From Arthrobacter crystallopoietes (GTDB lineage: Bacteria > Actinomycetota > Actinomycetes > Actinomycetales > Micrococcaceae): DNA of 64,000 nt. This document shows positions 1-64,000 of this stretch, piece after piece (the first letter of the stretch is position 1; each line of letters opens with the position of its first letter). The position numbers and the translations under genes are program-made. The notes under the pieces were generated by a model. The model saw nothing but the letters and a program-made list of their open reading frames with translations. It was not told where the DNA came from and did no database searches. The DNA is taken from assembly GCF_017603825.1 (NCBI RefSeq), contig NZ_CP072014.1:4154001-4218000 (forward strand), in the 5' to 3' direction.

Positions 1-2462
<2,462 letters not shown>

Positions 2463-2977
2463 GAGAGGGATCCTTCCACAGACCTTCAGGCTTGTACGCG
2501 CTTCCGCACTACCGGCATCATGAGATGCCAAGCACAACCAGACCGGATCCGCTATATGATCCAAGCCCGCCCGGATTCCTGTTAAATACAGGAAGGCGTG
2601 GCAAAGCCCACCGCTATATGAAGGCTGAAGGTTAAGAGGGAAGACGCAGATTTATACTCTACGCCACGTCCCCTAAATTGTCCAGCAGGCAGACTATCCC
2701 GTTGCCTGTCTGCGCCGGTGAACTGCTTCCGGCGTGTCGGGCGGCGGAAGCCGAATCGTAATCTCCGGCGCCGGCCCTGCTCCCCTGCCAACGGAGCGCT
2801 TTGTCTTCCGCGCGGCTCCCCTGCAGCAGCTTCCCTGCTTATCCTGCGGCGGCCATTCTGCGGAACATCTGCGGCTGTTGCCGCGTTCCACAGATTGGAA
2901 GCATATCGAACTCCCGCGCCAGCTAACTGTAGCCTGTCGGGAACAGCTATTTCAAGGATGAAAGCGAGCACAGGACA
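2463..2977. other. 515-bp divergent spacer: rpoB leader and thiolase upstream region
   Basis: No convincing gene. Short open frames on both strands lack family features and have poor ribosome sites. The left part, 2463-2690, is less GC-rich and holds the likely rpoB promoter and an untranslated leader of about 190 nt; the right part, 2700-2977, is GC-rich and precedes the thiolase. Confidence 0.6.
2656..2684 (-). promoter_or_regulatory. Candidate sigma-A promoter of rpoB
   Basis: On the minus strand TGGACA (2684-2679, 5 of 6 to TTGACA) is separated by exactly 17 bp from TAGAGT (2661-2656, 4 of 6 to TATAAT). The start site would be near 2649, about 187 nt upstream of the rpoB TTG. It is called by eye; no start site has been mapped. 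Confidence 0.55.
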
Positions 2978-4177
2978 GTGTCAGGTAACAGAAACGACGT
3001 GGTAATTCTCGGCGGTGCCCGCACTCCGCAGGGCCGGCTCAACGGACAGCTGGCGGGTTTCAGCGCCGTCGAGCTCGGCAGCAAGGCCATCGCGGCGGCC
3101 CTCGAGCGCTCCGGCGTGCCGGCGGAGAACGTCGACTCGGTCATCATGGGACAGGTCATCCAGGCTGGCGCCGGGCAGAATCCGGCCCGCCAGAGCGCCA
3201 TCGGAGCCGGCATCGGGTGGGACGTTCCCACCGTGACCATCAACAAGGTGTGCCTCTCCGGCCTCGCGGCGATCACCGATGCGGCCCGCTTGATCCGCGC
3301 GGGCGAGGCAGAGGTAGTAGTTGCCGGCGGCCAGGAGTCCATGACCAACGGACCGCATGTCCTCCCCGGTTCCCGGCAGGGCTGGACCTACGGCAACATC
3401 AACGTCATCGACTCAGTGGCCCATGACGGGCTGACCGATGCTTTCGACCACGAGTCGATGGGTGCCTCAACGGAACGGCGGAATACCGAACTGAGTATCG
3501 ACCGCACCGCCCAGGACGAAGTGGCTGCGGCATCGCACCAACGCGCCGCCGCTGCCGCCGAATCCGGTGTGTTCGATGCGGAGATCGTCCCCGTCACGGT
3601 CCCCCAGCGCAAGGGCGATGATCTGGTGCTGACCAAGGACGAAGGTATCCGCCCCCAGACCACGGTGGAATCGCTGGCGCCGCTGAGGCCGGCCTTTGAC
3701 AAGGACGGCACCATCACGGCAGGCAACTCGTCACCGCTTTCCGACGGCGCAGCCGCCGTCGTGCTGGCGACCCGCGGTTATGCCGAAGACAACGGACTTG
3801 AGTGGCTCGCCGTCGTCGGCAAACCCGGCCAGGTGGCCGGGCCGGACACCTCCCTGCATTCACAGCCGTCCAATGCCATTGCTCAGGCCCTGAAGCGCGC
3901 CGGCTGGAGCACCTCGGACCTAGACTTCATCGAAATCAACGAGGCCTTCGGTTCCGTTGCCGTGCAGTCGCTGAAGGATCTGGATTACCCGCTGGAGAAG
4001 TGCAACCTCCACGGCGGCGCCATCGCACTGGGGCATCCGATCGGAGCCTCCGGCGCACGGCTGGCGCTGCATGCAGCCCATGAGCTTAAGCGCCGCAGGC
4101 AGGGCAAGGCCGCCGTTTCGCTGTGCGGCGGCGGAGGCCAGGGCGAGGCGCTCCTGCTGTACCGCGACGAGGAGTAG
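2978..4177 (+). CDS. Acetyl-CoA C-acetyltransferase (thiolase)
   Basis: Thiolase of 399 residues that condenses or cleaves acyl-CoAs (acetoacetyl-CoA metabolism or beta-oxidation). The nucleophile Cys92 is in KVCLSGLAA, the catalytic His353 in ALGHPIGASGAR and the acid/base Cys383 in SLCGGGGQGE, matching the Cys/His/Cys set of biosynthetic thiolases. The start is GTG at 2978 with a weak AGGA close upstream; no in-frame alternative is better supported. ybaK begins 4 nt after its stop. The pair sits between rplL and rpoB on the opposite strand, so it interrupts the ribosomal/RNA polymerase cluster. The acyl chain-length preference cannot be read from the sequence. Confidence 0.93.
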   Translation: MSGNRNDVVILGGARTPQGRLNGQLAGFSAVELGSKAIAAALERSGVPAENVDSVIMGQVIQAGAGQNPARQSAIGAGIGWDVPTVTINKVCLSGLAAITDAARLIRAGEAEVVVAGGQESMTNGPHVLPGSRQGWTYGNINVIDSVAHDGLTDAFDHESMGASTERRNTELSIDRTAQDEVAAASHQRAAAAAESGVFDAEIVPVTVPQRKGDDLVLTKDEGIRPQTTVESLAPLRPAFDKDGTITAGNSSPLSDGAAAVVLATRGYAEDNGLEWLAVVGKPGQVAGPDTSLHSQPSNAIAQALKRAGWSTSDLDFIEINEAFGSVAVQSLKDLDYPLEKCNLHGGAIALGHPIGASGARLALHAAHELKRRRQGKAAVSLCGGGGQGEALLLYRDEE

Positions 4178-4180
4178 CCG

Positions 4181-4660
4181 GTGACTGACATTGCCACCGG
4201 CAAGGACAGGTTCCTAGCCGACGCGGGCGACCGCGAGCTGGACGTGGAATTGATCGCACGTCCGGCGGCTCGGAGCCTGGTGGAGGCGGCGCAGCTGCTC
4301 GGGATCGCACCCGCTGATATCGTCAAGTCGCTCGTGGTGAAGCACAAAGACGGCACGTTCCTGTTCGCGCTGATTCCCGGGGACCGGCAGATCTCCTGGC
4401 CGAAGCTGCGCGCCTTGCTCGGGGTGAACAAGCTGTCGATGCCTGCTGCCGACGTCGCCTTCGAGGCGACCGGCTATCAGCGCGGTACTATCACGCCGCT
4501 GGGCAGCACCACGGCCTGGCCGGTCTATGCCGATGCCGCGATCACCGGCCGGCGCATCTCCATGGGTGCCGGTGAGCACGGCTACTCTGCCTTTGTGGAT
4601 TCTGATGCTCTGATCAAGGCGCTGAACGCTACTGTCGCGGATATCAGCGATCCGGAATAA
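4181..4660 (+). CDS. ybaK: YbaK/EbsC-family aminoacyl-tRNA deacylase
   Basis: Small (159 aa) editing-domain protein that in characterised relatives hydrolyses mis-acylated tRNA such as Cys-tRNA(Pro). Family features are ARPAARSLVEAAQLLGIAP near the N-terminus, DIVKSLVVKHKDG with the conserved Lys-Ser-Leu, and the C-terminal GxxxPLG-like stretch TITPLGST followed by RRISMGAGEHGYS. The start is GTG at 4181, 3 nt after the thiolase stop, so the two are probably co-transcribed. The tRNA specificity is not certain; related members edit Ala- or Pro-tRNA. Confidence 0.88.
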   Translation: MTDIATGKDRFLADAGDRELDVELIARPAARSLVEAAQLLGIAPADIVKSLVVKHKDGTFLFALIPGDRQISWPKLRALLGVNKLSMPAADVAFEATGYQRGTITPLGSTTAWPVYADAAITGRRISMGAGEHGYSAFVDSDALIKALNATVADISDPE

Positions 4661-4686
4661 CGCCTCGGCGTTCCGCCAGAGCAGAC

Positions 4687-4720
4687 AAAAGAGCCCCGCA
4701 CCTGAGTGCGGGGCTCTTTT
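4687..4720. terminator. Bidirectional terminator between ybaK and rplL
   Basis: AAAAGAGCCCCGCA (4687-4700) is inverted at 4707-4720 with a 6-nt loop. U-tracts occur in both directions, so it can end ybaK on the plus strand and rplJL on the minus strand. Confidence 0.9.
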
Positions 4721-4736
4721 GGGTGTTGCGAAAAGC

Positions 4737-5114
4737 TTACTTGACCGTGACGGTGGCGCCGGCAGCTTCGAGAGCTTCCTTGGCCTTGTCGGCAGCTTCC
4801 TTGGTTGCACCTTCGAGAACAGCCTTCGGAGCGCTGTCGACAACGTCCTTGGCTTCCTTCAGGCCCAGGGAGGTCAGGGCGCGAACTTCCTTGATCACTG
4901 CGATCTTCTTGTCGCCAGCAGCTTCGAGGATAACGTCGAATTCGGTCTGCTCTTCAGCAGCCTCAGCGGCGCCACCGGCGGCGGGGCCAGCAACGGCAAC
5001 GGCAGCAGCCGTAACGTCGAAGGTCTCTTCGAAGAGCTTCACGAAGTCGGAGAGCTCGATGATGGACAGTTCCTTGAAAGCTTCAATGAGCTCTTCGTTG
5101 GTGAGCTTCGCCAT
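4737..5114 (-). CDS. rplL: Ribosomal protein L7/L12
   Basis: Acidic stalk protein (125 aa) that binds translation GTPases and is present in several copies per ribosome. [18 protein letters not shown] starts the dimerisation domain; an Ala/Gly/Glu hinge follows at about residues 36-52, and the C-terminal domain carries [20 protein letters not shown]. Length is normal. ATG at 5114 has AGGAAGGA upstream. It follows rplJ by 74 nt, the standard L10-L12 operon, and ends just before a strong terminator. Confidence 0.98.
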
Positions 5115-5188
5115 GGTTGGCGTCCTTCCTATAGGTGGTGTTCAGCGCATTGGCCGCGCACCAAGAGTTGTGGATTGGGAAGAGAGTT

Positions 5189-5791
5189 TTACTTCTCTTC
5201 GGCAGCAGCCTCGGCCGGAGCCTCGGTTGCCTCGGCAGCGGGAGCTTCTTCAGCAGCAGGTGCTTCTGCGGCCGGAGCTTCGGCAGCAGCAGTGTCTGCC
5301 GCACCGCCGTTCTCCTCCTGCTTGACGCGCAGTGCCTCGACAGTGCGGGCCAGGGCAGCCATCGGGGCCTTGAGGACGCCGGCAACGCGTGCCAGCTGGA
5401 ACTCACGGGACTCGAGTGCGGCCAGCGCTGCAACACCGGGTGCGTCCAGGGCTTTGCCCTCGAAGAAACCGGTCTTGATGACGAGCTGCGGGTTGGACTT
5501 TGCGAAATCCGTCAGGGACTTTGCGGCTGCAACAGCGTCACCCTTGATGAAGGCGATAGCAGTGGGTCCGGAGAGCTGGTCATCGAATGCATCGATGCCG
5601 GCTTCCTTGGCTGCAATGCCAGTCAGGGTGTTCTTGACGACGGAGAACTTGGTCTCCTGGCCGAGAGAAACACGCAGCTCCTTGAGCTGTGCAACGGTAA
5701 GCCCGCGGTATTCGGTTAGGACTGCAGCGTTGGATTCCTTGAAATCAGTGGTGATCTCTTCAACTGCTGCCACCTTGTTTGGCGTTGCCAT
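5189..5791 (-). CDS. rplJ: Ribosomal protein L10
   Basis: L10 (200 aa) anchors L7/L12 dimers to 23S rRNA and represses its own operon by binding the leader. ATG at 5791 is chosen because AGGAGGGTT precedes it directly and MATPNKVAAVEEIT is the typical start; the frame stays open upstream but has no site. LTEYRGLTVAQLKELR and FSVVKNTL are the conserved RNA-binding region. The last 40 or so residues are an Ala/Glu-rich low-complexity tail, common in actinobacterial L10. Confidence 0.97.
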   Translation of the reverse strand: MATPNKVAAVEEITTDFKESNAAVLTEYRGLTVAQLKELRVSLGQETKFSVVKNTLTGIAAKEAGIDAFDDQLSGPTAIAFIKGDAVAAAKSLTDFAKSNPQLVIKTGFFEGKALDAPGVAALAALESREFQLARVAGVLKAPMAALARTVEALRVKQEENGGAADTAAAEAPAAEAPAAEEAPAAEATEAPAEAAAEEK

Positions 5792-5960
5792 AACCCTCCT
5801 TCCGGGGAATAGTGCCGGTGGTTCGGGTCGCACGCATAAAAAACGCCCCGGGCAGATGCACGGGGCTTGGCCTTCACAGATCCGGCAGCACCGGATATGG
5901 AGGATTGCTTCGTTCACCTGCGCAGGCCGTCCCAGGCATGGGACTTTCGGTTGAATTCTT
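5792..5960 (-). ncRNA. L10 leader, candidate autoregulatory RNA
   Basis: The transcript upstream of rplJ contains a conserved-looking GCAGGTGAACGAAGC stretch (about 5922-5907) and then a GC stem-loop with a T-run. Known rplJ leaders bind L10 and attenuate transcription; position and the downstream attenuator fit, but no covariance check was possible, so the boundaries are approximate. Confidence 0.6.
5838..5866 (-). terminator. Attenuator hairpin in the rplJ leader
   Basis: Minus-strand GCCCCG (5866-5861) pairs with CGGGGC (5850-5845) and is followed by G and TTTTTT (5843-5838). It lies between the presumed L10-binding leader and the rplJ start, where a regulatory terminator is expected. Confidence 0.75.
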
Positions 5961-6048
5961 AGGGGAAATCAACGACCGACGGTCTTTGGTAGTTCAAGCT
6001 TACGCGAAGGGTTGGCCACGTCCAAATCGGCCATACCGTGGCAACCGG

Positions 6049-7149
6049 TCAGGCGCCGGCGCCCGCCTTTTTCTGCCATGCCGCCTCATACCCGGCAGGG
6101 ACAAACCCCAGGGCATCGTTGATGGTGAGCATGTGCTGGTTCTCGGCAGCGTTCCATGTCAGCAAGCGCTCCCCCTCAGGCCATAGCCTGCCGACCCGCA
6201 GCAGGTTATGCGCCTTCATCAGCATGCCCAGGCTGTGGCCGCGGTGGGCGCGCAGGACGAGGGTGTCCTCCTGGTAAATAACGTCCGGCTTCTCCGGGTA
6301 GTAATCCAAAAAAGTATGTCCGGCGAGTTCCCTACTCGGGACATGCAGGGCCGCGGTGACGAGGGAGTGGCCACCTTTACGTCGAAGTTCCTCTTCGCCT
6401 TGGCGTACCCTCGCGCGGTCCCAGGCTTCCTCCTGATAATCAATCTCGCCCAACGGCACATCCGTGCTCATTCTCTGCCGCAGCAGGGCATACTGGTCGA
6501 CGAATTCCTCCGGGCAGGCGTCTTCCCAAACCACCAGCCGGTAACCGGTGGCCTTCGCAGCAGCCAGCGACTCCAAGGACTCCACCCTGGCGGCTTCCAC
6601 CGGACGAGCGAGGACACTGAAGCGCTCAACCTGCTCCAGTTCATACCCGTTGTTCCGAGCGAAGCGGACGGCCGCCGAACTTCCCGGCAACGATCCCGCA
6701 CCCGTCTTCGGCCGCAGGACATCCGCCGCTTCCGGGTCAAAGCCAGCAGGGTGTTCACTATAGGACTGCAGCACTCTTCTGCCGTGGTCTTGGGCGGAGG
6801 CCTCGGCAGTCCGCAGCAGTTCGCGTGCGATCCCCTGTCCGCGGAAGCCGGGATGGACCATGACGTGCACGAAGGCGTTGTGCAGGTTGTCCTGTTTCGT
6901 CATTTCCAGGACGGCACGGCCAACGTGCCTGTCCCCGTCTTTGGCCGCCCACAGCAAGGACTGCTCGTAATCATTGGGACGGGCGCCCTCCAGCCGCGCG
7001 GCAGGGCTGACCCACAGGTCATTATTGCCCCACAGCAGGCCGGTCACCAGGTTGGCCAGCTCAGAGGATGCAACGAAATCCTCTGCATCCCTGGCTTCCA
7101 ACGAGTCGGGAATGCGGATGGACTGCATGGTGACCGACGTCGTCGACAT
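6049..7149 (-). CDS. Two-domain GNAT acetyltransferase
   Basis: Acetyl-CoA-dependent N-acetyltransferase of 366 residues with two GNAT folds. The N-terminal domain has the acetyl-CoA loop in VMVHPGFRGQGIARELL (Arg/Gln-x-x-Gly-x-Gly/Ala pattern, about residues 97-113). The C-terminal half has a degenerate copy (LVLRAHRGHSLGMLMKAHNL) and ends with NDALGFVPAGYEAAWQ, a typical GNAT beta-bulge end. ATG at 7149 is preceded by GAGGGA. The double layout resembles MshD, but a better mshD is at 22188, so the substrate is unknown. It lies upstream of the rplJ leader on the same strand. Confidence 0.85.
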   Translation of the reverse strand: MSTTSVTMQSIRIPDSLEARDAEDFVASSELANLVTGLLWGNNDLWVSPAARLEGARPNDYEQSLLWAAKDGDRHVGRAVLEMTKQDNLHNAFVHVMVHPGFRGQGIARELLRTAEASAQDHGRRVLQSYSEHPAGFDPEAADVLRPKTGAGSLPGSSAAVRFARNNGYELEQVERFSVLARPVEAARVESLESLAAAKATGYRLVVWEDACPEEFVDQYALLRQRMSTDVPLGEIDYQEEAWDRARVRQGEEELRRKGGHSLVTAALHVPSRELAGHTFLDYYPEKPDVIYQEDTLVLRAHRGHSLGMLMKAHNLLRVGRLWPEGERLLTWNAAENQHMLTINDALGFVPAGYEAAWQKKAGAGA

Positions 7150-7277
7150 GGCGTCCCTCGCTCGAGTAATTGACCTTCCTCAATCAGATTACCTGCTCCA
7201 CTAATTCGATGCCAGCGGCATCAGGCTTTTCCGACAAAGCCTTTTCCGGGTTCGCCCCGACGGCCCTACCATGCAGT

Positions 7278-7754
7278 ATGGAGCTCTTGACCGCACGCGC
7301 TGGAAAACGAGCACTGGCGCACATCGGCCGCGGCATGCTGGCAGGAATGGTCGGGACCGCGGTCATGACAGCTTTCCAGAGGCTGGTGGAAATGCCGATC
7401 ACTGGACGCCCGGAAAGTTATGCGCCCGCAGAGCTGGCGGAGAAGTTCCTGCCGGTGAAGGTCAAGTCCATCCGCGGACGTAAACTGCTGAACTACAGTG
7501 CGCATTTCGCCATCGGAGCTATGTGGGGAGCAGCATACGGAACCGCCGCGGCAGTGGGGTGGCGCGGCCAGAAGGCCATCAATACCGTCTTCGCCGTTGT
7601 ATACGGGGGTGAGCTGCTGGGCGGATCGCTGTCCGGTTTCTCCCGGCCGTCCGAATGGAGCGCACAGGACTGGGCCGTGGACGTCGTGGACATCTATGTC
7701 CAGGCCCAGGCGACGGGGCTCGTCTTTGACCGCGTGCTGGTAGCCAAGTCCTAG
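7278..7754 (+). CDS. Small membrane-associated protein of unknown function
   Basis: A 158-residue protein starting MELLTARAGKRALAH. It has hydrophobic stretches at about residues 17-30 and 70-92 (FAIGAMWGAAYGTAAAVGW) and another near 105-118 (VFAVVYGGELLGGSL), consistent with membrane helices. The frame is open upstream to 7170, but ATG 7278 is preferred: TACCAT lies 5 nt before it, as in leaderless genes, and the upstream part looks non-coding. The general look recalls YagU/DUF1440-type membrane proteins, but I cannot assign a family firmly. Confidence 0.75.
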   Translation: MELLTARAGKRALAHIGRGMLAGMVGTAVMTAFQRLVEMPITGRPESYAPAELAEKFLPVKVKSIRGRKLLNYSAHFAIGAMWGAAYGTAAAVGWRGQKAINTVFAVVYGGELLGGSLSGFSRPSEWSAQDWAVDVVDIYVQAQATGLVFDRVLVAKS

Positions 7755-7824
7755 CCGGTTGCCGGCAACAGTGACCGGCGCCCTGGCCGGGTCAGTGCCC
7801 GCTTGGGTCAGCGCCGCTTAAATG

Positions 7825-7862
7825 AACAGAACGGCCACAGCGTGATGCTGGGCCGTTCTGTT
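7825..7862. terminator. Bidirectional terminator between membrane protein and rplA
   Basis: AACAGAACGGCC (7825-7836) and its inverse (7851-7862) form a 12-bp stem. It separates the plus-strand membrane protein from the minus-strand rplK-rplA unit. Confidence 0.85.
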
Positions 7863-7888
7863 GTGGAAAATCCGGAAGGATTGCTTCC

Positions 7889-8596
7889 TTAGGCTTCGGT
7901 GGAAACCTTGGTGACGTTCGGGTCCATGGAGATGCCCGGGCCGAAGGTCGTCGCCACGGTGGCCTTCGAGATGTAGCGGCCCTTGGAAGCGGACGGCTTC
8001 AGGCGAAGCACCTCTTCCAGTGCGGCTGCGTAGTTCTCCACCAGCTTGCTGGTATCGAAGGACACCTTGCCAATGATGAAGTGAAGGTTGGCGTGCTTGT
8101 CGACGCGGAAGTCGATCTTGCCACCCTTGATGTCATTGACAGCCTTAGCCACATCAGGGGTCACGGTGCCGGTCTTCGGGTTCGGCATCAGGTTACGCGG
8201 GCCGAGAACCTTACCGAGGCGTCCAACCTTGCCCATCAGGTCCGGGGTTGCCACGGCGGCGTCGAAGTCGGTCCAGCCGCCCTGGATCTTTTCGATCAGG
8301 TCATCGGAACCAACGAAGTCGGCGCCGGCCGCGATTGCGGCTTCAGCCTTGTCACCGGTGGCGAAAACCAGGACGCGGGCGGTCTTACCGGTGCCGTGCG
8401 GCAGGTTGACCGTACCGCGGACCATCTGGTCAGCCTTGCGGGGGTCGACGCTGAGGCGCAGTGCAACCTCAACGGTGGCGTCGAACTTGGAAGGATTGCT
8501 TTCCTTCGCCAGGGTGATTGCCTCGACCGGGGCGTACTGCTTGTCCGCCTCGATCTTGGCTACAGCTGCCTCATATGCTTTGCTGCGCTTTGCCAT
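7889..8596 (-). CDS. rplA: Ribosomal protein L1
   Basis: L1 (235 aa) builds the mobile stalk at the tRNA exit site and can repress the L11-L1 m[21 protein letters not shown] is the conserved start; [15 protein letters not shown] is the L1 signature and [18 protein letters not shown] the conserved RNA-binding part. ATG 8596 has AAGGAG about 9 nt upstream; the frame continues 18 codons upstream without a ribosome site. It follows rplK after an unusually long, structured 172-nt spacer. Confidence 0.98.
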
Positions 8597-8651
8597 CTGC
8601 TTTTTCTCCTTGTGCAGTTGTGGTCTGCGGACCGCGCCCGGCCCTGCCACT

Positions 8652-8696
8652 ACGACGGCGTTGCCACCTTCAAAAGGTGGCGTTCGGCGCCGTCGT
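8652..8696 (-). repeat. Two-tier hairpin in the rplK-rplA spacer
   Basis: ACGACGGCG (8652-8660) pairs with CGCCGTCGT (8688-8696); inside it GCCACCTT (8663-8670) pairs with AAGGTGGC (8674-8681), leaving a small asymmetric internal loop. On the transcribed minus strand it is not followed by a T-run, so it is not a terminator. It may be an L1-binding or processing element (inference). Confidence 0.7.
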
Positions 8697-8768
8697 TCTT
8701 TAGTTTTGTCTTGTTTGCTTTCCGGCCTCGGAAAACCTCAGGCCTTTCAGCGTAAACGCCTAGGGGAA

Positions 8769-9200
8769 TTAGCCCTCGACAGTGATGCCCATGGAGCGGG
8801 CGGTGCCGGCGATGATCTTGGCAGCAGCCTGGATGTCGTTGGCGTTGAGGTCATCCATCTTGGTGGAAGCGATCTCTTCAACCTGAGCCTGGGTCAGCTT
8901 GGCTACCTTGGTGGTGTGCGGGGTTGCGGAACCCTTCTGCACGCCAGCAGCCTTCTTGATCAGTTCTGCAGCCGGCGGGGTCTTGGTGATGAAGGTGAAG
9001 GAACGGTCTTCGTAAACCGTGATTTCAACCGGGATCACATTTCCGCGCTGGGCTTCCGTAGCGGCGTTGTACGCCTTGCAGAATTCCATGATGTTGACAC
9101 CGTGCTGACCAAGTGCCGGACCAATCGGCGGTGCCGGGTTAGCGGCGCCTGCCTGGATCTGCAGCTTGATGAGGCCGGTGACCTTTTTCTTCGGGGCCAT
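8769..9200 (-). CDS. rplK: Ribosomal protein L11
   Basis: L11 (143 aa) binds the GTPase centre of 23S rRNA and the stringent factor. [18 protein letters not shown] and [20 protein letters not shown] are the family hallmarks; the C-terminal RNA-binding domain ends [18 protein letters not shown]. Length is normal. ATG 9200 is preceded by AGAAGGAC. It is transcribed from the nusG side together with rplA. Confidence 0.98.
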
Positions 9201-9257
9201 ATCGGGTCCTTCTCTAATTTACGTACCGCAGACACAGGAGCGTGCCGGCGGCGGTTT

Positions 9258-9278
9258 GGCCGCCATGGCGTGGCGGCC
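9258..9278 (-). repeat. GC-rich hairpin between nusG and rplK
   Basis: GGCCGCC (9258-9264) and GGCGGCC (9272-9278) form a 7-bp all-GC stem with a 7-nt loop in the 125-nt spacer. No T-run follows on the minus strand, so it is more likely a leader structure of the rplK-rplA message than a terminator. Confidence 0.5.
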
Positions 9279-9325
9279 GCCCGCGCAGGTCCGGCTAAAG
9301 CGGGCCGGGCTGCGCGAAGTCTTTA

Positions 9326-10180
9326 CTACTGGATCTTGGTGACCTGGTTGAACGAGAGCGTCACCGGGGTCTCGCGCTCGAAGATGGTCACCAGTACCAC
9401 CAGCTGCTGGGATTCCGGCTTGATCTCGGAGATCGTCGCAGGCAGGGTCTCGAACGGACCGTCGTTGACCGTGACCGATTCGCCGACCTCGAAGTCCACC
9501 GTGATGGGAGCCGAGGGCTGGGCGGCCTTGGTGGGCTTGCCACCCTCGGTCTTGCCTGCGGTGACGGTGTGCTCCAGCATGGAGAACACTTCGTTCAGGC
9601 TCAGCGGAACCGGGTTGTGGGCGTTACCAACAAAGCCGGTGACACCGGGAGTGTGGCGTACGGCGCCCCACGAAGCGTCCGTCAGTTCCATGCGGACCAG
9701 CACGTAGCCGGGGATGCGCACGCGGTTGACGATCTTGCGCGTGGTGTTCTTGATCTCCACGACCTCTTCCATGGGGACCTGGATCTCGAAGATGTAGTCC
9801 TCCATGTTCAGGGTCTGGATACGGGTCTCCAGATTGACCTTCACACGGTTTTCGTAGCCAGCGTACGAGTGGATAACGTACCAGTCACCCTCCTGGCGGC
9901 GCAGCTTCGCGCGGAACGCCTCGACCGGATCCTCTTCAGGGGCCGCGGCGGGCTCCACTGCGGAAGCCTCTGCGTCGGGCTCATCGCCTTCGGCCGGCTC
10001 TTCGCCTTCGGCCGGTGCGGTTTCAACGGTTGCTTCGTCGGCCGGTTCCGTTTCCTCGGAAACTTCCCCGGGAACGTCGGAAGCCGGTGCCTGATCGGCA
10101 CCGGTCTCAGTAGCCTGATCCTCGGCTTCCAGATCAGCGGTTTCCTCGGTGGTCTGCGACTCGAGTTCCTGCTCGGACAC
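9326..10180 (-). CDS. nusG: Transcription termination/antitermination factor NusG
   Basis: NusG binds RNA polymerase and couples it to Rho or the ribosome. It has 284 residues, about 100 longer than E. coli NusG, because of a very acidic Glu/Ala/Pro N-terminal extension (about residues 1-95), usual in actinobacterial NusG. The NGN domain begins at [19 protein letters not shown] and contains [10 protein letters not shown] and TPGVTGFVG; the KOW motif is [19 protein letters not shown]. The start is GTG 10180 with AGGAAG upstream. secE precedes it by 107 nt. Confidence 0.97.
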
Positions 10181-10287
10181 TTAGCTTCCTGCTTTCTTCT
10201 TCAGCTCTTTTGATTCAATGGCGCCTGATCCTCAGGCCCGGCGCGTTGCCGTCTCCGGTGCACACGGCAGAATCCTGAGCAAAGACG

Positions 10288-10557
10288 CTACCGTTCGGGC
10301 GCTCCGTCACCGAAGATGTAGAGCGAGCCCTGGCCGAAAGCCAGATCCAAAACTGTCACGATCAGCATCATGATGACCACGAAGGCGATCACCACGAGGG
10401 TGTAATTCAGCAGTTCCTTGCGGGTAGGTGTGACCACCTTTTTCAGCTCACCGATTACCTGGCGGACGAACAGGACGATCTTGCCGAAGAATCCGCGCTT
10501 GTCGGACTTCCTGCCTGAGGGGCGTCCCTTGGAGCTGTTGGCAGCCGTTTCGGTCAA
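10288..10557 (-). CDS. secE: Preprotein translocase subunit SecE
   Basis: Small essential SecYEG subunit that clamps SecY. One membrane helix lies at LLNYTLVVIAFVVIMMLIVT, preceded by the conserved amphipathic stretch FVRQVIGELKKVVTPTRKEL. TTG 10557 is preferred because GAGG lies 6 nt upstream and MTETAAN resembles relatives; GTG 10569 would add four residues. It heads the minus-strand transcription/translation cluster just after tRNA-Trp. Confidence 0.95.
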   Translation of the reverse strand: MTETAANSSKGRPSGRKSDKRGFFGKIVLFVRQVIGELKKVVTPTRKELLNYTLVVIAFVVIMMLIVTVLDLAFGQGSLYIFGDGAPER

Positions 10558-10672
10558 CCTGTGCCTCACTCATCTAGTCCGGTACACGGCCCGCCGGCGG
10601 AGGCCGGCAACGCCGCTAGCTTCATACTTTGAATTGCTGAACTGCTGCTTCCCGTCCCAAGACGGTTATGCG

Positions 10673-10745
10673 CAGGGCAGACAGGACTCGAACCTGCAAC
10701 CTGCGGTTTTGGAGACCGCTGCGCTACCAATTGCGCCACTACCCT
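10673..10745 (-). tRNA. trnW: tRNA-Trp (CCA anticodon)
   Basis: Read on the minus strand, the 73-nt sequence folds with acceptor AGGGTAG/CTGCCCT, D-arm GCGCAATTGGTAGCGC, anticodon loop CTCCAAA (CCA) and T-loop TTCGAGT. The discriminator is G and CCA is not encoded. Its place before secE is conserved in actinobacteria. Confidence 0.97.
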
Positions 10746-11039
10746 ATGCGTTGAAACCAAGAGGCAAGCTCCCGGAATACGGGCGCAAACCATCATGGCG
10801 TTTTTCAACACCGAGGTCTAAGTCTACGTCAGGGAAACCCTCACGTCGAACCAGCCCTCATGCCGCCTTCACCAAGCGACTCTCCATTATGCAACATTTC
10901 CGGCGTCGTTATTAAACCGAACGGCTTGCAGGGCATTCATCTAAGCGCTTTTCCCGGCATAGAGCAGGACAGGCCGCGGGGCAAGCCCCTAAACTGGGCC
11001 ATGGACCATTTGTTCTGACGCCTCAAAGACGGGAAACCC

Positions 11040-12248
11040 ATGCCTGCCAACGCGCGCATCTCACAGCGCATAGCCTCCATCGCCGAATCCGCCACCCTGG
11101 CTGTTGACGCAAAAGCCAAGGCACTGAAGGCAGCCGGGCGTCCGGTCATCGGCTTCGGCGCAGGCGAGCCGGACTTCCCCACCCCGGACTACGTTGTCGA
11201 GGCCGCCGTGAAGGCCGCCCGCGAGCCGCGGTTCCACCGCTACTCCCCCGCCGGCGGGCTTCCGGAGCTGAAGCAGGCTATTGCCGAGAAGACGATGCGG
11301 GACTCGGGATACCAGGTGGATCCCGCGCAGGTGCTGGTCACCAACGGCGGCAAGCAGGCCGTCTATGAATCCTTCGCCACGCTGTTGGATCCGGGGGACG
11401 AGGTTCTGGTGCCGACCCCGTACTGGACCACCTACCCGGAAGCAATCCGGCTTGCCGGCGGTGTCCCGGTAGAGATTTTTGCCGGCCCCGAACAGGGCTA
11501 TCTGGTGAACATCGACCAGCTTGAAGCAGCGGTGACCAAGAACACCAAAGTCCTGCTGTTTGTTTCGCCGTCCAACCCCACCGGTGCCGTGTACTCGCCG
11601 GATCAGGTTGCGGAAATCGGCCGGTGGGCTGCCTCCAAGGGCTTGTGGGTCATTACCGACGAAATCTACGAACACCTCACGTACGACGGCGTGCCGTTCA
11701 CTTCCATTGCCACGGCAGCTCCGGAGCTCGGCGACAAGGTTGTGATCCTCAACGGTGTAGCCAAGACCTATGCCATGACCGGCTGGCGGGTGGGCTGGAT
11801 GGTCGGCCCAAAGGATGTCATCAAGGCCGCCACCAACATGCAGTCCCATGCCACCTCCAACGTCGCGAACGTCTCGCAGATGGCGGCGCTGGCCGCCGTC
11901 TCCGGGCCGCTGACGGCGGTGGACGAGATGAAGGTCGCCTTCGACCGCCGCCGCAAGGCCATGGTCGACGGGCTCAACGCCATCGAAGGTATCGAATGCC
12001 CGACGCCGAAGGGCGCCTTCTACGCCTACGCGGATGTCCGCGGGCTGCTGGGCAAGGAGATCGACGGCGTCCGCCCGTCCACCTCTGCCGAACTGGCTGC
12101 GCTGGTGCTGGACAAGGTGGAGGTAGCCATCGTTCCCGGTGAAGCATTCGGCCCCTCCGGCTTCGTACGCCTCTCCTACGCGCTCGGCGACGAGGACCTG
12201 GCCACCGGCATCGGCCGCCTGCAGGACTTCCTCGGTACCGCCAAGTAA
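11040..12248 (+). CDS. aspC: Aspartate aminotransferase family PLP enzyme
   Basis: Fold-type I aminotransferase (402 aa) moving amino groups between aspartate or similar donors and 2-oxoacids. [17 protein letters not shown] and [18 protein letters not shown] are typical of AspAT subgroup Ib; NPTGAVYS and [11 protein letters not shown] line the cofactor site, and Lys242 in [15 protein letters not shown] forms the Schiff base. The substrate-binding Arg is in [13 protein letters not shown]-like [14 protein letters not shown] at the C-terminus. ATG 11040 has only a weak GGGAAA upstream. A strong terminator follows. Specificity for aspartate over other amino acids is inferred. Confidence 0.9.
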
Positions 12249-12260
12249 GCACTGTTCACC

Positions 12261-12300
12261 GGGGTGCCGGCCTTCTTGGGAAGGCCGGCACCCCGTCTTT
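12261..12300. terminator. Terminator between aspC and the response regulator
   Basis: A perfect 14-bp stem, GGGGTGCCGGCCTT (12261-12274) with its inverse at 12281-12294, is followed by GTCTTT. It lies between convergent genes. Confidence 0.92.
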
Positions 12301-12308
12301 AACCCTGT

Positions 12309-12959
12309 TCAGAGAATACGGCGGTCCACGGCCCAGCGCGTCAGCTCGTGGCGCGAGGACAGCTGCAGTTTGCGCAGCACCGCCGACACATGGGTTTCCA
12401 CGGTCTTGATGGAGATGAACAGCTCCTTGGCCACCTCCTTGTAGCTGTAACCGCGGGCGATCAGCCGCATGACCTCCAGCTCGCGGGCCGAGAGCTTGTC
12501 CAGCTCGTCGTCAACGGAAGCAACAGCGGCGGTGCCGAAGGCATCCAGCACGAATCCGGCCAGCCGCGGAGAGAAGGCCGCATCTCCCCCGGCTACCCGG
12601 ACCACCGCATCCGAAATCTCCGCTCCCGAAATGGTCTTCGTGACATAGCCGCGCGCACCGGCCCGGATGACGGTCACAACGTCCTCGGCGGAGTCTGAAA
12701 CACTCAGTGCCAGGAACCGGGTGGTGGCCAGCAGATCCGCACAGCCGGCGACCACTTCGGCACCCCCGCCACCGCGGCCGCCGGGCAGATGCACATCCAG
12801 AAGAACGACGGCGGGCCTCACCTCATGGATGACGGCAATGGCTTCGTCCACGGTTGCAGCCTCCGCTGCGACGTCGATCCTGGAATCCAGGTCCGCCTTC
12901 AATCCCGACCTGAAGATGGCGTGGTCATCGACCACGACGATGCGGATGGGGTCGGTCAT
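12309..12959 (-). CDS. NarL/FixJ-family response regulator
   Basis: 216-residue two-component regulator. The receiver has the acidic pair in VVVDDHAIFRSGL, phospho-acceptor Asp55 in VVLLDVHLPGG and Lys in GYVTKTI; a Gly-rich insert (RGGGGAEVV) follows the acceptor. The LuxR-type helix-turn-helix is LSARELEVMRLIARGYSYKE with SIKTVETHVSAVLRKL. ATG overlaps the kinase TGA (ATGA), so the pair is translationally coupled. It probably controls the divergent PspC operon at 14458, as LiaR and similar regulators do (inference). Confidence 0.95.
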   Translation of the reverse strand: MTDPIRIVVVDDHAIFRSGLKADLDSRIDVAAEAATVDEAIAVIHEVRPAVVLLDVHLPGGRGGGGAEVVAGCADLLATTRFLALSVSDSAEDVVTVIRAGARGYVTKTISGAEISDAVVRVAGGDAAFSPRLAGFVLDAFGTAAVASVDDELDKLSARELEVMRLIARGYSYKEVAKELFISIKTVETHVSAVLRKLQLSSRHELTRWAVDRRIL

Positions 12960-14323
12960 GAATGGTTTCCTTCCTCAGGATGCTTCAGGCTCAAATGTAC
13001 TTCGGTGCCGTTCCCGGTGTTGCGGATACGGGCCTCACCGCCATGGCGTTCCATCCTGCGGATCAAGGATTCCCGGACGCCGAGCCGGTCCGCGGGCACA
13101 TTGGCGAGGTCGAAACCCGGCCCGCGGTCGCGGACAAAGACGTCCGTGCTGCCCGGTGTCTTTTCCAAGTAGACCGAGATGCTGCCGCCGGCGTGCTTGG
13201 CCGCGTTCTGCACAGCTTCCCGGGTGGCATGGATCAGGGCTTCGTGCTGTTCCGTCAATGGCGTATCGCCCACCGCCACGACGTCGATCGGGTGTCCGTA
13301 CGCGTCCTCGATTTCAGCCGCGACGGCTTTGATCCGGTCCACCAGATTGCCTTCCTCCTTGCGCTTGTCCCGGTACAGCCATTCGCGCAGTTCGCGTTCC
13401 TGCGCACGGGCCAGCCGCGTGACGTCCTGTTCGGAGGCGGCCCGGTTCTGGATCAGGGCCAGCGTCTGCAGCACCGAATCGTGCAGGTGCGCGGCAATTT
13501 CGGCCCGTTCCGTCTCCCGGATCCTGCCGGAGCGTTCGGCTTCGAGATCGGTCCAGTACTTTACGACCCACGGAGCCAGGACCAGGCCGACGCCGGCCAG
13601 GACGGCGAGCGTGGCCAGCAGCGTCGGCCACATCACGTCCCAGCTGATCGAACCGGAGATCAGAATGAAAATCCCGACCACCACGAAAACGAGTCCCGCG
13701 ATGAGCCGTACCAGTCCCTGCGCGCCGGTGGCCCCGGCACGGTCCATGATGCCGCTGCGCCTGGAATTATCCAGCTGCATCCAGGCCAGCACGGCCCCGG
13801 TGACGATGGCGAGCATCGGCAGCCAGGTTTCCCACGGGACGTTGAAGCCTGCCAACTGGGCGACGAAGGCTCCGCCGGCCAGGACCAGCGCTGCGCCGAT
13901 CGCAATCTCCCAGCCGCCGCGCTGCATGAGTTCTGCCGTGCGGGTCCTGCCGCTGGGGCCAGCCGCAGCCCCGGCTGTGGCAGCCGGGTTGCCGGCCGGG
14001 CGTTGCCGTGGCGGTACACCGGTTCCCGGCTGAGGGCCGGACGGCGTCGGCATCACCGCTGGCCTTGGTCCGCCGAAGTTGCGGGCGAAGTTTCCGGCGA
14101 TGTTGCGCGGGTTGAAGGCCGCGTTGTCGGCCCTGGCCGCCTCGTCCGCCGTCGGAACCAACAGCCAAAGCCAGGCATAGAGCAACAGCCCGGCCCCGCT
14201 GGCCAGGGTAAGTACGGCCATCGAAATCCTGACCACCTTGACCGAAAGCCCCAGATGGGCAGCCAGCCCGGAGCAAACGCCCGCAATGATGCGGTCGGCG
14301 GGACGGATAAGAGGTGCGTACAT
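12956..14323 (-). CDS. PspC-domain sensor histidine kinase
   Basis: Membrane sensor kinase of 455 residues. A PspC domain forms the N-terminus (MYAPLIRPADRIIAGVCSGL to about residue 60) with its helix LLLYAWLWLLV; a Pro-rich linker and about four more helices (about 130-250) follow. The dimerisation/phospho-acceptor box is ERAEIAAHLHDSVLQTLALI with His near 280 (HisKA_3), and the ATPase core has NAAKHAGG (N box), VRDRGPGFDL (G1) and NGTEVHLSL. It is coupled to its regulator by a 4-nt overlap and faces the PspC operon. PspC fused to a kinase suggests sensing of membrane or cell-wall stress. Confidence 0.93.
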   Translation of the reverse strand: MYAPLIRPADRIIAGVCSGLAAHLGLSVKVVRISMAVLTLASGAGLLLYAWLWLLVPTADEAARADNAAFNPRNIAGNFARNFGGPRPAVMPTPSGPQPGTGVPPRQRPAGNPAATAGAAAGPSGRTRTAELMQRGGWEIAIGAALVLAGGAFVAQLAGFNVPWETWLPMLAIVTGAVLAWMQLDNSRRSGIMDRAGATGAQGLVRLIAGLVFVVVGIFILISGSISWDVMWPTLLATLAVLAGVGLVLAPWVVKYWTDLEAERSGRIRETERAEIAAHLHDSVLQTLALIQNRAASEQDVTRLARAQERELREWLYRDKRKEEGNLVDRIKAVAAEIEDAYGHPIDVVAVGDTPLTEQHEALIHATREAVQNAAKHAGGSISVYLEKTPGSTDVFVRDRGPGFDLANVPADRLGVRESLIRRMERHGGEARIRNTGNGTEVHLSLKHPEEGNHS

Positions 14324-14457
14324 GCCTTAATCCAAGCACGCCAGGCGGCGGGTCTGAACCTATCCGCGCGGATCTCAGGGCTCCTCGGCTACCGGTCAGG
14401 GAAGCTTCAGGGTAGCCCCCCATAGAACCAACCGGCGCGGCTTGGAATGATCGAACT

Positions 14458-15951
14458 ATGACCTCACACCCCTCTGAACCATCCCGGCCGGAAGGCTCCA
14501 CGGACCGTCCCGGCGATGAGGAGGCCCGCGCCACGGAATCGCCGGCGCCTCCTGCCTACACGCCCCCGCAGCCGTCCGGCAGCAACAGCTTCTTCGACTG
14601 GTTCCGCAGCTTGGGCACGCCCCGCGGACAGGACCGCTGGGTCGGTGGCGTGGCCTCCGGCATCGCCCACAGGGTCGGACTCGATCCGATTCTGGTCCGC
14701 GGCATTTTCGTGCTGCTGTTTATCTTTGGCGGCATCGGCGTCCTGCTGTACGGCCTCGCCTGGGCACTGCTGCCGGAAACTGACGGCAGGATCCACGCCG
14801 AAGAAGCCGGTCGCGGCCGCTGGACCTCGGGCATGACCGGAGCACTGATCATCACCGTCCTCGGGCTGTTCGCCTGGCCCTTCGGCTTCTTCTCCGAGGG
14901 CTGGGACTTCGGCGGCTTCCTGTGGGCGGTGATCTGGCTAGGGGCCATCGTCTATTTCATCTACTGGCTCGCTACCCGTAACCGCAGCACACCGCCGCCG
15001 GCTTACGGCCCGTACGGACCTGCGCCGCAGGGCTTCGCCGCCCCGGGCGCTCCCGGAGCTCCGGTTCCGCCTGTTTACGGCCCGTCCGCCGGTTCAGCCT
15101 ATGCTCCGCCCGGTGACGGCGTGACCGGACGGGAGCAAAATCCGACCGTCCCGCTGGGTCCGCTTGGCATGCCGCACACCGCCGCCGGCGATCCCTCCGC
15201 CATGGGATCCAGGCCGGCAACGGAACAGCAGTGGCCCGGTTACACACCCCGGCCAGTTCGTCCTCCGGTGCCGCCGAAACCCCGGCGGCGTGGTCCCTCC
15301 GGTGCCGATATCGCCCTCACACTGGGGGCAGCGCTGCTGGCCGGCGGCATCCTGCTGGCACTGAACCAGCTGGGCTACCTCACCCTGGCCGGCGCCTGGC
15401 TGCCGGTAGCGACAGCGGTCGCGCTGTTGTGCATCGGCCTGGGCATCGTGGTTCTGGGCATCCGCGGCCGCACCTCGGGCGTCCTCGGGTTCCTGGCCGC
15501 CGTCGGCGTCGTTCTCTCGCTGATCTTTACCGCCGGTGTGCAGTGGCAGACCGCCAACTATGCCGTCGGGACGACCACCACGTGGACTCCCGAATCGGGG
15601 GCACCCGCCAGCGAGGGCTACAGCATCGTGGCCAGCAACGGAACCCTGGATCTGACCGGTGTCACCGCCAGCACCTTCGGCGGCCCCGTGGTCGTGCCGG
15701 TGAACGCGGCGGCCGCGTCCGTAACGGTGATTGTGCCCGAAAACGTTCCGGTAGAAGTCAAGGCCGCGATGGCGATGGGCAACGTCGAATATGAGGCGGA
15801 CGGCCAAAGCCGGCAAACCGCGGGCATGTGGCAGCCGCGCTCCTTCATCATCAACGACGACGGCGCAGGACCGGACATCATCCTGCAGATCAAAGGCGCT
15901 GCCAGCGATGTGAACATTGTTGAAGCGCAGGGAAGGGAAGGCTCGCAATGA
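14458..15951 (+). CDS. PspC-domain membrane protein with LiaF-like C-terminus
   Basis: 497-residue membrane protein. A Pro/Glu-rich cytoplasmic start is followed by a PspC domain (about 58-115: RWVGGVASGIAHRVGLDPIL, then a helix IFVLLFIFGGIGVLLYGLAW). Another pair of helices lies at about 121-170, a Pro/Tyr/Gly-rich linker at about 175-275, and three helices at about 280-365. The last 120 residues form a soluble beta-rich domain with Val/Ala repeats (VTVIVPENVPVEVKAAMAMG, then NVEYEAD) that resembles the C-terminal domain of LiaF-type envelope-stress proteins. First gene of an operon divergent from the kinase. Confidence 0.85.
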   Translation: MTSHPSEPSRPEGSTDRPGDEEARATESPAPPAYTPPQPSGSNSFFDWFRSLGTPRGQDRWVGGVASGIAHRVGLDPILVRGIFVLLFIFGGIGVLLYGLAWALLPETDGRIHAEEAGRGRWTSGMTGALIITVLGLFAWPFGFFSEGWDFGGFLWAVIWLGAIVYFIYWLATRNRSTPPPAYGPYGPAPQGFAAPGAPGAPVPPVYGPSAGSAYAPPGDGVTGREQNPTVPLGPLGMPHTAAGDPSAMGSRPATEQQWPGYTPRPVRPPVPPKPRRRGPSGADIALTLGAALLAGGILLALNQLGYLTLAGAWLPVATAVALLCIGLGIVVLGIRGRTSGVLGFLAAVGVVLSLIFTAGVQWQTANYAVGTTTTWTPESGAPASEGYSIVASNGTLDLTGVTASTFGGPVVVPVNAAAASVTVIVPENVPVEVKAAMAMGNVEYEADGQSRQTAGMWQPRSFIINDDGAGPDIILQIKGAASDVNIVEAQGREGSQ

Positions 15952-16187
15952 GCACTGAATCCAACAACGGCGGCATCACCGGACCGAGCACGGGAACCAT
16001 TGTCTGGGGCCTGATCGCGATAGCAGTGGGCCTGCTGGTCCTGCTCAGTGCGCTCTGGGACATCAGCTTCAACGTCGGCCACGTCCTGATTGCCCTGCTG
16101 ATCGGTTCCGGCATCGCGCTGGTGGCCGGGGGCATCTGGAGCGTGCTGCGCAACAAGGACAATTCGGCCGAGGCCGACGACAAGTGA
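15948..16187 (+). CDS. Small two-helix membrane protein
   Basis: 79 residues with two membrane helices (GTIVWGLIAIAVGLLVLLSA and VLIALLIGSGIALVAGGIW) and a charged C-terminus. Its ATG overlaps the upstream stop (ATGA) and its own stop overlaps the next GTG, so it is the middle gene of a coupled three-gene PspC operon. No family name can be given. Confidence 0.82.
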   Translation: MSTESNNGGITGPSTGTIVWGLIAIAVGLLVLLSALWDISFNVGHVLIALLIGSGIALVAGGIWSVLRNKDNSAEADDK

Positions 16188-16477
16188 CAATCAGTCCCAA
16201 ACACGAAAGCATTGATCCCATGGACACCCTTTACAAGACTCTCCGTTCCATCCCGGTCCGCCGCGGCCCCAACCGCTGGGTAGGCGGTGTCTGCGGCGGC
16301 ATTGCCGACAAGTTCGGCTGGGACGCCACCGTGGTCCGCATCGTTACCCTGTTGCTCTTCCTCTTTCCCGGTATCGGTGTCGCCGCCTATCTGGTGGCCT
16401 GGCTGCTGCTGCCCAAGTATGACGGCAGCATTGCCCTGGAGAAGTTGCTCCAGAGCAAGGGCATCCGCCGCCGCTGA
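16184..16477 (+). CDS. Small PspC-domain protein
   Basis: 97 residues that are essentially one PspC domain: RGPNRWVGGVCGGIADKFGW, then a helix with IVTLLLFLFPGIGVAAYLVA and LLLPKYDGSI. The GTG at 16184 overlaps the previous stop; ATG 16220 is possible but has no ribosome site. Third gene of the PspC operon; a hairpin terminator follows. Confidence 0.87.
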   Translation: MTISPKHESIDPMDTLYKTLRSIPVRRGPNRWVGGVCGGIADKFGWDATVVRIVTLLLFLFPGIGVAAYLVAWLLLPKYDGSIALEKLLQSKGIRRR

Positions 16478-16542
16478 GCGCAGTCATCGCCGGCTGCTGC
16501 CGCTGGCTTTCGCCGCCAGCTCCTGCCCCAATACGGCCGAAT

Positions 16543-16582
16543 GAAGGTCCCCGCGAGATCCGCCGCGGGGGCCTTCTGCTTT
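16543..16582 (+). terminator. Terminator of the PspC operon
   Basis: GAAGGTCCCCGCG (16543-16555) pairs with the inverse at 16564-16576 (one G-T pair), followed by TGCTTTT. Confidence 0.85.
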
Positions 16583-16726
16583 TCCGGTGCGGCGATTTTT
16601 TACCTTTGCGGCAGGCGCATGCAGCGTCAGGGGTGCCCTCGCCGGTGGAGTTGCCTAGAATCGAAGGGAGCCCGACGGTGCGCTCTGGAGACGATCGGCA
16701 ATTCCCGCGACGAAAGTTGGACCTGA

Positions 16727-17755
16727 GTGAAAATCGGCATCATGACCAGCGGCGGCGACTGCCCCGGCCTGAACGCTGTGATCCGCGGCGTCGTGCTCAA
16801 AGGCATCAAGTCCTATGACCACGAGTTTGTCGGCTTCCTCGACGGCTGGCGGGGTGTGGTCGAGGGCGACATTATCGACCTGCCCCGCCATCGCGTGCGC
16901 GGCATTTCCAAACAGGGCGGCACCATCCTGGGCACATCCCGCACCAATCCCTATGACGGGCCCAACGGCGGTCCCGAGAAGATCGCGGCCACGCTGGACC
17001 GCCTGGGTGTGGATGCGCTCATCGCCATCGGCGGCGAAGGGACCCTGGCGGGCGCGCGGGAACTGACGGACGCGGGCCTGCCGATTGTCGGAGTCCCGAA
17101 GACCATTGACAACGACCTTGACGCCACGGACTACTCGTTCGGTTTCGACACCGCCGTCCAGATCGCTACCGAGGCCATCGACCGGCTGCGCACCACCGGC
17201 GAATCGCACCACCGGTGCATGATCGCCGAGGTCATGGGCCGCCATGTCGGTTGGATTGCCCTGCACGCCGGCATGGCCTCCGGCGCCCATGCCATCCTCA
17301 TCCCGGAGCAGAAGGTGACCACCGCCCAGGTCGCCGAGTGGGTCCGCGAGGCCCACGACCGCGGGCGCGCCCCCTTGGTAGTGGTGGCCGAAGGCTGGGT
17401 TCCGGAAGGCGACGCCGAGCCCTGGGCCGAGCGCGGCACGGACGCTTCCGGCCGTCCCCGGCTGGGGGGCATCGGTGAACACCTCGCGCCGGAAATCGAG
17501 GCCCTGACCGGAATCGAAACCCGGGCCGCGACCCTGGGGCACATCCAGCGCGGCGGCGTCCCCTCCGCCTACGACCGCGTCCTGGCCACCCGGCTCGGCA
17601 TGGCTGCCGTCGACGCCGTTTCGGACAAGCGGTGGGGAACCATGGTCTCCCTGCACGGCACTGACGTCGTCGTTGTTCCGTTCGAAGAGGCGCTGGGAAA
17701 CCTCAAAACCGTGCCGCAGCACCGTTACGACGAGGCCGCAGTTCTCTTTGGCTGA
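16727..17755 (+). CDS. pfkA: 6-phosphofructokinase, actinobacterial type
   Basis: Commits fructose 6-phosphate to glycolysis; 342 residues. MKIGIMTSGGDCPGLNAVIRG starts the nucleotide site, PKTIDNDLDATDYSFGFDTA holds the catalytic Asp128, and IAEVMGRHVGWIAL binds fructose 6-phosphate. The residue equivalent to E. coli 104 is Gly (GGEGT, Gly105), not the Asp of pyrophosphate enzymes, and position 124 is Lys (Lys125); Gly/Lys is the pattern of actinomycete ATP-dependent enzymes. GTG 16727 has no strong ribosome site. It stands alone between the PspC operon and a GNAT gene. Confidence 0.94.
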   Translation: MKIGIMTSGGDCPGLNAVIRGVVLKGIKSYDHEFVGFLDGWRGVVEGDIIDLPRHRVRGISKQGGTILGTSRTNPYDGPNGGPEKIAATLDRLGVDALIAIGGEGTLAGARELTDAGLPIVGVPKTIDNDLDATDYSFGFDTAVQIATEAIDRLRTTGESHHRCMIAEVMGRHVGWIALHAGMASGAHAILIPEQKVTTAQVAEWVREAHDRGRAPLVVVAEGWVPEGDAEPWAERGTDASGRPRLGGIGEHLAPEIEALTGIETRAATLGHIQRGGVPSAYDRVLATRLGMAAVDAVSDKRWGTMVSLHGTDVVVVPFEEALGNLKTVPQHRYDEAAVLFG

Positions 17756-17791
17756 GCCTGTGGGGAACTGTGTAGATATAGGGTGGCAAAC

Positions 17792-18502
17792 ATGAAACTG
17801 GACTCGGGCACCGCGGATATTGTGATGCTGGCTTGGGCACGTATGCTCGGCTTCGAGGATTCCGCCTTCGCGTCGCCGTCGGGCCGGTTGACCCGGATAG
17901 ATAACGACGCCGACACCCTCACCTTTGTGCGGCTGTTCGGCAGATCGGCACTGGTCGGTCCGGAATGGGCCGTTGAGGCCGCGGCAGGCCATTCCGACGC
18001 CGAGCTGGCCGAGTACCAAACGCTGCTCCAGCTGACCAAGGGCCACGGCGGCCACGGCCTGGGCAAGTCCCAGCTGTACTTCGCCGATGACCTCCCGATG
18101 GTCCAGCCGGACGAAGAAGTCACGGTTTCCACCGCCGTTCAGGAGGCCTCCCGGCTGGAGTCGCTGTGCCCGCCGGATGACATCCACGAGGTGGCCCTGT
18201 CCGCGATGGACAAGTCCTTTGTCCTGGTCAATGGAACGGAACCGATTGCCGGTTCCGGCTATAAGGAGTGGCAGCAGATCCTGGGCCATATCGGTGTGCT
18301 GACCGCGCCGAGATACCGCCAGCGCGGTATCGGAACCTTGATCGGGGCCATAGCCGGCCACGAGGCACTCACGGCCGGACTCATCCCGCAATGGCGCTGT
18401 CACGAAACGAACGAGGCCTCACGGGCCACCGCACTGGCACTCGGCTTCATCGAATCCGGCACGCAGACCTCTGCGCACCTGCAGACAAGGGGCCAGGACT
18501 AA
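17792..18502 (+). CDS. GNAT-family N-acetyltransferase
   Basis: 236 residues from ATG 17792, which has AGGGTGG 5 nt upstream; a GTG at 17783 would add three residues. The acetyl-CoA loop is LTAPRYRQRGIGTLIGAIAG in the last third, followed by PQWRCHETNEASRATALALG, the typical GNAT asparagine/alanine helix, and GFIESGTQTSAHLQ at the end. The N-terminal 130 residues are not recognisable, so the substrate is unknown. It follows pfkA by 36 nt and could share its transcript. Confidence 0.85.
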   Translation: MKLDSGTADIVMLAWARMLGFEDSAFASPSGRLTRIDNDADTLTFVRLFGRSALVGPEWAVEAAAGHSDAELAEYQTLLQLTKGHGGHGLGKSQLYFADDLPMVQPDEEVTVSTAVQEASRLESLCPPDDIHEVALSAMDKSFVLVNGTEPIAGSGYKEWQQILGHIGVLTAPRYRQRGIGTLIGAIAGHEALTAGLIPQWRCHETNEASRATALALGFIESGTQTSAHLQTRGQD

Positions 18503-18545
18503 TATCCCGGCCCTTGCCTGCACGGCGGGGCCACGGGACCATGGG

Positions 18546-19631
18546 TCAGCGCGGTCCGCCGCGCAGCAACCCCTTGGGCCGGCCTACTACCGAGCCGGCG
18601 TCCGGCGCCACGATGACCTCTTGGGCAGCGTCGTACTGCGAGTCCCCGTCTACCACCAGCAGCTGGGTCTCCGGGTCCACGGAGCGCTTAATGACGGCCA
18701 GCGCCACCGGGCCCATCTCGTAGTGCAGTGCCGCGGACGTTACCGTCCCGACCTTGCGGTCCCCGAGCCGGACTTCGCTGCCGGCGGCGGGGAGGGTATG
18801 CTGCGAACCGTCCAGCTGCAGGAAGACAAGGCGGCGCGGCGGGTGGCCCAGGTTGTGCACCCGGGCAATCGTCTCCTGGCCCTTGTAACAGCCCTTGTCC
18901 ATATGCACGGCGGTGCGCATCAGGTCCAGTTCGTGCGGGATGGTCTTTTCGTCGGTCTCGGTGCCGAAACGCGGCCGCCAGGCGGCAATGCGCAGCGCTT
19001 CCACGGCCAGTGAGCCTGCCAGTTCCTTGCCTTCCACGGCCGATTCGAGTTCCGCTGCAGGAATAAGGTATTCGGACCAGGTCCGTTCCCGGCCCGGGTG
19101 CTGCAACTCTTCGATCCTGGTGTAGGCGAAACCGCCTGCGCCAACCTCCGGCCACGGGTCCTGCCACACCAGCCGGTCCTCAAAACCGGCAACAGCCTTC
19201 GCTGCCCCGATAACAGCCCACTGCGCCGAGACGTCCGCGATCTCCACGCGGAGCATGAACTTCATTTTGTTCAGCCACTCGGCCAGGCCCTCGGCTTCGA
19301 AGGCCTCCACAATGAGCCACGTAGTTTCGCCGTCGTCGATCACGCGGGTGTCGTATTCAATCCGGCCCTGGACGGTCAGCAGCAGCGCTTCGCTGGACTC
19401 GCCCGGTTTCAGCCCCAGCAGCAGCTGGGAGGACAAAGTGTTCAGCCAGCTCAGCCGGTCAGGCCCGGTGACCGTAACGACTCCGCGGTGGGACAGATCG
19501 GCAAGGGCCTCGCCGCGCGCGAGCAGCCGCTGCTCGCGCATTGGATCCCCGTAGTGGGCGGCAACGCCGGCATCGGGGCCGGTGGCCTCGACGGCGCCGG
19601 GACGGGACAACAGAGGGCTTTGATAAGTCAT
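18546..19631 (-). CDS. ygfZ: YgfZ/GcvT-like folate-binding protein
   Basis: Tetrahydrofolate-dependent protein that supports iron-sulfur cluster enzymes in other bacteria. The 361 residues have a GcvT-like fold, and the diagnostic KGCYKGQETIARVHNLG motif with its functional Cys is at about residue 248. DLSHRGVVTVTGPDRLSWLN near residue 45 is the other conserved block. ATG 19631 has no clear Shine-Dalgarno. It lies 67 nt downstream of the nitrobindin-like gene on the same strand, an arrangement common in actinobacteria. Confidence 0.93.
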   Translation of the reverse strand: MTYQSPLLSRPGAVEATGPDAGVAAHYGDPMREQRLLARGEALADLSHRGVVTVTGPDRLSWLNTLSSQLLLGLKPGESSEALLLTVQGRIEYDTRVIDDGETTWLIVEAFEAEGLAEWLNKMKFMLRVEIADVSAQWAVIGAAKAVAGFEDRLVWQDPWPEVGAGGFAYTRIEELQHPGRERTWSEYLIPAAELESAVEGKELAGSLAVEALRIAAWRPRFGTETDEKTIPHELDLMRTAVHMDKGCYKGQETIARVHNLGHPPRRLVFLQLDGSQHTLPAAGSEVRLGDRKVGTVTSAALHYEMGPVALAVIKRSVDPETQLLVVDGDSQYDAAQEVIVAPDAGSVVGRPKGLLRGGPR

Positions 19632-19698
19632 ACCAGCGTCAACGTCCTAGCGGCTATGGTATTCCCCGCGGCGTCGCTGCCGGCGGGACGAGGGATGG

Positions 19699-20301
19699 TC
19701 AGGAGACCTTTTTGAGGATCGCGGAGGCGTGGGCTTCGAGCTCTTTGCCCTGGGCGGCGGCGACGTCCCAGCGCCAGAACAGGTCTCCGTTGACCAGGCC
19801 GAAGATCCGGGTGGCGGCGTTGTATTCCTTGGCCTGCGAACCGCGCATGACCATGTCCGTGGCCAACTGGATCTGCGGACCCTTGATCTGGCCGTAGTAC
19901 AGCTCGGAAATGCCGCCCGGGTGGACGATGGTGGCCGTGATGTCAAAGCCGCCGTTGCCGTTGCGGAGTTCTTCGACCTCGTCCGCTGACTTCAACGCGG
20001 GGACAATATCGGCCGGGATCAGGCCCGGTCCGACGTCGGCGTCGTTGAGTTTGCGCTCCAAAGCCCAGAAGCCTGTTTCCACGGTCAGCGGACGCAGCTT
20101 GGTCCCGTCCTCGTCCATGAGCCAGCTTTCCGCGGTGTACTGCAGAAACGGCAAGCCGTTGTGCTTGAACGTGGCTGATTGGAAGAAGTGTTCCGATCCC
20201 TCATCACCGGCGCCAAGCCGCCCCGAGCCCTCCCAGGTACCCAGAAGCCAGGACAACGGAACGATTTCCGGTGTCAGGTCAGTAGGTATTTCCATGGCCA
20301 T
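19699..20301 (-). CDS. Nitrobindin-like heme-binding protein (FABP/DUF1794 family)
   Basis: 200-residue ten-strand beta-barrel family. LSWLLGTWEGSGRLG is the GTWxGxG signature, QYTAESWLMDEDGTKLRPLT follows, and the axial His of the family is probably the one in LEAHASAILKKV near the C-terminus. Relatives bind heme and act on peroxynitrite or NO. Start is ATG 20301; the in-frame ATG two codons later is equally possible. It precedes ygfZ. Confidence 0.87.
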   Translation of the reverse strand: MAMEIPTDLTPEIVPLSWLLGTWEGSGRLGAGDEGSEHFFQSATFKHNGLPFLQYTAESWLMDEDGTKLRPLTVETGFWALERKLNDADVGPGLIPADIVPALKSADEVEELRNGNGGFDITATIVHPGGISELYYGQIKGPQIQLATDMVMRGSQAKEYNAATRIFGLVNGDLFWRWDVAAAQGKELEAHASAILKKVS

Positions 20302-20319
20302 GGCTTGAAGAGGAAACCT

Positions 20320-20433
20320 TTACTTCTGGCCCTTGAACAGGCGCCAGACCACCAGACCGGCGAACCAGGCCATGGACAGGCCCGCGACAACGAGCAGGCT
20401 AATGAAGAAAATCTCAAGTGCTAGATGCGACAT
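20320..20433 (-). CDS. 37-residue single-helix membrane peptide
   Basis: Short frame MSHLALEIFF, one membrane helix (FISLLVVAGLSMAWFAGLVV), then WRLFKGQK with the positive-inside end typical of small membrane proteins. TAGTAT lies 6 nt before the ATG, fitting a leaderless start; the GGAGG is too close to act as a normal ribosome site. It stands just upstream of the nitrobindin-like gene. Function unknown; coding status inferred from the helix pattern and stop position. Confidence 0.6.
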   Translation of the reverse strand: MSHLALEIFFISLLVVAGLSMAWFAGLVVWRLFKGQK

Positions 20434-20524
20434 GCCTCCATACTAACCGGCGGCTGCCGGTGGTGCCGCCGCATTACGCACCGTGCCGTGTGACCTCGGT
20501 CAACCCGTGGCTTCGGTGCGCGAG

Positions 20525-21277
20525 TCAGCGAAGCAGCAGCTTTTCGAGGAAGTACACCAGCGCTCCGGAGGCCATGATCGGCGCGGACCCGATGGCGAGG
20601 ATGGCCGGGATTTTGCGCGGGCCGCCATCTGCGAGGACCAGCCGGCGGAAACAGACAATGACCGTGCCTCCGAGCGCTCCCACCACCGCGGCCGGCAGGA
20701 GCGAGATGCTGGAGCTCAGCGCGGCGCCGAGCGGCGCTGCCAGCGTTGCGAGGACGACGCCCAGCGGTGCCACGAGCCGGTCGGGCCAGGGCAGCACACA
20801 CACGCCGATGGCTACCAGCATGCTCACGCCGGTGATGAGCATCATGCCCGAATTCGCGGAATTTGCGGCAAGCCGTTCGGCCGCCACCCAGCCCGCCCCC
20901 AGGGTCGTCAGGACCAGCCCCGTGCTCGCCCCGAAGGTGGATTCGAGCCGGTGGGGCTGTCCCGTCCCGCGGACCAGTTGGACAAGGAAGACCGTCATCA
21001 CCCCCAGTGCGACCACCACCACCGTCCAGGCCATCGACATGCCGGTAGGCGCTGCGGCGGCGAGCAGGACGGCGGCAATGCCGCCCAACGAGATGACAGT
21101 GGCGAGCGTCTTCTTGGCGGGCACGCCGAGCAGTTGCGGCCAGCCGATGCCGACCAGCAGGGCTCCCGCGCAGGTGATCACGACAACAGCCGTCTGCGAC
21201 CAATAGGTAGCACCTACCAGGGCACACAACATTGCGGCTGAAGCGACCGCCACCATCCAGATTCTCACCCTTGTCAT
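20525..21277 (-). CDS. Multi-pass membrane protein of unknown function
   Basis: 250 residues with about eight predicted helices, for example WMVAVASAAMLCALVGATYW, VVVITCAGALLVGIGWP, TVVVVALGVMTVFLVQLV and AAVVGALGGTVIVCFRRLVL. The only charged soluble stretch is around residues 105-120. No catalytic or transport motif is visible. ATG 21277 has AAGGCAGG directly upstream. It is divergent from the GlnR-type regulator. Confidence 0.75.
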   Translation of the reverse strand: MTRVRIWMVAVASAAMLCALVGATYWSQTAVVVITCAGALLVGIGWPQLLGVPAKKTLATVISLGGIAAVLLAAAAPTGMSMAWTVVVVALGVMTVFLVQLVRGTGQPHRLESTFGASTGLVLTTLGAGWVAAERLAANSANSGMMLITGVSMLVAIGVCVLPWPDRLVAPLGVVLATLAAPLGAALSSSISLLPAAVVGALGGTVIVCFRRLVLADGGPRKIPAILAIGSAPIMASGALVYFLEKLLLR

Positions 21278-21311
21278 CCTGCCTTATCTCAAGAATGAGT
21301 GCGAGAACACG

Positions 21312-21339
21312 GTGACGCGGACCACCGCGGCGTTATACT
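21312..21339 (+). promoter_or_regulatory. Candidate promoter of glnR
   Basis: GTGACG (21312-21317) and TATACT (21334-21339, 5 of 6) are separated by 16 bp. The leader to ATG 21435 would be about 90 nt. Confidence 0.5.
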
Positions 21340-21434
21340 GGTGCGCAACCGTCCGGCAATTTCCACGGTGACAAGCAGATATCTGCCGGGCGTTCGCCCG
21401 ATGGTGTGCGCCTAAATGATCCCCGGAGGAAAAT

Positions 21435-22145
21435 ATGCCGCACATTCTGCTCTTAACCAATGCCCCAGGCCCTTCCGTTGGCGTCCTCCCTGCCCTCGAG
21501 CTGCTCAACCACAAGGTGCATATCCTCCCCGCGGAACCCGCTGCACTGCTGGAAACTGACCCGTCCGACGTGGTCATGGTCGACGCCCGCAAAGATCTGG
21601 TGGGCGCCCGGTCCCTGACCCAGCTGCTCAAAGCCACCGGCCTGGCCGCTCCCCTGATGCTGATTTTGACCGAAGGCGGCATGGCCGCGGTCTCGGCGAA
21701 CTGGCTTGCGGACGATGTCGTGCTCGACAGCGCGGGTCCGGCCGAAGTAGAGGCGCGGCTGCGGCTGGTCATCGCCCGGGCCAACCAGCACGATGAGGAG
21801 GCCAACGGCGAAATCCATGCCTCCGGCGTCGTTATTGATGAAGCCAGCTACACGGCCCGCGTGGGCGGTACGCCGCTCAACCTGACTTACAAAGAGTTCG
21901 AGCTGCTGAAATATCTGGCCCAGCACCCCGGCAGGGTATTCACCCGCGACCAGCTGCTCCACGAGGTCTGGGGTTACGACTATTACGGCGGCACCCGCAC
22001 CGTGGATGTCCATGTGCGGCGGCTGCGCGCCAAGCTCGGCTCGGACCATGAGCAGCTCATCGGGACCGTGCGCAACGTGGGCTACCGGTTCACGCTGGCG
22101 CGCAACCCGGAGGCCAATGCCGCGGACCTGGAGCAATCCGCGTAA
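21435..22145 (+). CDS. glnR: GlnR-like OmpR-family regulator with atypical receiver
   Basis: 236-residue orphan regulator. The C-terminal winged helix is strong ([50 protein letters not shown]). The receiver keeps Asp50 (VVMVDARKD) but lacks the N-terminal acidic pair and the conserved Lys, as in actinobacterial GlnR, which works without a kinase. In Mycobacterium glnR is followed by mshD, exactly as here, supporting the name; in that genus it controls nitrogen assimilation. GGAGG precedes ATG 21435. No kinase gene is adjacent. Confidence 0.85.
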
Positions 22146-22187
22146 AGGTTCCTGCCGCAGCCACGGCTCGCGGGTTACGCTGAAGGC

Positions 22188-23165
22188 ATGAGTGCACAGA
22201 CTTCTGCTGAATGGCCCGTGTTGAGCATCAAGGGCTCGCCGGATCCGGAGGTGCTCGGCGACATCCGTGCGCTGACCGATGCAGCCTCGGAGGCGGACGG
22301 CAACCCGCCGCTGTCGGAACAGACCTGGGTCAACCTGAAATCCGTGGACCCGGACAACCTGCTGGTGCTCGCCTCCTATGCCGGCGAGGAACGCTCCGAT
22401 CCGTCCACCGCCACCTCGCTGGCTGGCGTCGCCGTCGTTAATCTGCCGGCGCATGGCGAATCCAACGGAGTCCTGGAACTGGTGGTGCACCCGACCTACC
22501 GCAACCAGGGTGTGGGTACCGGACTGGTCGCCGCGCTGCAGGAACACACGGAACTGCCCGCGCTCAAGGCCTGGTCCCACGGCGACCACGAGGGAGCCGC
22601 CAAGCTGGCCGGCCGGTTCGGTTTCGCCCCGGTGCGCGAACTCTGGCGGATGCGGCTGACGCACGCCCCGCAACTGCCAGACGTGGTGCTTCCGGACGGG
22701 GTTTCGATCCGCACCTTCGTTCCCGGCAAGGATGAGCAGGCCTGGCTGGCGGCCAACGCCGCGGCGTTTGCGCACCACCCGGAGCAGGGCTCCTCCACCC
22801 TCGCGGACCTGCAGGCACGGATGGCCGAAGACTGGTTTGATCCCGCGGGTTTCCTGCTCGCGGTGCGGAACAACGACGACGCCCTGCTGGGCTTCCACTG
22901 GACCAAGGTGCATCCGCGCACGGGCACGCATCCGTCCATCGGCGAGGTGTACGTAGTCGGAGTCACCCCCGAGGCACAGGGCACCGGGCTGGGCAAGGCC
23001 CTGACCATTGCCGGCATGAAGCATCTGCACGACCAAGGGCAGCAGGCGATCATGCTGTACGTGGACGCGGACAACGAGGCTGCGGTCGCGCTCTACCGCA
23101 AACTTGGCTTCACCCGCTGGGATACCGACGTCATGTATGGACCGGCCGGAACCGAGGGCAGCTGA
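22188..23165 (+). CDS. mshD: Mycothiol synthase
   Basis: Last step of mycothiol synthesis: acetylates Cys-GlcN-Ins with acetyl-CoA. 325 residues, two GNAT domains. The N-terminal copy has LELVVHPTYRNQGVGTGLV and the active C-terminal copy has EVYVVGVTPEAQGTGLGKAL and MLYVDADNEAAVALYRKLGF, both diagnostic for MshD. TACGCT lies 6 nt before ATG 22188, suggesting leaderless translation. It follows glnR by 42 nt and precedes ppk. Mycothiol is restricted to Actinobacteria, which supports the taxonomy. Confidence 0.96.
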   Translation: MSAQTSAEWPVLSIKGSPDPEVLGDIRALTDAASEADGNPPLSEQTWVNLKSVDPDNLLVLASYAGEERSDPSTATSLAGVAVVNLPAHGESNGVLELVVHPTYRNQGVGTGLVAALQEHTELPALKAWSHGDHEGAAKLAGRFGFAPVRELWRMRLTHAPQLPDVVLPDGVSIRTFVPGKDEQAWLAANAAAFAHHPEQGSSTLADLQARMAEDWFDPAGFLLAVRNNDDALLGFHWTKVHPRTGTHPSIGEVYVVGVTPEAQGTGLGKALTIAGMKHLHDQGQQAIMLYVDADNEAAVALYRKLGFTRWDTDVMYGPAGTEGS

Positions 23166-23237
23166 GAAGCGGTTAATCTTGTAGGTACTGCTGCCCCATA
23201 CAATGAGGGCTCCCCCAGCAACAGCACAGGAGACGCC

Positions 23238-25463
23238 ATGGCCACTGAATCGGTAACCCCGGCCCCAGTACGGCTCGGATCCTCGGAAGTGGCACCGGCC
23301 CGCGCCACGCAGGACCGCATCGATATCCCGGAATTCGCGCCCTCGCTCCTGCCCGACGGAAACTTCAGCCTGGACGACCGGTTCCTGGACCGCGAAATGA
23401 GCTGGCTGGACTTCAACGCACGGGTCCTCGAACTGGCCGAAGATCCGGACCTGTTCCTGCTGGAGAGAGTGAATTTCCTCTCCATATTCGCCTCAAATCT
23501 GGACGAGTTCTTCATGGTCCGCGTCGCCGGTCTGAAGCGGCGTATCGCTGCCGGCTTGGCCGTGCCGTCTGCTGCCGGGCTCAGCCCGATCGAGCAGTTG
23601 GAACAAATTATGGTGGAAGCCCACAAGCTGCAGGTCCGCCATGCCCGTATCTTCGCGGAGATCATCCGGCCGGAACTGGCCTACGAGCACATCTACATGG
23701 TCCGGTGGGAAGAGCTCACCGATGGTGAGCGCGATTGGCTGACCAAGATGTTCCGGGAGAAGGTGTTCCCGATCCTGACCCCGCTCGCGGTTGACCCGGC
23801 CCATCCGTTTCCCTACATTTCGGGACTGTCCCTGAACCTGGCCGTGGTGGTCCGGAATCCTGTCAGCGAAAAGGAGCTCTTTGCCCGCGTCAAGGTTCCT
23901 GACCAGCTGCCGCGCATGATCTCGCTGGACGGTCCCCGTGCCGGTTCGATACCGGGACGGACGGCCCGCTTCATTTCGCTCGAAGACGTCATCGCCCAGC
24001 ACCTGGATCTGCTGTTCCAAGGCATGGAGATCCTGGAACACCACAGCTTCCGCGTGACCCGCAACGAAGACCTCGAAGTGGAAGAGGACGACGCCGAAAA
24101 CCTGCTCCAGGCGCTGGAGAAGGAACTGTTGCGCCGCCGTTTCGGTCCGCCGGTCAGGCTCGAAGTCACCACCGACATCAACCCGAGCATCCGCGAACTG
24201 CTGGTGCGCGAGCTCGGTGTGGAGGAGTCGGAGGTCTATGCATTGCCCACGCCGCTGGACCTCCGGGGTCTGAGCGTCATCTCCAACATCGACCGCAATG
24301 ACCTGCACTACCCGAAGCAGCTGGCGCATACCAGCCGTCACCTGAACGAAAGCGAAACGTCCAAGGCAGCCAATGTCTTTGCCGCCATGCGCCGCCGGGA
24401 CATTCTGCTGCATCATCCGTACGATTCCTTCTCCACCTCGGTGCAGGCCTTCCTGGAACAGGCGGCGTCGGATCCAAAGGTCCAGGCCATCAAGCAGACG
24501 CTCTACCGGACCTCCGGCGACTCCCCCATCGTCGATGCGCTGATCGACGCCGCGGAGGCCGGCAAGCAGGTCCTGGCACTGGTGGAAATCAAGGCCCGTT
24601 TCGACGAGCAGGCCAACATCGACTGGGCCCGCAAGCTGGAGCAGTCGGGTGTGCACGTGGTGTACGGCATTGTCGGGCTCAAGACGCATTGCAAGCTTTC
24701 GCTGGTGGTGCGACAGGAAGGCGACCGGCTGCGCCGCTACAGCCATATCGGTACCGGCAACTACCACCCCCGCACCGCCCGCTACTACGAGGACCTGGGC
24801 CTGCTGACCTCCAGCGACCAGGTGGGCGAGGACCTCTCCAGGCTGTTCAACCAGCTCTCCGGCTACGCCCCGAAGTCCACGTTCAAACGCCTGCTGGTGG
24901 CGCCCCGGTCGGTGCGCAGCGGACTCTTGGACCGGATCGAGAAGGAAATCACCAACCGCAAGTCCGGTTTACCGGCCCGCGTGGTCATCAAGGTCAACTC
25001 GATGGTGGACGAAGCAATCATCGATGCCCTGTACCGCGCATCGCAGGCGGACGTGCAGGTAGACGTCATTGTCCGCGGTATCTGCGCCGTCCGGCCCGGT
25101 GTGCCCGGCCTGAGTGACAACATCCGGGTGCGCTCCATTCTGGGCAGGTTCCTGGAGCACTCCCGCGTGTTCGCCTTCGCCAACGCGGGCGATCCGGTGG
25201 TATTCATTGGGTCGGCGGACATGATGCACCGGAACCTCGACCGCCGGGTGGAAGCGCTCGTGCAGCTCAGTTCGCGCGAAGACATTGCCGACCTGGTGGC
25301 CTTGATGGACCGGTACATGGACCCCGGCACCGCGAGCTGGCATCTGGACAATCTAGGCCGGTGGACCCGGCACCACAAGGACGCCGAGGGCAATCCGCTC
25401 AGCGACGTACAGTCCTGGCTGCTGGCTTCGCGCGCACGCCAACGTGCAGTGACGCGCCGGTGA
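23238..25463 (+). CDS. ppk: Polyphosphate kinase 1
   Basis: Makes polyphosphate from ATP reversibly. 741 residues. The N domain begins [20 protein letters not shown], the head domain contains [20 protein letters not shown]-like [17 protein letters not shown], and the catalytic core has [20 protein letters not shown] and [20 protein letters not shown] with the phospho-His region. [19 protein letters not shown] and [14 protein letters not shown] follow. ATG 23238 has AGGAGA upstream and TACAAT sits near 23198. The stop overlaps the start of the Nudix gene (TGATG), so they are coupled. Confidence 0.97.
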
Positions 25464-26425
25464 TGACGGACTTGAAGACAACGGACCGGACCGAGGCCTC
25501 CGCCAGAATCAGCGTCACCGCGGCCGGCGCATTGTGCTGGCGTGTCAGACAGGGCCGTCTGGAGCTATTACTCATCCACCGTCCGAGGTACAAGGACTGG
25601 TCCTGGCCCAAAGGCAAGCTGGACAGCGGGGAAACGAATCCCGAGTGCGCTGTCCGCGAAGTCGAGGAAGAAGTCGGCGTGCGGGTGAAGCTGGGCATTC
25701 CCCTGCCCACTATCCACTACCAGGTGCCCTCGGGGCTGAAGGAAGTGCTGTACTGGGCTGCCAAATTGGACAAGGGGACGCCGAAGCCGGACGGCAAGGA
25801 AGTGGACAAGGTCCGCTGGAGCACTCCGGAGGAAGCGGCCGAGCTGCTGAGCAACCCCTCGGACAAGGAACCCCTGGCTGCTCTGGTGAAGGCTTACGAG
25901 AACGGTGATCTGGAGACCTACCCCTTCATCGTCGTGCGCCATGCCAAAGCGAAGCCGCGCTCGTCCTGGACCCGGGCTGAAGGTGAGCGGCCGCTTGCGG
26001 CCACCGGCCTGCGGCAGGCGCTGGCGGTCTGCCGCCTGCTCGCCTCCTGGCAGCCCAAACGGGTGGTTTCCAGCCCCTGGCTGCGCTGCATGCAAACCAT
26101 CACGCCGTACGCCAATTCACAGAAAAGCAAGATCCGTTCGGTCGAGGCCATCACGGAGCACAGTGCCCACCGAAACCCGCAGAAGGCCCGGTCGGCCATC
26201 GAATATCTGCTGGACAAGCGCAAATCCACGGCAGTCTGCACCCACCGGCCTGTCCTGCCTCAGGTCATCAAGGTCCTGCGTGCCCGGCTGCCTGAGGAAC
26301 TGGCAGAACAGCTGCCTACCAGAGATCCGTATCTGAAGCCCGGGGCGATGCTCGTCTGCCAGATCAGCGTCAAGAATCCGAACAGAATAGTTTCCTTGGA
26401 ACACTTCGATGCCTACGACGACTGA
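25463..26425 (+). CDS. mutT1: Nudix hydrolase fused to histidine phosphatase (MutT1 type)
   Basis: 320-residue two-domain enzyme. Residues 51-73 match the Nudix box exactly (GKLDSGE, seven residues, then REVEEEVGV). The second domain begins at Arg159-His160 (PFIVVRHAKAKPR) of the histidine phosphatase superfamily and includes a second conserved His in AVCTHRPVLPQV. Mycobacterial MutT1 has the same fusion, removes 8-oxo-dGTP and dinucleoside polyphosphates, and also lies by ppk1. ATG 25463 overlaps the ppk stop; the open frame upstream is inside ppk and not used. Confidence 0.92.
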   Translation: MTDLKTTDRTEASARISVTAAGALCWRVRQGRLELLLIHRPRYKDWSWPKGKLDSGETNPECAVREVEEEVGVRVKLGIPLPTIHYQVPSGLKEVLYWAAKLDKGTPKPDGKEVDKVRWSTPEEAAELLSNPSDKEPLAALVKAYENGDLETYPFIVVRHAKAKPRSSWTRAEGERPLAATGLRQALAVCRLLASWQPKRVVSSPWLRCMQTITPYANSQKSKIRSVEAITEHSAHRNPQKARSAIEYLLDKRKSTAVCTHRPVLPQVIKVLRARLPEELAEQLPTRDPYLKPGAMLVCQISVKNPNRIVSLEHFDAYDD

Positions 26426-26485
26426 CGCTTTACGGTGTGGCGAGCGGCCAGCGGATGTGCCGTTGTGAGGTCCGGCTAAGGGAAA

Positions 26486-26504
26486 TCTGGCTAGCCTAAC
26501 CTGC
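26486..26504 (+). promoter_or_regulatory. Candidate DtxR/IdeR iron box upstream of ferritin
   Basis: TCTGGCTAGCCTAACCTGC matches the 19-bp IdeR/DtxR consensus TTAGGTTAGSCTAACCTAA at 14 positions, including 13 of the central 14. It ends 24 bp before the TAGAGT hexamer of the ferritin gene, a position fitting activation by iron-loaded regulator, as for mycobacterial bfr genes. Confidence 0.7.
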
Positions 26505-26540
26505 CTATCCAAGACCGACGTGTGGTCCTAGAGTGCTTGC

Positions 26541-27065
26541 ATGAGCACATTCAACGAACTTCTCGCGGACCAGGTCGGCAACGAATTCGCTGCCTCGCAG
26601 CAGTACATCGCCATCGCCGTCTGGTTTGATAACGAGGACCTGCCCCAGCTGGCTAAGCACTTCTACCGGCAGTCGCTCGAGGAGCGCAACCACGCCATGA
26701 TGTTGGTGCGCTACATGCTGGACCGGGACCTCAAGGTGACGATTCCGGCTATCAACCAGGTCCACAATGATTTCACCAACGTGGTGGAGCCGATAAGTCT
26801 GGCCCTTCAGCAGGAAAAGCAGGTCACGGCCCAGATCGAGGCGCTCTTTGCTGCAGCGCGCGCCGAAACCGATGCCCTGGGCGAACAGTTCATGCTGTGG
26901 TTCCTCAAGGAGCAGGTCGAAGAGGTGGCGTCCATGTCCACTCTGCTGGCCATCGCCGAACGCGCGGACAACCTGTTCGACATCGAGAACTTCCTGGCCC
27001 GCGAATCCGTGGGCGATGAGGGCCGTGACTACGGTGCACCGGAAGCTGCCGGCGGCGCCGTCTAA
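26541..27065 (+). CDS. Non-heme ferritin
   Basis: Iron-storage subunit (174 aa) forming a 24-mer with ferroxidase activity. Ferroxidase ligands appear in [37 protein letters not shown] (EExxH) and [13 protein letters not shown]. It resembles mycobacterial BfrB; the residues after about 160 are a Gly/Ala-rich tail. TAGAGT lies 6 nt before ATG 26541, suggesting a leaderless mRNA, and an iron box is just upstream, so expression probably rises with iron. Confidence 0.94.
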
Positions 27066-27130
27066 GCACTTGCAAGGCATCATGGCTGGCCAGTCCGGAT
27101 CCCGTTGCCGGCTGGTCTAGACTGGTCAGC

Positions 27131-27937
27131 GTGAATGCCATTCCCACTCCCTACGAAGACTTGCTGCGAGAGGTCATGGCCTCCGGCACCGTGAAATCGG
27201 ACCGTACCGGCACCGGGACGCATAGCGTTTTCGGCCGGCAGATCCGGTTCGATCTGGCCGAGGGTTTCCCGCTGATCACCACCAAGCGGGTGCACTTCAA
27301 ATCCGTCGCCTTGGAGCTGCTCTGGTTCCTGCGCGGTGATTCCAACGCCAGGTGGCTGCAGGAACGCGGCGTGAAAATCTGGAACGAGTGGGCGGACGAG
27401 AACGGCGAACTCGGCCCTATCTACGGTGTGCAGTGGCGCTCCTGGCCGACGCCGGACGGCGGGCATATCGACCAGATCGCCGACCTCGTGGAGGGTTTGA
27501 AAAACAACCCGGACTCGCGCCGGCACATCGTTTCAGCCTGGAACGTGGCCGAGATCAAGAACATGGCACTGCCGCCGTGCCACGCGTTCTTCCAGTTCTA
27601 TGTGGCGGATGGCAGGCTGTCCTGCCAGCTGTACCAGCGCAGCGCCGACATGTTCCTGGGCGTGCCGTTCAATATCGCGTCCTACGCGCTGCTGACGCTG
27701 ATGCTGGCCCAGCAGGCGGGACTGGAACCCGGAGAGTTCGTCTGGACCGGTGGCGACGTCCACATCTATGACGACCATGTGGAACAGGTGACCGAGCAAT
27801 TGGCCCGCGACCCGTATCCCTACCCGCAACTGCGCATCCTGCGGAAGCCGGCGAGCATCTTCGACTACAACTTCGAGGACTTTGAACTGCTTAACTACCA
27901 GCACCATCCCGCTATTAAGGCGCCGGTGGCCGTATGA
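27131..27937 (+). CDS. thyA: Thymidylate synthase
   Basis: Methylates dUMP with methylene-tetrahydrofolate. 268 residues, close to the E. coli length. Catalytic Cys150 is in [31 protein letters not shown] binds phosphate, and [19 protein letters not shown] and [14 protein letters not shown] complete the site. GTG 27131 has no Shine-Dalgarno, but TAGACT lies 7 nt upstream, as in leaderless genes. folA overlaps its stop (ATGA), the classic thyA-folA pair that regenerates tetrahydrofolate. Confidence 0.98.
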
Positions 27938-28515
27938 TCCCCGCCAACACCCCCTCTGGCACCCATGCAGCCCGGAAAGAACCGGTGCTAGGCCTGATCT
28001 GGGCGCAAAGCTCCAACGGTGTGATCGGCAAGAACGGCGAGCTGCCGTGGCACCTGCCGGAAGACCTGGCGCACTTCAAACGGACCACCCAGGGGCATCC
28101 AGTCATTATGGGCCGCCGGACGTGGGACTCGTTCCCCGCGAAGTTCCGCCCGCTGCCGGGCCGGACAAATATCGTCATCAGCGGTAACCCGGAACGGAGG
28201 GAAGAGCTGGCCCGTTCCGGCGCTGTCGCCGTCGGATCCCTTGAGCAGGCCCTTGCCGAGGCCGCATCCAGCCCCGGCAGCGAAGAGGTCTGGATTATCG
28301 GTGGCGGCGAAATCTTCCGCAACGCTACCGCCCTGGCGAACACCGCCGTCGTTACTGTGATCGATCTGGAGACGGACGGCGACACCTTCGCACCGATGCT
28401 AAGCGCAGGATGGACTTTCGACGCAGCCGACCCCGCCGAGGGTTGGCTCACCTCTTCCAACGGCACCCGGTATCGCATCGCGTTGTGGACGCAGCAGGTG
28501 GATCCCGCCAACTGA
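27934..28515 (+). CDS. folA: Dihydrofolate reductase
   Basis: Reduces dihydrofolate with NADPH. 193 residues. [20 protein letters not shown] is the N-terminal strand and Met20-type loop, [20 protein letters not shown] holds the substrate acid (Glu/Asp position), and GRRTWDSFP and [13 protein letters not shown] bind NADPH. The N-terminus is about 20 residues longer than in E. coli. It overlaps thyA by 4 nt and is probably translated by re-initiation. Confidence 0.97.
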
Positions 28516-28637
28516 AGGACTCTTCCGGCTGGAGGAACCGCGGCAGGATAAATTGCCCCTGCCGTCCGGCCGCTGAAATGGCTAGGATCGGTGGACGGGC
28601 GCCAACAGTGCCGCCGGTCCGATGCGCAGGAGGAACC

Positions 28638-28946
28638 ATGTCTGTTTCACACGAGAACCTCACTCTGGTCCAAGACTCCAGCCGGGGCCGCTATGAGCTC
28701 CACTGCGGCGATACGTTTATTGGATTCGAAGGTTTCGAGACCGACGACGACGGCGTCATCACCCTGCAGCACACCATCATCGACGAGAAATACGGCCGCC
28801 GTGGCTTTGCCCGCGCCCTGGTCACCATGATCCTGACGGACATGCGGGCCAAGGGACAGATGATGGTCCCGCTGTGCACGTACGTCCAGTCGTACCTCGA
28901 GCGTTTTCCGGAGTACGGTGACCTCGTCGTCGAACACGCACGCTAA
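28638..28946 (+). CDS. Small Gcn5-like N-acetyltransferase
   Basis: 102 residues of the compact GNAT_4 (YjdJ-like) type. The core is ITLQHTIIDEKYGRRGFARA with the acetyl-CoA loop, then PLCTYVQSYLERFPEYGDLV, the conserved C-terminal tyrosine stretch. ATG 28638 has AGGAGG 5 nt upstream; the open frame upstream to 28410 overlaps folA and is not coding. Substrate unknown. Confidence 0.9.
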   Translation: MSVSHENLTLVQDSSRGRYELHCGDTFIGFEGFETDDDGVITLQHTIIDEKYGRRGFARALVTMILTDMRAKGQMMVPLCTYVQSYLERFPEYGDLVVEHAR

Positions 28947-29048
28947 AGTTCCGGGGCGTGCACAACAGTAGGTTGTGAGGAACAGCAATTTGGTGGTATA
29001 GGTCACCTATTTGGGGGTCGGACAGCATACTGGCCTAAAATGGAGCGT

Positions 29049-30200
29049 ATGACTTCTCCCGCAGCAAGTTCCACTGTCCAATCAGTCGGCCTTATCGGCT
29101 GGCGCGGAATGGTCGGCTCAGTCCTTATGCAGCGTATGCAGGACGAGGGCGATTTTGATCTGATCAACCCGGTTTTCTTCTCGACGTCCAACGCCGGCGG
29201 CCAGGCCCCCGCGTTCGCCGAAGGAGCCGGTGCCCTTCAGGATGCCTACGATATCGACACGCTGGCCAAGCTGCCGATTATCGTCACGGCCCAAGGCGGG
29301 GACTACACCGCCGAGGTCTACCCCAAGCTGCGCGACGCCGGCTGGGACGGACTCTGGATTGACGCGGCTTCCACACTGCGGATGGACCAGGATTCCATCA
29401 TCGTGCTGGACCCGGTCAACCGCGAAGTAATCGACTCCGGCCTGGCCCGGGGCATCAAAAACTACATCGGCGGTAACTGCACGGTCTCCGCCATGCTCAT
29501 GGGCCTCGGCGGCCTGTTCAGGAACGGCCTCGTAGAGTGGGGCACCTCCATGACGTACCAAGCTGCTTCCGGCGGTGGCGCCCGGCACATGCGCGAGCTG
29601 CTCAACCAGTTCGGCAGCCTGAACTCAGTGGTGTCCGATGAGTTGGCCCATCCCTCCTCCGCCATCCTGGAAATCGACCGGAAGGTGCTGGCCGAGCAGC
29701 GCAACCCCGAGCTGGATGCCTCCCAGTTCGGCGTGCCGCTTGCCGGTTCGGTGATCCCCTGGATCGACAAGGATCTTGGCAACGGCCAGTCCAAGGAAGA
29801 GTGGAAGGCCGGCGCGGAGACCAACAAGATCCTCGGCCTCGACGTTGCCGAAGGCAGCCGGATCCCGTTCGACGGGCTCTGCGTCCGGATCGGTGCCATG
29901 CGCTCGCACTCCCAGGCGCTGACGCTGAAGCTCCGGGAAGATCTGCCCGTGTCCGAAATCGAGCGGCTGATCGACGCCGACAACGAGTGGGCCAAGGTGG
30001 TTCCCAACACCAAGGAAGCCACCATGGAACAGCTGACTCCCGTTGCCGTCAGTGGCACCTTGGAGATCCCGGTCGGACGGATCCGCAAGCTTGAAATGGG
30101 ACCCGAATACATCAGCGCCTTCACTGTCGGCGACCAGCTGCTGTGGGGTGCGGCCGAGCCGCTGCGCCGCATGCTGCGGATTGCCACCGGCAACCTCTAA
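29049..30200 (+). CDS. asd: Aspartate-semialdehyde dehydrogenase, E. coli type
   Basis: Second step of Lys/Met/Thr and diaminopimelate synthesis. 383 residues from ATG 29049; TAAAAT lies 7 nt upstream (leaderless), while the first ATG, 29040, lies inside that hexamer. [18 protein letters not shown] binds NADP, Cys144 in [11 protein letters not shown] is the nucleophile, and [26 protein letters not shown] and AETNKI follow. The whole protein follows the enteric (E. coli) Asd pattern rather than the shorter form known from Corynebacterium. No lysC is adjacent; hairpin terminators follow. Confidence 0.95.
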
Positions 30201-30206
30201 GCGCCC

Positions 30207-30266
30207 GGCGGCCGAGAGCCGCCCTTTTAGCGCACTGCAGTCCGTTTCCTTCGGGAAGCGGACTGC
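30207..30266 (+). terminator. Tandem hairpins after asd
   Basis: GGCGGC/GCCGCC (30207-30223) is followed by CTTTT. A second, longer hairpin at 30237-30266 (GCAGTCCG with its inverse, plus an inner TTCC/GGAA stem) closes on a TTCG tetraloop. The first is a normal terminator; the second may reinforce it or protect a 3' end. Confidence 0.8.
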
Positions 30267-30435
30267 TGCTGTTAATGGCCGGTGCCTGGCTTTGGACCAG
30301 CGGCCGGAACTGTTCCTCCACCCGCCGGGCCAAGACCGCGGCGGTCCACATACTTCGAATACCCGTTCTATCCCATCTGTCCCCCGGCATAGCGTGAAGG
30401 CATATCAGTATCCGCACGCCGGAAAGGACTATTCG

Positions 30436-30858
30436 ATGAAAACGCCAACAGCAGGCGAACTGCTGCACCAGTTTCTGGTTCAGTCGTGCGCCAGGAAACG
30501 GGAGGCGACCGCGGAGCGATACCTGCTGGTCCACGCCCAGCTGCACCGGTATTTGGAGGAAACCGGGCACCGGGTCCTTGAGACACAGCAACTCCCCTAT
30601 TACCGCCGGGAACAGCACAAGGACCCGTCCGATGCCTTCTGCCGGTCGTTCTATGCCGAGGAGGTCATCCATGCTCTGCCCGGCTTCCTGGATCCACCGT
30701 GGCTCAACAGCATCCCGGCAGACCGCCGCATCCAAATCAGCCAAACCGCACGTCTGGCGGGATGGTTGTGCAAAAGCGGTTACGTTGACCGCAGCTGGCA
30801 CAGCTGCGCCGTGCTGGAGGTGGAGGGAGCAGTCCGGCGAGCAAGGGCTGCATCATGA
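30436..30858 (+). CDS. Unknown protein, first of a tandem paralog pair
   Basis: 140 residues starting MKTPTAGELLHQFLVQ, ATG 30436 with GAAAGGA upstream. It is all-alpha in character and basic, with several Trp/His/Tyr. It aligns along its length with the next gene: LLHQFL/LLRMFF, LHRYLEETG/LRHFLDLCG, VIHALPGFLDPPWL/LLAALPEFLAPEWL and RIQISQ/KVQISH. No catalytic motif or known domain is apparent. It overlaps the next gene by 4 nt. Confidence 0.75.
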   Translation: MKTPTAGELLHQFLVQSCARKREATAERYLLVHAQLHRYLEETGHRVLETQQLPYYRREQHKDPSDAFCRSFYAEEVIHALPGFLDPPWLNSIPADRRIQISQTARLAGWLCKSGYVDRSWHSCAVLEVEGAVRRARAAS

Positions 30859-31286
30859 CAGGCAGCCCCAACGTCGACAAGTTGCTCCGGATGTTCTTCC
30901 TCCGGTACAACCTGAGCCAGAAACCGGTGACCGTAGACCGGTGCAACCGGATCGAAATCCATCTCCGGCACTTCCTGGACCTCTGCGGCGAGGACTATCT
31001 GGCAGCCGAGCAGCGTCAGATGCTGGAGTTGGAACGCCAGTTCCAGCCGTATGGTTCGGCTTTCGCGCGATTGATGCATGCCGGCGAGCTGCTGGCGGCA
31101 CTGCCCGAATTCCTCGCCCCGGAATGGCTGATGAACCATGGCGTGGACCGGAAGGTACAGATCAGCCACAGCGACCGGTTGGTTCGTTGGCTCCGCGGGG
31201 AACGGCTGGTGGACTTCCGGGCTCACCGGCTGGATCTGCTGCACTTCCGGAGCGCCCACGACCAGGCACTACGGGTGCAGCCGTGA
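30855..31286 (+). CDS. Unknown protein, second of a tandem paralog pair
   Basis: 143 residues starting MTGSPNVDKLLRMFFLRYNL. The ATG overlaps the stop of its paralog. Shared with it are an N-terminal helix, a central Arg/Glu-rich helix (RIEIHLRHFLDLCGEDY) and a C-terminal block around ALPEFLAPEWLMNHGVDRKV. Divergence is large, so the duplication is probably old. The RRhhE-type helix recalls the N-terminal SAM-like domain of tyrosine recombinases, but no catalytic domain is present; this is only a suggestion. Confidence 0.75.
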   Translation: MTGSPNVDKLLRMFFLRYNLSQKPVTVDRCNRIEIHLRHFLDLCGEDYLAAEQRQMLELERQFQPYGSAFARLMHAGELLAALPEFLAPEWLMNHGVDRKVQISHSDRLVRWLRGERLVDFRAHRLDLLHFRSAHDQALRVQP

Positions 31287-31306
31287 TCCGCGGTCCAACG
31301 TCAGCG

Positions 31307-32410
31307 TCAGAGGGCGCAGCCGATCAGCAGCGGTTCGGGAACGAGCCGGATTCCAAACTTGTCCTGGACGCCATCCCTGACCGTACGGGCAATAGCCACG
31401 ATGTCCTCGGCGTTGGCGCTCCCACGGTTTGTGATGGCCAAGGTGTGCTTCGTGGACAGTGACGCCCTGCCTCCGGCGATGGAATACCCATCCACGCTTC
31501 CGTTGGCCGTGCCCTCAAGCCCGAACCCCTTGCCGAAGCCGGATTTGTCGATCAGCCAGGCGGCGCTGAGCTTCATCTGGTCGCCCACGGGCCACCGGGG
31601 AGCCGTTTCAGGCAGTTGACCGGCCACTTCGGCAGCAACGATCGGGTTGGTGAAGAAGGAACCGGTGCTGTAGGTATCCCGGTCGGCCGGGTCCAGGACC
31701 ATGCCTTTCGAGGCCCGCAGTCGCAGGACCTCGCTGCGCACGTCATTGGCCTTGGCGCGTTCTCCGACTTCGACGGCGAGGGACCGCGCCAGCTCGGCAT
31801 AGCGGATGGGCGCGCTCAGTCGGCTCGGGGCGAGCTGGAACTGGACCGTCAGGACCACGAAGCGCGGCGATCCGTTGGTTGTCGTCTGCTTCAGGACCGA
31901 GTCACGGTAGCCGAACTGGAGATCCGGGTTGGCGAACGTCTTAACCACGTTGGCTTCCCGGTCCCACGTCCGTACGGTGGCCACGGTCTGGGAGACGTCC
32001 GCTCCGTAAGCTCCGACGTTCTGGACGGGCGTAGCTCCGGTCAGACCGGGAATTCCCGACAGCGCCTCCAGCCCGGACCACGCGTGCAGCACCGTGGCCT
32101 CCACGAATTCGTCCCACGGCTGCCCGGCTTGGACAGTGACCATGACCCTGCCGGGGGTTGCATCGGCGTCGTCCACGTCGAACCCGGTGCTGGCAATCCG
32201 CAGAACCGTTCCCGGATACCCCTCATCCGCAATCACGAGGTTGGATCCTCCGCCGATAATCAGCAGATCTTCGCCTGCCTCATCCGCGGCACGGACGCCG
32301 TCGATGATTTCGCGTTCCGATGTGGCTTCGACGTAGCGCCGGGCGGGTCCGCCGACTCCTACCGTAGTAAGTGGCGCCAGCTTGACGGCAGCTTCACCAG
32401 GCACGGACAA
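31307..32410 (-). CDS. murB: UDP-N-acetylenolpyruvoylglucosamine reductase
   Basis: FAD/NADPH enzyme that makes UDP-MurNAc in peptidoglycan synthesis. 367 residues. TTVGVGGPARRYVEA starts the FAD domain, IIGGGSNLVIADEGYPG and GIPGLTGATPVQNVGAYGAD bind FAD, and the catalytic Ser251 is in STGSFFTNPI. TTG 32410 or GTG 32404 could start it; both overlap the MaoC stop at 32394-32396, implying coupling with the hydratase genes. Confidence 0.95.
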   Translation of the reverse strand: MSVPGEAAVKLAPLTTVGVGGPARRYVEATSEREIIDGVRAADEAGEDLLIIGGGSNLVIADEGYPGTVLRIASTGFDVDDADATPGRVMVTVQAGQPWDEFVEATVLHAWSGLEALSGIPGLTGATPVQNVGAYGADVSQTVATVRTWDREANVVKTFANPDLQFGYRDSVLKQTTTNGSPRFVVLTVQFQLAPSRLSAPIRYAELARSLAVEVGERAKANDVRSEVLRLRASKGMVLDPADRDTYSTGSFFTNPIVAAEVAGQLPETAPRWPVGDQMKLSAAWLIDKSGFGKGFGLEGTANGSVDGYSIAGGRASLSTKHTLAITNRGSANAEDIVAIARTVRDGVQDKFGIRLVPEPLLIGCAL

Positions 32411-32819
32411 CGGCCTGCGCCTTAACCAGGACCTTCTGCCCGGCGGCAGTCACGGTCAGATCCACGCGGACCGAGGAATTCGCCTCGTCGACAGCGCCGA
32501 TGACTCCTGCGACCTCGAGAGTAGCGCCGCCTGCGTCCAGATTCTCCACAACAACCGGCTTGGTGAATCTCGTTTGGTAATCGACGACCGCCGCGGGGTT
32601 GCCCACCCAGTCGGTGACGAGCTGGACGGCAGCTCCCATCGTGAACATGCCGTGGGCGATCACTCCAGGCAGTCCGACCTGCTCGGCAAAGCGGTCATTC
32701 CAATGAATCGGGTTGAAGTCACCGCTGGCACCGGCGTACCGCACCAAATCAGCCCGGGAAACATCGATGGATGTGGAACCGATTTCCTGTCCGACGGACA
32801 GATCGCTCAACGCGGGCAT
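32394..32819 (-). CDS. MaoC-family (R)-hydratase
   Basis: 141-residue hot-dog protein. VRYAGASGDFNPIHWNDRFA contains the hydratase-2 motif (Asp and His active-site pair), followed by GVIAHGMFTMGAAVQLVTDW. ATG 32819 overlaps the upstream stop (TGATG) with GGGGAAGG as ribosome site. Paired with the UPF0336 gene like mycobacterial HadB with HadA/HadC, which form the FAS-II dehydratase heterodimer. This organism probably has no mycolic acids, so the acyl substrate is open. Confidence 0.9.
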   Translation of the reverse strand: MPALSDLSVGQEIGSTSIDVSRADLVRYAGASGDFNPIHWNDRFAEQVGLPGVIAHGMFTMGAAVQLVTDWVGNPAAVVDYQTRFTKPVVVENLDAGGATLEVAGVIGAVDEANSSVRVDLTVTAAGQKVLVKAQAVVRAW

Positions 32820-33280
32820 CACTGGCCTTCCCCTCTCACCAGAATCGAAGACGTTGCAGTGGCGGTCTTCTCACCATCAGTCGTGCTGATCTCCGCGCGG
32901 GTGGTGATCATGGCTCCGCCACCCATCGCCCGAACTTGGTCCACGTGTAGCTCGGCTACCAACTGGTCGCCTGCCACGATGGGACGGTGATGGACGAACC
33001 GCTGGTCGGCATGGACAACGCGGGAGAAATCAATGCCAGCCTCGGGGTCTTCAATCAGTTGTGCGTCTGCCCGCTGCGCAACAATGATCGCGAATGTCGG
33101 TGGCGCAATCAGGTCCGCGTACCCCAGGTCCTTCGCGGCTTCCACCTCGAAGTGCGCCGGATGCGTTGCCTTAACAGCCCGCGCGAACTCCCGGATCTTC
33201 TCACGGCCTACGGTGTAGGCTTCCCCGGCCGGATAAACGCGGCCGGCCAGTTGCGGGTTGACCCCGATCTGTTCTGACAT
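32819..33280 (-). CDS. UPF0336/FAS1-like dehydratase N-terminal family protein
   Basis: 153-residue hot-dog partner subunit, HadA/HadC-like. MSEQIGVNPQLAGRVYPAGE is followed by FARAVKATHPAHFEVEAA, LIAPPTFAIIVAQRA and VVHADQRFVHHRPIVAGDQL, all UPF0336 hallmarks. ATG 33280 follows AAGGAGATCC. It is coupled to the MaoC gene; together they should form a heterodimeric 3-hydroxyacyl dehydratase. Confidence 0.9.
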   Translation of the reverse strand: MSEQIGVNPQLAGRVYPAGEAYTVGREKIREFARAVKATHPAHFEVEAAKDLGYADLIAPPTFAIIVAQRADAQLIEDPEAGIDFSRVVHADQRFVHHRPIVAGDQLVAELHVDQVRAMGGGAMITTRAEISTTDGEKTATATSSILVRGEGQ

Positions 33281-33334
33281 GGATCTCCTTCTCAAGGGCA
33301 GAAAGTCTCTTCAAAGCCTAGTGCAGGGCGTGTA

Positions 33335-33571
33335 TCAATTCTTCTGCGGCCGGGCGGCTGCCCGGCGGGCCCTGGCGTCCCGCGCCCGCACCACCAGACC
33401 GGCCAGATGCGTGAGCAGGCCGGTGATAATGATGGCCAGGGAAGCCCATACGAGGGACTGAAGGCCAGCACTGGCAGCGATAATGGACAGCAGGATACCG
33501 GCGCCGATAAGAACCATGGCTGAGATGACTAGTTTGCGGTAGAGCGGCGAGCCAATATCCCAGGGGTTCAT
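33335..33571 (-). CDS. Small two-helix membrane protein
   Basis: 78 residues with two helices (LVISAMVLIGAGILLSIIAA and SLVWASLAIIITGLLTHLAG) and a basic, Arg/Ala-rich C-terminal tail. TAACCT lies 6 nt before ATG 33571, so it is probably leaderless. Function unknown. Confidence 0.8.
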   Translation of the reverse strand: MNPWDIGSPLYRKLVISAMVLIGAGILLSIIAASAGLQSLVWASLAIIITGLLTHLAGLVVRARDARARRAAARPQKN

Positions 33572-33588
33572 ACTTCAAGGTTAGCGGT

Positions 33589-34497
33589 TCAGAACAACGA
33601 AACCTGCACCGGGGGTAGCTGTGACCGATAGGACCCCAACTCGATACGCCTGCCCTTGAGCCCGTTCAGATCGGCCAGATAGGTCGGGCTGCCCTCCCGT
33701 GTCCGGATCAAGGCAATGCTGCCCAGAAGTGCCTCCAGCATCAGTCCATGGCCACCTGCTGCCAGCTCCAGCGGATAAGCCGTACGCGAATCCGAACCCA
33801 TGACCCGCCTGCCGGGTTCCGGCAATTCCCAGGTCTGGTCGACGGTGGCAAAGCCTTCCAACTCCGCGCCTGACAGCAGATTCCGGACAGTGCGGGCATG
33901 GTTGGCGTTGATGCGGTCAAGCTCGGCCGGGCTCTGCGGCGCCTGCAGACCGGTCAGCTTCGTTGCGGAACGCACCGCCTGGGTCAATTCCGTTTGCTGG
34001 GAAACCATGTCCTCCAGCACGCGGACAATCCGGCCATCGTCGGCCCTGGCCACGTAGCGGGCAGCCACGGCTCCTTGCTCCGCAAGGCGGAGCCGCTTGC
34101 GCACGTCCGAGGCTGTACCAACCTTGCTCGTACCGGAGGCAAATGTCGCCACGTACAGCCAGTGCGGCTGGGCAAGGTAGGCGCGCAGTCCGTCCGGGGC
34201 GGCACCGCTGCGGTGCGCGTCGTGAAGGAAGCGCAGATCATCGTTCAGCAAACAGTTGATGCATTGGTAGCCCCGTTCGGCGGGGGCTTGCAGGGGGCAC
34301 GGCACGTGGCGTCTGGTCCGCGGTCCCTGAACCCGGTGGCTGCCCAGGCAGAACTTTCCTGCTTCCAGAACCCGGAAGCTGAGCAGAGTCCCCTCGGCAA
34401 CATCCATAGCGGCCGCCGAACCGTCCGGCCTTGCCAACGCCAGCCGTGGCCCCGCCGCGTTCCAGACAATGCCGTGGCACAGGAATGCACCTCTCAT
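33589..34497 (-). CDS. DUF2797-type protein with Cys cluster
   Basis: 302 residues. An N-terminal strand-rich part has FCLGSHRVQG, RHVPCPLQAP and YQCINCLLND, a likely zinc-binding set of four Cys. The middle part, HWLYVATFASGTSKVGTASD, resembles a GIY-YIG-like fold (Tyr, Lys-Val-Gly-Thr, Arg), the DUF2797 pattern. Biochemical role unknown; nuclease activity is not established. TAGAGT lies 6 nt before ATG 34497, giving another leaderless candidate. Confidence 0.8.
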   Translation of the reverse strand: MRGAFLCHGIVWNAAGPRLALARPDGSAAAMDVAEGTLLSFRVLEAGKFCLGSHRVQGPRTRRHVPCPLQAPAERGYQCINCLLNDDLRFLHDAHRSGAAPDGLRAYLAQPHWLYVATFASGTSKVGTASDVRKRLRLAEQGAVAARYVARADDGRIVRVLEDMVSQQTELTQAVRSATKLTGLQAPQSPAELDRINANHARTVRNLLSGAELEGFATVDQTWELPEPGRRVMGSDSRTAYPLELAAGGHGLMLEALLGSIALIRTREGSPTYLADLNGLKGRRIELGSYRSQLPPVQVSLF

Positions 34498-34553
34498 GTA
34501 GCTACTCTAAGACGCGGGCTTGCCCGTTATGCACCCGGCATCACGACACGAAC

Positions 34554-34600
34554 AAAGCCCGACGACGGCGCACTCGCGGAGCGTCCGCCGTCGGGGCTTT
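34554..34600 (-). terminator. Terminator downstream of the PfpI gene
   Basis: AAAGCCCGACGACGGCG (34554-34570) pairs, with a small bulge, with CGCCGTCGGGGCTTT (34586-34600); minus-strand transcripts from the PfpI gene end in a T-rich arm. Confidence 0.75.
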
Positions 34601-34630
34601 GAGAGTCCTTGGACTTTAGGCGTAAAACCC

Positions 34631-35197
34631 CTACGCCGTCTGGCCCCGGTGCTTGCCTTCGGCTATTTCTTCAACCAGCTTGGCGTTGAAGGCGGGCAGA
34701 TCGTCAGGATTCCGGCTGGTCACCAACCCTTGGTCCACCACTACTTCCTCGTCAACCCACTTGGCTCCGGCATTCTTCAGGTCCGTGGCCAGGGTGTGAT
34801 AGGAAGTCAGTTTGCGGCCATCTGTTACCCCTGCCTCGATGAGAATCCAGGGGCCATGGCAAATCACGGCCACGGGCTTCTGATTATCGAAGAAGGAACG
34901 GGTGAAGTCCACTGCGGCCTGTTCCGCGCGCAGATGATCCGCATTCACGACACCGCCCGGAATGACCAGCGCGTCGTAATCGTCGACACGGGCCTGATCG
35001 GCGGTCACATCCACCGGGAAGGTGTCAGCCTTCTCGGTGCCTTTAAACCCTTGCAAGGTCCCGGATTTGGGTGCGACAAGGACGGGCTCTCCGCCGGCGG
35101 CCTTCACTGCCTGCCAAGGGCTGGTGAGTTCAATTTGTTCCACGCCGTCCGTGAGCAGGAAAGCTACTTTCTTACCGGAAATATTCTGTTCAGACAT
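34631..35197 (-). CDS. DJ-1/PfpI-family cysteine hydrolase
   Basis: 188 residues of the DJ-1/PfpI superfamily (YhbO/PfpI branch: protease-like, deglycase or chaperone activities reported for relatives). The nucleophile Cys113 is in PVAVICHGPWILIEAG (nucleophile elbow with His), GVEQIELTSPW holds the supporting Glu, and VDDYDALVIPGGVVNADHLR is conserved. Two tandem ATGs (35200, 35197) follow GGAGGA; the second has the better spacing. Confidence 0.92.
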   Translation of the reverse strand: MSEQNISGKKVAFLLTDGVEQIELTSPWQAVKAAGGEPVLVAPKSGTLQGFKGTEKADTFPVDVTADQARVDDYDALVIPGGVVNADHLRAEQAAVDFTRSFFDNQKPVAVICHGPWILIEAGVTDGRKLTSYHTLATDLKNAGAKWVDEEVVVDQGLVTSRNPDDLPAFNAKLVEEIAEGKHRGQTA

Positions 35198-35407
35198 CAT
35201 TCCTCCACTTCCTAGGGGCCGAATCGGCGCCAGCCCCATACCCTCCACGCTAGCCACAGACGGATTCAGTAAGCAAGCTGACCATTGGGCCGGGCGGAGC
35301 TTCGACACCACGCCGGATTGCCTCTTGGGCACTTCATCGTCGGTGAAAGTGAAATCACCTCACATGTAGCCTTTGAGGAGCGCTAGCAAGGGAGGCGCGT
35401 CTACTCC

Positions 35408-35509
35408 ATGGGTGCCATTGACCCGGATCCAACAGAAGACATGGTCCGAGATTATTTTGCAATTCTGTTGGCGGCAGAGGAAACACGATGCGGCCACGAA
35501 GGCGAATGA
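35408..35509 (+). CDS. Possible 33-residue acidic peptide
   Basis: MGAIDPDPTEDMVRDYFAIL, then LAAEETRCGHEGE, reads like natural protein, and GGGAGG lies about 13 nt upstream, rather far. It uses AT-ending codons unlike its neighbours. It could be a fragment of a lost gene or chance. Confidence 0.25.
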   Translation: MGAIDPDPTEDMVRDYFAILLAAEETRCGHEGE

Positions 35510-35562
35510 GATAGCAACGACTGGCGATTTGCGATGCTTGCCCGATAACGGCGCAAAGAAAA

Positions 35563-35597
35563 GCCCCTGACTAGGGATGAATTTCCAAGTCAGGGGC
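35563..35597 (-). terminator. Terminator after tRNA-Met
   Basis: GCCCCTGACT (35563-35572) pairs perfectly with AGTCAGGGGC (35588-35597); on the minus strand TTTTCTTT follows. It ends the tRNA-Thr/tRNA-Met transcript. Confidence 0.88.
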
Positions 35598-35605
35598 CTT
35601 CTTAT

Positions 35606-35682
35606 TGGTAGCGGTGCCCGGACTCGATCCGGGGACCTCACGATTATGAGTCGTGCGCTCTAACCAGCTGAGCTACACCGCC
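35606..35682 (-). tRNA. trnM: tRNA-Met (CAT anticodon), elongator
   Basis: 77 nt including an encoded CCA. Acceptor GGCGGTG/CACCGCT (one G-U pair), D-arm AGCTCAGCTGGTTAGAGC, anticodon loop CTCATAA and T-loop TTCGAGT-type ATCGAGT. The first pair is G-U, not the C-A mismatch of initiators, so it is the elongator; tRNA-Ile with lysidine is less likely from its place beside tRNA-Thr. Confidence 0.93.
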
Positions 35683-35741
35683 ACAAAATAGGAATGCCCG
35701 CGCTGCGTCTTTGCGACACAGACGCGGGCTTCGCTATTCAG

Positions 35742-35813
35742 AGCCCCCCACCGGAATCGATCCGGTGACCTCGTTCTTACCAAGAACGCGCTCTACCACT
35801 GAGCTAGGGGGGC
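35742..35813 (-). tRNA. trnT: tRNA-Thr (GGT anticodon)
   Basis: 72 nt. Acceptor GCCCCCC/GGGGGGC, D-arm AGCTCAGTGGTAGAGC, anticodon loop TTGGTAA (GGT), T-loop TTCGATC-type. Discriminator T; CCA not encoded. tRNA-Thr then tRNA-Met in this order is conserved near the hadA/hadB-like genes in actinobacteria. Confidence 0.96.
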
Positions 35814-35824
35814 AACGGAGAAAA

Positions 35825-35853
35825 ACTTTACCAGCAGTTTAGCTCCGTGTGAA
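35825..35853 (-). promoter_or_regulatory. Promoter of the tRNA-Thr/tRNA-Met unit
   Basis: Minus-strand TTCACA (35853-35848, 5 of 6) and TAAAGT (35830-35825, 4 of 6) have a 17-bp spacer. The start would fall about 4 nt before tRNA-Thr. Confidence 0.6.
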
Positions 35854-35944
35854 ATCGGAACGGGCGGTTGTGGCCAGCCCCACATTTCCGGCCGCTGACA
35901 CCGCCGCTGTTTCACCTCTTCAAAGGCGTCCCAAGGGGGTGTAG

Positions 35945-36349
35945 CTAATCGTCTCCGCCGCCGTCGTCCCAGTCATCGCCGACATCGTCATCCCAATCGT
36001 CGTCGTCAACAACAACCGGTGGCGCAGGCGCGACCTGTTCCGGTACCGGGGCCGGGGCCGGGGCCGGTACCGGCTTGGGGGCGGAGTCTTGCGCCGGGTT
36101 GGCCGGCTCATCCTTGCCCTGGGGATCCTGCTGCTCCTTCTTGGGCGAAGGTTTCGCCGGCGCTTCGGGCTGGGGATCTGCATTGCCATCGGGATCGGCA
36201 GCAGGGGTCGGTTCCGGCGGCGACGAGGCCTGCTGCAGGTGAGAGACATCCATGGTGGAATCCGCCGGCTGCGCCACGGCGACGTTCCACAACATCACGC
36301 TCGCTGCTCCGACCAGCAGCAAAGCCAGTATGGACGAGAAGATCTTCAC
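35945..36349 (-). CDS. Small exported Pro-rich protein with Asp/Trp-rich tail
   Basis: 134 residues from GTG 36349, which overlaps the stop of the upstream kinase gene (GTGA) and has AAAGGGA before it. VKIFSSILALLLVGAASVML is a signal or anchor helix, followed by WNVAVAQPAD, a possible cleavage site. The rest is a Pro/Ala/Lys linker (PKPVPAPAPAPVPEQ), as in wall-spanning proteins, and ends in DDDDWDDDVGDDWDDGGGDD. Last gene of the seven-gene glycosyltransferase/exporter operon. No family recognised; the acidic tail may bind cations or be the modified part. Confidence 0.8.
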   Translation of the reverse strand: MKIFSSILALLLVGAASVMLWNVAVAQPADSTMDVSHLQQASSPPEPTPAADPDGNADPQPEAPAKPSPKKEQQDPQGKDEPANPAQDSAPKPVPAPAPAPVPEQVAPAPPVVVDDDDWDDDVGDDWDDGGGDD

Positions 36350-37407
36350 GAGATTCCCTTTCTTGTCTGGGACACCAGCAAGCTGTCCAACCACGATTGG
36401 GCAAGATGCTGCCATTGCGGACGGAATGCGTAGACGCAGACCAGGCGCAGCTGGGTGGCCACGGTGTAAAGATGCAGCCGGCGGGCCGGTACCGACAAGT
36501 CTGCGGCGGCCGCGTCCACCGCCGCTTCGGCCGTCTTACGGGCCTCCGCGGTGGCGGTGCCTTGGTCTGCCCGCAACCGAAGGTGGACGGCCAGGTTTGC
36601 CAGATCCAGCGCAGGCTCGGCCAGCGCGGCGGTGTCGAAATCCAACAGTCCAAGCGAAGCCGCATCTGCGCAGTAGAGGAGTTGTTTATCGTGCAGGTCC
36701 CGGTGTGCAAGGCCTGCTTCCCCGTGGCCGCTCCCCTCCGACAGGGCTCCACACACCTCATCGGCGAGGCTCCGGACGGCAGCCGGATCCGCATCCAGCG
36801 CGCCGAAGTCGAGCAGATGAGCCACCCACTTGCGTACCGTAGACGCTTCCGCGGCGCCGTCATGCAGCGGCAGCTCGTGGACCCGGGTAGCATCCCGGAC
36901 CAACGACGGCCACCGCTCCGCCCAGAGCTGCCAGGCACGGTCCCATGCGCCCACGGTATCCGCGCTCCCGAGTTCATGGAGGCTGGTTCCGGCCAGCGCG
37001 GCGGAGACCACCCGGTTCGGTTCGCAACCCACCACCTCGGGCACCGCGAAGCCTGCGCGGCTTCCGGCTTTATGCATCAGTGCGGATTGCCCAGCTACCA
37101 TGGCAGCCTTACCGGAAGCCAGTAGCTTGGTGTAGCTGGCACCGTCCTCGGACCGCAGTACAGCGCGGCGTTTATAGCGGTGGACCAGGAGCTTCCCGCC
37201 GGCCTCCCCCAGCCCCGGGAGCGCAGGGTCCGTTCTGAAGCCGGCAACGATGACTTTCCCGCCGTCGTCAATCATGCCCGCCCGCAGACGGCCGTATTGA
37301 TCCACAGCTTCGAAGGTGAGCCGACGTCCGCTCTTGGGCCACGCGCGGCGGACCGACAGGGGCGCGCCGGCCTGATCGTAGACTGTTGAAGGAACGACGG
37401 CTGTCAT
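36346..37407 (-). CDS. Aminoglycoside-phosphotransferase-fold kinase (second)
   Basis: 353 residues of the APH/choline-kinase fold. The catalytic loop is LAHRDLHDKQLL near residues 234-245 (His-Arg-Asp with downstream Gln in place of Asn) and the Mg-binding LLDFDTAALAEPALDLANL follows. The N-terminal lobe is divergent and has no clear P-loop. Start overlaps the stop of the first kinase by 4 nt. The context of sugar transferases and an exporter suggests a carbohydrate or lipid-headgroup phosphate acceptor rather than an antibiotic. Confidence 0.87.
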   Translation of the reverse strand: MTAVVPSTVYDQAGAPLSVRRAWPKSGRRLTFEAVDQYGRLRAGMIDDGGKVIVAGFRTDPALPGLGEAGGKLLVHRYKRRAVLRSEDGASYTKLLASGKAAMVAGQSALMHKAGSRAGFAVPEVVGCEPNRVVSAALAGTSLHELGSADTVGAWDRAWQLWAERWPSLVRDATRVHELPLHDGAAEASTVRKWVAHLLDFGALDADPAAVRSLADEVCGALSEGSGHGEAGLAHRDLHDKQLLYCADAASLGLLDFDTAALAEPALDLANLAVHLRLRADQGTATAEARKTAEAAVDAAAADLSVPARRLHLYTVATQLRLVCVYAFRPQWQHLAQSWLDSLLVSQTRKGIS

Positions 37408-38681
37408 GCCAGCCTTCCTTCGATCTGTGCCAGCCTGTCGAGGATGAGCTGCCGCCAGTCCGGCTCACACGCACGGAAGGGCTCCAAAATCCTCGAGAAC
37501 AGGTGGCAGGCGGTCCAGACGTTCAGCTCGTCGGCGTCTACCCCGGCGCCAAACCTTCCGCCCTGTCCTTCCTGGTATCCCTTGAGCAGCGCCTCCGTCA
37601 GGGTTTTCGTACCGGTGTCCAGCAGCTCGACCGCTGCGAAGCAGCCCAAATCCGCGGCCACTGCACCATAGCCGAACCGGTCCAGATCGATGATGCGCAG
37701 GCCTTCGCTGCCGACCAGGATCTGGTCGGCGGAGAAATCTCCGTGCACAAACCCGGCCCGGCCCGGCCGGCGCAGCCGAACGGTCAGCAGCTCGGCGGCG
37801 TGATGCAGGCGTTCAGCCGCTGCGGGCACCAGCTGGCCGGTGTTGGCTGCCAGCTTCTGCAGGCCCGGCATGGCGACGTGGCCGGGAGCGGGAACCCTGG
37901 GATCGGCGCCGGTACCGCCGTGGCCGGCCTTCGGCGGCTGGACCGGATCCGGACCCGCCCACGGCGGCTGGGTATGGAGCAGCGCCAGGAACCGTCCCGC
38001 TTCGGCCGCGAGCGCCCGCGGATCAGGCTGGCCCTGCTCCGACGTATCCTGATCCTGCTGGTGCAGGCGCTGCAGGTCGGTGTGGCCGAACCAGGGGTAG
38101 TACACGGCGTGCTGGGCGTCCGCGCCGTCCGGACGGGCGTCTGCCTCGTCCCTGGGAGATTGTTGTTCCAGGACCGGGACGCCGGCGCCCTGCAGCCGCC
38201 TCAGCATGTCTGCGTGCACCCGCGCAGGTCCGGCCGTGACCTTGGCGACCCGGCGCTGCTCGCCTTGGCCGAAGGCTGCGACCAGACGGCGGTGCGGGTT
38301 GTAGTTCAGCACGTCGATCTCCCCGGCTCGGCCGGACAGCAGCCCGGTTCCGGCGAGGGCACGGTGCAGTTTTCCGTCCAGCGCCGGCGGCCCGGACACC
38401 AGCAGCTGTCCCGGAGCTTCGGGGAGCTCCACGGCTTCAAGCTGCACCCCCTGCTGCTCGGCGCGTTTGAAGGTCTTGGCCAGTTTCGAATCCTGGCTGC
38501 GTGAGTATCCGGCGATCCAGGCAGGTCCGTCGCTTCCGGAAAGCCGGGCCACCACGGATACACCGGGCTTATAACGCACATGCGCCGCGGCGACTGGGCG
38601 ACCGAACAGGCTGCTGAGCCGCTCCGGATCCATCACGACATCCAGCGCCGGCAGGGCTGGATCAACAACGGAATCGGCCAC
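37404..38681 (-). CDS. Aminoglycoside-phosphotransferase-fold kinase (first)
   Basis: 425 residues. The APH catalytic loop is FVHGDFSADQIL (about 311-322) and the Mg site is LRIIDLDRFGYGAVAADLGC. The N-terminal part (VRYKPGVSVVARLSG, VAKVTAGPARVHADMLRRLQ) is kinase-like with a Lys that may bind ATP. GTG 38681 lies immediately after the ABC exporter stop (no gap). It is only distantly similar to the next gene, so the operon has two different kinases. Confidence 0.87.
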   Translation of the reverse strand: MADSVVDPALPALDVVMDPERLSSLFGRPVAAAHVRYKPGVSVVARLSGSDGPAWIAGYSRSQDSKLAKTFKRAEQQGVQLEAVELPEAPGQLLVSGPPALDGKLHRALAGTGLLSGRAGEIDVLNYNPHRRLVAAFGQGEQRRVAKVTAGPARVHADMLRRLQGAGVPVLEQQSPRDEADARPDGADAQHAVYYPWFGHTDLQRLHQQDQDTSEQGQPDPRALAAEAGRFLALLHTQPPWAGPDPVQPPKAGHGGTGADPRVPAPGHVAMPGLQKLAANTGQLVPAAAERLHHAAELLTVRLRRPGRAGFVHGDFSADQILVGSEGLRIIDLDRFGYGAVAADLGCFAAVELLDTGTKTLTEALLKGYQEGQGGRFGAGVDADELNVWTACHLFSRILEPFRACEPDWRQLILDRLAQIEGRLA

Positions 38682-40535
38682 CTAGACCACCTCCACCACG
38701 GCGGCGCCGGCGGGATGGCCGACGTCGACCCGCGCCTCGCTGGCATTGGCCGCCTGCTGCTGTTCCACCCAGGCCTTGAAGGTGCCGGAAGGATGCTCGA
38801 GCAGTTCTCCGGGAGTGCCGTCCAGCACCACGTTGCCGTCCTGGACCCAGAGAACACGGTCAGCGGCCAGCGCCGGTCCGGCGTCGTGCGTAATCGTCAC
38901 GGTGGTACGTCCTTCAGTCAGGGTGCCCAGAGCTGCGAGCACTTCACTTGCTGCTTCGGGATCCAATCCCGTGGTGGCCTCGTCCAGCACTACCACCGGT
39001 GCGTGCCGCAGCAGGGCACGGGCGATGGCCAGCCGCTGGCGTTGTCCGCCGGAGAGTGTGCTCCCGCGCTCCCCCACCACAGTGTCATAGCCGTTCGACG
39101 ACGCCATGATGAAGCCATGGGCCTGGGCACGCCGTGCAGCCTGCTCCACTTCCTCGTCTGTGGCCTCCATCCTGCCGTAACGGATGTTGTCGCGGATGCT
39201 ACCGGTGAAGAGCACCGAGTCCTGCAGCAGCAGGCTTACCTGCGAACGCAGCGAAGCCAGCGTCACTTCCCGCAGATCGTGTCCATCCACGCTGACGCAG
39301 CCGTGCACGGGGTCCATCATGCGCACCAGCAGCGAAGCCAGCGTGGACTTCCCGGAACCGGATGGCCCGACGACAGCCACCTTCTGACCGGCCGGAATAT
39401 GCAGGTTCACGTGGTGCAGCACGGGGCGTCCGTCACCATAGGCTGCCCGCACGCTTTGCAGGCGGATCTCACCCCGGACACTGGACAGCTCCACCGCGTC
39501 CGGGGCGTCCTGGATGTCCACGCGTTCGTCCAGCAGGTCGGCGACGCGTTCGCCCGAAGCGGTGGCACGGGCGATGCGTCCGGTGTACTTGGCCAGGTCC
39601 CGCAGCGGCTTCATGGCGGTCTTGAGGTAGGTCAGGAAGATGACCAAATCCCCGGGCGTCATCGCCGCTTCGGCCACCCGCATGCCACCGCCGAAGAGCA
39701 CTGCCGCCGTCGCAACGCCGACGATCACATCGGTGCGGCGTTCCAGCCCGGCGGCCAGCCGGCGTGCCTGCACGCCTTCCGTCAGGGCCTGTTTGTTGCT
39801 ATTGGAGAACTTGCCGGCGAGGACACGTTCCAGCCCGTAAGCCTGGACCACGCGGATGGCACCGAGGCTCTCCTGGGCTGTGTTGGCCAGCGCGCCTTCG
39901 CCCTTGCGGGTCTTCCGGGAAGCAGCGGTGATCTTGCCGGTGCTGCCGCGGGAGATCAGCAGGAATGCGGCCGCAGCGAGGACCACCACGAGGGCCAGCA
40001 GCGGATCCAGCCAGAACATCACGCCGGCCATCACGACCAGGGTGATCACGTTGGCCACCAGCGGCAGCCCGGCCGTGACCGCAACTTCCTGGAGCCGGCC
40101 GATGTCGCCCACCAGCCGCTGCACCGTATCGCCGGTCCGCGCCGAGGAGTGGTAGCGGTCGGACAACGCCTGGACATGGGAGAAAACACGCACGCGCAGC
40201 GCCGCAGCGACCCGCGAGCCGGCGAGCGCAAAGGCCACGGTGGCCAGATAGTTCGCCAGCGCGCGGAAGCCGACAATGCAAATTGTGGCCAGGGCGCAGG
40301 AAAGCAGCAGCACGGGGGTCGCCGTGGGCCCGCTGCCGGCCAGGTCCGCGCCGAGGCTGCGCGTGACCGCGTCCACCACAAACTTGACCGGCCACGGCTC
40401 GAGCACCCGGAACACCACCTCGAACAGCAGGGCAGTGATGCCGCCGCCCATCAGGAGCTTGTGCCGGCCCACATGCGGCCTGATGATGCCCAGGGTGCGG
40501 CGCAGGGCCGCGGGGCTAGCTTGTTTCCGGCTCAT
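38682..40535 (-). CDS. ABC exporter, fused membrane and ATPase domains
   Basis: 617-residue half-transporter that should act as a homodimer. Six membrane helices fill about residues 20-320 (LLMGGGITALLFEVVFRVLE, TPVLLLSCALATICIVGFRA and others). The nucleotide domain has Walker A GPSGSGKST (about 390), signature LSGGQRQRLAIARALL (about 490) and Walker B VVVLDEATTGLD (about 515). It resembles lipid and peptide exporters of the MsbA type. ATG 40535 overlaps the stop of the upstream glycosyltransferase by 4 nt. Probable job: moving the product of the neighbouring glycosyltransferases across the membrane. Confidence 0.93.
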   Translation of the reverse strand: MSRKQASPAALRRTLGIIRPHVGRHKLLMGGGITALLFEVVFRVLEPWPVKFVVDAVTRSLGADLAGSGPTATPVLLLSCALATICIVGFRALANYLATVAFALAGSRVAAALRVRVFSHVQALSDRYHSSARTGDTVQRLVGDIGRLQEVAVTAGLPLVANVITLVVMAGVMFWLDPLLALVVVLAAAAFLLISRGSTGKITAASRKTRKGEGALANTAQESLGAIRVVQAYGLERVLAGKFSNSNKQALTEGVQARRLAAGLERRTDVIVGVATAAVLFGGGMRVAEAAMTPGDLVIFLTYLKTAMKPLRDLAKYTGRIARATASGERVADLLDERVDIQDAPDAVELSSVRGEIRLQSVRAAYGDGRPVLHHVNLHIPAGQKVAVVGPSGSGKSTLASLLVRMMDPVHGCVSVDGHDLREVTLASLRSQVSLLLQDSVLFTGSIRDNIRYGRMEATDEEVEQAARRAQAHGFIMASSNGYDTVVGERGSTLSGGQRQRLAIARALLRHAPVVVLDEATTGLDPEAASEVLAALGTLTEGRTTVTITHDAGPALAADRVLWVQDGNVVLDGTPGELLEHPSGTFKAWVEQQQAANASEARVDVGHPAGAAVVEVV

Positions 40536-41692
40536 ACCGTCAGCTCCTGGTTCTTATCCGGCAGGCGGATTCCGGCCAGACTTTGCTCCAGCACCTGATG
40601 CCAGCTGTGCCGCGCGACCGCTTGCTCCCGGGCCGCCAGGGCCATGGCCAGGCGCCGCTCGGGGTAGGCCACCAAGCAGTCAATCGCGGCGGCCAGCGCG
40701 GCCGGATCCGATGGTTCCACCAGCAGCCCGGTTCCGCCATCGTCCATAATTTCCGGAATCTGGCCTACGTTCGAGGCCACCACCGGCAGCGCCGCGGCGA
40801 GGTACTCGTAAATCTTCAGCGGCGAGAAGTACTGGTCCGCATCCGACTCCATGGCCGGGTACGGCGCGGCTGCCAGCGAGCAGTCTGCGAGCACCGCGGG
40901 AATCTGTTCGGGCACCACGGCGCCGGTAAAGTCCACCGCCACGCCCAGTTCCGCGGCACGCCGCTGAAGTTCGGCCGACAGCGGGCCATCGCCGACAATG
41001 CGCAGTTGCCATGCCTGCGAGGCCAGCGCGGCGGCTTCCAGCAGCACCTCCACCCCGTGCCATGGTTTGAGCGTGCCGACAAAGGCCACTACCGGCACGG
41101 CACCGGGGTCGGGGCTGGCGGGCAGGATCCGGTCCGTGTTCACGCCATTAGGTACGACGGCGATGCCGCCAGGGTGCGCAGGTTCGGTTTTGCTTTCCAC
41201 CCACCGGGCGACAGGTGCGGAGACACACACGGTGCGGTCCGCTGCGGCCACCTGCGCGCGCAGTGCTGCGGCGGCAGCGGCTTCGTCATGCAGGTAGCGG
41301 TGGGTGCGCTGCTCATCGATCAGCGGGGCGTTGACCTCGAGGATGCCGGGAATCCCCAGCGCCGCAGTGGCCTGGGCCAGTCCGGTGCTGAAGAGGCTGT
41401 AGCGCTCATAGACGAGGTCCGCGCCGTCGTCGATAATTTTCCCGGCCAGCTCCGCGGCCGCCGCGGCCTGGGCGGCTTCGCGCTCGGGTCCCTGGCTTTG
41501 GGGCACCTTGAGCCAGGTCACCGTGAGGTCGGCCAGGTCCGCGGGAACGTCGTCGCCGGTGCGCGTGCAGTAGACACGCACCTCGGCGCCGCGTGCCCGC
41601 CAGGCGCGGATGATCTCCTGGACATGGACCGAGGCCCCCTTGGTGCCGAAGACCGGAATGCCCGGGTCCGCGCACAGATATGCCACTCGCAT
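40532..41692 (-). CDS. GT4-type glycosyltransferase (third)
   Basis: 386 residues, GT-B fold. MRVAYLCADPGIPVFGTKGA and SVHVQEIIRAWRARGAEV start the acceptor domain; VVPNGVNTDR, VAFVGTLKPWHGVEVLLEAA and DQYFSPLKIYEYLAAALPVV form the donor domain. The first Glu of the EX7E motif is Tyr, as in several GT4 members with the FSPLKxxEY form. ATG 41692 overlaps the previous stop (TAATG) and has GGAGGTGG. The frame upstream to 41800 lies in the neighbouring gene and is not used. Confidence 0.92.
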   Translation of the reverse strand: MRVAYLCADPGIPVFGTKGASVHVQEIIRAWRARGAEVRVYCTRTGDDVPADLADLTVTWLKVPQSQGPEREAAQAAAAAELAGKIIDDGADLVYERYSLFSTGLAQATAALGIPGILEVNAPLIDEQRTHRYLHDEAAAAAALRAQVAAADRTVCVSAPVARWVESKTEPAHPGGIAVVPNGVNTDRILPASPDPGAVPVVAFVGTLKPWHGVEVLLEAAALASQAWQLRIVGDGPLSAELQRRAAELGVAVDFTGAVVPEQIPAVLADCSLAAAPYPAMESDADQYFSPLKIYEYLAAALPVVASNVGQIPEIMDDGGTGLLVEPSDPAALAAAIDCLVAYPERRLAMALAAREQAVARHSWHQVLEQSLAGIRLPDKNQELTV

Positions 41693-42969
41693 TACGCCAC
41701 CTCCAGGCTTTCTGCGGCAGGTACGGTGGACGCCGGGGCCTCCGCCAGCTGCCGGAGCCGCCGTGCCTGCTTGGCAGAGTCGAAATTCGCTTCGATGCAC
41801 TGCCGGGCAGCCGCGGCGATCCCCTCGCGGTCAAAGTCCGGCCGGGCCGTCTCCTCGAGCGCGGCGGTCAGGTCAGCCGCCACGCCGTTGCGGATCAGGA
41901 TGCCGGTTTGCGCCGCGCCGCCTTGCGCCGGATGAATCACCTCGGGGATGCCGGTGACATCGCTGGCGATGGCGGGCACCCCCATGGCCATGGCCTCCAG
42001 CAGGACCGTGGGCAGCCCGTCGGCGTTGCCGTCTTTCCCCACGACGCAGGGCGCGGCAAAAACATCGGCCCAGCGCAGCAGGTCGGCGACTTCCCGCTGG
42101 GTCCGCGGGCCCAGCAGCCGGACCGTGCCTTCCAGGCCGAGCGAGGTGATCTGTTCGGCCAGCTCGGTTTCGAGCATGCCGCCGCCGGCAATCCGGACGT
42201 CCAGCCGCAGGCCGCGGCCACGCAGTTCGGCCGCCGATGCAATCAGCAGGTCAAAGCCCTTCTTCTCCACGAGGCGCCCGACGGCGGCAACCCGCAGCGT
42301 CTGTCCGGGTACCTGCGGCGCACTATAGGGAAAGCGCTTGAGTTCCAGTCCGTTGTAGACCAGGTGCAGGTTGGCAGTTTCGGCGGGATATGTGGAGCTC
42401 AGGTAGCGGTAGTTGTACTCGCTGATGGTGACCACGTGCGACGCGTTGGCCAGGGTTTGGGCCAGGCGGCTGCGGTCCACATCCTCGTGAAAAATGTCCT
42501 TGGCATGGGCGGTGAAGGAATAGGTGATGCCGGACAGCGCGGCCGCAATCTCCGCGGTACGGGCCGCCAGCGAACCAAAGTGGGCGTGCAGGTGCGTGAT
42601 GCCGCGCTCGAGTGCCATGGTGGCCAGCTCGATGCCCTGATGCACTTCGGTAGGGTCGTAACCGGCAATCTGGGGCAGCAGCTGTGCCCATCGGCCGGCG
42701 AATTCCGGATTCAGTTCCTGGGCGCGGGCGACAATCGCCCAGCCTTCGCTGAGCTTGGCCGGTTTGGGTACGTAGTTGACCGGGGCCTGCACCCGGGCCA
42801 GTTCCGGATGGAACCGCGGATCCGCCGGCGGCCGCAGCGAGAAGATCTCCAGCACTTCGCCGGAGGCTTCCCGGGCCAGGATCTCGGTGACAATGAAGGT
42901 CTCGGAAAAGCGCGGGTAGACCTTGAGGACATAGCCGACTCTTGACGTCTTGGGCTTAGCCTGCAACAC
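41692..42969 (-). CDS. GT4-type glycosyltransferase (second), WcaL-like
   Basis: 425 residues. VGYVLKVYPRFSETFIVTEI is the characteristic start of colanic-acid-type transferases (WcaL/AmsK-like); ITHLHAHFGSLAARTAEIAA and YSFTAHAKDIF follow. The donor domain has VGRLVEKKGFDLLI and DGLPTVLLEAMAMGVPAIAS with Asp in place of the first Glu of EX7E. It overlaps the upstream gene by 14 nt. The family builds exopolysaccharide or glycolipid chains. Confidence 0.92.
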   Translation of the reverse strand: MLQAKPKTSRVGYVLKVYPRFSETFIVTEILAREASGEVLEIFSLRPPADPRFHPELARVQAPVNYVPKPAKLSEGWAIVARAQELNPEFAGRWAQLLPQIAGYDPTEVHQGIELATMALERGITHLHAHFGSLAARTAEIAAALSGITYSFTAHAKDIFHEDVDRSRLAQTLANASHVVTISEYNYRYLSSTYPAETANLHLVYNGLELKRFPYSAPQVPGQTLRVAAVGRLVEKKGFDLLIASAAELRGRGLRLDVRIAGGGMLETELAEQITSLGLEGTVRLLGPRTQREVADLLRWADVFAAPCVVGKDGNADGLPTVLLEAMAMGVPAIASDVTGIPEVIHPAQGGAAQTGILIRNGVAADLTAALEETARPDFDREGIAAAARQCIEANFDSAKQARRLRQLAEAPASTVPAAESLEVA

Positions 42970-44188
42970 GGTTCAACTCCTTCTGCCCCGCTGGGCTCAC
43001 TGTATCTTCGGCGCCTGCGGTTCCCAATAGAGCCGCGGCGAGGCGGGCCACCGAGCTGAGACCGTCCAGCTCAATGCCGGTGCGGGCGGCAGCTGTTCCG
43101 GCAACCGTTTCGAACCAGTTGCCCAGGACCTTGCTGCTCAGCTGGGCAGGCTCGCAGACGTCCACGAGCTGGCGGTTACTGAGGGAACGTGCGCGGATCA
43201 GCTGCTCCTGCCGGGGCCAGACCCGCGGCACCACGAGGGCAGGAGTGTCTGTGCTGAGGATTTCGCAGACCGAGTTATAGCCGCCCATGGTCACGATGGC
43301 GGCAGCTGCACTAATCTCGACCAGCGCATCCGGGACGCTGGCGATCACATCGGTCCGCTTCCGGGCGGCACGCTCGACCTGGCGCCTTTGGTCTGCTGCC
43401 ATCTGCGGGCCGGTAATGACCAGGTGGCGGTACCCCGCCGGAACCTTGGCGCGCGCCGCTGCCATGGTCAGGTCGAATCCGTCCGATCCGCCGCCGACCA
43501 TGGTCAGCAGGTACGGCTTGCGGGCATGGGGTTTGCGCGAAGAGCGGGGACGGCCTGCGGCCAGATAGCCCGTGAAGCGGACCTTATCGCTAAGGGCCGC
43601 TGGGATTTCTCCCGAGGCCACCGGATTGTGCACGGCCGGGTCGCCGTAGACCCAGAGCTCGTCGAACGTGCGCCGGACGTGGCACAGATCCCCGAGCGCG
43701 GTCCATTCGCGGGCTGCGACGGCGGGATCGTCAAGGACCTCGCGCAGGCCGAGGATGACTTTGCAGCCGGGATTGGCTTCCCGCACCGCAGCCAGCGCGT
43801 CCACAAGTTCCCCATCCACACCGAAGGCATGCCGGTCCACGATGACCAGATGGGGACGGAAGGCTGTCAGGGCTCCTTCAATCACTGCGGAGCGCAGGCT
43901 GATGAGCCGGCTCATCCGCACATTCAGGTGGCGCGGTGCGTAGTTGCCCTCGCGTTTGCTGATGCCGGGAATGACCATCCAGTCCCAGCCTTCGGGTCGC
44001 CGGTAGCTGGTGGCGGTTCCCTCGCCGGTCACCAGCAAGCCCGACACTTTCCGTCCGGTCAGCGCCGGCAGGCGGGCCGCCAGCGCATGGGCGATGGCAA
44101 GGTTGCGCCGAGTGTGCCCCAGGCCCTGGGAATCATGGGAGTAGAGAACTATCCGTAACTCACCGCTGTCTTGCTGGTTGGTATACAT
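42956..44188 (-). CDS. MurG/GT28-like predicted glycosyltransferase (first)
   Basis: 410 residues, COG4671-like. RIVLYSHDSQGLGHTRRNLA starts the acceptor domain, LVIVDRHAFGVDGELVDAL is a middle block, and ISAAAAIVTMGGYNSVCEIL with PALVVPRVWPRQEQLIRAR is the GT28-like donor site. ATG 44188 (MYTNQQDSG) has GGAGGA upstream; the GTG 14 codons earlier is weaker. First gene of the seven-gene operon. Confidence 0.88.
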   Translation of the reverse strand: MYTNQQDSGELRIVLYSHDSQGLGHTRRNLAIAHALAARLPALTGRKVSGLLVTGEGTATSYRRPEGWDWMVIPGISKREGNYAPRHLNVRMSRLISLRSAVIEGALTAFRPHLVIVDRHAFGVDGELVDALAAVREANPGCKVILGLREVLDDPAVAAREWTALGDLCHVRRTFDELWVYGDPAVHNPVASGEIPAALSDKVRFTGYLAAGRPRSSRKPHARKPYLLTMVGGGSDGFDLTMAAARAKVPAGYRHLVITGPQMAADQRRQVERAARKRTDVIASVPDALVEISAAAAIVTMGGYNSVCEILSTDTPALVVPRVWPRQEQLIRARSLSNRQLVDVCEPAQLSSKVLGNWFETVAGTAAARTGIELDGLSSVARLAAALLGTAGAEDTVSPAGQKELNRVAG

Positions 44189-44266
44189 CAGTCCTCCATA
44201 GATTTCATTCTCTTCGTGCGTGTTGTTCACTTTGCCGCAGGATGATGAATCGTTTATGAAACCTAT

Positions 44267-44282
44267 ATGAGAGAGTTCTCAT
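44267..44282. repeat. Inverted repeat upstream of the glycosyltransferase operon
   Basis: ATGAGA-GAGT-TCTCAT, a 6-bp dyad with 4-bp spacer, lies about 80 bp before the first ATG in an A+T-rich stretch. It could be an operator. Confidence 0.4.
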
Positions 44283-44344
44283 GCTCGGCGTGGTGCGCCT
44301 CACATCCGCGTCGGAACGGCGCTGGGGACATGCCCCGGGCATGC

Positions 44345-44376
44345 AAAAAGGCACCCGCTTGCACGGGTGCCTTTTT
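44345..44376 (-). terminator. Terminator of the DEAD-box helicase gene
   Basis: A 13-bp stem, AAAAAGGCACCCG (44345-44357) with its inverse at 44364-44376, loop CTTGCA. T-tracts in both directions. Confidence 0.9.
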
Positions 44377-44433
44377 GATGAAGGTTACTTCAGCCGCCGA
44401 TTCCCTGCAGGAACTGCCGGGTCCGGCCGCGGG

Positions 44434-46356
44434 TTAGTAGCTCTTGTGGCGGGGCTTGCGGGCTCCGGCGCCCTGGCCGGCGAAGTCCGAACGCTCGCCG
44501 CGGTCCTTGCTGAAGCTGCGGTCGCCGTCGAACTTCTTCTTGTACGGACGGTCCCCTTCGAACTTCTTCTTGAACGGACGGTCGCTGCCGTATCCGCCGC
44601 GGCTGCCGCCGAAGTCGCCCTGGTCGCGGCGCGGCTTGCGGCCCGAATCCAGTTCGAGGTGGATCAGTTCGCCGCCGATGCGGGTGCGGGACAGAGCACG
44701 CAGCTGGTCCTTGGACAGATCCGCGGGCAGTTCCACCAGGGAATGGTCCGAGCGGATGTCGATGCCGCCGATCTGCGCGGCGCTGAGGCCGCCCTCGTTG
44801 GCGATGGCACCGACGATGGAGCCCGGCATGACGCGCTGGCGGCGGCCGACGGCGATGCGGTACGTCGCATTGCCTTCGGTCAGTGCACGCGTCGGACCAC
44901 GGGAGCCCATGGCGTCGCGTCCGCCGGCGGCGCGCTCGCGCTGGCCCTTCGGTGCTTCCGGCAGGTCCTGGACCAGCAGCGGGCGTCCGCCCTGGGCCAT
45001 GACGGCCAGTGCGGCGGCGATCTCCGCGGCAGGCACGTTGTGCTCGGTCTCGTAGGTCGCGATCAGGTCGCGGAAGATGGAGACATCTTCGGACGAGAGG
45101 GTCTCCGTGATCTTCTCGGCAAACTTGCTCATGCGCAGGTTGTTGATGGTTTCCGCCGAAGGCAGGTGCATCTGTTCGACCGGCTGGCGGGTGGCCTTCT
45201 CGATGGCCCGCAGCAGGTACTTCTCGCGCGGAGTCATGAACAGGATGGCGTCGCCCGAGCGGCCGGCACGACCGGTACGGCCGATACGGTGCACGTAGGA
45301 CTCGGTGTCGTGCGGGATGTCGTAGTTGACCACGAGGGAAATACGCTCGACGTCGAGACCACGGGCGGCCACGTCGGTGGCAACCAGGATGTCGATCTTG
45401 CCGTCGCGCAGGGCCTCGACCGTACGTTCACGCTGCTGCTGCGGGATGTCGCCGTTGATGGCGGCGGCGCGGTAGCCGCGGGACTTGAGCTTGTCAGCCA
45501 GGTCCTCGGTAGCCATCTTGGTGCGCACGAAGGCGATAACGCCGTCGAAATCTTCCGCTTCCAGGATCCGGGTCATGGCATCCAGCTTGTGCGGGCCCAT
45601 GACCTGCAGGTAGCGCTGGCGGGTGTTGGTGCCCGTGGTGGTCTTGGCCTTGACCGTGATTTCGGCCGGGTCCTTCAGGTACTTCTTCGCGATCCGGCGG
45701 ATGGCGGTGGGCATGGTGGCCGAGAACAGGGCAACCTGCTTGTCTTCCGGAGTCTTCGAGAGAATCTGGTCAACTTCTTCGGCAAAGCCCATGCGCAGCA
45801 TTTCGTCTGCTTCGTCCAGCACCATGTACTGCAGTTCCGAGAGGTCCAGGGAACCCTTCTCGATGTGGTCGATGACGCGGCCCGGAGTACCGACAACAAC
45901 CTGTGCGCCGCGGCGCAGGCCGGCAAGCTGGGGGCCGTAAGGGGATCCGCCGTAGACCGGAAGAACCGTGAAGTTCTCCATGTGCGAGGCGTAGGAGGAA
46001 AAGGCTTCGGCTACCTGGAGCGCGAGCTCACGGGTGGGGGCCAGCACCAGGATCTGGGTGTTCTTGGTGGGCGGCAGTTCTGCCATCCGGGACAGCGCGG
46101 GGACGGCGAAGGCGGCGGTCTTGCCGGTACCGGTCTGGGCCAGGCCCACGACGTCGCGGCCTTCGAGCAATACGGGGATGGTGGCGGCCTGGATGGGGGA
46201 CGGCTTTTCGTAGCCGACGTCGCTCAGGGCTGCGAGCACGCGGCCGTCGAGACCGAAATCGGTGAACAAAACGGTGTTCTCTTCGACGGCGCTGTTGTCC
46301 GTAGCCGGCTCAGTGGCGGCGTTTTCAGACATGATGGCAGTGGGAGTTTCAGACAT
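44434..46356 (-). CDS. deaD: DEAD-box RNA helicase, CsdA/DeaD type
   Basis: 640-residue ATP-dependent RNA helicase for ribosome assembly and mRNA decay, often cold-induced. Q-motif region FTDFGLDGRVLAALSDVGYE, Walker A AQTGTGKTAAF, DEAD in VLDEADEMLRMGF, SAT in ALFSATMP, and VHRIGRTGRAGR. A DbpA-type RNA-binding domain (IVGAIANEGGLSAAQIGGID) and a basic RGG/Lys-Phe tail (GDRPYKKKFDGDRS) complete it. ATG 46356 has AGGA upstream. The long upstream region suggests leader-based control. Confidence 0.95.
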   Translation of the reverse strand: MSETPTAIMSENAATEPATDNSAVEENTVLFTDFGLDGRVLAALSDVGYEKPSPIQAATIPVLLEGRDVVGLAQTGTGKTAAFAVPALSRMAELPPTKNTQILVLAPTRELALQVAEAFSSYASHMENFTVLPVYGGSPYGPQLAGLRRGAQVVVGTPGRVIDHIEKGSLDLSELQYMVLDEADEMLRMGFAEEVDQILSKTPEDKQVALFSATMPTAIRRIAKKYLKDPAEITVKAKTTTGTNTRQRYLQVMGPHKLDAMTRILEAEDFDGVIAFVRTKMATEDLADKLKSRGYRAAAINGDIPQQQRERTVEALRDGKIDILVATDVAARGLDVERISLVVNYDIPHDTESYVHRIGRTGRAGRSGDAILFMTPREKYLLRAIEKATRQPVEQMHLPSAETINNLRMSKFAEKITETLSSEDVSIFRDLIATYETEHNVPAAEIAAALAVMAQGGRPLLVQDLPEAPKGQRERAAGGRDAMGSRGPTRALTEGNATYRIAVGRRQRVMPGSIVGAIANEGGLSAAQIGGIDIRSDHSLVELPADLSKDQLRALSRTRIGGELIHLELDSGRKPRRDQGDFGGSRGGYGSDRPFKKKFEGDRPYKKKFDGDRSFSKDRGERSDFAGQGAGARKPRHKSY

Positions 46357-46722
46357 AGGGTTCCTCATATTCATTTGGGGACCGTGGCCGCGCAAAGCAG
46401 CACCGCTGAACTCGATTGAGCTACGAGCGGTGATGATCCGAGAGGCCTGTTGACACAAGTCCGGCGCTGTTCCAATCCCTTGGCAGGACTTCCCGCCATA
46501 ACTTTGCTGGCTGCCTCACGGCAGGCTGTATGGCGTTTTCTCAGCCGGCGCTCCCAAAATGAAAACTGTCCGCATAATGCGGACCCTACACACCATCTGA
46601 CGCGTTCTCCGCGTCGAAATCAGGGAATACCGGAGTGGGGGATGTATCCAGTGTACGGTACGACGCAACTTCTTTGCGCCCGAATGCATGACGTCGGCCG
46701 GTGACCTTGGGCACAGCCAGCG
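46357..46722 (-). other. 366-bp region upstream of deaD
   Basis: No convincing gene. It contains a perfect 17-bp palindrome at 46568-46584 and a small CTGCC-TCAC-GGCAG hairpin at 46511-46524 (loop GTGA on the transcribed strand). The deaD leader is therefore probably about 200 nt long, as for cold-shock helicase messages. Confidence 0.5.
46568..46584. repeat. Perfect palindrome upstream of deaD
   Basis: GTCCGCATAATGCGGAC: an 8-bp dyad around a central A. The one-base centre makes an RNA hairpin unlikely, so a protein-binding operator is more probable. TAGGGT lies next to it on the minus strand. Confidence 0.6.
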
Positions 46723-47228
46723 TCACAGGGCGTCGAGAGTCTGCTCCGCCCAGGCAATCCACGTCTCTTCGAACATGATGCCTGCCGTCAGCACTGAGCG
46801 CTGGAGTTCGTTCCCGCCGCCCCAGTTCCCGCGTTCATCGAGCGCCCGGTAGGTGGCCAGTTGCTCCCGGTGCAGCCGGAGGTGACGTTCCAGTTCGTCC
46901 GCGATGGGATCGCCGAGCACCGACGCCGCGCGCAGCCTGATCATCAGCGCCTCGCGGACCGGGCGGGGGTCCTGCTGTTCCGCCGTCCACCGCTGCAGCT
47001 CGCGGCGCCCCTCGCCGAGCACCTCGTAGTCCTTGGCTCTGCCCCGGCTCGAATCGCGGCCGGTAGAGCGGATCAGCCCGTCTTTCTCCAGCCGGCCGAG
47101 CTCGCGGTAGATCTGCTGATGCGTGGCCGGCCAGAAGAACCCGAAGGACTTGTCGAAGCGGCGCGCCAGCTCGGCCCCGGAACCGGGTTGTTCCAGCAGC
47201 GCGGTCAGAATGGCGTGCGGCAGTGACA

Positions 47229-47229
<1 letters not shown>
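46723..47229 (-). CDS. PadR-family transcriptional regulator
   Basis: 168 residues. The N-terminal winged helix reads MSLPHAILTALLEQPGSGAE, then HQQIYRELGRLEKDGLIRST; the rest is the helical Vir_act_alpha_C dimerisation part (ELERHLRLHREQLATYRALD). The ATG overlaps the fadH stop (TGATG), so it is the second gene of a fadH-padR operon and probably represses it, possibly through the palindrome at 49273. Confidence 0.92.
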
Positions 47230-49974
<2,745 letters not shown>

Positions 49975-50076
49975 TGCCCCAGTTTATGGCCGTTGGGATC
50001 GCAGGATTCGTTCGGAGACCGGCCCCCGGCGGCAGCAGGGGTGTGGTTATGGCGTGGTGGTCAGTAGGGTGTACCC

Positions 50077-51540
50077 ATGGAAATACTGGAAGAGTTATTC
50101 GGCACGTGGGGCAATGAACTATGGACCTGGGTGGTGCTCCCTGTCCTGGCGGTCCTTGGAATCTACTTCACCGTCCGCTCCGGCGTGGTGCAACTGCGCC
50201 TGCTCCCGGCCATGTTCAAGACGCTGACGGACAGGGCCCTGGTCAACGAGGACGGCTCGCGCAAATCGATCTCCTCTTTTCAGGCTTTTACCGTTTCCGC
50301 CGCGTCCCGCGTGGGCGTGGGCAACGTGGCCGGCGTGGCCACAGCCATTGCGGTGGGCGGCCCCGGTGCCGTCTTCTGGATGTGGACTATGGCGTTCGTC
50401 GGCGGTGCCTCCAGTTTTGTCGAATCCACCTTGGCCCAGCTGTACAAAGTGCGGACCAAGGACGGCTACCGCGGCGGCCCCGCTTACTACATGGAGCGCG
50501 GCCTGAAGAAGCGCTGGATGGGCATCATCTTCGCGGTCATCCTCATCATCTGCTTCCCCTTCGCGTTCAGCTCCCTGCAGGCCAACACGATTTCACAATC
50601 GGTCGCAGGCGCTTTCGGCGCCGAAGCGGTCACCCCGATCTTTGGCTGGACCGTTGGCTTGGTGCTGGCACTGCTCACTGCACTGGTGGTCTTCGGCGGT
50701 ATCCGACGCATCGCCCATGTCACGGAATCCCTGGTCCCCGCCATGGCGCTGCTCTACGTGCTGCTTGGCCTGGTCATCGTCGGCATGAACCTTGAACGTG
50801 TACCGGACGTCCTGGGCGCGATCTTCGGCGAGGCTTTCAACTTCCAATCGGCCATCGGCGGCGGCCTGGGCACCGTCATCATGCAGGGCGTCAAACGCGG
50901 CATGTTCTCCAACGAAGCCGGCCTCGGCTCGGCTCCCAACGCCGGCGCCACAGCCTCCGTTACCCATCCGGTCAAGCAGGGGCTGGTCCAGACCCTCGGG
51001 GTCTACTTCGACACTTTCCTGATCTGCTCAATCACCGCGTTCATCATTCTGTGCACCGTGGAGAACCCGGTCGGAGCATCGCAGGGAATTGAGCTCACGC
51101 AAACCGCAATCACATCGCAGCTGGGCTCCTGGGCGAGCATCATGCTTGCGGTCATCATTTTCATGCTCGCTTTCAGCTCCATCATCGGCAACTACTACTA
51201 CGGGGAAACCAACATCGGTTTCATCACCGACCACGAAACCGTCCTGATGATGTACCGGACGCTGGCCACCGCTGCGGTCTTCCTCGGCTCCATTGCCTCC
51301 GCCGGGCTGATCTGGAACCTCGCCGACGGCATCATGGGTCTGATGGCGCTGACCAACCTGATCGCCATCGGGCTGCTCTCCGGCGTCGCCTTCCGGCTGC
51401 TCAAGCATTACACCGCCCAATCCAGGCAGGGCGTTGACCCGGTCTTCATAGCAGACGACATGCCGGACCTGGACGGAGTCGAATGCTGGAGCCCCGAGGA
51501 CGTCACCAACCATGAGGTTTCGGTCCCCACCAGGCATTAA
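50077..51540 (+). CDS. Sodium:alanine symporter family protein (AGCS)
   Basis: 487-residue transporter with about eleven helices that imports alanine or glycine with Na+ in relatives. SSFQAFTVSAASRVGVGNVA and GVATAIAVGGPGAVFWMWTM carry the family signature, and GMFSNEAGLGSAPNAGATA is the diagnostic AGCS block. TAGGGT lies 6 nt before ATG 50077 (leaderless). The C-terminus ends in a short charged cytoplasmic tail. Confidence 0.94.
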   Translation: MEILEELFGTWGNELWTWVVLPVLAVLGIYFTVRSGVVQLRLLPAMFKTLTDRALVNEDGSRKSISSFQAFTVSAASRVGVGNVAGVATAIAVGGPGAVFWMWTMAFVGGASSFVESTLAQLYKVRTKDGYRGGPAYYMERGLKKRWMGIIFAVILIICFPFAFSSLQANTISQSVAGAFGAEAVTPIFGWTVGLVLALLTALVVFGGIRRIAHVTESLVPAMALLYVLLGLVIVGMNLERVPDVLGAIFGEAFNFQSAIGGGLGTVIMQGVKRGMFSNEAGLGSAPNAGATASVTHPVKQGLVQTLGVYFDTFLICSITAFIILCTVENPVGASQGIELTQTAITSQLGSWASIMLAVIIFMLAFSSIIGNYYYGETNIGFITDHETVLMMYRTLATAAVFLGSIASAGLIWNLADGIMGLMALTNLIAIGLLSGVAFRLLKHYTAQSRQGVDPVFIADDMPDLDGVECWSPEDVTNHEVSVPTRH

Positions 51541-51556
51541 GGACACCTGCTTCGCA

Positions 51557-51608
51557 AACGACGACGGCGGTGCCGGACTTCCAAAAGTCCGGCACCGCCG
51601 TCGTCGTT
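51557..51608. terminator. Perfect 24-bp stem-loop between the symporter and metB genes
   Basis: Bases 51557-51580 are exactly inverted at 51585-51608 around a CCAA loop; the arms begin AACGACGACGG and end CCGTCGTCGTT. It separates convergent genes and should end both transcripts. Confidence 0.88.
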
Positions 51609-51623
51609 AGGGGTTCTAAACCG

Positions 51624-52784
51624 CTAGAGCTGCTTGAACGCCTGCTCGAGGTCTGCGATCAGGTCTTCGGTGTCCTCGATGCCGACCGAAAGGCGGATCA
51701 GGTTGGCCGGGACCTCCAGCTCCGTACCCTTCACCGAGGCGTGCGTCATCTCGGACGGGTAATTGACCAGGGACTCGATGCCGCCCAGCGACTCCGCCAG
51801 GGTGAAGATCGTGGTGTTTTCGGCAACCTTGCGGGCCGCGGCCTCGCCGCCGTTGAAGGACACAGATACCATGCCGCCAAAGCCGCGCATCTGCTTCTTC
51901 GCCAGCTCGTGGTCGGGATGGTCCGGCAGGCCCGGATAGTAGACGGCCTCCACCTCGGGCCGGCCCTGCAGCCATTCGGCCACCGCCTGCGCATTGGCCG
52001 AGTGCCGGTCCATGCGCACGCCCAGCGTCTTCAGGCCGCGGGTGGTCAGGAACGCGTCCAGCGGTGCGGACACGGCTCCCACGGCAAACTGGATGAAGCC
52101 GATCTTCTCGGCGAGTTCGTCATCGTTGAGCACCACGGCACCGCCGACCACGTCCGAGTGGCCGCCAATGTACTTGGTGGTGGAGTGCACCACGATGTCT
52201 GCACCGAGCGCCAGCGGGTTCTGCAGGTACGGGGAAGCGAAGGTGTTGTCGACCACCAGCAGCGCGCCGGCACCGTGCGCAACCTCGGCGAGCGCGGCGA
52301 TGTCGGTGACCTTCATCATCGGGTTGGACGGGGTTTCCACCCAGACGAACCGGGTCTTGTTCTCCTTCACCGCAGCCGCCACCGCGGACTCATCGGACAT
52401 ATCCACCACCGTGTGGCCCACGCCCCAGTCTCCGAGCACGCGGTTGATCAGGCGGTAGGTGCCGCCGTAGGCATCGTTGCCCAGCACGATATGTTCGCCC
52501 GGGGCCAGCAACGCGCGGATCAGCGAATCCTCGGCGGCGAGGCCGGAGGCGAAGGAAAACGCGTGCTTGCCGCCCTCCACCGCCGCCAACTGTTCCTGGA
52601 GCGAATCACGCGTGGGGTTGGTGCCGCGCCCGTACTCGTAGCCGTCGCGCAGGCCGCCGATCCCGTCCTGCGCATAGGTGGAGCTGAAGTGCACGGGCGG
52701 AACAACCGCACCGGTGCGCGGTTCGAAGGCCTGGCCGCCGTGCACGGCGCGGGTGTTGAAGCCTTGGTTCTTCTCTGCAGTCAT
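51624..52784 (-). CDS. metB: Cystathionine gamma-synthase
   Basis: PLP enzyme joining an O-acyl-homoserine and cysteine; 386 residues. NTRAVHGGQAFEPRTGAVVP starts it, AFSFASGLAAEDSLI and DNTFASPYLQNPLALGADIV bind the cofactor, Lys204 is in HSTTKYIGGHSD, and ESLGGIESLVNYPSEMTH is the C-terminal signature. A lyase (cystathionine gamma-lyase) activity cannot be excluded. It follows cbs by 11 nt, so the two form one unit. Confidence 0.9.
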   Translation of the reverse strand: MTAEKNQGFNTRAVHGGQAFEPRTGAVVPPVHFSSTYAQDGIGGLRDGYEYGRGTNPTRDSLQEQLAAVEGGKHAFSFASGLAAEDSLIRALLAPGEHIVLGNDAYGGTYRLINRVLGDWGVGHTVVDMSDESAVAAAVKENKTRFVWVETPSNPMMKVTDIAALAEVAHGAGALLVVDNTFASPYLQNPLALGADIVVHSTTKYIGGHSDVVGGAVVLNDDELAEKIGFIQFAVGAVSAPLDAFLTTRGLKTLGVRMDRHSANAQAVAEWLQGRPEVEAVYYPGLPDHPDHELAKKQMRGFGGMVSVSFNGGEAAARKVAENTTIFTLAESLGGIESLVNYPSEMTHASVKGTELEVPANLIRLSVGIEDTEDLIADLEQAFKQL

Positions 52785-52795
52785 GGAAATCTCCT

Positions 52796-54172
52796 TCAGC
52801 TCGTCAGGTAGGTCAACAGGTCGTGGCGGGTCAGCACGCCGATGGGAGCACCGACAAAGGTCACCATCAGCGCGTTGTTGGACTGGAGTTTTTCGCGGGC
52901 GGCGGAGATGGATTCCAGCGAGCCGATCAGCGGCATCGGTTCGCCCATGTGGTCGCCGATCTTGTCGGTCAGTTTGGCTTCGCCCTTGAACAGCTGGGCC
53001 GTCAAGGTGCGCTCATCCACCGAGCCGAGCACCTCGCCCATCACCACGGGCGGTTCCTGCGAGAAGACCGGCAGCGTGGAGACGCCGTACTCGTTCATGA
53101 TCTCGATGACGTCGCGCACCGATTCGGTGGGATGGGTGTGGACCAGTTCGGGCAGACGCCCCGCCTTGCCCTTGAGCACTTCGCCCACGGTGGCCTCTTC
53201 GCCGCCGGCAATGAAGCCGTAGGACTTCATCCATTCGTCGTTGAAGATCTTGCCCAGGTAACCGCGGCCGGAGTCCGGCAGAATAACAACGACGACGTCG
53301 TCAGGTCCCAGCTCCCGGGCTACCTTCAGCGCGGCGACCACGGCCATGCCGGAGGAGCCCCCGACCAGCAGTCCCTCTTCCTGGGCGAGCCGGCGGGTCA
53401 TGGCGAAGGACTCGGCGTCGTTGACCGCAATGACCTCATCCGGCACGGACTTGTCATAGTTCGCCGGCCACATGTCTTCGCCGACGCCCTCCACGAAATA
53501 GGGGCGGCCGGTGCCGCCGGAGTAAACGGAGCCTTCCGGGTCGGCGCCGATGATCCGGACCGGGCCGGAGGCACGGTCCGCCGAGACCTCCTTGAGGTAG
53601 CGTCCGGTGCCGGTGATGGTGCCCCCGGTGCCGGCACCGATGACCACGTGCGAGACCAGCCCGTCCGTGTCCCGCCAGATTTCCGGGCCGGTAGTTTCGT
53701 AGTGGCTCAACGGAGCAGCTGGGTTGGAGAACTGGTCCGGCTTGTACGCACCCTCGACCTCGCGGACCAGACGGTCCGACACGCCGTAGTAGGACTCCGG
53801 GCTGTCCGGCGCCACGGCCGTGGGCGTGACAACTACCTCGGCGCCGTAGGCCTTGAGCACGTCGCGCTTCTCCACACCGACTTTGTCCGGGGTGACGAAG
53901 ATGGACTTGTAGCCCTTCTGCTGCGCCACCAGCGCCAAGCCCACGCCGGTGTTGCCGCTGGTAGGTTCCACCACGGTTCCGCCGGGCTTGAGCAGTCCGT
54001 CCTGCTCCGCGGTTTCGACCATCTTCACCGCGATCCGGTCCTTGATGGATCCGCCCGGGTTGAAATACTCCACTTTGGCCAGCACGGTGGCGCTGATGCC
54101 TTCGGTCACATTGTTGAGTTTGACCAGCGGCGTATTCCCGATCAGGTCCAGTACAGAATTGGCAAACTTCAT
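52796..54172 (-). CDS. cbs: Cystathionine beta-synthase
   Basis: Joins serine and homocysteine (reverse transsulfuration). 458 residues. The catalytic domain has Lys44 in NPGGSIKDRIAV, PTSGNTGVGLALVAQQKGY and IGAGTGGTITGTGRYLKEV. Two CBS domains follow (about 335-455: VHTHPTESVRDVIEIMNEYG and PMPLIGSLESISAAREKLQS). There is no N-terminal heme domain. TAGATT lies 7 nt before ATG 54172, suggesting leaderless translation. With metB it connects Met and Cys metabolism. Confidence 0.95.
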   Translation of the reverse strand: MKFANSVLDLIGNTPLVKLNNVTEGISATVLAKVEYFNPGGSIKDRIAVKMVETAEQDGLLKPGGTVVEPTSGNTGVGLALVAQQKGYKSIFVTPDKVGVEKRDVLKAYGAEVVVTPTAVAPDSPESYYGVSDRLVREVEGAYKPDQFSNPAAPLSHYETTGPEIWRDTDGLVSHVVIGAGTGGTITGTGRYLKEVSADRASGPVRIIGADPEGSVYSGGTGRPYFVEGVGEDMWPANYDKSVPDEVIAVNDAESFAMTRRLAQEEGLLVGGSSGMAVVAALKVARELGPDDVVVVILPDSGRGYLGKIFNDEWMKSYGFIAGGEEATVGEVLKGKAGRLPELVHTHPTESVRDVIEIMNEYGVSTLPVFSQEPPVVMGEVLGSVDERTLTAQLFKGEAKLTDKIGDHMGEPMPLIGSLESISAAREKLQSNNALMVTFVGAPIGVLTRHDLLTYLTS

Positions 54173-54276
54173 GGGCCCAAATCTACCGGCCCGTTCACAA
54201 GGCTCATAGCCGGAACGAAACCCTGCGACTCAAGCCCGGCCGCTCTGGCCTCCCCGGCGCGTGCGACCATGGATAG

Positions 54277-55263
54277 GTGCCTTCCACGTTTGCCGCCACC
54301 GCTGCCCCGACCGCAGATGCCGCGGCAACGGTGGAACTTCCTGCCGGCTACGATCTGCGCGGAACCCTGGGCATCATTCCCCGTGGCAAACAGGACCCTA
54401 CCTTTCAAACCAGGCACGACGGCGTGTGGCTGGCCTTCGCCACTGTCCAAGGGCCGGTGACGCTGCGCCTGGCCAGCGAGGACGCGGGTCCCGGTGGCGG
54501 CGCCGATCGGACCGTCGTCCGGGCCCTCGCCTGGGGCCCCGGCGCCGAAGCCGCCTTGCCCGGGTTGCCGGCCCTGCTGGGCGCAGATGATGACTGGACG
54601 GCCTTCGACCGGCCGGATTTCCACGCGACGCTCCCGAAACTGGTCACCGATCCGCGACGGCGGCATCGGAACCTGCGGCTGCCAAGTACCGGTCGCATCC
54701 TGGACGCACTGGTTCCGGTGGTGCTGGAGCAGAAAATCACCACCATAGAAGCCCGCTATTCCTGGCGGTATCTGGTCAGCAAGTACGGTACGCGCGCCCC
54801 CGGACCCGCCCCTGCGGGACTGAAGGTCGCGCCTTCGGCGGAGCAATGGCGGCGCGTCCCGTCCTGGGACTGGCACCGCGCCGGTGTGGACGCCAAACGC
54901 TCCGCCACGATTCTTCGCGCCTGCAAGGTTGCCTCCGGCCTGGAGCGGCTGGCCGCGCTCTCCCCCGGCCCGGAACTGGCGGCAAAGCTCTGTTCCGTTC
55001 CGGGCATCGGTCCATGGAGCGCCGCCGAGATCGCCCAGCGCACCCATGGCGATCCGGACTCGGTCTCCGTTGGGGACTTCCATCTGGCCGCCTTCGTCGG
55101 CTACGCCCTGACCGGAAAGAAAACGGACGACGCCGGGATGCTGGCTTTGCTTGAGCCCTGGCGCGGACACCGGCAGCGGGTGGTGCGGATGCTCTACCTC
55201 AGCGGTTTCCGCAAACCGGCCTTCGGCCCGCGGCTGGCCCCGCAGGACCACCGCTTCCACTGA
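54277..55263 (+). CDS. AlkA-like DNA-3-methyladenine glycosylase, HhH-GPD family
   Basis: Base-excision repair enzyme family; 328 residues. The helix-hairpin-helix is LCSVPGIGPWSAAEIAQRTH, followed by the catalytic Asp in DSVSVGDFHLAAFVGYALTG. The N-terminal domain (residues 1-130) is AlkA-like in size but not recognisable. GTG 54277 is the earliest plausible start and has no strong ribosome site. Substrate range inferred. Confidence 0.87.
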   Translation: MPSTFAATAAPTADAAATVELPAGYDLRGTLGIIPRGKQDPTFQTRHDGVWLAFATVQGPVTLRLASEDAGPGGGADRTVVRALAWGPGAEAALPGLPALLGADDDWTAFDRPDFHATLPKLVTDPRRRHRNLRLPSTGRILDALVPVVLEQKITTIEARYSWRYLVSKYGTRAPGPAPAGLKVAPSAEQWRRVPSWDWHRAGVDAKRSATILRACKVASGLERLAALSPGPELAAKLCSVPGIGPWSAAEIAQRTHGDPDSVSVGDFHLAAFVGYALTGKKTDDAGMLALLEPWRGHRQRVVRMLYLSGFRKPAFGPRLAPQDHRFH

Positions 55264-55273
55264 TTAAGCCAAA

Positions 55274-55309
55274 AAAGCTCCCCGCCGTATCGGAACGGCG
55301 GGGAGCTTT
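55274..55309. terminator. Terminator between the glycosylase and thioredoxin genes
   Basis: AAAGCTCCCCGCCG (55274-55287) and its inverse (55296-55309) form a 14-bp stem between convergent genes. Confidence 0.9.
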
Positions 55310-55329
55310 AGAAGCGCGGGAGCAGAGTC

Positions 55330-55716
55330 CTACTCGGCGTCAGCCTGCTGGGCCTGCTGCTGCTGGGCTGCCACCTGGGCGTGGACTTCCTTCATGTCCA
55401 GGCCTTTGACGGCATCCACCAGTTCGGTGAACTGGCCCGAATTCAGGGCGCCGGGCTGCGAAAAGACAAGGACCTTCTCGCGGAACGCCATCAGGGTCGG
55501 GATGGAGGTGATGCCGGCAGCGGCGGCGAGGCCCTGCTCGGCCTCGGTGTCTACCTTCGCGAAGACAATATCCTCGTGCTGGTCGGAGACTGAATCGTAT
55601 ACGGGGGCAAACTGCTTGCATGGGCCGCACCAATCAGCCCAGAAGTCCACGAACACAATGTCGTTCTCTTCGATGGTCTGGGGGAACTGGGCTTCGGTGA
55701 TATTAATCGTTGCCAT
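55330..55716 (-). CDS. trxA: Thioredoxin
   Basis: 128-residue dithiol oxidoreductase. VFVDFWADWCGPCKQFAPVY holds the redox pair Cys30 and Cys33, and the cis-Pro is in ITSIPTLMAFREK. The C-terminus has an extra Gln/Ala tail of about 15 residues. TAGCGT lies 6 nt before ATG 55716, a leaderless arrangement. Confidence 0.96.
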   Translation of the reverse strand: MATINITEAQFPQTIEENDIVFVDFWADWCGPCKQFAPVYDSVSDQHEDIVFAKVDTEAEQGLAAAAGITSIPTLMAFREKVLVFSQPGALNSGQFTELVDAVKGLDMKEVHAQVAAQQQQAQQADAE

Positions 55717-55897
55717 GCTTCCACGCTAATGGGATCAACCGAATATGTCGCCCCCTGTTCGCTCAGCGCATGAGCGCTGGTGTCCCGCACCCCGATCGTG
55801 CACGTGTTTTCCACAGGTCCGCCGCCGCCCTACCCGCGGCGGTGGGGGCCGCCTAATCTCGGTTCCGATGGATCAACCACAATCGAAGGAGCAACCG

Positions 55898-56305
55898 ATG
55901 GAACGCCAGACTGCACTGATCCTGACGGAGGGTTCGGCTATCGATGACGCTGTCGTCCTCAGCACGGCCCTGATTGATGAACTGGTGGAGGAGTTGCCCT
56001 TCGGCCACGACCCGTCCAGGACCGAACTCTATGCCGTTGGCCGGGCCGCCTCGCTGAGATCCAAGCTGGACTTACCCAGGGGCAGCGCAGGCGACGATCC
56101 GTACGCGACCATCAACGGCAAACTGCACCACATTTGGTGCCGTGGCAGCTGGTATACACCGGGAAGCTGTCCGCCCGCTCCCGCGGACAATAACGGTGCC
56201 TCCGCCTGGAAATGGCTGCATTTCACCTTGATGCACGCTGTGGAGGCGGACGCCACCTGCTTACTTTGGGACATCTACCCGCTCGCCAAGGCGGAGGCCG
56301 CTTGA
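55898..56305 (+). CDS. Unknown protein
   Basis: 135 residues from ATG 55898, which has AAGGAG 6 nt upstream; ATG 55868 is possible. It is acidic at the N-terminus (LIDELVEELPFGHDPSRTEL) and Trp/His-rich in the second half (HHIWCRGSWYTPG, AWKWLHFTLMHAVEADATCL). No domain recognised. TAATCT near 55853 may be its -10 element. Confidence 0.7.
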   Translation: MERQTALILTEGSAIDDAVVLSTALIDELVEELPFGHDPSRTELYAVGRAASLRSKLDLPRGSAGDDPYATINGKLHHIWCRGSWYTPGSCPPAPADNNGASAWKWLHFTLMHAVEADATCLLWDIYPLAKAEAA

Positions 56306-56327
56306 AGCTGCCTCCGCCGGCCGCCGC

Positions 56328-57926
56328 CTAGCGGCGGTTTTTAGGGCGCGGGTCGGCCGGCGGTGCGGGCTCTGACGGTACGGGTGGCGGAGCCCAGTCC
56401 AGGATGGCCGGAACACCAATGGCAGAGTCGCAGTCAACCTGCCTCACCTGGGGCTGCTCCTGCTCCTCCTCCTTTGGCTCCTCCTTGTCCTCATCCTTGT
56501 CCTCGTCGTCCGATTCTTCCGGCTCCGGCTTGGGCTTGGGTTTGGGCTGTTCCGCCGCCCTCCGGTTGTCAGCCTCGCACTGGGCCAGCGCGTTCAGATA
56601 GGACCGTTCGGCGTTCTCCTGGTCCCGGAAGAACTGTGCTCGAACGCCCAAGGCGCTTTCATAGGCCGCGTAGGAAACCCAGTAGGCATCCCATTCGGCG
56701 CCGATGGCCGCCCAGGCCTTGTTGACCTCGCGGACTTCCTTGGCATAGCCCTTGTAATCGTCCGCGGCCTGGCTGTACTTCTCGTGCGCCGTCCAGTAGT
56801 CGAGCACGCTTTGCTGCCATTGCTGGGTACCTGCTGCCAGCTTCTGGCTGGCCTCCCGGCGCCGTTCGGTATTAGTCTGCTCCGCTTCCTGAGCGTCGAA
56901 CACCATGGGACTCATTCCGGTGAACGCCCAGCCGCAGCCGGGGCCTTGCTTGTCCTCTGCCAGGATCCTGATGCTGGTTTCCGTTACGGCTGCCTTTGCC
57001 GGGCTCTTCGGCGGTTCCGGAACATCCATCCGTTTGGGCATCGGCGGCCATACCGCATAGTAGGGATCCGCAGCCGGCTGGACGTATTCAACCTTGATCT
57101 TGGGCCCCGGCAGCGGAACGGCTTCGATCCCTGAGCCGGCGGGCAGCGTGGGCATTGGCACGTCCCTGACCGCCACTTTGTCCTTGACCGTGTACGGCTT
57201 GTATCCCGCATCGGACCACGGCGAGCGCGAGGCATCCGCAGCTACCGATTTTTGGTCTACGCAGACGTCTTTGAGCCCGGCGGCAAGATGATCGTCCAAC
57301 TGTCTCGCGACCCGGCTCAGCGGAGCATCCGGCGCGCCGACCAGAAAGACAAGCACGTCTCCACGGCGGAAGGAGACTACCTGAGCGGCGCTGCTGCCTT
57401 TATAGGTAAAGACACGATGTGCTTCCACCCCTGGATCTTTCCCGCCGACTTTGCTCTCGTTGATGGCCGCGGCGCTTCCGGCACAGGACTGCGCCTCCTT
57501 CATCTGCTGCCGCATGACCTCGGCGCCAAGTCCCGCGGTATACGCGGCCGTAACGACCTGGACACGATCGCCGTCGACGCTGAACAGCCGCGACAGGGCT
57601 ACAGACGGGGCCGTGTCGTTGACCGCGCAGGAGTACGGCACCGGCTGCGACGCCGAGCGCTGCAGCGTGCCGGAAGGCCGCCATCCCTTGGGCGGCTCCG
57701 TCAATGCTGCAGACAGCACCTTTTCCGCCGGCATGTCCCGGATCTCGGCAAAGACCGGTTTGGCCGCAGTGCTTTCCGACGCCTTTTCCTCAACGGAAAC
57801 TTGTTCGGAGGCAACAAAAGGCGTTCCGGACAGATACAGCGCGCACAGTCCGCTCCCTGCGACAGCCGTCAGTGCCAGGGCACCGGCTGCCAGTGCCATG
57901 CCTGGGCGCTTTTCGAATACAGACAC
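56328..57926 (-). CDS. Large exported protein of unknown function, co-transcribed with PBP
   Basis: 532 residues. An N-terminal membrane/signal helix (GMALAAGALALTAVAGSGLC) is followed by an extracellular domain (about 75-225), a Pro-rich region, a long helical, probably coiled-coil segment (about 345-470), and a charged Lys-Pro and Glu/Asp-rich linker (about 465-500). The last 35 residues are Pro-rich. It starts 17 nt after the PBP stop with GAGGAG as ribosome site, so it is probably expressed with it and may work with the wall synthase. No domain recognised. Confidence 0.8.
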   Translation of the reverse strand: MSVFEKRPGMALAAGALALTAVAGSGLCALYLSGTPFVASEQVSVEEKASESTAAKPVFAEIRDMPAEKVLSAALTEPPKGWRPSGTLQRSASQPVPYSCAVNDTAPSVALSRLFSVDGDRVQVVTAAYTAGLGAEVMRQQMKEAQSCAGSAAAINESKVGGKDPGVEAHRVFTYKGSSAAQVVSFRRGDVLVFLVGAPDAPLSRVARQLDDHLAAGLKDVCVDQKSVAADASRSPWSDAGYKPYTVKDKVAVRDVPMPTLPAGSGIEAVPLPGPKIKVEYVQPAADPYYAVWPPMPKRMDVPEPPKSPAKAAVTETSIRILAEDKQGPGCGWAFTGMSPMVFDAQEAEQTNTERRREASQKLAAGTQQWQQSVLDYWTAHEKYSQAADDYKGYAKEVREVNKAWAAIGAEWDAYWVSYAAYESALGVRAQFFRDQENAERSYLNALAQCEADNRRAAEQPKPKPKPEPEESDDEDKDEDKEEPKEEEQEQPQVRQVDCDSAIGVPAILDWAPPPVPSEPAPPADPRPKNRR

Positions 57927-57942
57927 AATGGCTCCTCAACTG

Positions 57943-60258
57943 CTATTCGGCCGGGACACTGATCGAGGTATCGCTGCCGGCGCTCAATGTGATCGCCACT
58001 TCCTGCCGGTACTTCAAGGAGCTGCCCGGGGTCGGAGTCTGCGCGGTCACCGTATCCGGCGTGTACAGCGGATTCTCCTTGGCCGGCTCTTTATTAATCA
58101 CCGGCGTCAGGTTGTTCCGCAGCAGCACCGTGATGGCTTCGTCTACCTTCAGACCGCGCACGTCGGGAATGGCTTTGGCAGTAACTGTCCCTACCCCGAC
58201 GGGCGCCGATTCGGGCAACGGAACCGCCGGCAGTCCCTTGTGCGCACCTTCCATCGTGGCCTTCCAGACGGGCCCGGCCACCTCCGAACCGGTGAGATCG
58301 TAGAAGGTGGTCCCGTAGGCGTCGACTTCGTCCAGTGGATACTGGCCGCCGCCGCGCGGGTCGCCGAGCCACACCGCCGTCGAGAACTGCGGCGTCATCC
58401 CCACGATCCAGTTGGCGGAGAAATCGTTGGTGGTGCCCGTTTTGGCCCCTGCCTCGCGGCCCTTGAGTTTGCCCATGCCCGAGAGAGTGCCGCCGGACTT
58501 GAACGGCTCTTTCAGAGCGTCCGCGACCGTATCTGCAACGCCCGGATCAATCCCCTGGTGGCAGTCGGCATCGGGAACCGGGATCTTCTCGCCGGTATCG
58601 CTGCGGACCCCGGCAACCACCGTGACCGGTTTGCATACAACGCCGCCGCTGACGAAGGAGGCGTAAGCGTTGGCCATTTCGAGCGGCGAAATCTCATACG
58701 CTCCTAGTGCCAAGGAGGCTTCCCGGCCGCTGAGCTTGTCCGTGGGCAGAGACGTCACTCCCAGCATTTCGGCAAACTTTGCCACGTCCACCACTCCGGT
58801 CTGTTCGATCAGCCGAACGAAGTACACGTTGATGGATTTGCGGATGGCCTCGTAGGCGTCGACGCTGCCGTGGTTGATGTATCCGTAGTTGTGGAATCCC
58901 TCCACCGGATCATCTAGCGACGGCGAGTAGTACGGTCCGTTCGCCGAGTAACGCTGCGAGGCAGGAACCCCCTGGCTCAGGGCCGTGCCCAGCACAATCG
59001 GCTTCATCGAGGAACCGACTTGGAACTCGCTGGTGGCGTAAACCACCTCGGTTGCCCCCTTACCCTTGCCCCACTTCCGGTTCTGGGTGATGGCAGCAAT
59101 ATGGCCGGTTCCCGGTTCAACGACGGCGACGCCGAGGGCGGCTCGGTTCTTATCGCCCAGCGCTTTGGTCACCGCTTTCCGGGACGATTCCATGGCCTGC
59201 CGGTCCAACCCTGTCGTCAGGGTCATCCCGCCTCGGGATAGCCGGTCCGCCCTTTGCTCGGGTGTGGCTCCGAAGGCCGGATTGGTCAGAATTTCCTCGC
59301 GGACAAGATGGCAGTAGAAGGGATACTCCGAGTCGCCGCAACTGGAGGGAACAGATCCGCGGTCGATGCCCAAGGGCGCTTCCCGAGCGGCATCCGCTTC
59401 TTCGGCGGTGATCGTCCCCCGTCGCTCCAGCACGGAGAGCACGGTGTTCCGCCGCATCGTCGCCGCTTCCGGATGGACCACCGGATCATAAACTGCCGGT
59501 CCCTTGAGCATGCCCACCAGCAACGCCGATTGCGTCAGGTTGAGTTTAGATGCCGAAGTGTTGAAGTAGATCCGGGCAGCGGCCTCGATGCCGTAGGCGC
59601 GGTTGCCGAAATATACCGCGTTGACGTACATCTTCAGGATTTCGTCCTTGCTCAGCTGCTGTTCGAGCCGGACCGCGTACTTCGATTCCCGGATTTTCGC
59701 GTTGTAGGTTTCTCCCACGGCCACCGATTCTTCGGTTTCGTCGCGCGCGTTGTTGACCAGGATGTTCTGGACCAGCTGCTGGGTGAGGGTCGAGGCTCCT
59801 TGCTGGCTGGCATTGACAACGTTGTTCACGAACGCCCGCGTAATACCGTACGGGTCCACTCCGTTGTGCTCGTAGAAGCGTGCGTCTTCAGTATCGATCA
59901 GTGTCTCGAGGAACGTCGGCGACACATCGTCGACGTCGATGTCTATCCGGTTCTCGCTGTAGAAGCGGGCGAACTCCTTGCCGTCTTTGTCCAGCAGCAC
60001 AGTGTGTTGGGGCAATGAGCGCTCCAGCGGCAGGTCCTCGGGTAGTTCCTCCCAGAGGCTCACCAGACTATTCGCTCCGGCCGAGACCGCAACGGCTCCC
60101 GGCGCGACCAGCGTCCCAGCGCTTAGCGCAACAACCGCCACGGCTCCGGCCCACACGGCCAGCCGTGCCGGCCAGGCACGCTCCTTCTCCGGATAACCCG
60201 ACCGAGCAGACCCCATAAGTTCATGGAGACTTGTCAATGCCGCGTTTTTTCGTCCCAT
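57943..60258 (-). CDS. Class A penicillin-binding protein with PASTA domain
   Basis: Bifunctional peptidoglycan glycosyltransferase/transpeptidase (PonA-like), 771 residues. One membrane helix near residue 40; the GT51 domain has the catalytic Glu in LIDTEDARFYEHNGVDPYGI and GASTLTQQLVQN. The transpeptidase motifs are SxxK in VGSSMKPIVLG, SxN in RKSINVYF and KTG in AGAKTGTTND. A single PASTA domain ends it (AIPDVRGLKVDEAITVLLRN). CAGGAG precedes ATG 60258. Confidence 0.95.
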   Translation of the reverse strand: MGRKNAALTSLHELMGSARSGYPEKERAWPARLAVWAGAVAVVALSAGTLVAPGAVAVSAGANSLVSLWEELPEDLPLERSLPQHTVLLDKDGKEFARFYSENRIDIDVDDVSPTFLETLIDTEDARFYEHNGVDPYGITRAFVNNVVNASQQGASTLTQQLVQNILVNNARDETEESVAVGETYNAKIRESKYAVRLEQQLSKDEILKMYVNAVYFGNRAYGIEAAARIYFNTSASKLNLTQSALLVGMLKGPAVYDPVVHPEAATMRRNTVLSVLERRGTITAEEADAAREAPLGIDRGSVPSSCGDSEYPFYCHLVREEILTNPAFGATPEQRADRLSRGGMTLTTGLDRQAMESSRKAVTKALGDKNRAALGVAVVEPGTGHIAAITQNRKWGKGKGATEVVYATSEFQVGSSMKPIVLGTALSQGVPASQRYSANGPYYSPSLDDPVEGFHNYGYINHGSVDAYEAIRKSINVYFVRLIEQTGVVDVAKFAEMLGVTSLPTDKLSGREASLALGAYEISPLEMANAYASFVSGGVVCKPVTVVAGVRSDTGEKIPVPDADCHQGIDPGVADTVADALKEPFKSGGTLSGMGKLKGREAGAKTGTTNDFSANWIVGMTPQFSTAVWLGDPRGGGQYPLDEVDAYGTTFYDLTGSEVAGPVWKATMEGAHKGLPAVPLPESAPVGVGTVTAKAIPDVRGLKVDEAITVLLRNNLTPVINKEPAKENPLYTPDTVTAQTPTPGSSLKYRQEVAITLSAGSDTSISVPAE

Positions 60259-60462
60259 CTAGTACTCCTGACGACTGCGAACGCAGATCTGGCAAGACCA
60301 CGTCACTGTGGCCACCGGCGAGCGGTATGTACAGAGTACGTCCTCGCACCTCGTGCACAAGGGAATGTTGCCGCAGTGTTGTAAGACGCCCGAAATGTGA
60401 CGTAATTGACATCTGGGACATATGAGACAGAGGGAAATAAGCCGATGGATCGGCAAGTAAAA

Positions 60463-60498
60463 ATCCCCGGAACCTCACAGTAGTGAAGTTCCGGGGAT
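60463..60498 (-). terminator. Terminator after tRNA-Tyr
   Basis: ATCCCCGGAAC (60463-60473) pairs with GTTCCGGGGAT (60488-60498); TTTTT follows on the minus strand. Confidence 0.85.
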
Positions 60499-60509
60499 CT
60501 TACGTCCGG

Positions 60510-60591
60510 TGGCAGATGAGGGATTCGAACCCCCGTAGGCATTGCCAGCTGATTTACAGTCAGCCCCCTTTGGCCGCTCGGGTAATCTGCC
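60510..60591 (-). tRNA. trnY: tRNA-Tyr (GTA anticodon)
   Basis: 82-nt class II tRNA. Acceptor GGCAGAT/ATCTGCC, anticodon arm CTGACTGTAAATCAG, a long variable arm and T-loop TTCGAAT. Discriminator A; CCA is not fully encoded. Confidence 0.96.
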
Positions 60592-60693
60592 GAACGTCTT
60601 CATTGAAGACCGCCTCCGTAAGTGGAAGCAAGATAACCTTACAGAAGATCGGGCCGAGAATCGAATCGAGCTCCTAACCCCCTGTTTCCCGGG

Positions 60694-61068
60694 CTAAAAC
60701 CCGCGATCAATACGGGAGGCCAGCTGGGCAATGAAGCCCTCCGCCTGCCGCTGCGTCACCATCCTCCAGGCAACGGCCTGGTCCATCTCGGCACGCAGTC
60801 CCGCCAACCGCTGCTCACGTTTGGACTCCTGCTGGCCGCCGGCGAATCGGGCATCCGCAAGCCGCTTCTCCAGCAGATCGGATTCCCGCCGGACGAATGT
60901 GCCGGTTCCGGCCACGGCGAGATGGGAATGCACTGCATTCACCGTTGATGAACTTGCCTCTGCCGGCCCGGAACCGATAACCGTCAGGGTAGCCACCGTT
61001 GCGGCCGTCAGGAATGAGCCGGCGGCTACCCTCATCGAACGGACAAGATAGCGCTGGCGGCTGGACAT
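60694..61068 (-). CDS. Small exported protein of unknown function
   Basis: 124 residues from ATG 61068 with AGGAG 7 nt upstream. The signal peptide is about residues 1-40 (VRSMRVAAGSFLTAATVATL, ending with a likely cut after AEA), followed by a helical, basic mature part (RRESDLLEKRLADARFAGGQ). No motif recognised. Confidence 0.72.
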   Translation of the reverse strand: MSSRQRYLVRSMRVAAGSFLTAATVATLTVIGSGPAEASSSTVNAVHSHLAVAGTGTFVRRESDLLEKRLADARFAGGQQESKREQRLAGLRAEMDQAVAWRMVTQRQAEGFIAQLASRIDRGF

Positions 61069-61238
61069 CGGCTGTCTCCTCATATGCTTCGCTTGGTGAA
61101 TCAATTATTCGAGTCTTTCGCCGGAAGATGGATAGGGACTGAGCACATCCTGAGTAGGGGCTGTGAAGATTCCGGCCGGGTCTGAGGACAGACAGTAGGC
61201 TAGTGGCAGAGTACGTTTCCCACACCCAAGGAGGAACC

Positions 61239-61730
61239 ATGGCCAGTGAGTCATCATTCGACGTCGTCAGCAAGGTAGATACCCAGGAAGTTGCCAATGC
61301 CCTCAACCAGGCGCAGAAGGAGATCGCACAGCGGTACGACTTCAAGGGTGTAGGCGCAGAGGTGGACTTCAGCGGCGAGAAGATTCTGATGAAGGCCAAC
61401 TCCGAAGAACGGGTCAAGGCCGTCCTGGATGTCCTCCAGTCCAAGCTGGTCAAGCGGGGCATCTCGCTGAAGTCCCTCGACGCCGGCGAGCCGTACGCTT
61501 CCGGCAAGGAGTACCGGATCGAGGCCTCGATCAAGGAGGGCATCGCCCAGGATCAGGCCAAGAAGATCTCCAAGCTCATCCGCGATGAGGGCCCCAAGGG
61601 AGTGAAGGCCCAGATCCAGGGCGATGAGCTACGTGTGAGTTCCAAGTCGCGGGACGACCTGCAGTCAGTCATGGGGATGCTGAAGTCAGCTGACCTGGAC
61701 GTAGATCTCCAGTTCATCAACTACCGATAG
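61239..61730 (+). CDS. YajQ-family nucleotide-binding protein
   Basis: 163 residues. [20 protein letters not shown] and [20 protein letters not shown] are the YajQ hallmarks; relatives bind nucleic acids or cyclic di-GMP. ATG 61239 follows AAGGAGG; the upstream GTG at 61203 is not used. Confidence 0.93.
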
Positions 61731-61791
61731 CACCTCTCGGCGCGGCGGCGTTGTCGCGCTGCCGCGCCAAGTCCGCCCCACGGCCTGATGC

Positions 61792-62466
61792 TTACAGGTC
61801 TTCCCGGGCAGGAACCGGATCACCCGTCGGCCCGTCGGTCAACGCATCCGTCAACTCGGCCCCACCCACGGCCTGGCCCATCCAGGTCAATGCCCTCCAG
61901 CCGTTGGCCAGGCTGCCTTCAAGCACAACCACGCCGGTGTTGCTGAGAATCTGGCGCGCAACAAACGAAACACCCAGGTTTCCTGCCCTCGCTCCGGCCC
62001 AGCTTCGGATCATGGCTCCGTGGCTGAAAATGGCGGCAGTTGCCAGCCCTGCGGCCTCGGCCTCGGCGACCACCTCATCGAAACGGCCGAACGTCTCGTG
62101 GCCGTCCGGCCCGCCCGGCATCCGCCGGTCCAGCTCTCCACCGGACCAGGCGAAAACAGTGGTCATATAGGTCCGCACCGATTCGATGTCGCCGAGCATC
62201 TCGAGCTGTCCGGCGGAGATCTCCTTCACGCCGTCGCGGATTTCAACGTCCAGTTGCATCCCGGTGGCAAGCGGCGAGGCGGTCAGCTGGGTACGGATCG
62301 CTGTGGAGGCGAACAGCGCATCGATCGGCTCGCCGTCGAGCGCCTTTTGCAGTGCCCGGGCCTGCTTGTGGCCCAGCCTGGTCAGCTCCGGTCCGGGAAC
62401 CGCAGTGTCCAGCAGCCCCTTGACATTCGACGGCGTTTGGCCATGGCGGATCAGCAGCAGGCGCAT
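61792..62466 (-). CDS. Histidine phosphatase family protein
   Basis: 224 residues of the phosphoglycerate-mutase-like superfamily. The phospho-His motif is LLLIRHGQTPSNVKGLLDTA (RHG), with a second His in AAIFSHGAMIRSW. The charged insertion of true PGM is absent, so phosphatase activity is likelier. AAGGAG precedes ATG 62466. Substrate unknown. Confidence 0.9.
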   Translation of the reverse strand: MRLLLIRHGQTPSNVKGLLDTAVPGPELTRLGHKQARALQKALDGEPIDALFASTAIRTQLTASPLATGMQLDVEIRDGVKEISAGQLEMLGDIESVRTYMTTVFAWSGGELDRRMPGGPDGHETFGRFDEVVAEAEAAGLATAAIFSHGAMIRSWAGARAGNLGVSFVARQILSNTGVVVLEGSLANGWRALTWMGQAVGGAELTDALTDGPTGDPVPAREDL

Positions 62467-62478
62467 CTGGTCCGCTCC

Positions 62479-63345
62479 TTAGCCAAGGGTCCTACCCGCC
62501 ATGCGTTCCAGCCGGGCCACCCGGTCGTCCATCGGCGGATGGGTGCTGAACATCTTCTTGAGTCCGCCGCCGCGGAACGGGTTGGCGATCATGAGGTGGC
62601 TGGTGTTGACCAGTTTCTGGTCCTGAGGCAAGGGCGCCTGCTGGGTGCCGTACTGCAGTTTGCGCAGAGCCGAAGCAAGCGCCAGCGGATCGTCAGTCAA
62701 CTGCGCCCCGTCTTCATCGGCGTCGTATTCGCGGGTGCGGCTGATGGACATCTGGATCAGCATGGCGGCAACCGGTGCCAGCAGCGACATGGCGAGCAGG
62801 GCAATGGGGTTGGCGTTGCGGTCCCGGCCGCCGAAGAACAGCATGAACTGGGCAACCGACGTGATGACTCCGGCCACGGCGGCTGCCACCGAGGACGTGA
62901 GGATGTCGCGGTTGTAGACGTGCATCAGTTCGTGGCCGAGCACCCCGCGCAGCTCCCGCTCAGTGAGCAGGCGGAGGATGCCCTCAGTGCAGCAAACCGC
63001 CGAGTTCTGCGGGTTGCGGCCGGTGGCGAAGGCGTTCGGCGCCTGCGTGGGCGAGACGTACAGCCGCGGCATCGGCTGGTTGGCGCGGGTGGATAGTTCG
63101 CGGACGATCCGGTACATCTGAGGCTGCTGCTGCTCGGTGACCGGGTATGCGTGCATGGCGCGGATAGCCAACTTGTCGCTGTTCCAGTAGCTGTAGGCCG
63201 TGGTGCCGACACCGATCAGGGCCATAATCCAGATCCAGCTGCTGCTGCCCGTGCCGCTGGCCAGCAGGGCACCGATGCCCAGCAGGATCGCAAACAGCAC
63301 GCCGAGCAAGCCGGCTGTCTTCAAACCGTTGAAATGATTGTGCAC
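62479..63345 (-). CDS. htpX: HtpX-family membrane metalloprotease
   Basis: 288-residue zinc protease for membrane protein quality control. GTG 63345 (VHNHFNGLKTAGLLGVLFAI) has AAGGAGA upstream. Two N-terminal helices precede SPTQAPNAFATGRNPQNSAV, the zinc motif HELMHVYNRDILTSS (about 137-151), two more helices and the third ligand in REYDADEDGAQLTDDP. It is 12 nt upstream of the phosphatase gene on the same strand. Confidence 0.95.
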   Translation of the reverse strand: MHNHFNGLKTAGLLGVLFAILLGIGALLASGTGSSSWIWIMALIGVGTTAYSYWNSDKLAIRAMHAYPVTEQQQPQMYRIVRELSTRANQPMPRLYVSPTQAPNAFATGRNPQNSAVCCTEGILRLLTERELRGVLGHELMHVYNRDILTSSVAAAVAGVITSVAQFMLFFGGRDRNANPIALLAMSLLAPVAAMLIQMSISRTREYDADEDGAQLTDDPLALASALRKLQYGTQQAPLPQDQKLVNTSHLMIANPFRGGGLKKMFSTHPPMDDRVARLERMAGRTLG

Positions 63346-63450
63346 CGCGTCAGATCTCCTTCTACGCCGGCCGTCGATGACCAGCGTGGCACGCCCAGCC
63401 ATCTTCTGACCAGGCACTCCGTATAACGTACAGCGGCGGCGGCGTGTTCC

Positions 63451-64000
63451 TTACGGCTCGGGGTTCCTTTCGTCATAGCAGGCAAAGCGCGGCTGCCATT
63501 TATGCAGCAGCCAGACCGCCAGCATGCACGCCAGTCCCCCGGCGACGGCCGCGAACCCCTCGCCCAGCCACTCGCCGTTCCCGCCGGCCACCGCGTCCCC
63601 GAGCCGCGGTCCGCCGGCAACGACGACGATGAAGATGCCCTGGAGCCGGCCCCGCATGGCGTCCGGTGTCGCCGACTGCAGAATGGTATTGCGGAACACG
63701 CCGCTGACAGTATCCGCCGCCCCTGCCACCATCAGGCAGGCCACCGCCGGAACCAACCAGGTTCTGATGCTTCCATCCACCGCTGCTTCGGCCTTGCCGG
63801 CAAGAACGACGACGGCGCCAAAGGCCGTTACCGCGGCTCCCCACACTGCCACGCACCACAGCACTGCCAAGCCTTGCCGGCGGATCTGGCCCAACGGCCC
63901 GGAGAAGAGAGCCGCGAGAAACGCGCCCGCAGCAACCGCTGCCAGCAGGATTCCCGCCGTCGCTTCCCCACCGCCGATGACCACTGCGCCGATGGCTGGC
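63451..64000 (-). CDS. MFS-like transporter, N-terminus beyond window
   Basis: The last 183 or so residues of a membrane transporter. About four helices are seen, with the cytoplasmic signature FRNTILQSATPDAMRGRLQG between them, a pattern of drug-efflux or sugar MFS proteins. The frame stays open to the window edge, so the start is outside. Substrate unknown. Confidence 0.8.
   Translation of the reverse strand, partial: PAIGAVVIGGGEATAGILLAAVAAGAFLAALFSGPLGQIRRQGLAVLWCVAVWGAAVTAFGAVVVLAGKAEAAVDGSIRTWLVPAVACLMVAGAADTVSGVFRNTILQSATPDAMRGRLQGIFIVVVAGGPRLGDAVAGGNGEWLGEGFAAVAGGLACMLAVWLLHKWQPRFACYDERNPEP

Follow-up and report, generated by a model that had tools for sequence, protein, structure and literature searches.

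Organisation of the locus

What does a large exported protein do when its gene follows directly behind that of a wall synthase? The question is raised by two neighbouring genes of Arthrobacter crystallopoietes, lying in a window of 64,000 nucleotides that was analysed as a whole (contig NZ_CP072014.1). Both open reading frames, one for a class A penicillin-binding protein (PBP) and one for a 532-residue exported protein (here EXP), are confirmed in the window sequence. An earlier, sequence-only reading had assigned the pair to the interval 57943-60258 on the reverse strand; this interval holds the PBP, but EXP lies outside it, at 56328-57926 (Table 1). The same reading correctly put EXP directly behind the PBP, although the gap is 16 nt and not the 17 nt it had given.

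The PBP is a class A enzyme, with glycosyltransferase (PF00912, 9.1e-58) and transpeptidase (PF00905, 6.5e-22) domains in one chain, and is one of four such enzymes in this genome. The GTG start of EXP is supported by the alignment of ten members from the genus, all of which match from residue 1. Because the gap is so short, the two genes are likely to share a single transcript; a promoter scan found none, where 1.3 would be expected by chance. A tRNA-Tyr gene is located upstream of the PBP gene, at 60508-60591 on the same strand.

Table 1. Positions of the PBP and EXP genes and of the regions they encode, in window coordinates, with the corresponding pair on a 309 kb element in locus coordinates.
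Feature	Position	Strand	Basis
Class A PBP, 771 aa: N-terminal membrane helix, glycosyltransferase, transpeptidase, single C-terminal PASTA	57943..60258	-	Pfam; hydrophobic stretch from residue 32
PASTA domain of PBP, residues 697-759; missing from the EXP-less paralogue	57982..58170	-	Pfam PF03793, 2e-9
EXP ribosome-binding site GAGGAG, within the 16-nt gap	57932..57937	-	Sequence read directly
EXP, 532-aa membrane-anchored extracellular protein, GTG start	56328..57926	-	ORF, alignments, loci
EXP membrane anchor, residues 9-32, predicted N-in/C-out, without conserved lipobox	57831..57902	-	Sole hydrophobic segment; C28 not conserved
EXP domain I, residues 58-235, probably alpha/beta; Cys 100, 148, 222; motifs YxAGxGA, RRGDV	57222..57755	-	Alignments; low-confidence models
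EXP hallmark motif D..GPGCGWAFTG, residues 325-337	56916..56954	-	D325, G328-W333, F335 invariant in 25-member alignment
EXP coiled coil, residues 345-459, aromatic heptads	56550..56894	-	Period 3.5; AlphaFold2 helix
EXP acidic variable linker, residues 460-498	56433..56549	-	44% D/E; varies within family
EXP Pro-rich tail C....P.IL....P..P..P..P.DPRP, residues 499-532	56331..56432	-	Kept in close members and most of 25-member alignment
EXP and PASTA-tailed class A PBP of the 309 kb element	L192:4896-6557, L195:2498-4843

Architecture of EXP

The anchor, coiled coil, and charged and proline-rich stretches that had been read from the sequence are borne out by hydropathy, composition and the period of conservation. 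Windows of 19 residues with a Kyte-Doolittle value of at least 1.6 start at residues 9-14 only, which leaves a single N-terminal hydrophobic segment. A lipobox cysteine is the signal of a lipoprotein; in EXP, the candidate C28 is not conserved across the family and has no lipobox context. Beyond domain I, residues 236-320 form a proline-rich linker (20% Pro), in which V292, W293 and P294 are invariant in all 11 close members. The 115 residues of segment 345-459 contain no proline, and the tail has 29%. This tail is missing in four loci (L134-L137) and cut off in one (L130).

The coil is the best-defined part of the molecule. The strongest period of conservation is 3.5 residues and that of hydrophobicity 3.45; none of 5000 shuffles equalled either signal at 3.5. 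Seven positions in seven-residue steps, W370, Y377, Y384, Y391, V398, W405 and W412, are invariant in 11/11 aligned members. An AlphaFold2 model of the single full-length sequence, poor elsewhere (mean pLDDT 45.4), has a helix across this segment, with block pLDDT values of 71-87 over residues 351 to 460.

Domain I is modelled far less well, with pLDDT of 37.5 when two named relatives are included and of 37-45 across models. Two models give the order b-b-a-b-b-b-b-a, at a confidence too low for conclusions about the fold. A Foldseek search gave nothing below E 0.09, the best match being DcrB (E 0.094), so that a PsbP/DcrB-like shape is at most a hint. By eye, domain I seemed to resemble PknH_C (PF14032), with a like order of strands, helix and cysteines; this kinship was not supported by HHalign (probability 1.5%, P 0.034, against a PknH_C alignment of at most 20 sequences).

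C148, C222, R187, D190 and the GPGCGW motif are invariant in all 25 aligned members. Six cysteine columns are found among these 25 sequences (C100 in 23, C148, C222 and C331 in 25, C450 in 21 and C499 in 20), and they fit the disulfides that an exported protein may form. We define the EXP family here by an N-terminal anchor, a domain I with Cys148 and Cys222, and the GPGCGW motif; the window protein has all three.

Searches of the family libraries place EXP in no known family. The window protein matches no Pfam family at E ≤ 1, nothing credible in NCBIfam (best E 0.16), nothing in PHROGs better than E 0.084 and, as a single sequence, no PDB sequence at E ≤ 1. With the 25-member alignment the best Pfam match is Trypan_PARP (E 4.4e-4, in 2/25 members), which we attribute to low-complexity proline and acidic repeats, and the best PDB match is NRBF2 (E 0.012), confined to the coiled-coil part. 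No Lpo family is present among the 15 Pfam families that the 25 members match, and no enzyme domain was found in the window protein with Pfam and NCBIfam or in the 25 members with Pfam.

Linkage of EXP to a class A PBP

Of 34 candidate EXP loci that were fetched (11 and 23 in two sets), two are spurious (L121, L122), leaving 32 real loci, in which gene calls are the longest ORFs and not curated. Conservation of the pair, which the sequence-only reading had proposed as a check, proves extensive: a class A PBP adjoins EXP in 30/32 loci, and the other two (L133, L138) are cut by contig ends, L138 being a second fragment of the genome that holds L130. The arrangement varies. PBP precedes EXP on one strand in 17 loci (L049-L059, L116-L120, L124), with gaps that range from -4 to 16 nt across L049-L059; the genes diverge in seven (L123, L125-L130); and EXP precedes PBP in six (L131, L132, L134-L137). 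Outside the genus, EXP is only 20-38% identical to the window protein, yet the adjacency is kept in distant families despite these changes of order and orientation.

The flanking genes differ among the families looked at, and no third neighbour conserved across them was seen when their neighbourhoods were read by eye and ten proteins scanned. In all four f50/f51 loci (L134-L137) a small frame for a putative lipoprotein, which has a lipobox-like signal, separates EXP from PBP; it has 167 codons in L136, 172 in L137 and a similar number in L134, and runs beyond the view in L135. Its product may be a third subunit. As for other class A PBPs, EXP was detected beside none of 48 control PBPs at a profile E ≤ 0.01, some of these loci being cut by contig ends. 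The controls comprise nine paralogues (L060-L068), 20 loci from L069-L088 and 19 from L172-L190.

EXP and PBP distances are strongly correlated (r = 0.952 for 435 pairs of 30 loci, with 0/2000 label permutations as high), as is expected of any co-inherited pair. These 30 loci include the plasmids pACHL01 and pYJN5-1 and a 309 kb element. Most groupings of the EXP tree agree with those of the PBP tree, and the pair may well move as a unit.

The linked PBP lineage and its paralogue

The linked PBPs belong to one lineage. In a midpoint-rooted tree of 55 PBP catalytic regions, all 24 linked PBPs fall within a single group of 32 rows (SH-aLRT 98). The remaining rows of this group are four paralogues and four PBPs with no adjacent EXP (L172, L173, L179, L188). 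L172 comes from a genome (G601) whose EXP sits at the end of another contig, and the other three are f36 PBPs, some of them near contig ends. When the very divergent PBP of the 309 kb element is added, the midpoint root moves on to that PBP and the linked PBPs spread over the tree, no longer forming one group apart under the drawn root; the number of label changes stays at three.

A profile of the linked PBPs separates the same proteins by score. In a scan of 394 genomes of the class, the best PBPs of the 16 genomes with EXP score 847.8-1197.8 bits, against a top score of 792.8 bits in genomes that lack it (800.1 for L178 rescored on its full ORF), a gap that is partly there by construction because the profile was built from linked PBPs. 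The second PBP of G601 scores 797.3 bits and the window genome's own paralogue 991.4 bits.

This paralogue is found in 10/10 genomes of the genus, is 64-69% identical to the linked PBP and lies inside the same PBP group. The copy in the window's genome (G000:C1:353167-355230, L060) has neither a PASTA domain nor an adjacent EXP. In all nine paralogue loci fetched, matches to the PBP model stop at position 684-689 of 774, so that PASTA is absent, and EXP is missing as well. The linked lineage, by its sequences, typically ends in a single PASTA domain. The joint absence of PASTA and EXP from the paralogue is one event, and hints at PASTA as a possible contact site; PASTA-like tails without EXP are also seen by eye, in L173 and L188.

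Distribution of EXP

A single-sequence search found EXP in 11/59 genomes, its own included, which amount to 10/10 of the genus and one genome of another genus. At the family level, profile searching gave matches in 18/395 genomes. Two of these (G174 and G337, the source of L121 and L122) were weak and proved unrelated to EXP once the ORFs were read. At the class level EXP is found in 16/394 genomes, four of the matches being weak (2.4e-4 to 4.7e-9) and yet having the GPGCGW motif and a PBP neighbour. In a sample of the phylum, 4/396 genomes gave matches, two of which are weak and left uncounted (G910, G1084). Judged from these searches, the family is old but patchy, being universal in the genus and present in few genomes of the family, class and phylum samples.

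EXP on plasmids and on a 309 kb element

Among 72,556 plasmid records searched by tblastn, four plasmids with sizes of 375-440 kb carry EXP. They are pACHL01 of Pseudarthrobacter chlorophenolicus A6, pYJN5-1 of Paenarthrobacter sp. YJN-5, and one each in Arthrobacter caoxuetaonis and A. sp. zg-Y1110, the last two most likely being L120 and L119, respectively, of the 32 loci. In the three plasmid regions that were opened, the PBP gene ends 3-6 nt before EXP. MOB-suite types all four plasmids as non-mobilizable. pACHL01 (NC_011879.1, 427 kb) is annotated with SecY, SecE, SecG, signal peptidase I, DnaE, LigA and NrdEF, and also carries two kinds of pilus genes and a conjugative-transfer-type protein (L226, L229-L236).

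A scan of IMG/VR added one further EXP (profile E 2.9e-43), on a low-GC record of 309,534 bases. Separation of EXP from PBPs in relatives, which the sequence-only reading had named as evidence against a partnership, occurs on this element but at no chromosomal or plasmid locus that was seen; about 24 kb lie between its EXP and the one class A PBP detected on it. Of its ORFs, 27 match pACHL01 (tblastn, E ≤ 1e-5; six of them one zinc-ribbon gene), among them NrdE (70.5% identical) and NrdF (62.7%). The record is classed as a virus in IMG/VR, yet appears plasmid-like by its genes when these are judged by eye: among the 45 largest ORFs, proteins of replication, gyrase-like, reductase and pilus types were recognised, and no capsid or terminase. 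Its EXP matches nothing in 50,697 phage records. One ORF of the element (L192:8407-9831) is coupling-protein-like by eye and has a Hint/intein-type domain (PT-HINT, 1.4e-8).

The window itself resembles pACHL01 at two places. Among its ORFs of at least 100 aa, matches at E ≤ 1e-10 come only from the EXP/PBP locus and from a region at 27-28.5 kb. In the latter, at 27131-28515 on the forward strand, two ORFs are 73% and 57% identical to pACHL01, the second corresponding to its annotated dihydrofolate reductase.

Functional implications

That EXP is a partner of this PBP is well supported by the sequence comparisons, because the adjacency in 30/32 loci persists where order and orientation have changed, even when identity has fallen to about 20%, and the two proteins very probably work as a pair. 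Our preferred reading, which we consider reasonably probable, is that EXP is a dedicated membrane-anchored extracellular cofactor, an activator or a positioner, that serves a single lineage of class A PBPs in actinobacteria. As EXP is membrane-anchored and extracellular, shows no recognisable enzyme domain and keeps to a single PBP lineage, it most likely binds that PBP and activates or positions it. EXP and PBP would be neighbours in the membrane, each inserted by its N-terminal helix. The outside domains of EXP, braced by disulfides and connected through a long coiled coil that probably self-associates, would touch the PBP ectodomain, perhaps at the PASTA tail. EXP would then either turn on polymerisation and cross-linking or keep the PBP at a particular place in the wall.

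The linkage fits any shared wall process and not direct contact alone. EXP could instead have a structural or a sensory part in the wall, as a brace inside it or by monitoring its state, and act at the same wall site as the PBP without touching or regulating it. An anchor, small domain, long coil and proline-rich tail, with no enzyme domain found, would suit a spacer equally, and the lipoprotein between the genes in 4/4 f50/f51 loci raises the possibility of a larger wall complex. We nevertheless regard such a role as unlikely, given that a general wall protein need be neither tied to one PBP lineage nor missing from the 48 control PBP loci. Conservation by mere descent, with neighbours retained from an ancestral operon and no functional tie, is most improbable; one ancestral locus could be the source of all copies, but the genes have stayed adjacent at 20-38% identity outside the genus while their order and orientation changed and their flanking genes came to differ between the families looked at.

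The plasmid copies prompt a different question, namely why such an element should come equipped with a wall synthase and the partner of that enzyme. The pair might be a module with which large mobile elements remodel the wall locally for their own pili or DNA-transfer machine, the chromosomal copies being captured or ancestral. This would account for EXP on four 375-440 kb plasmids, right behind the PBP gene in the three opened, for the Sec subunits, signal peptidase I, pilus genes and conjugative-transfer-type protein of pACHL01, and for the presence of PBP and EXP on a 309 kb element that shares 27 ORF matches with it. It appears improbable, however, when the pair is universal in the window's genus (10/10), the window's genome is a single 4.38 Mb contig, no window ORF of at least 100 aa outside the two regions described matches pACHL01 at E ≤ 1e-10, and all four plasmids are typed as non-mobilizable. 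A broader proposal, on balance doubtful, is that a two-gene wall-synthesis cassette of PASTA class A PBP and extracellular cofactor travels between actinobacterial chromosomes and plasmid-like elements of 300-440 kb, on which it would serve the element's own surface machine by building or opening the host wall. At least one of these elements also has genes of its own for Sec translocon subunits, a signal peptidase, replication and pili.

EXP represents a family that has no name in the libraries searched and that keeps to one PBP lineage throughout a bacterial class; with its clear hallmarks, the family is open to direct deletion and pull-down tests.

Comparison with known PBP partners

In searches of the open-access literature by title and start of abstract, we found no description of this PBP-EXP pair. 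A functional analogy is with the Gram-negative accessory proteins LpoA, LpoB and LpoP, each tied to one class A PBP and described as lipoproteins in the passages of PMC7205459 drawn on here. The sequence-only reading had invoked LpoA and LpoB in proposing an activator or scaffold. A partnership with the PBP is what the loci support, and by this analogy EXP may also activate it, but the likeness does not extend to the protein itself, EXP having an N-terminal anchor without a conserved lipobox and no Pfam match. Among Gram-positive bacteria, MacP of Streptococcus pneumoniae regulates PBP2a, a class A PBP that requires it, according to PMC10746261; no Pfam or NCBIfam match links EXP to MacP in a comparison made through these family libraries.

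Another parallel is CofA (DUF3566), the cofactor of PBP1a in Corynebacterium glutamicum. Like EXP, it is an actinobacterial membrane partner of one specific class A PBP and has no enzyme domain, as the relevant passages of PMC7205459 describe it. The same passages give CofA 114 aa and two TM helices, with both termini inside and its gene beside gyrase. EXP, in contrast, has about 530 aa, a single TM helix with the remainder outside, a gene beside that of its PBP and no DUF3566 match, and the window's genome holds a separate DUF3566 gene at G000:C1:933075. By the features tested, EXP is a family of its own, outside both Lpo and CofA.
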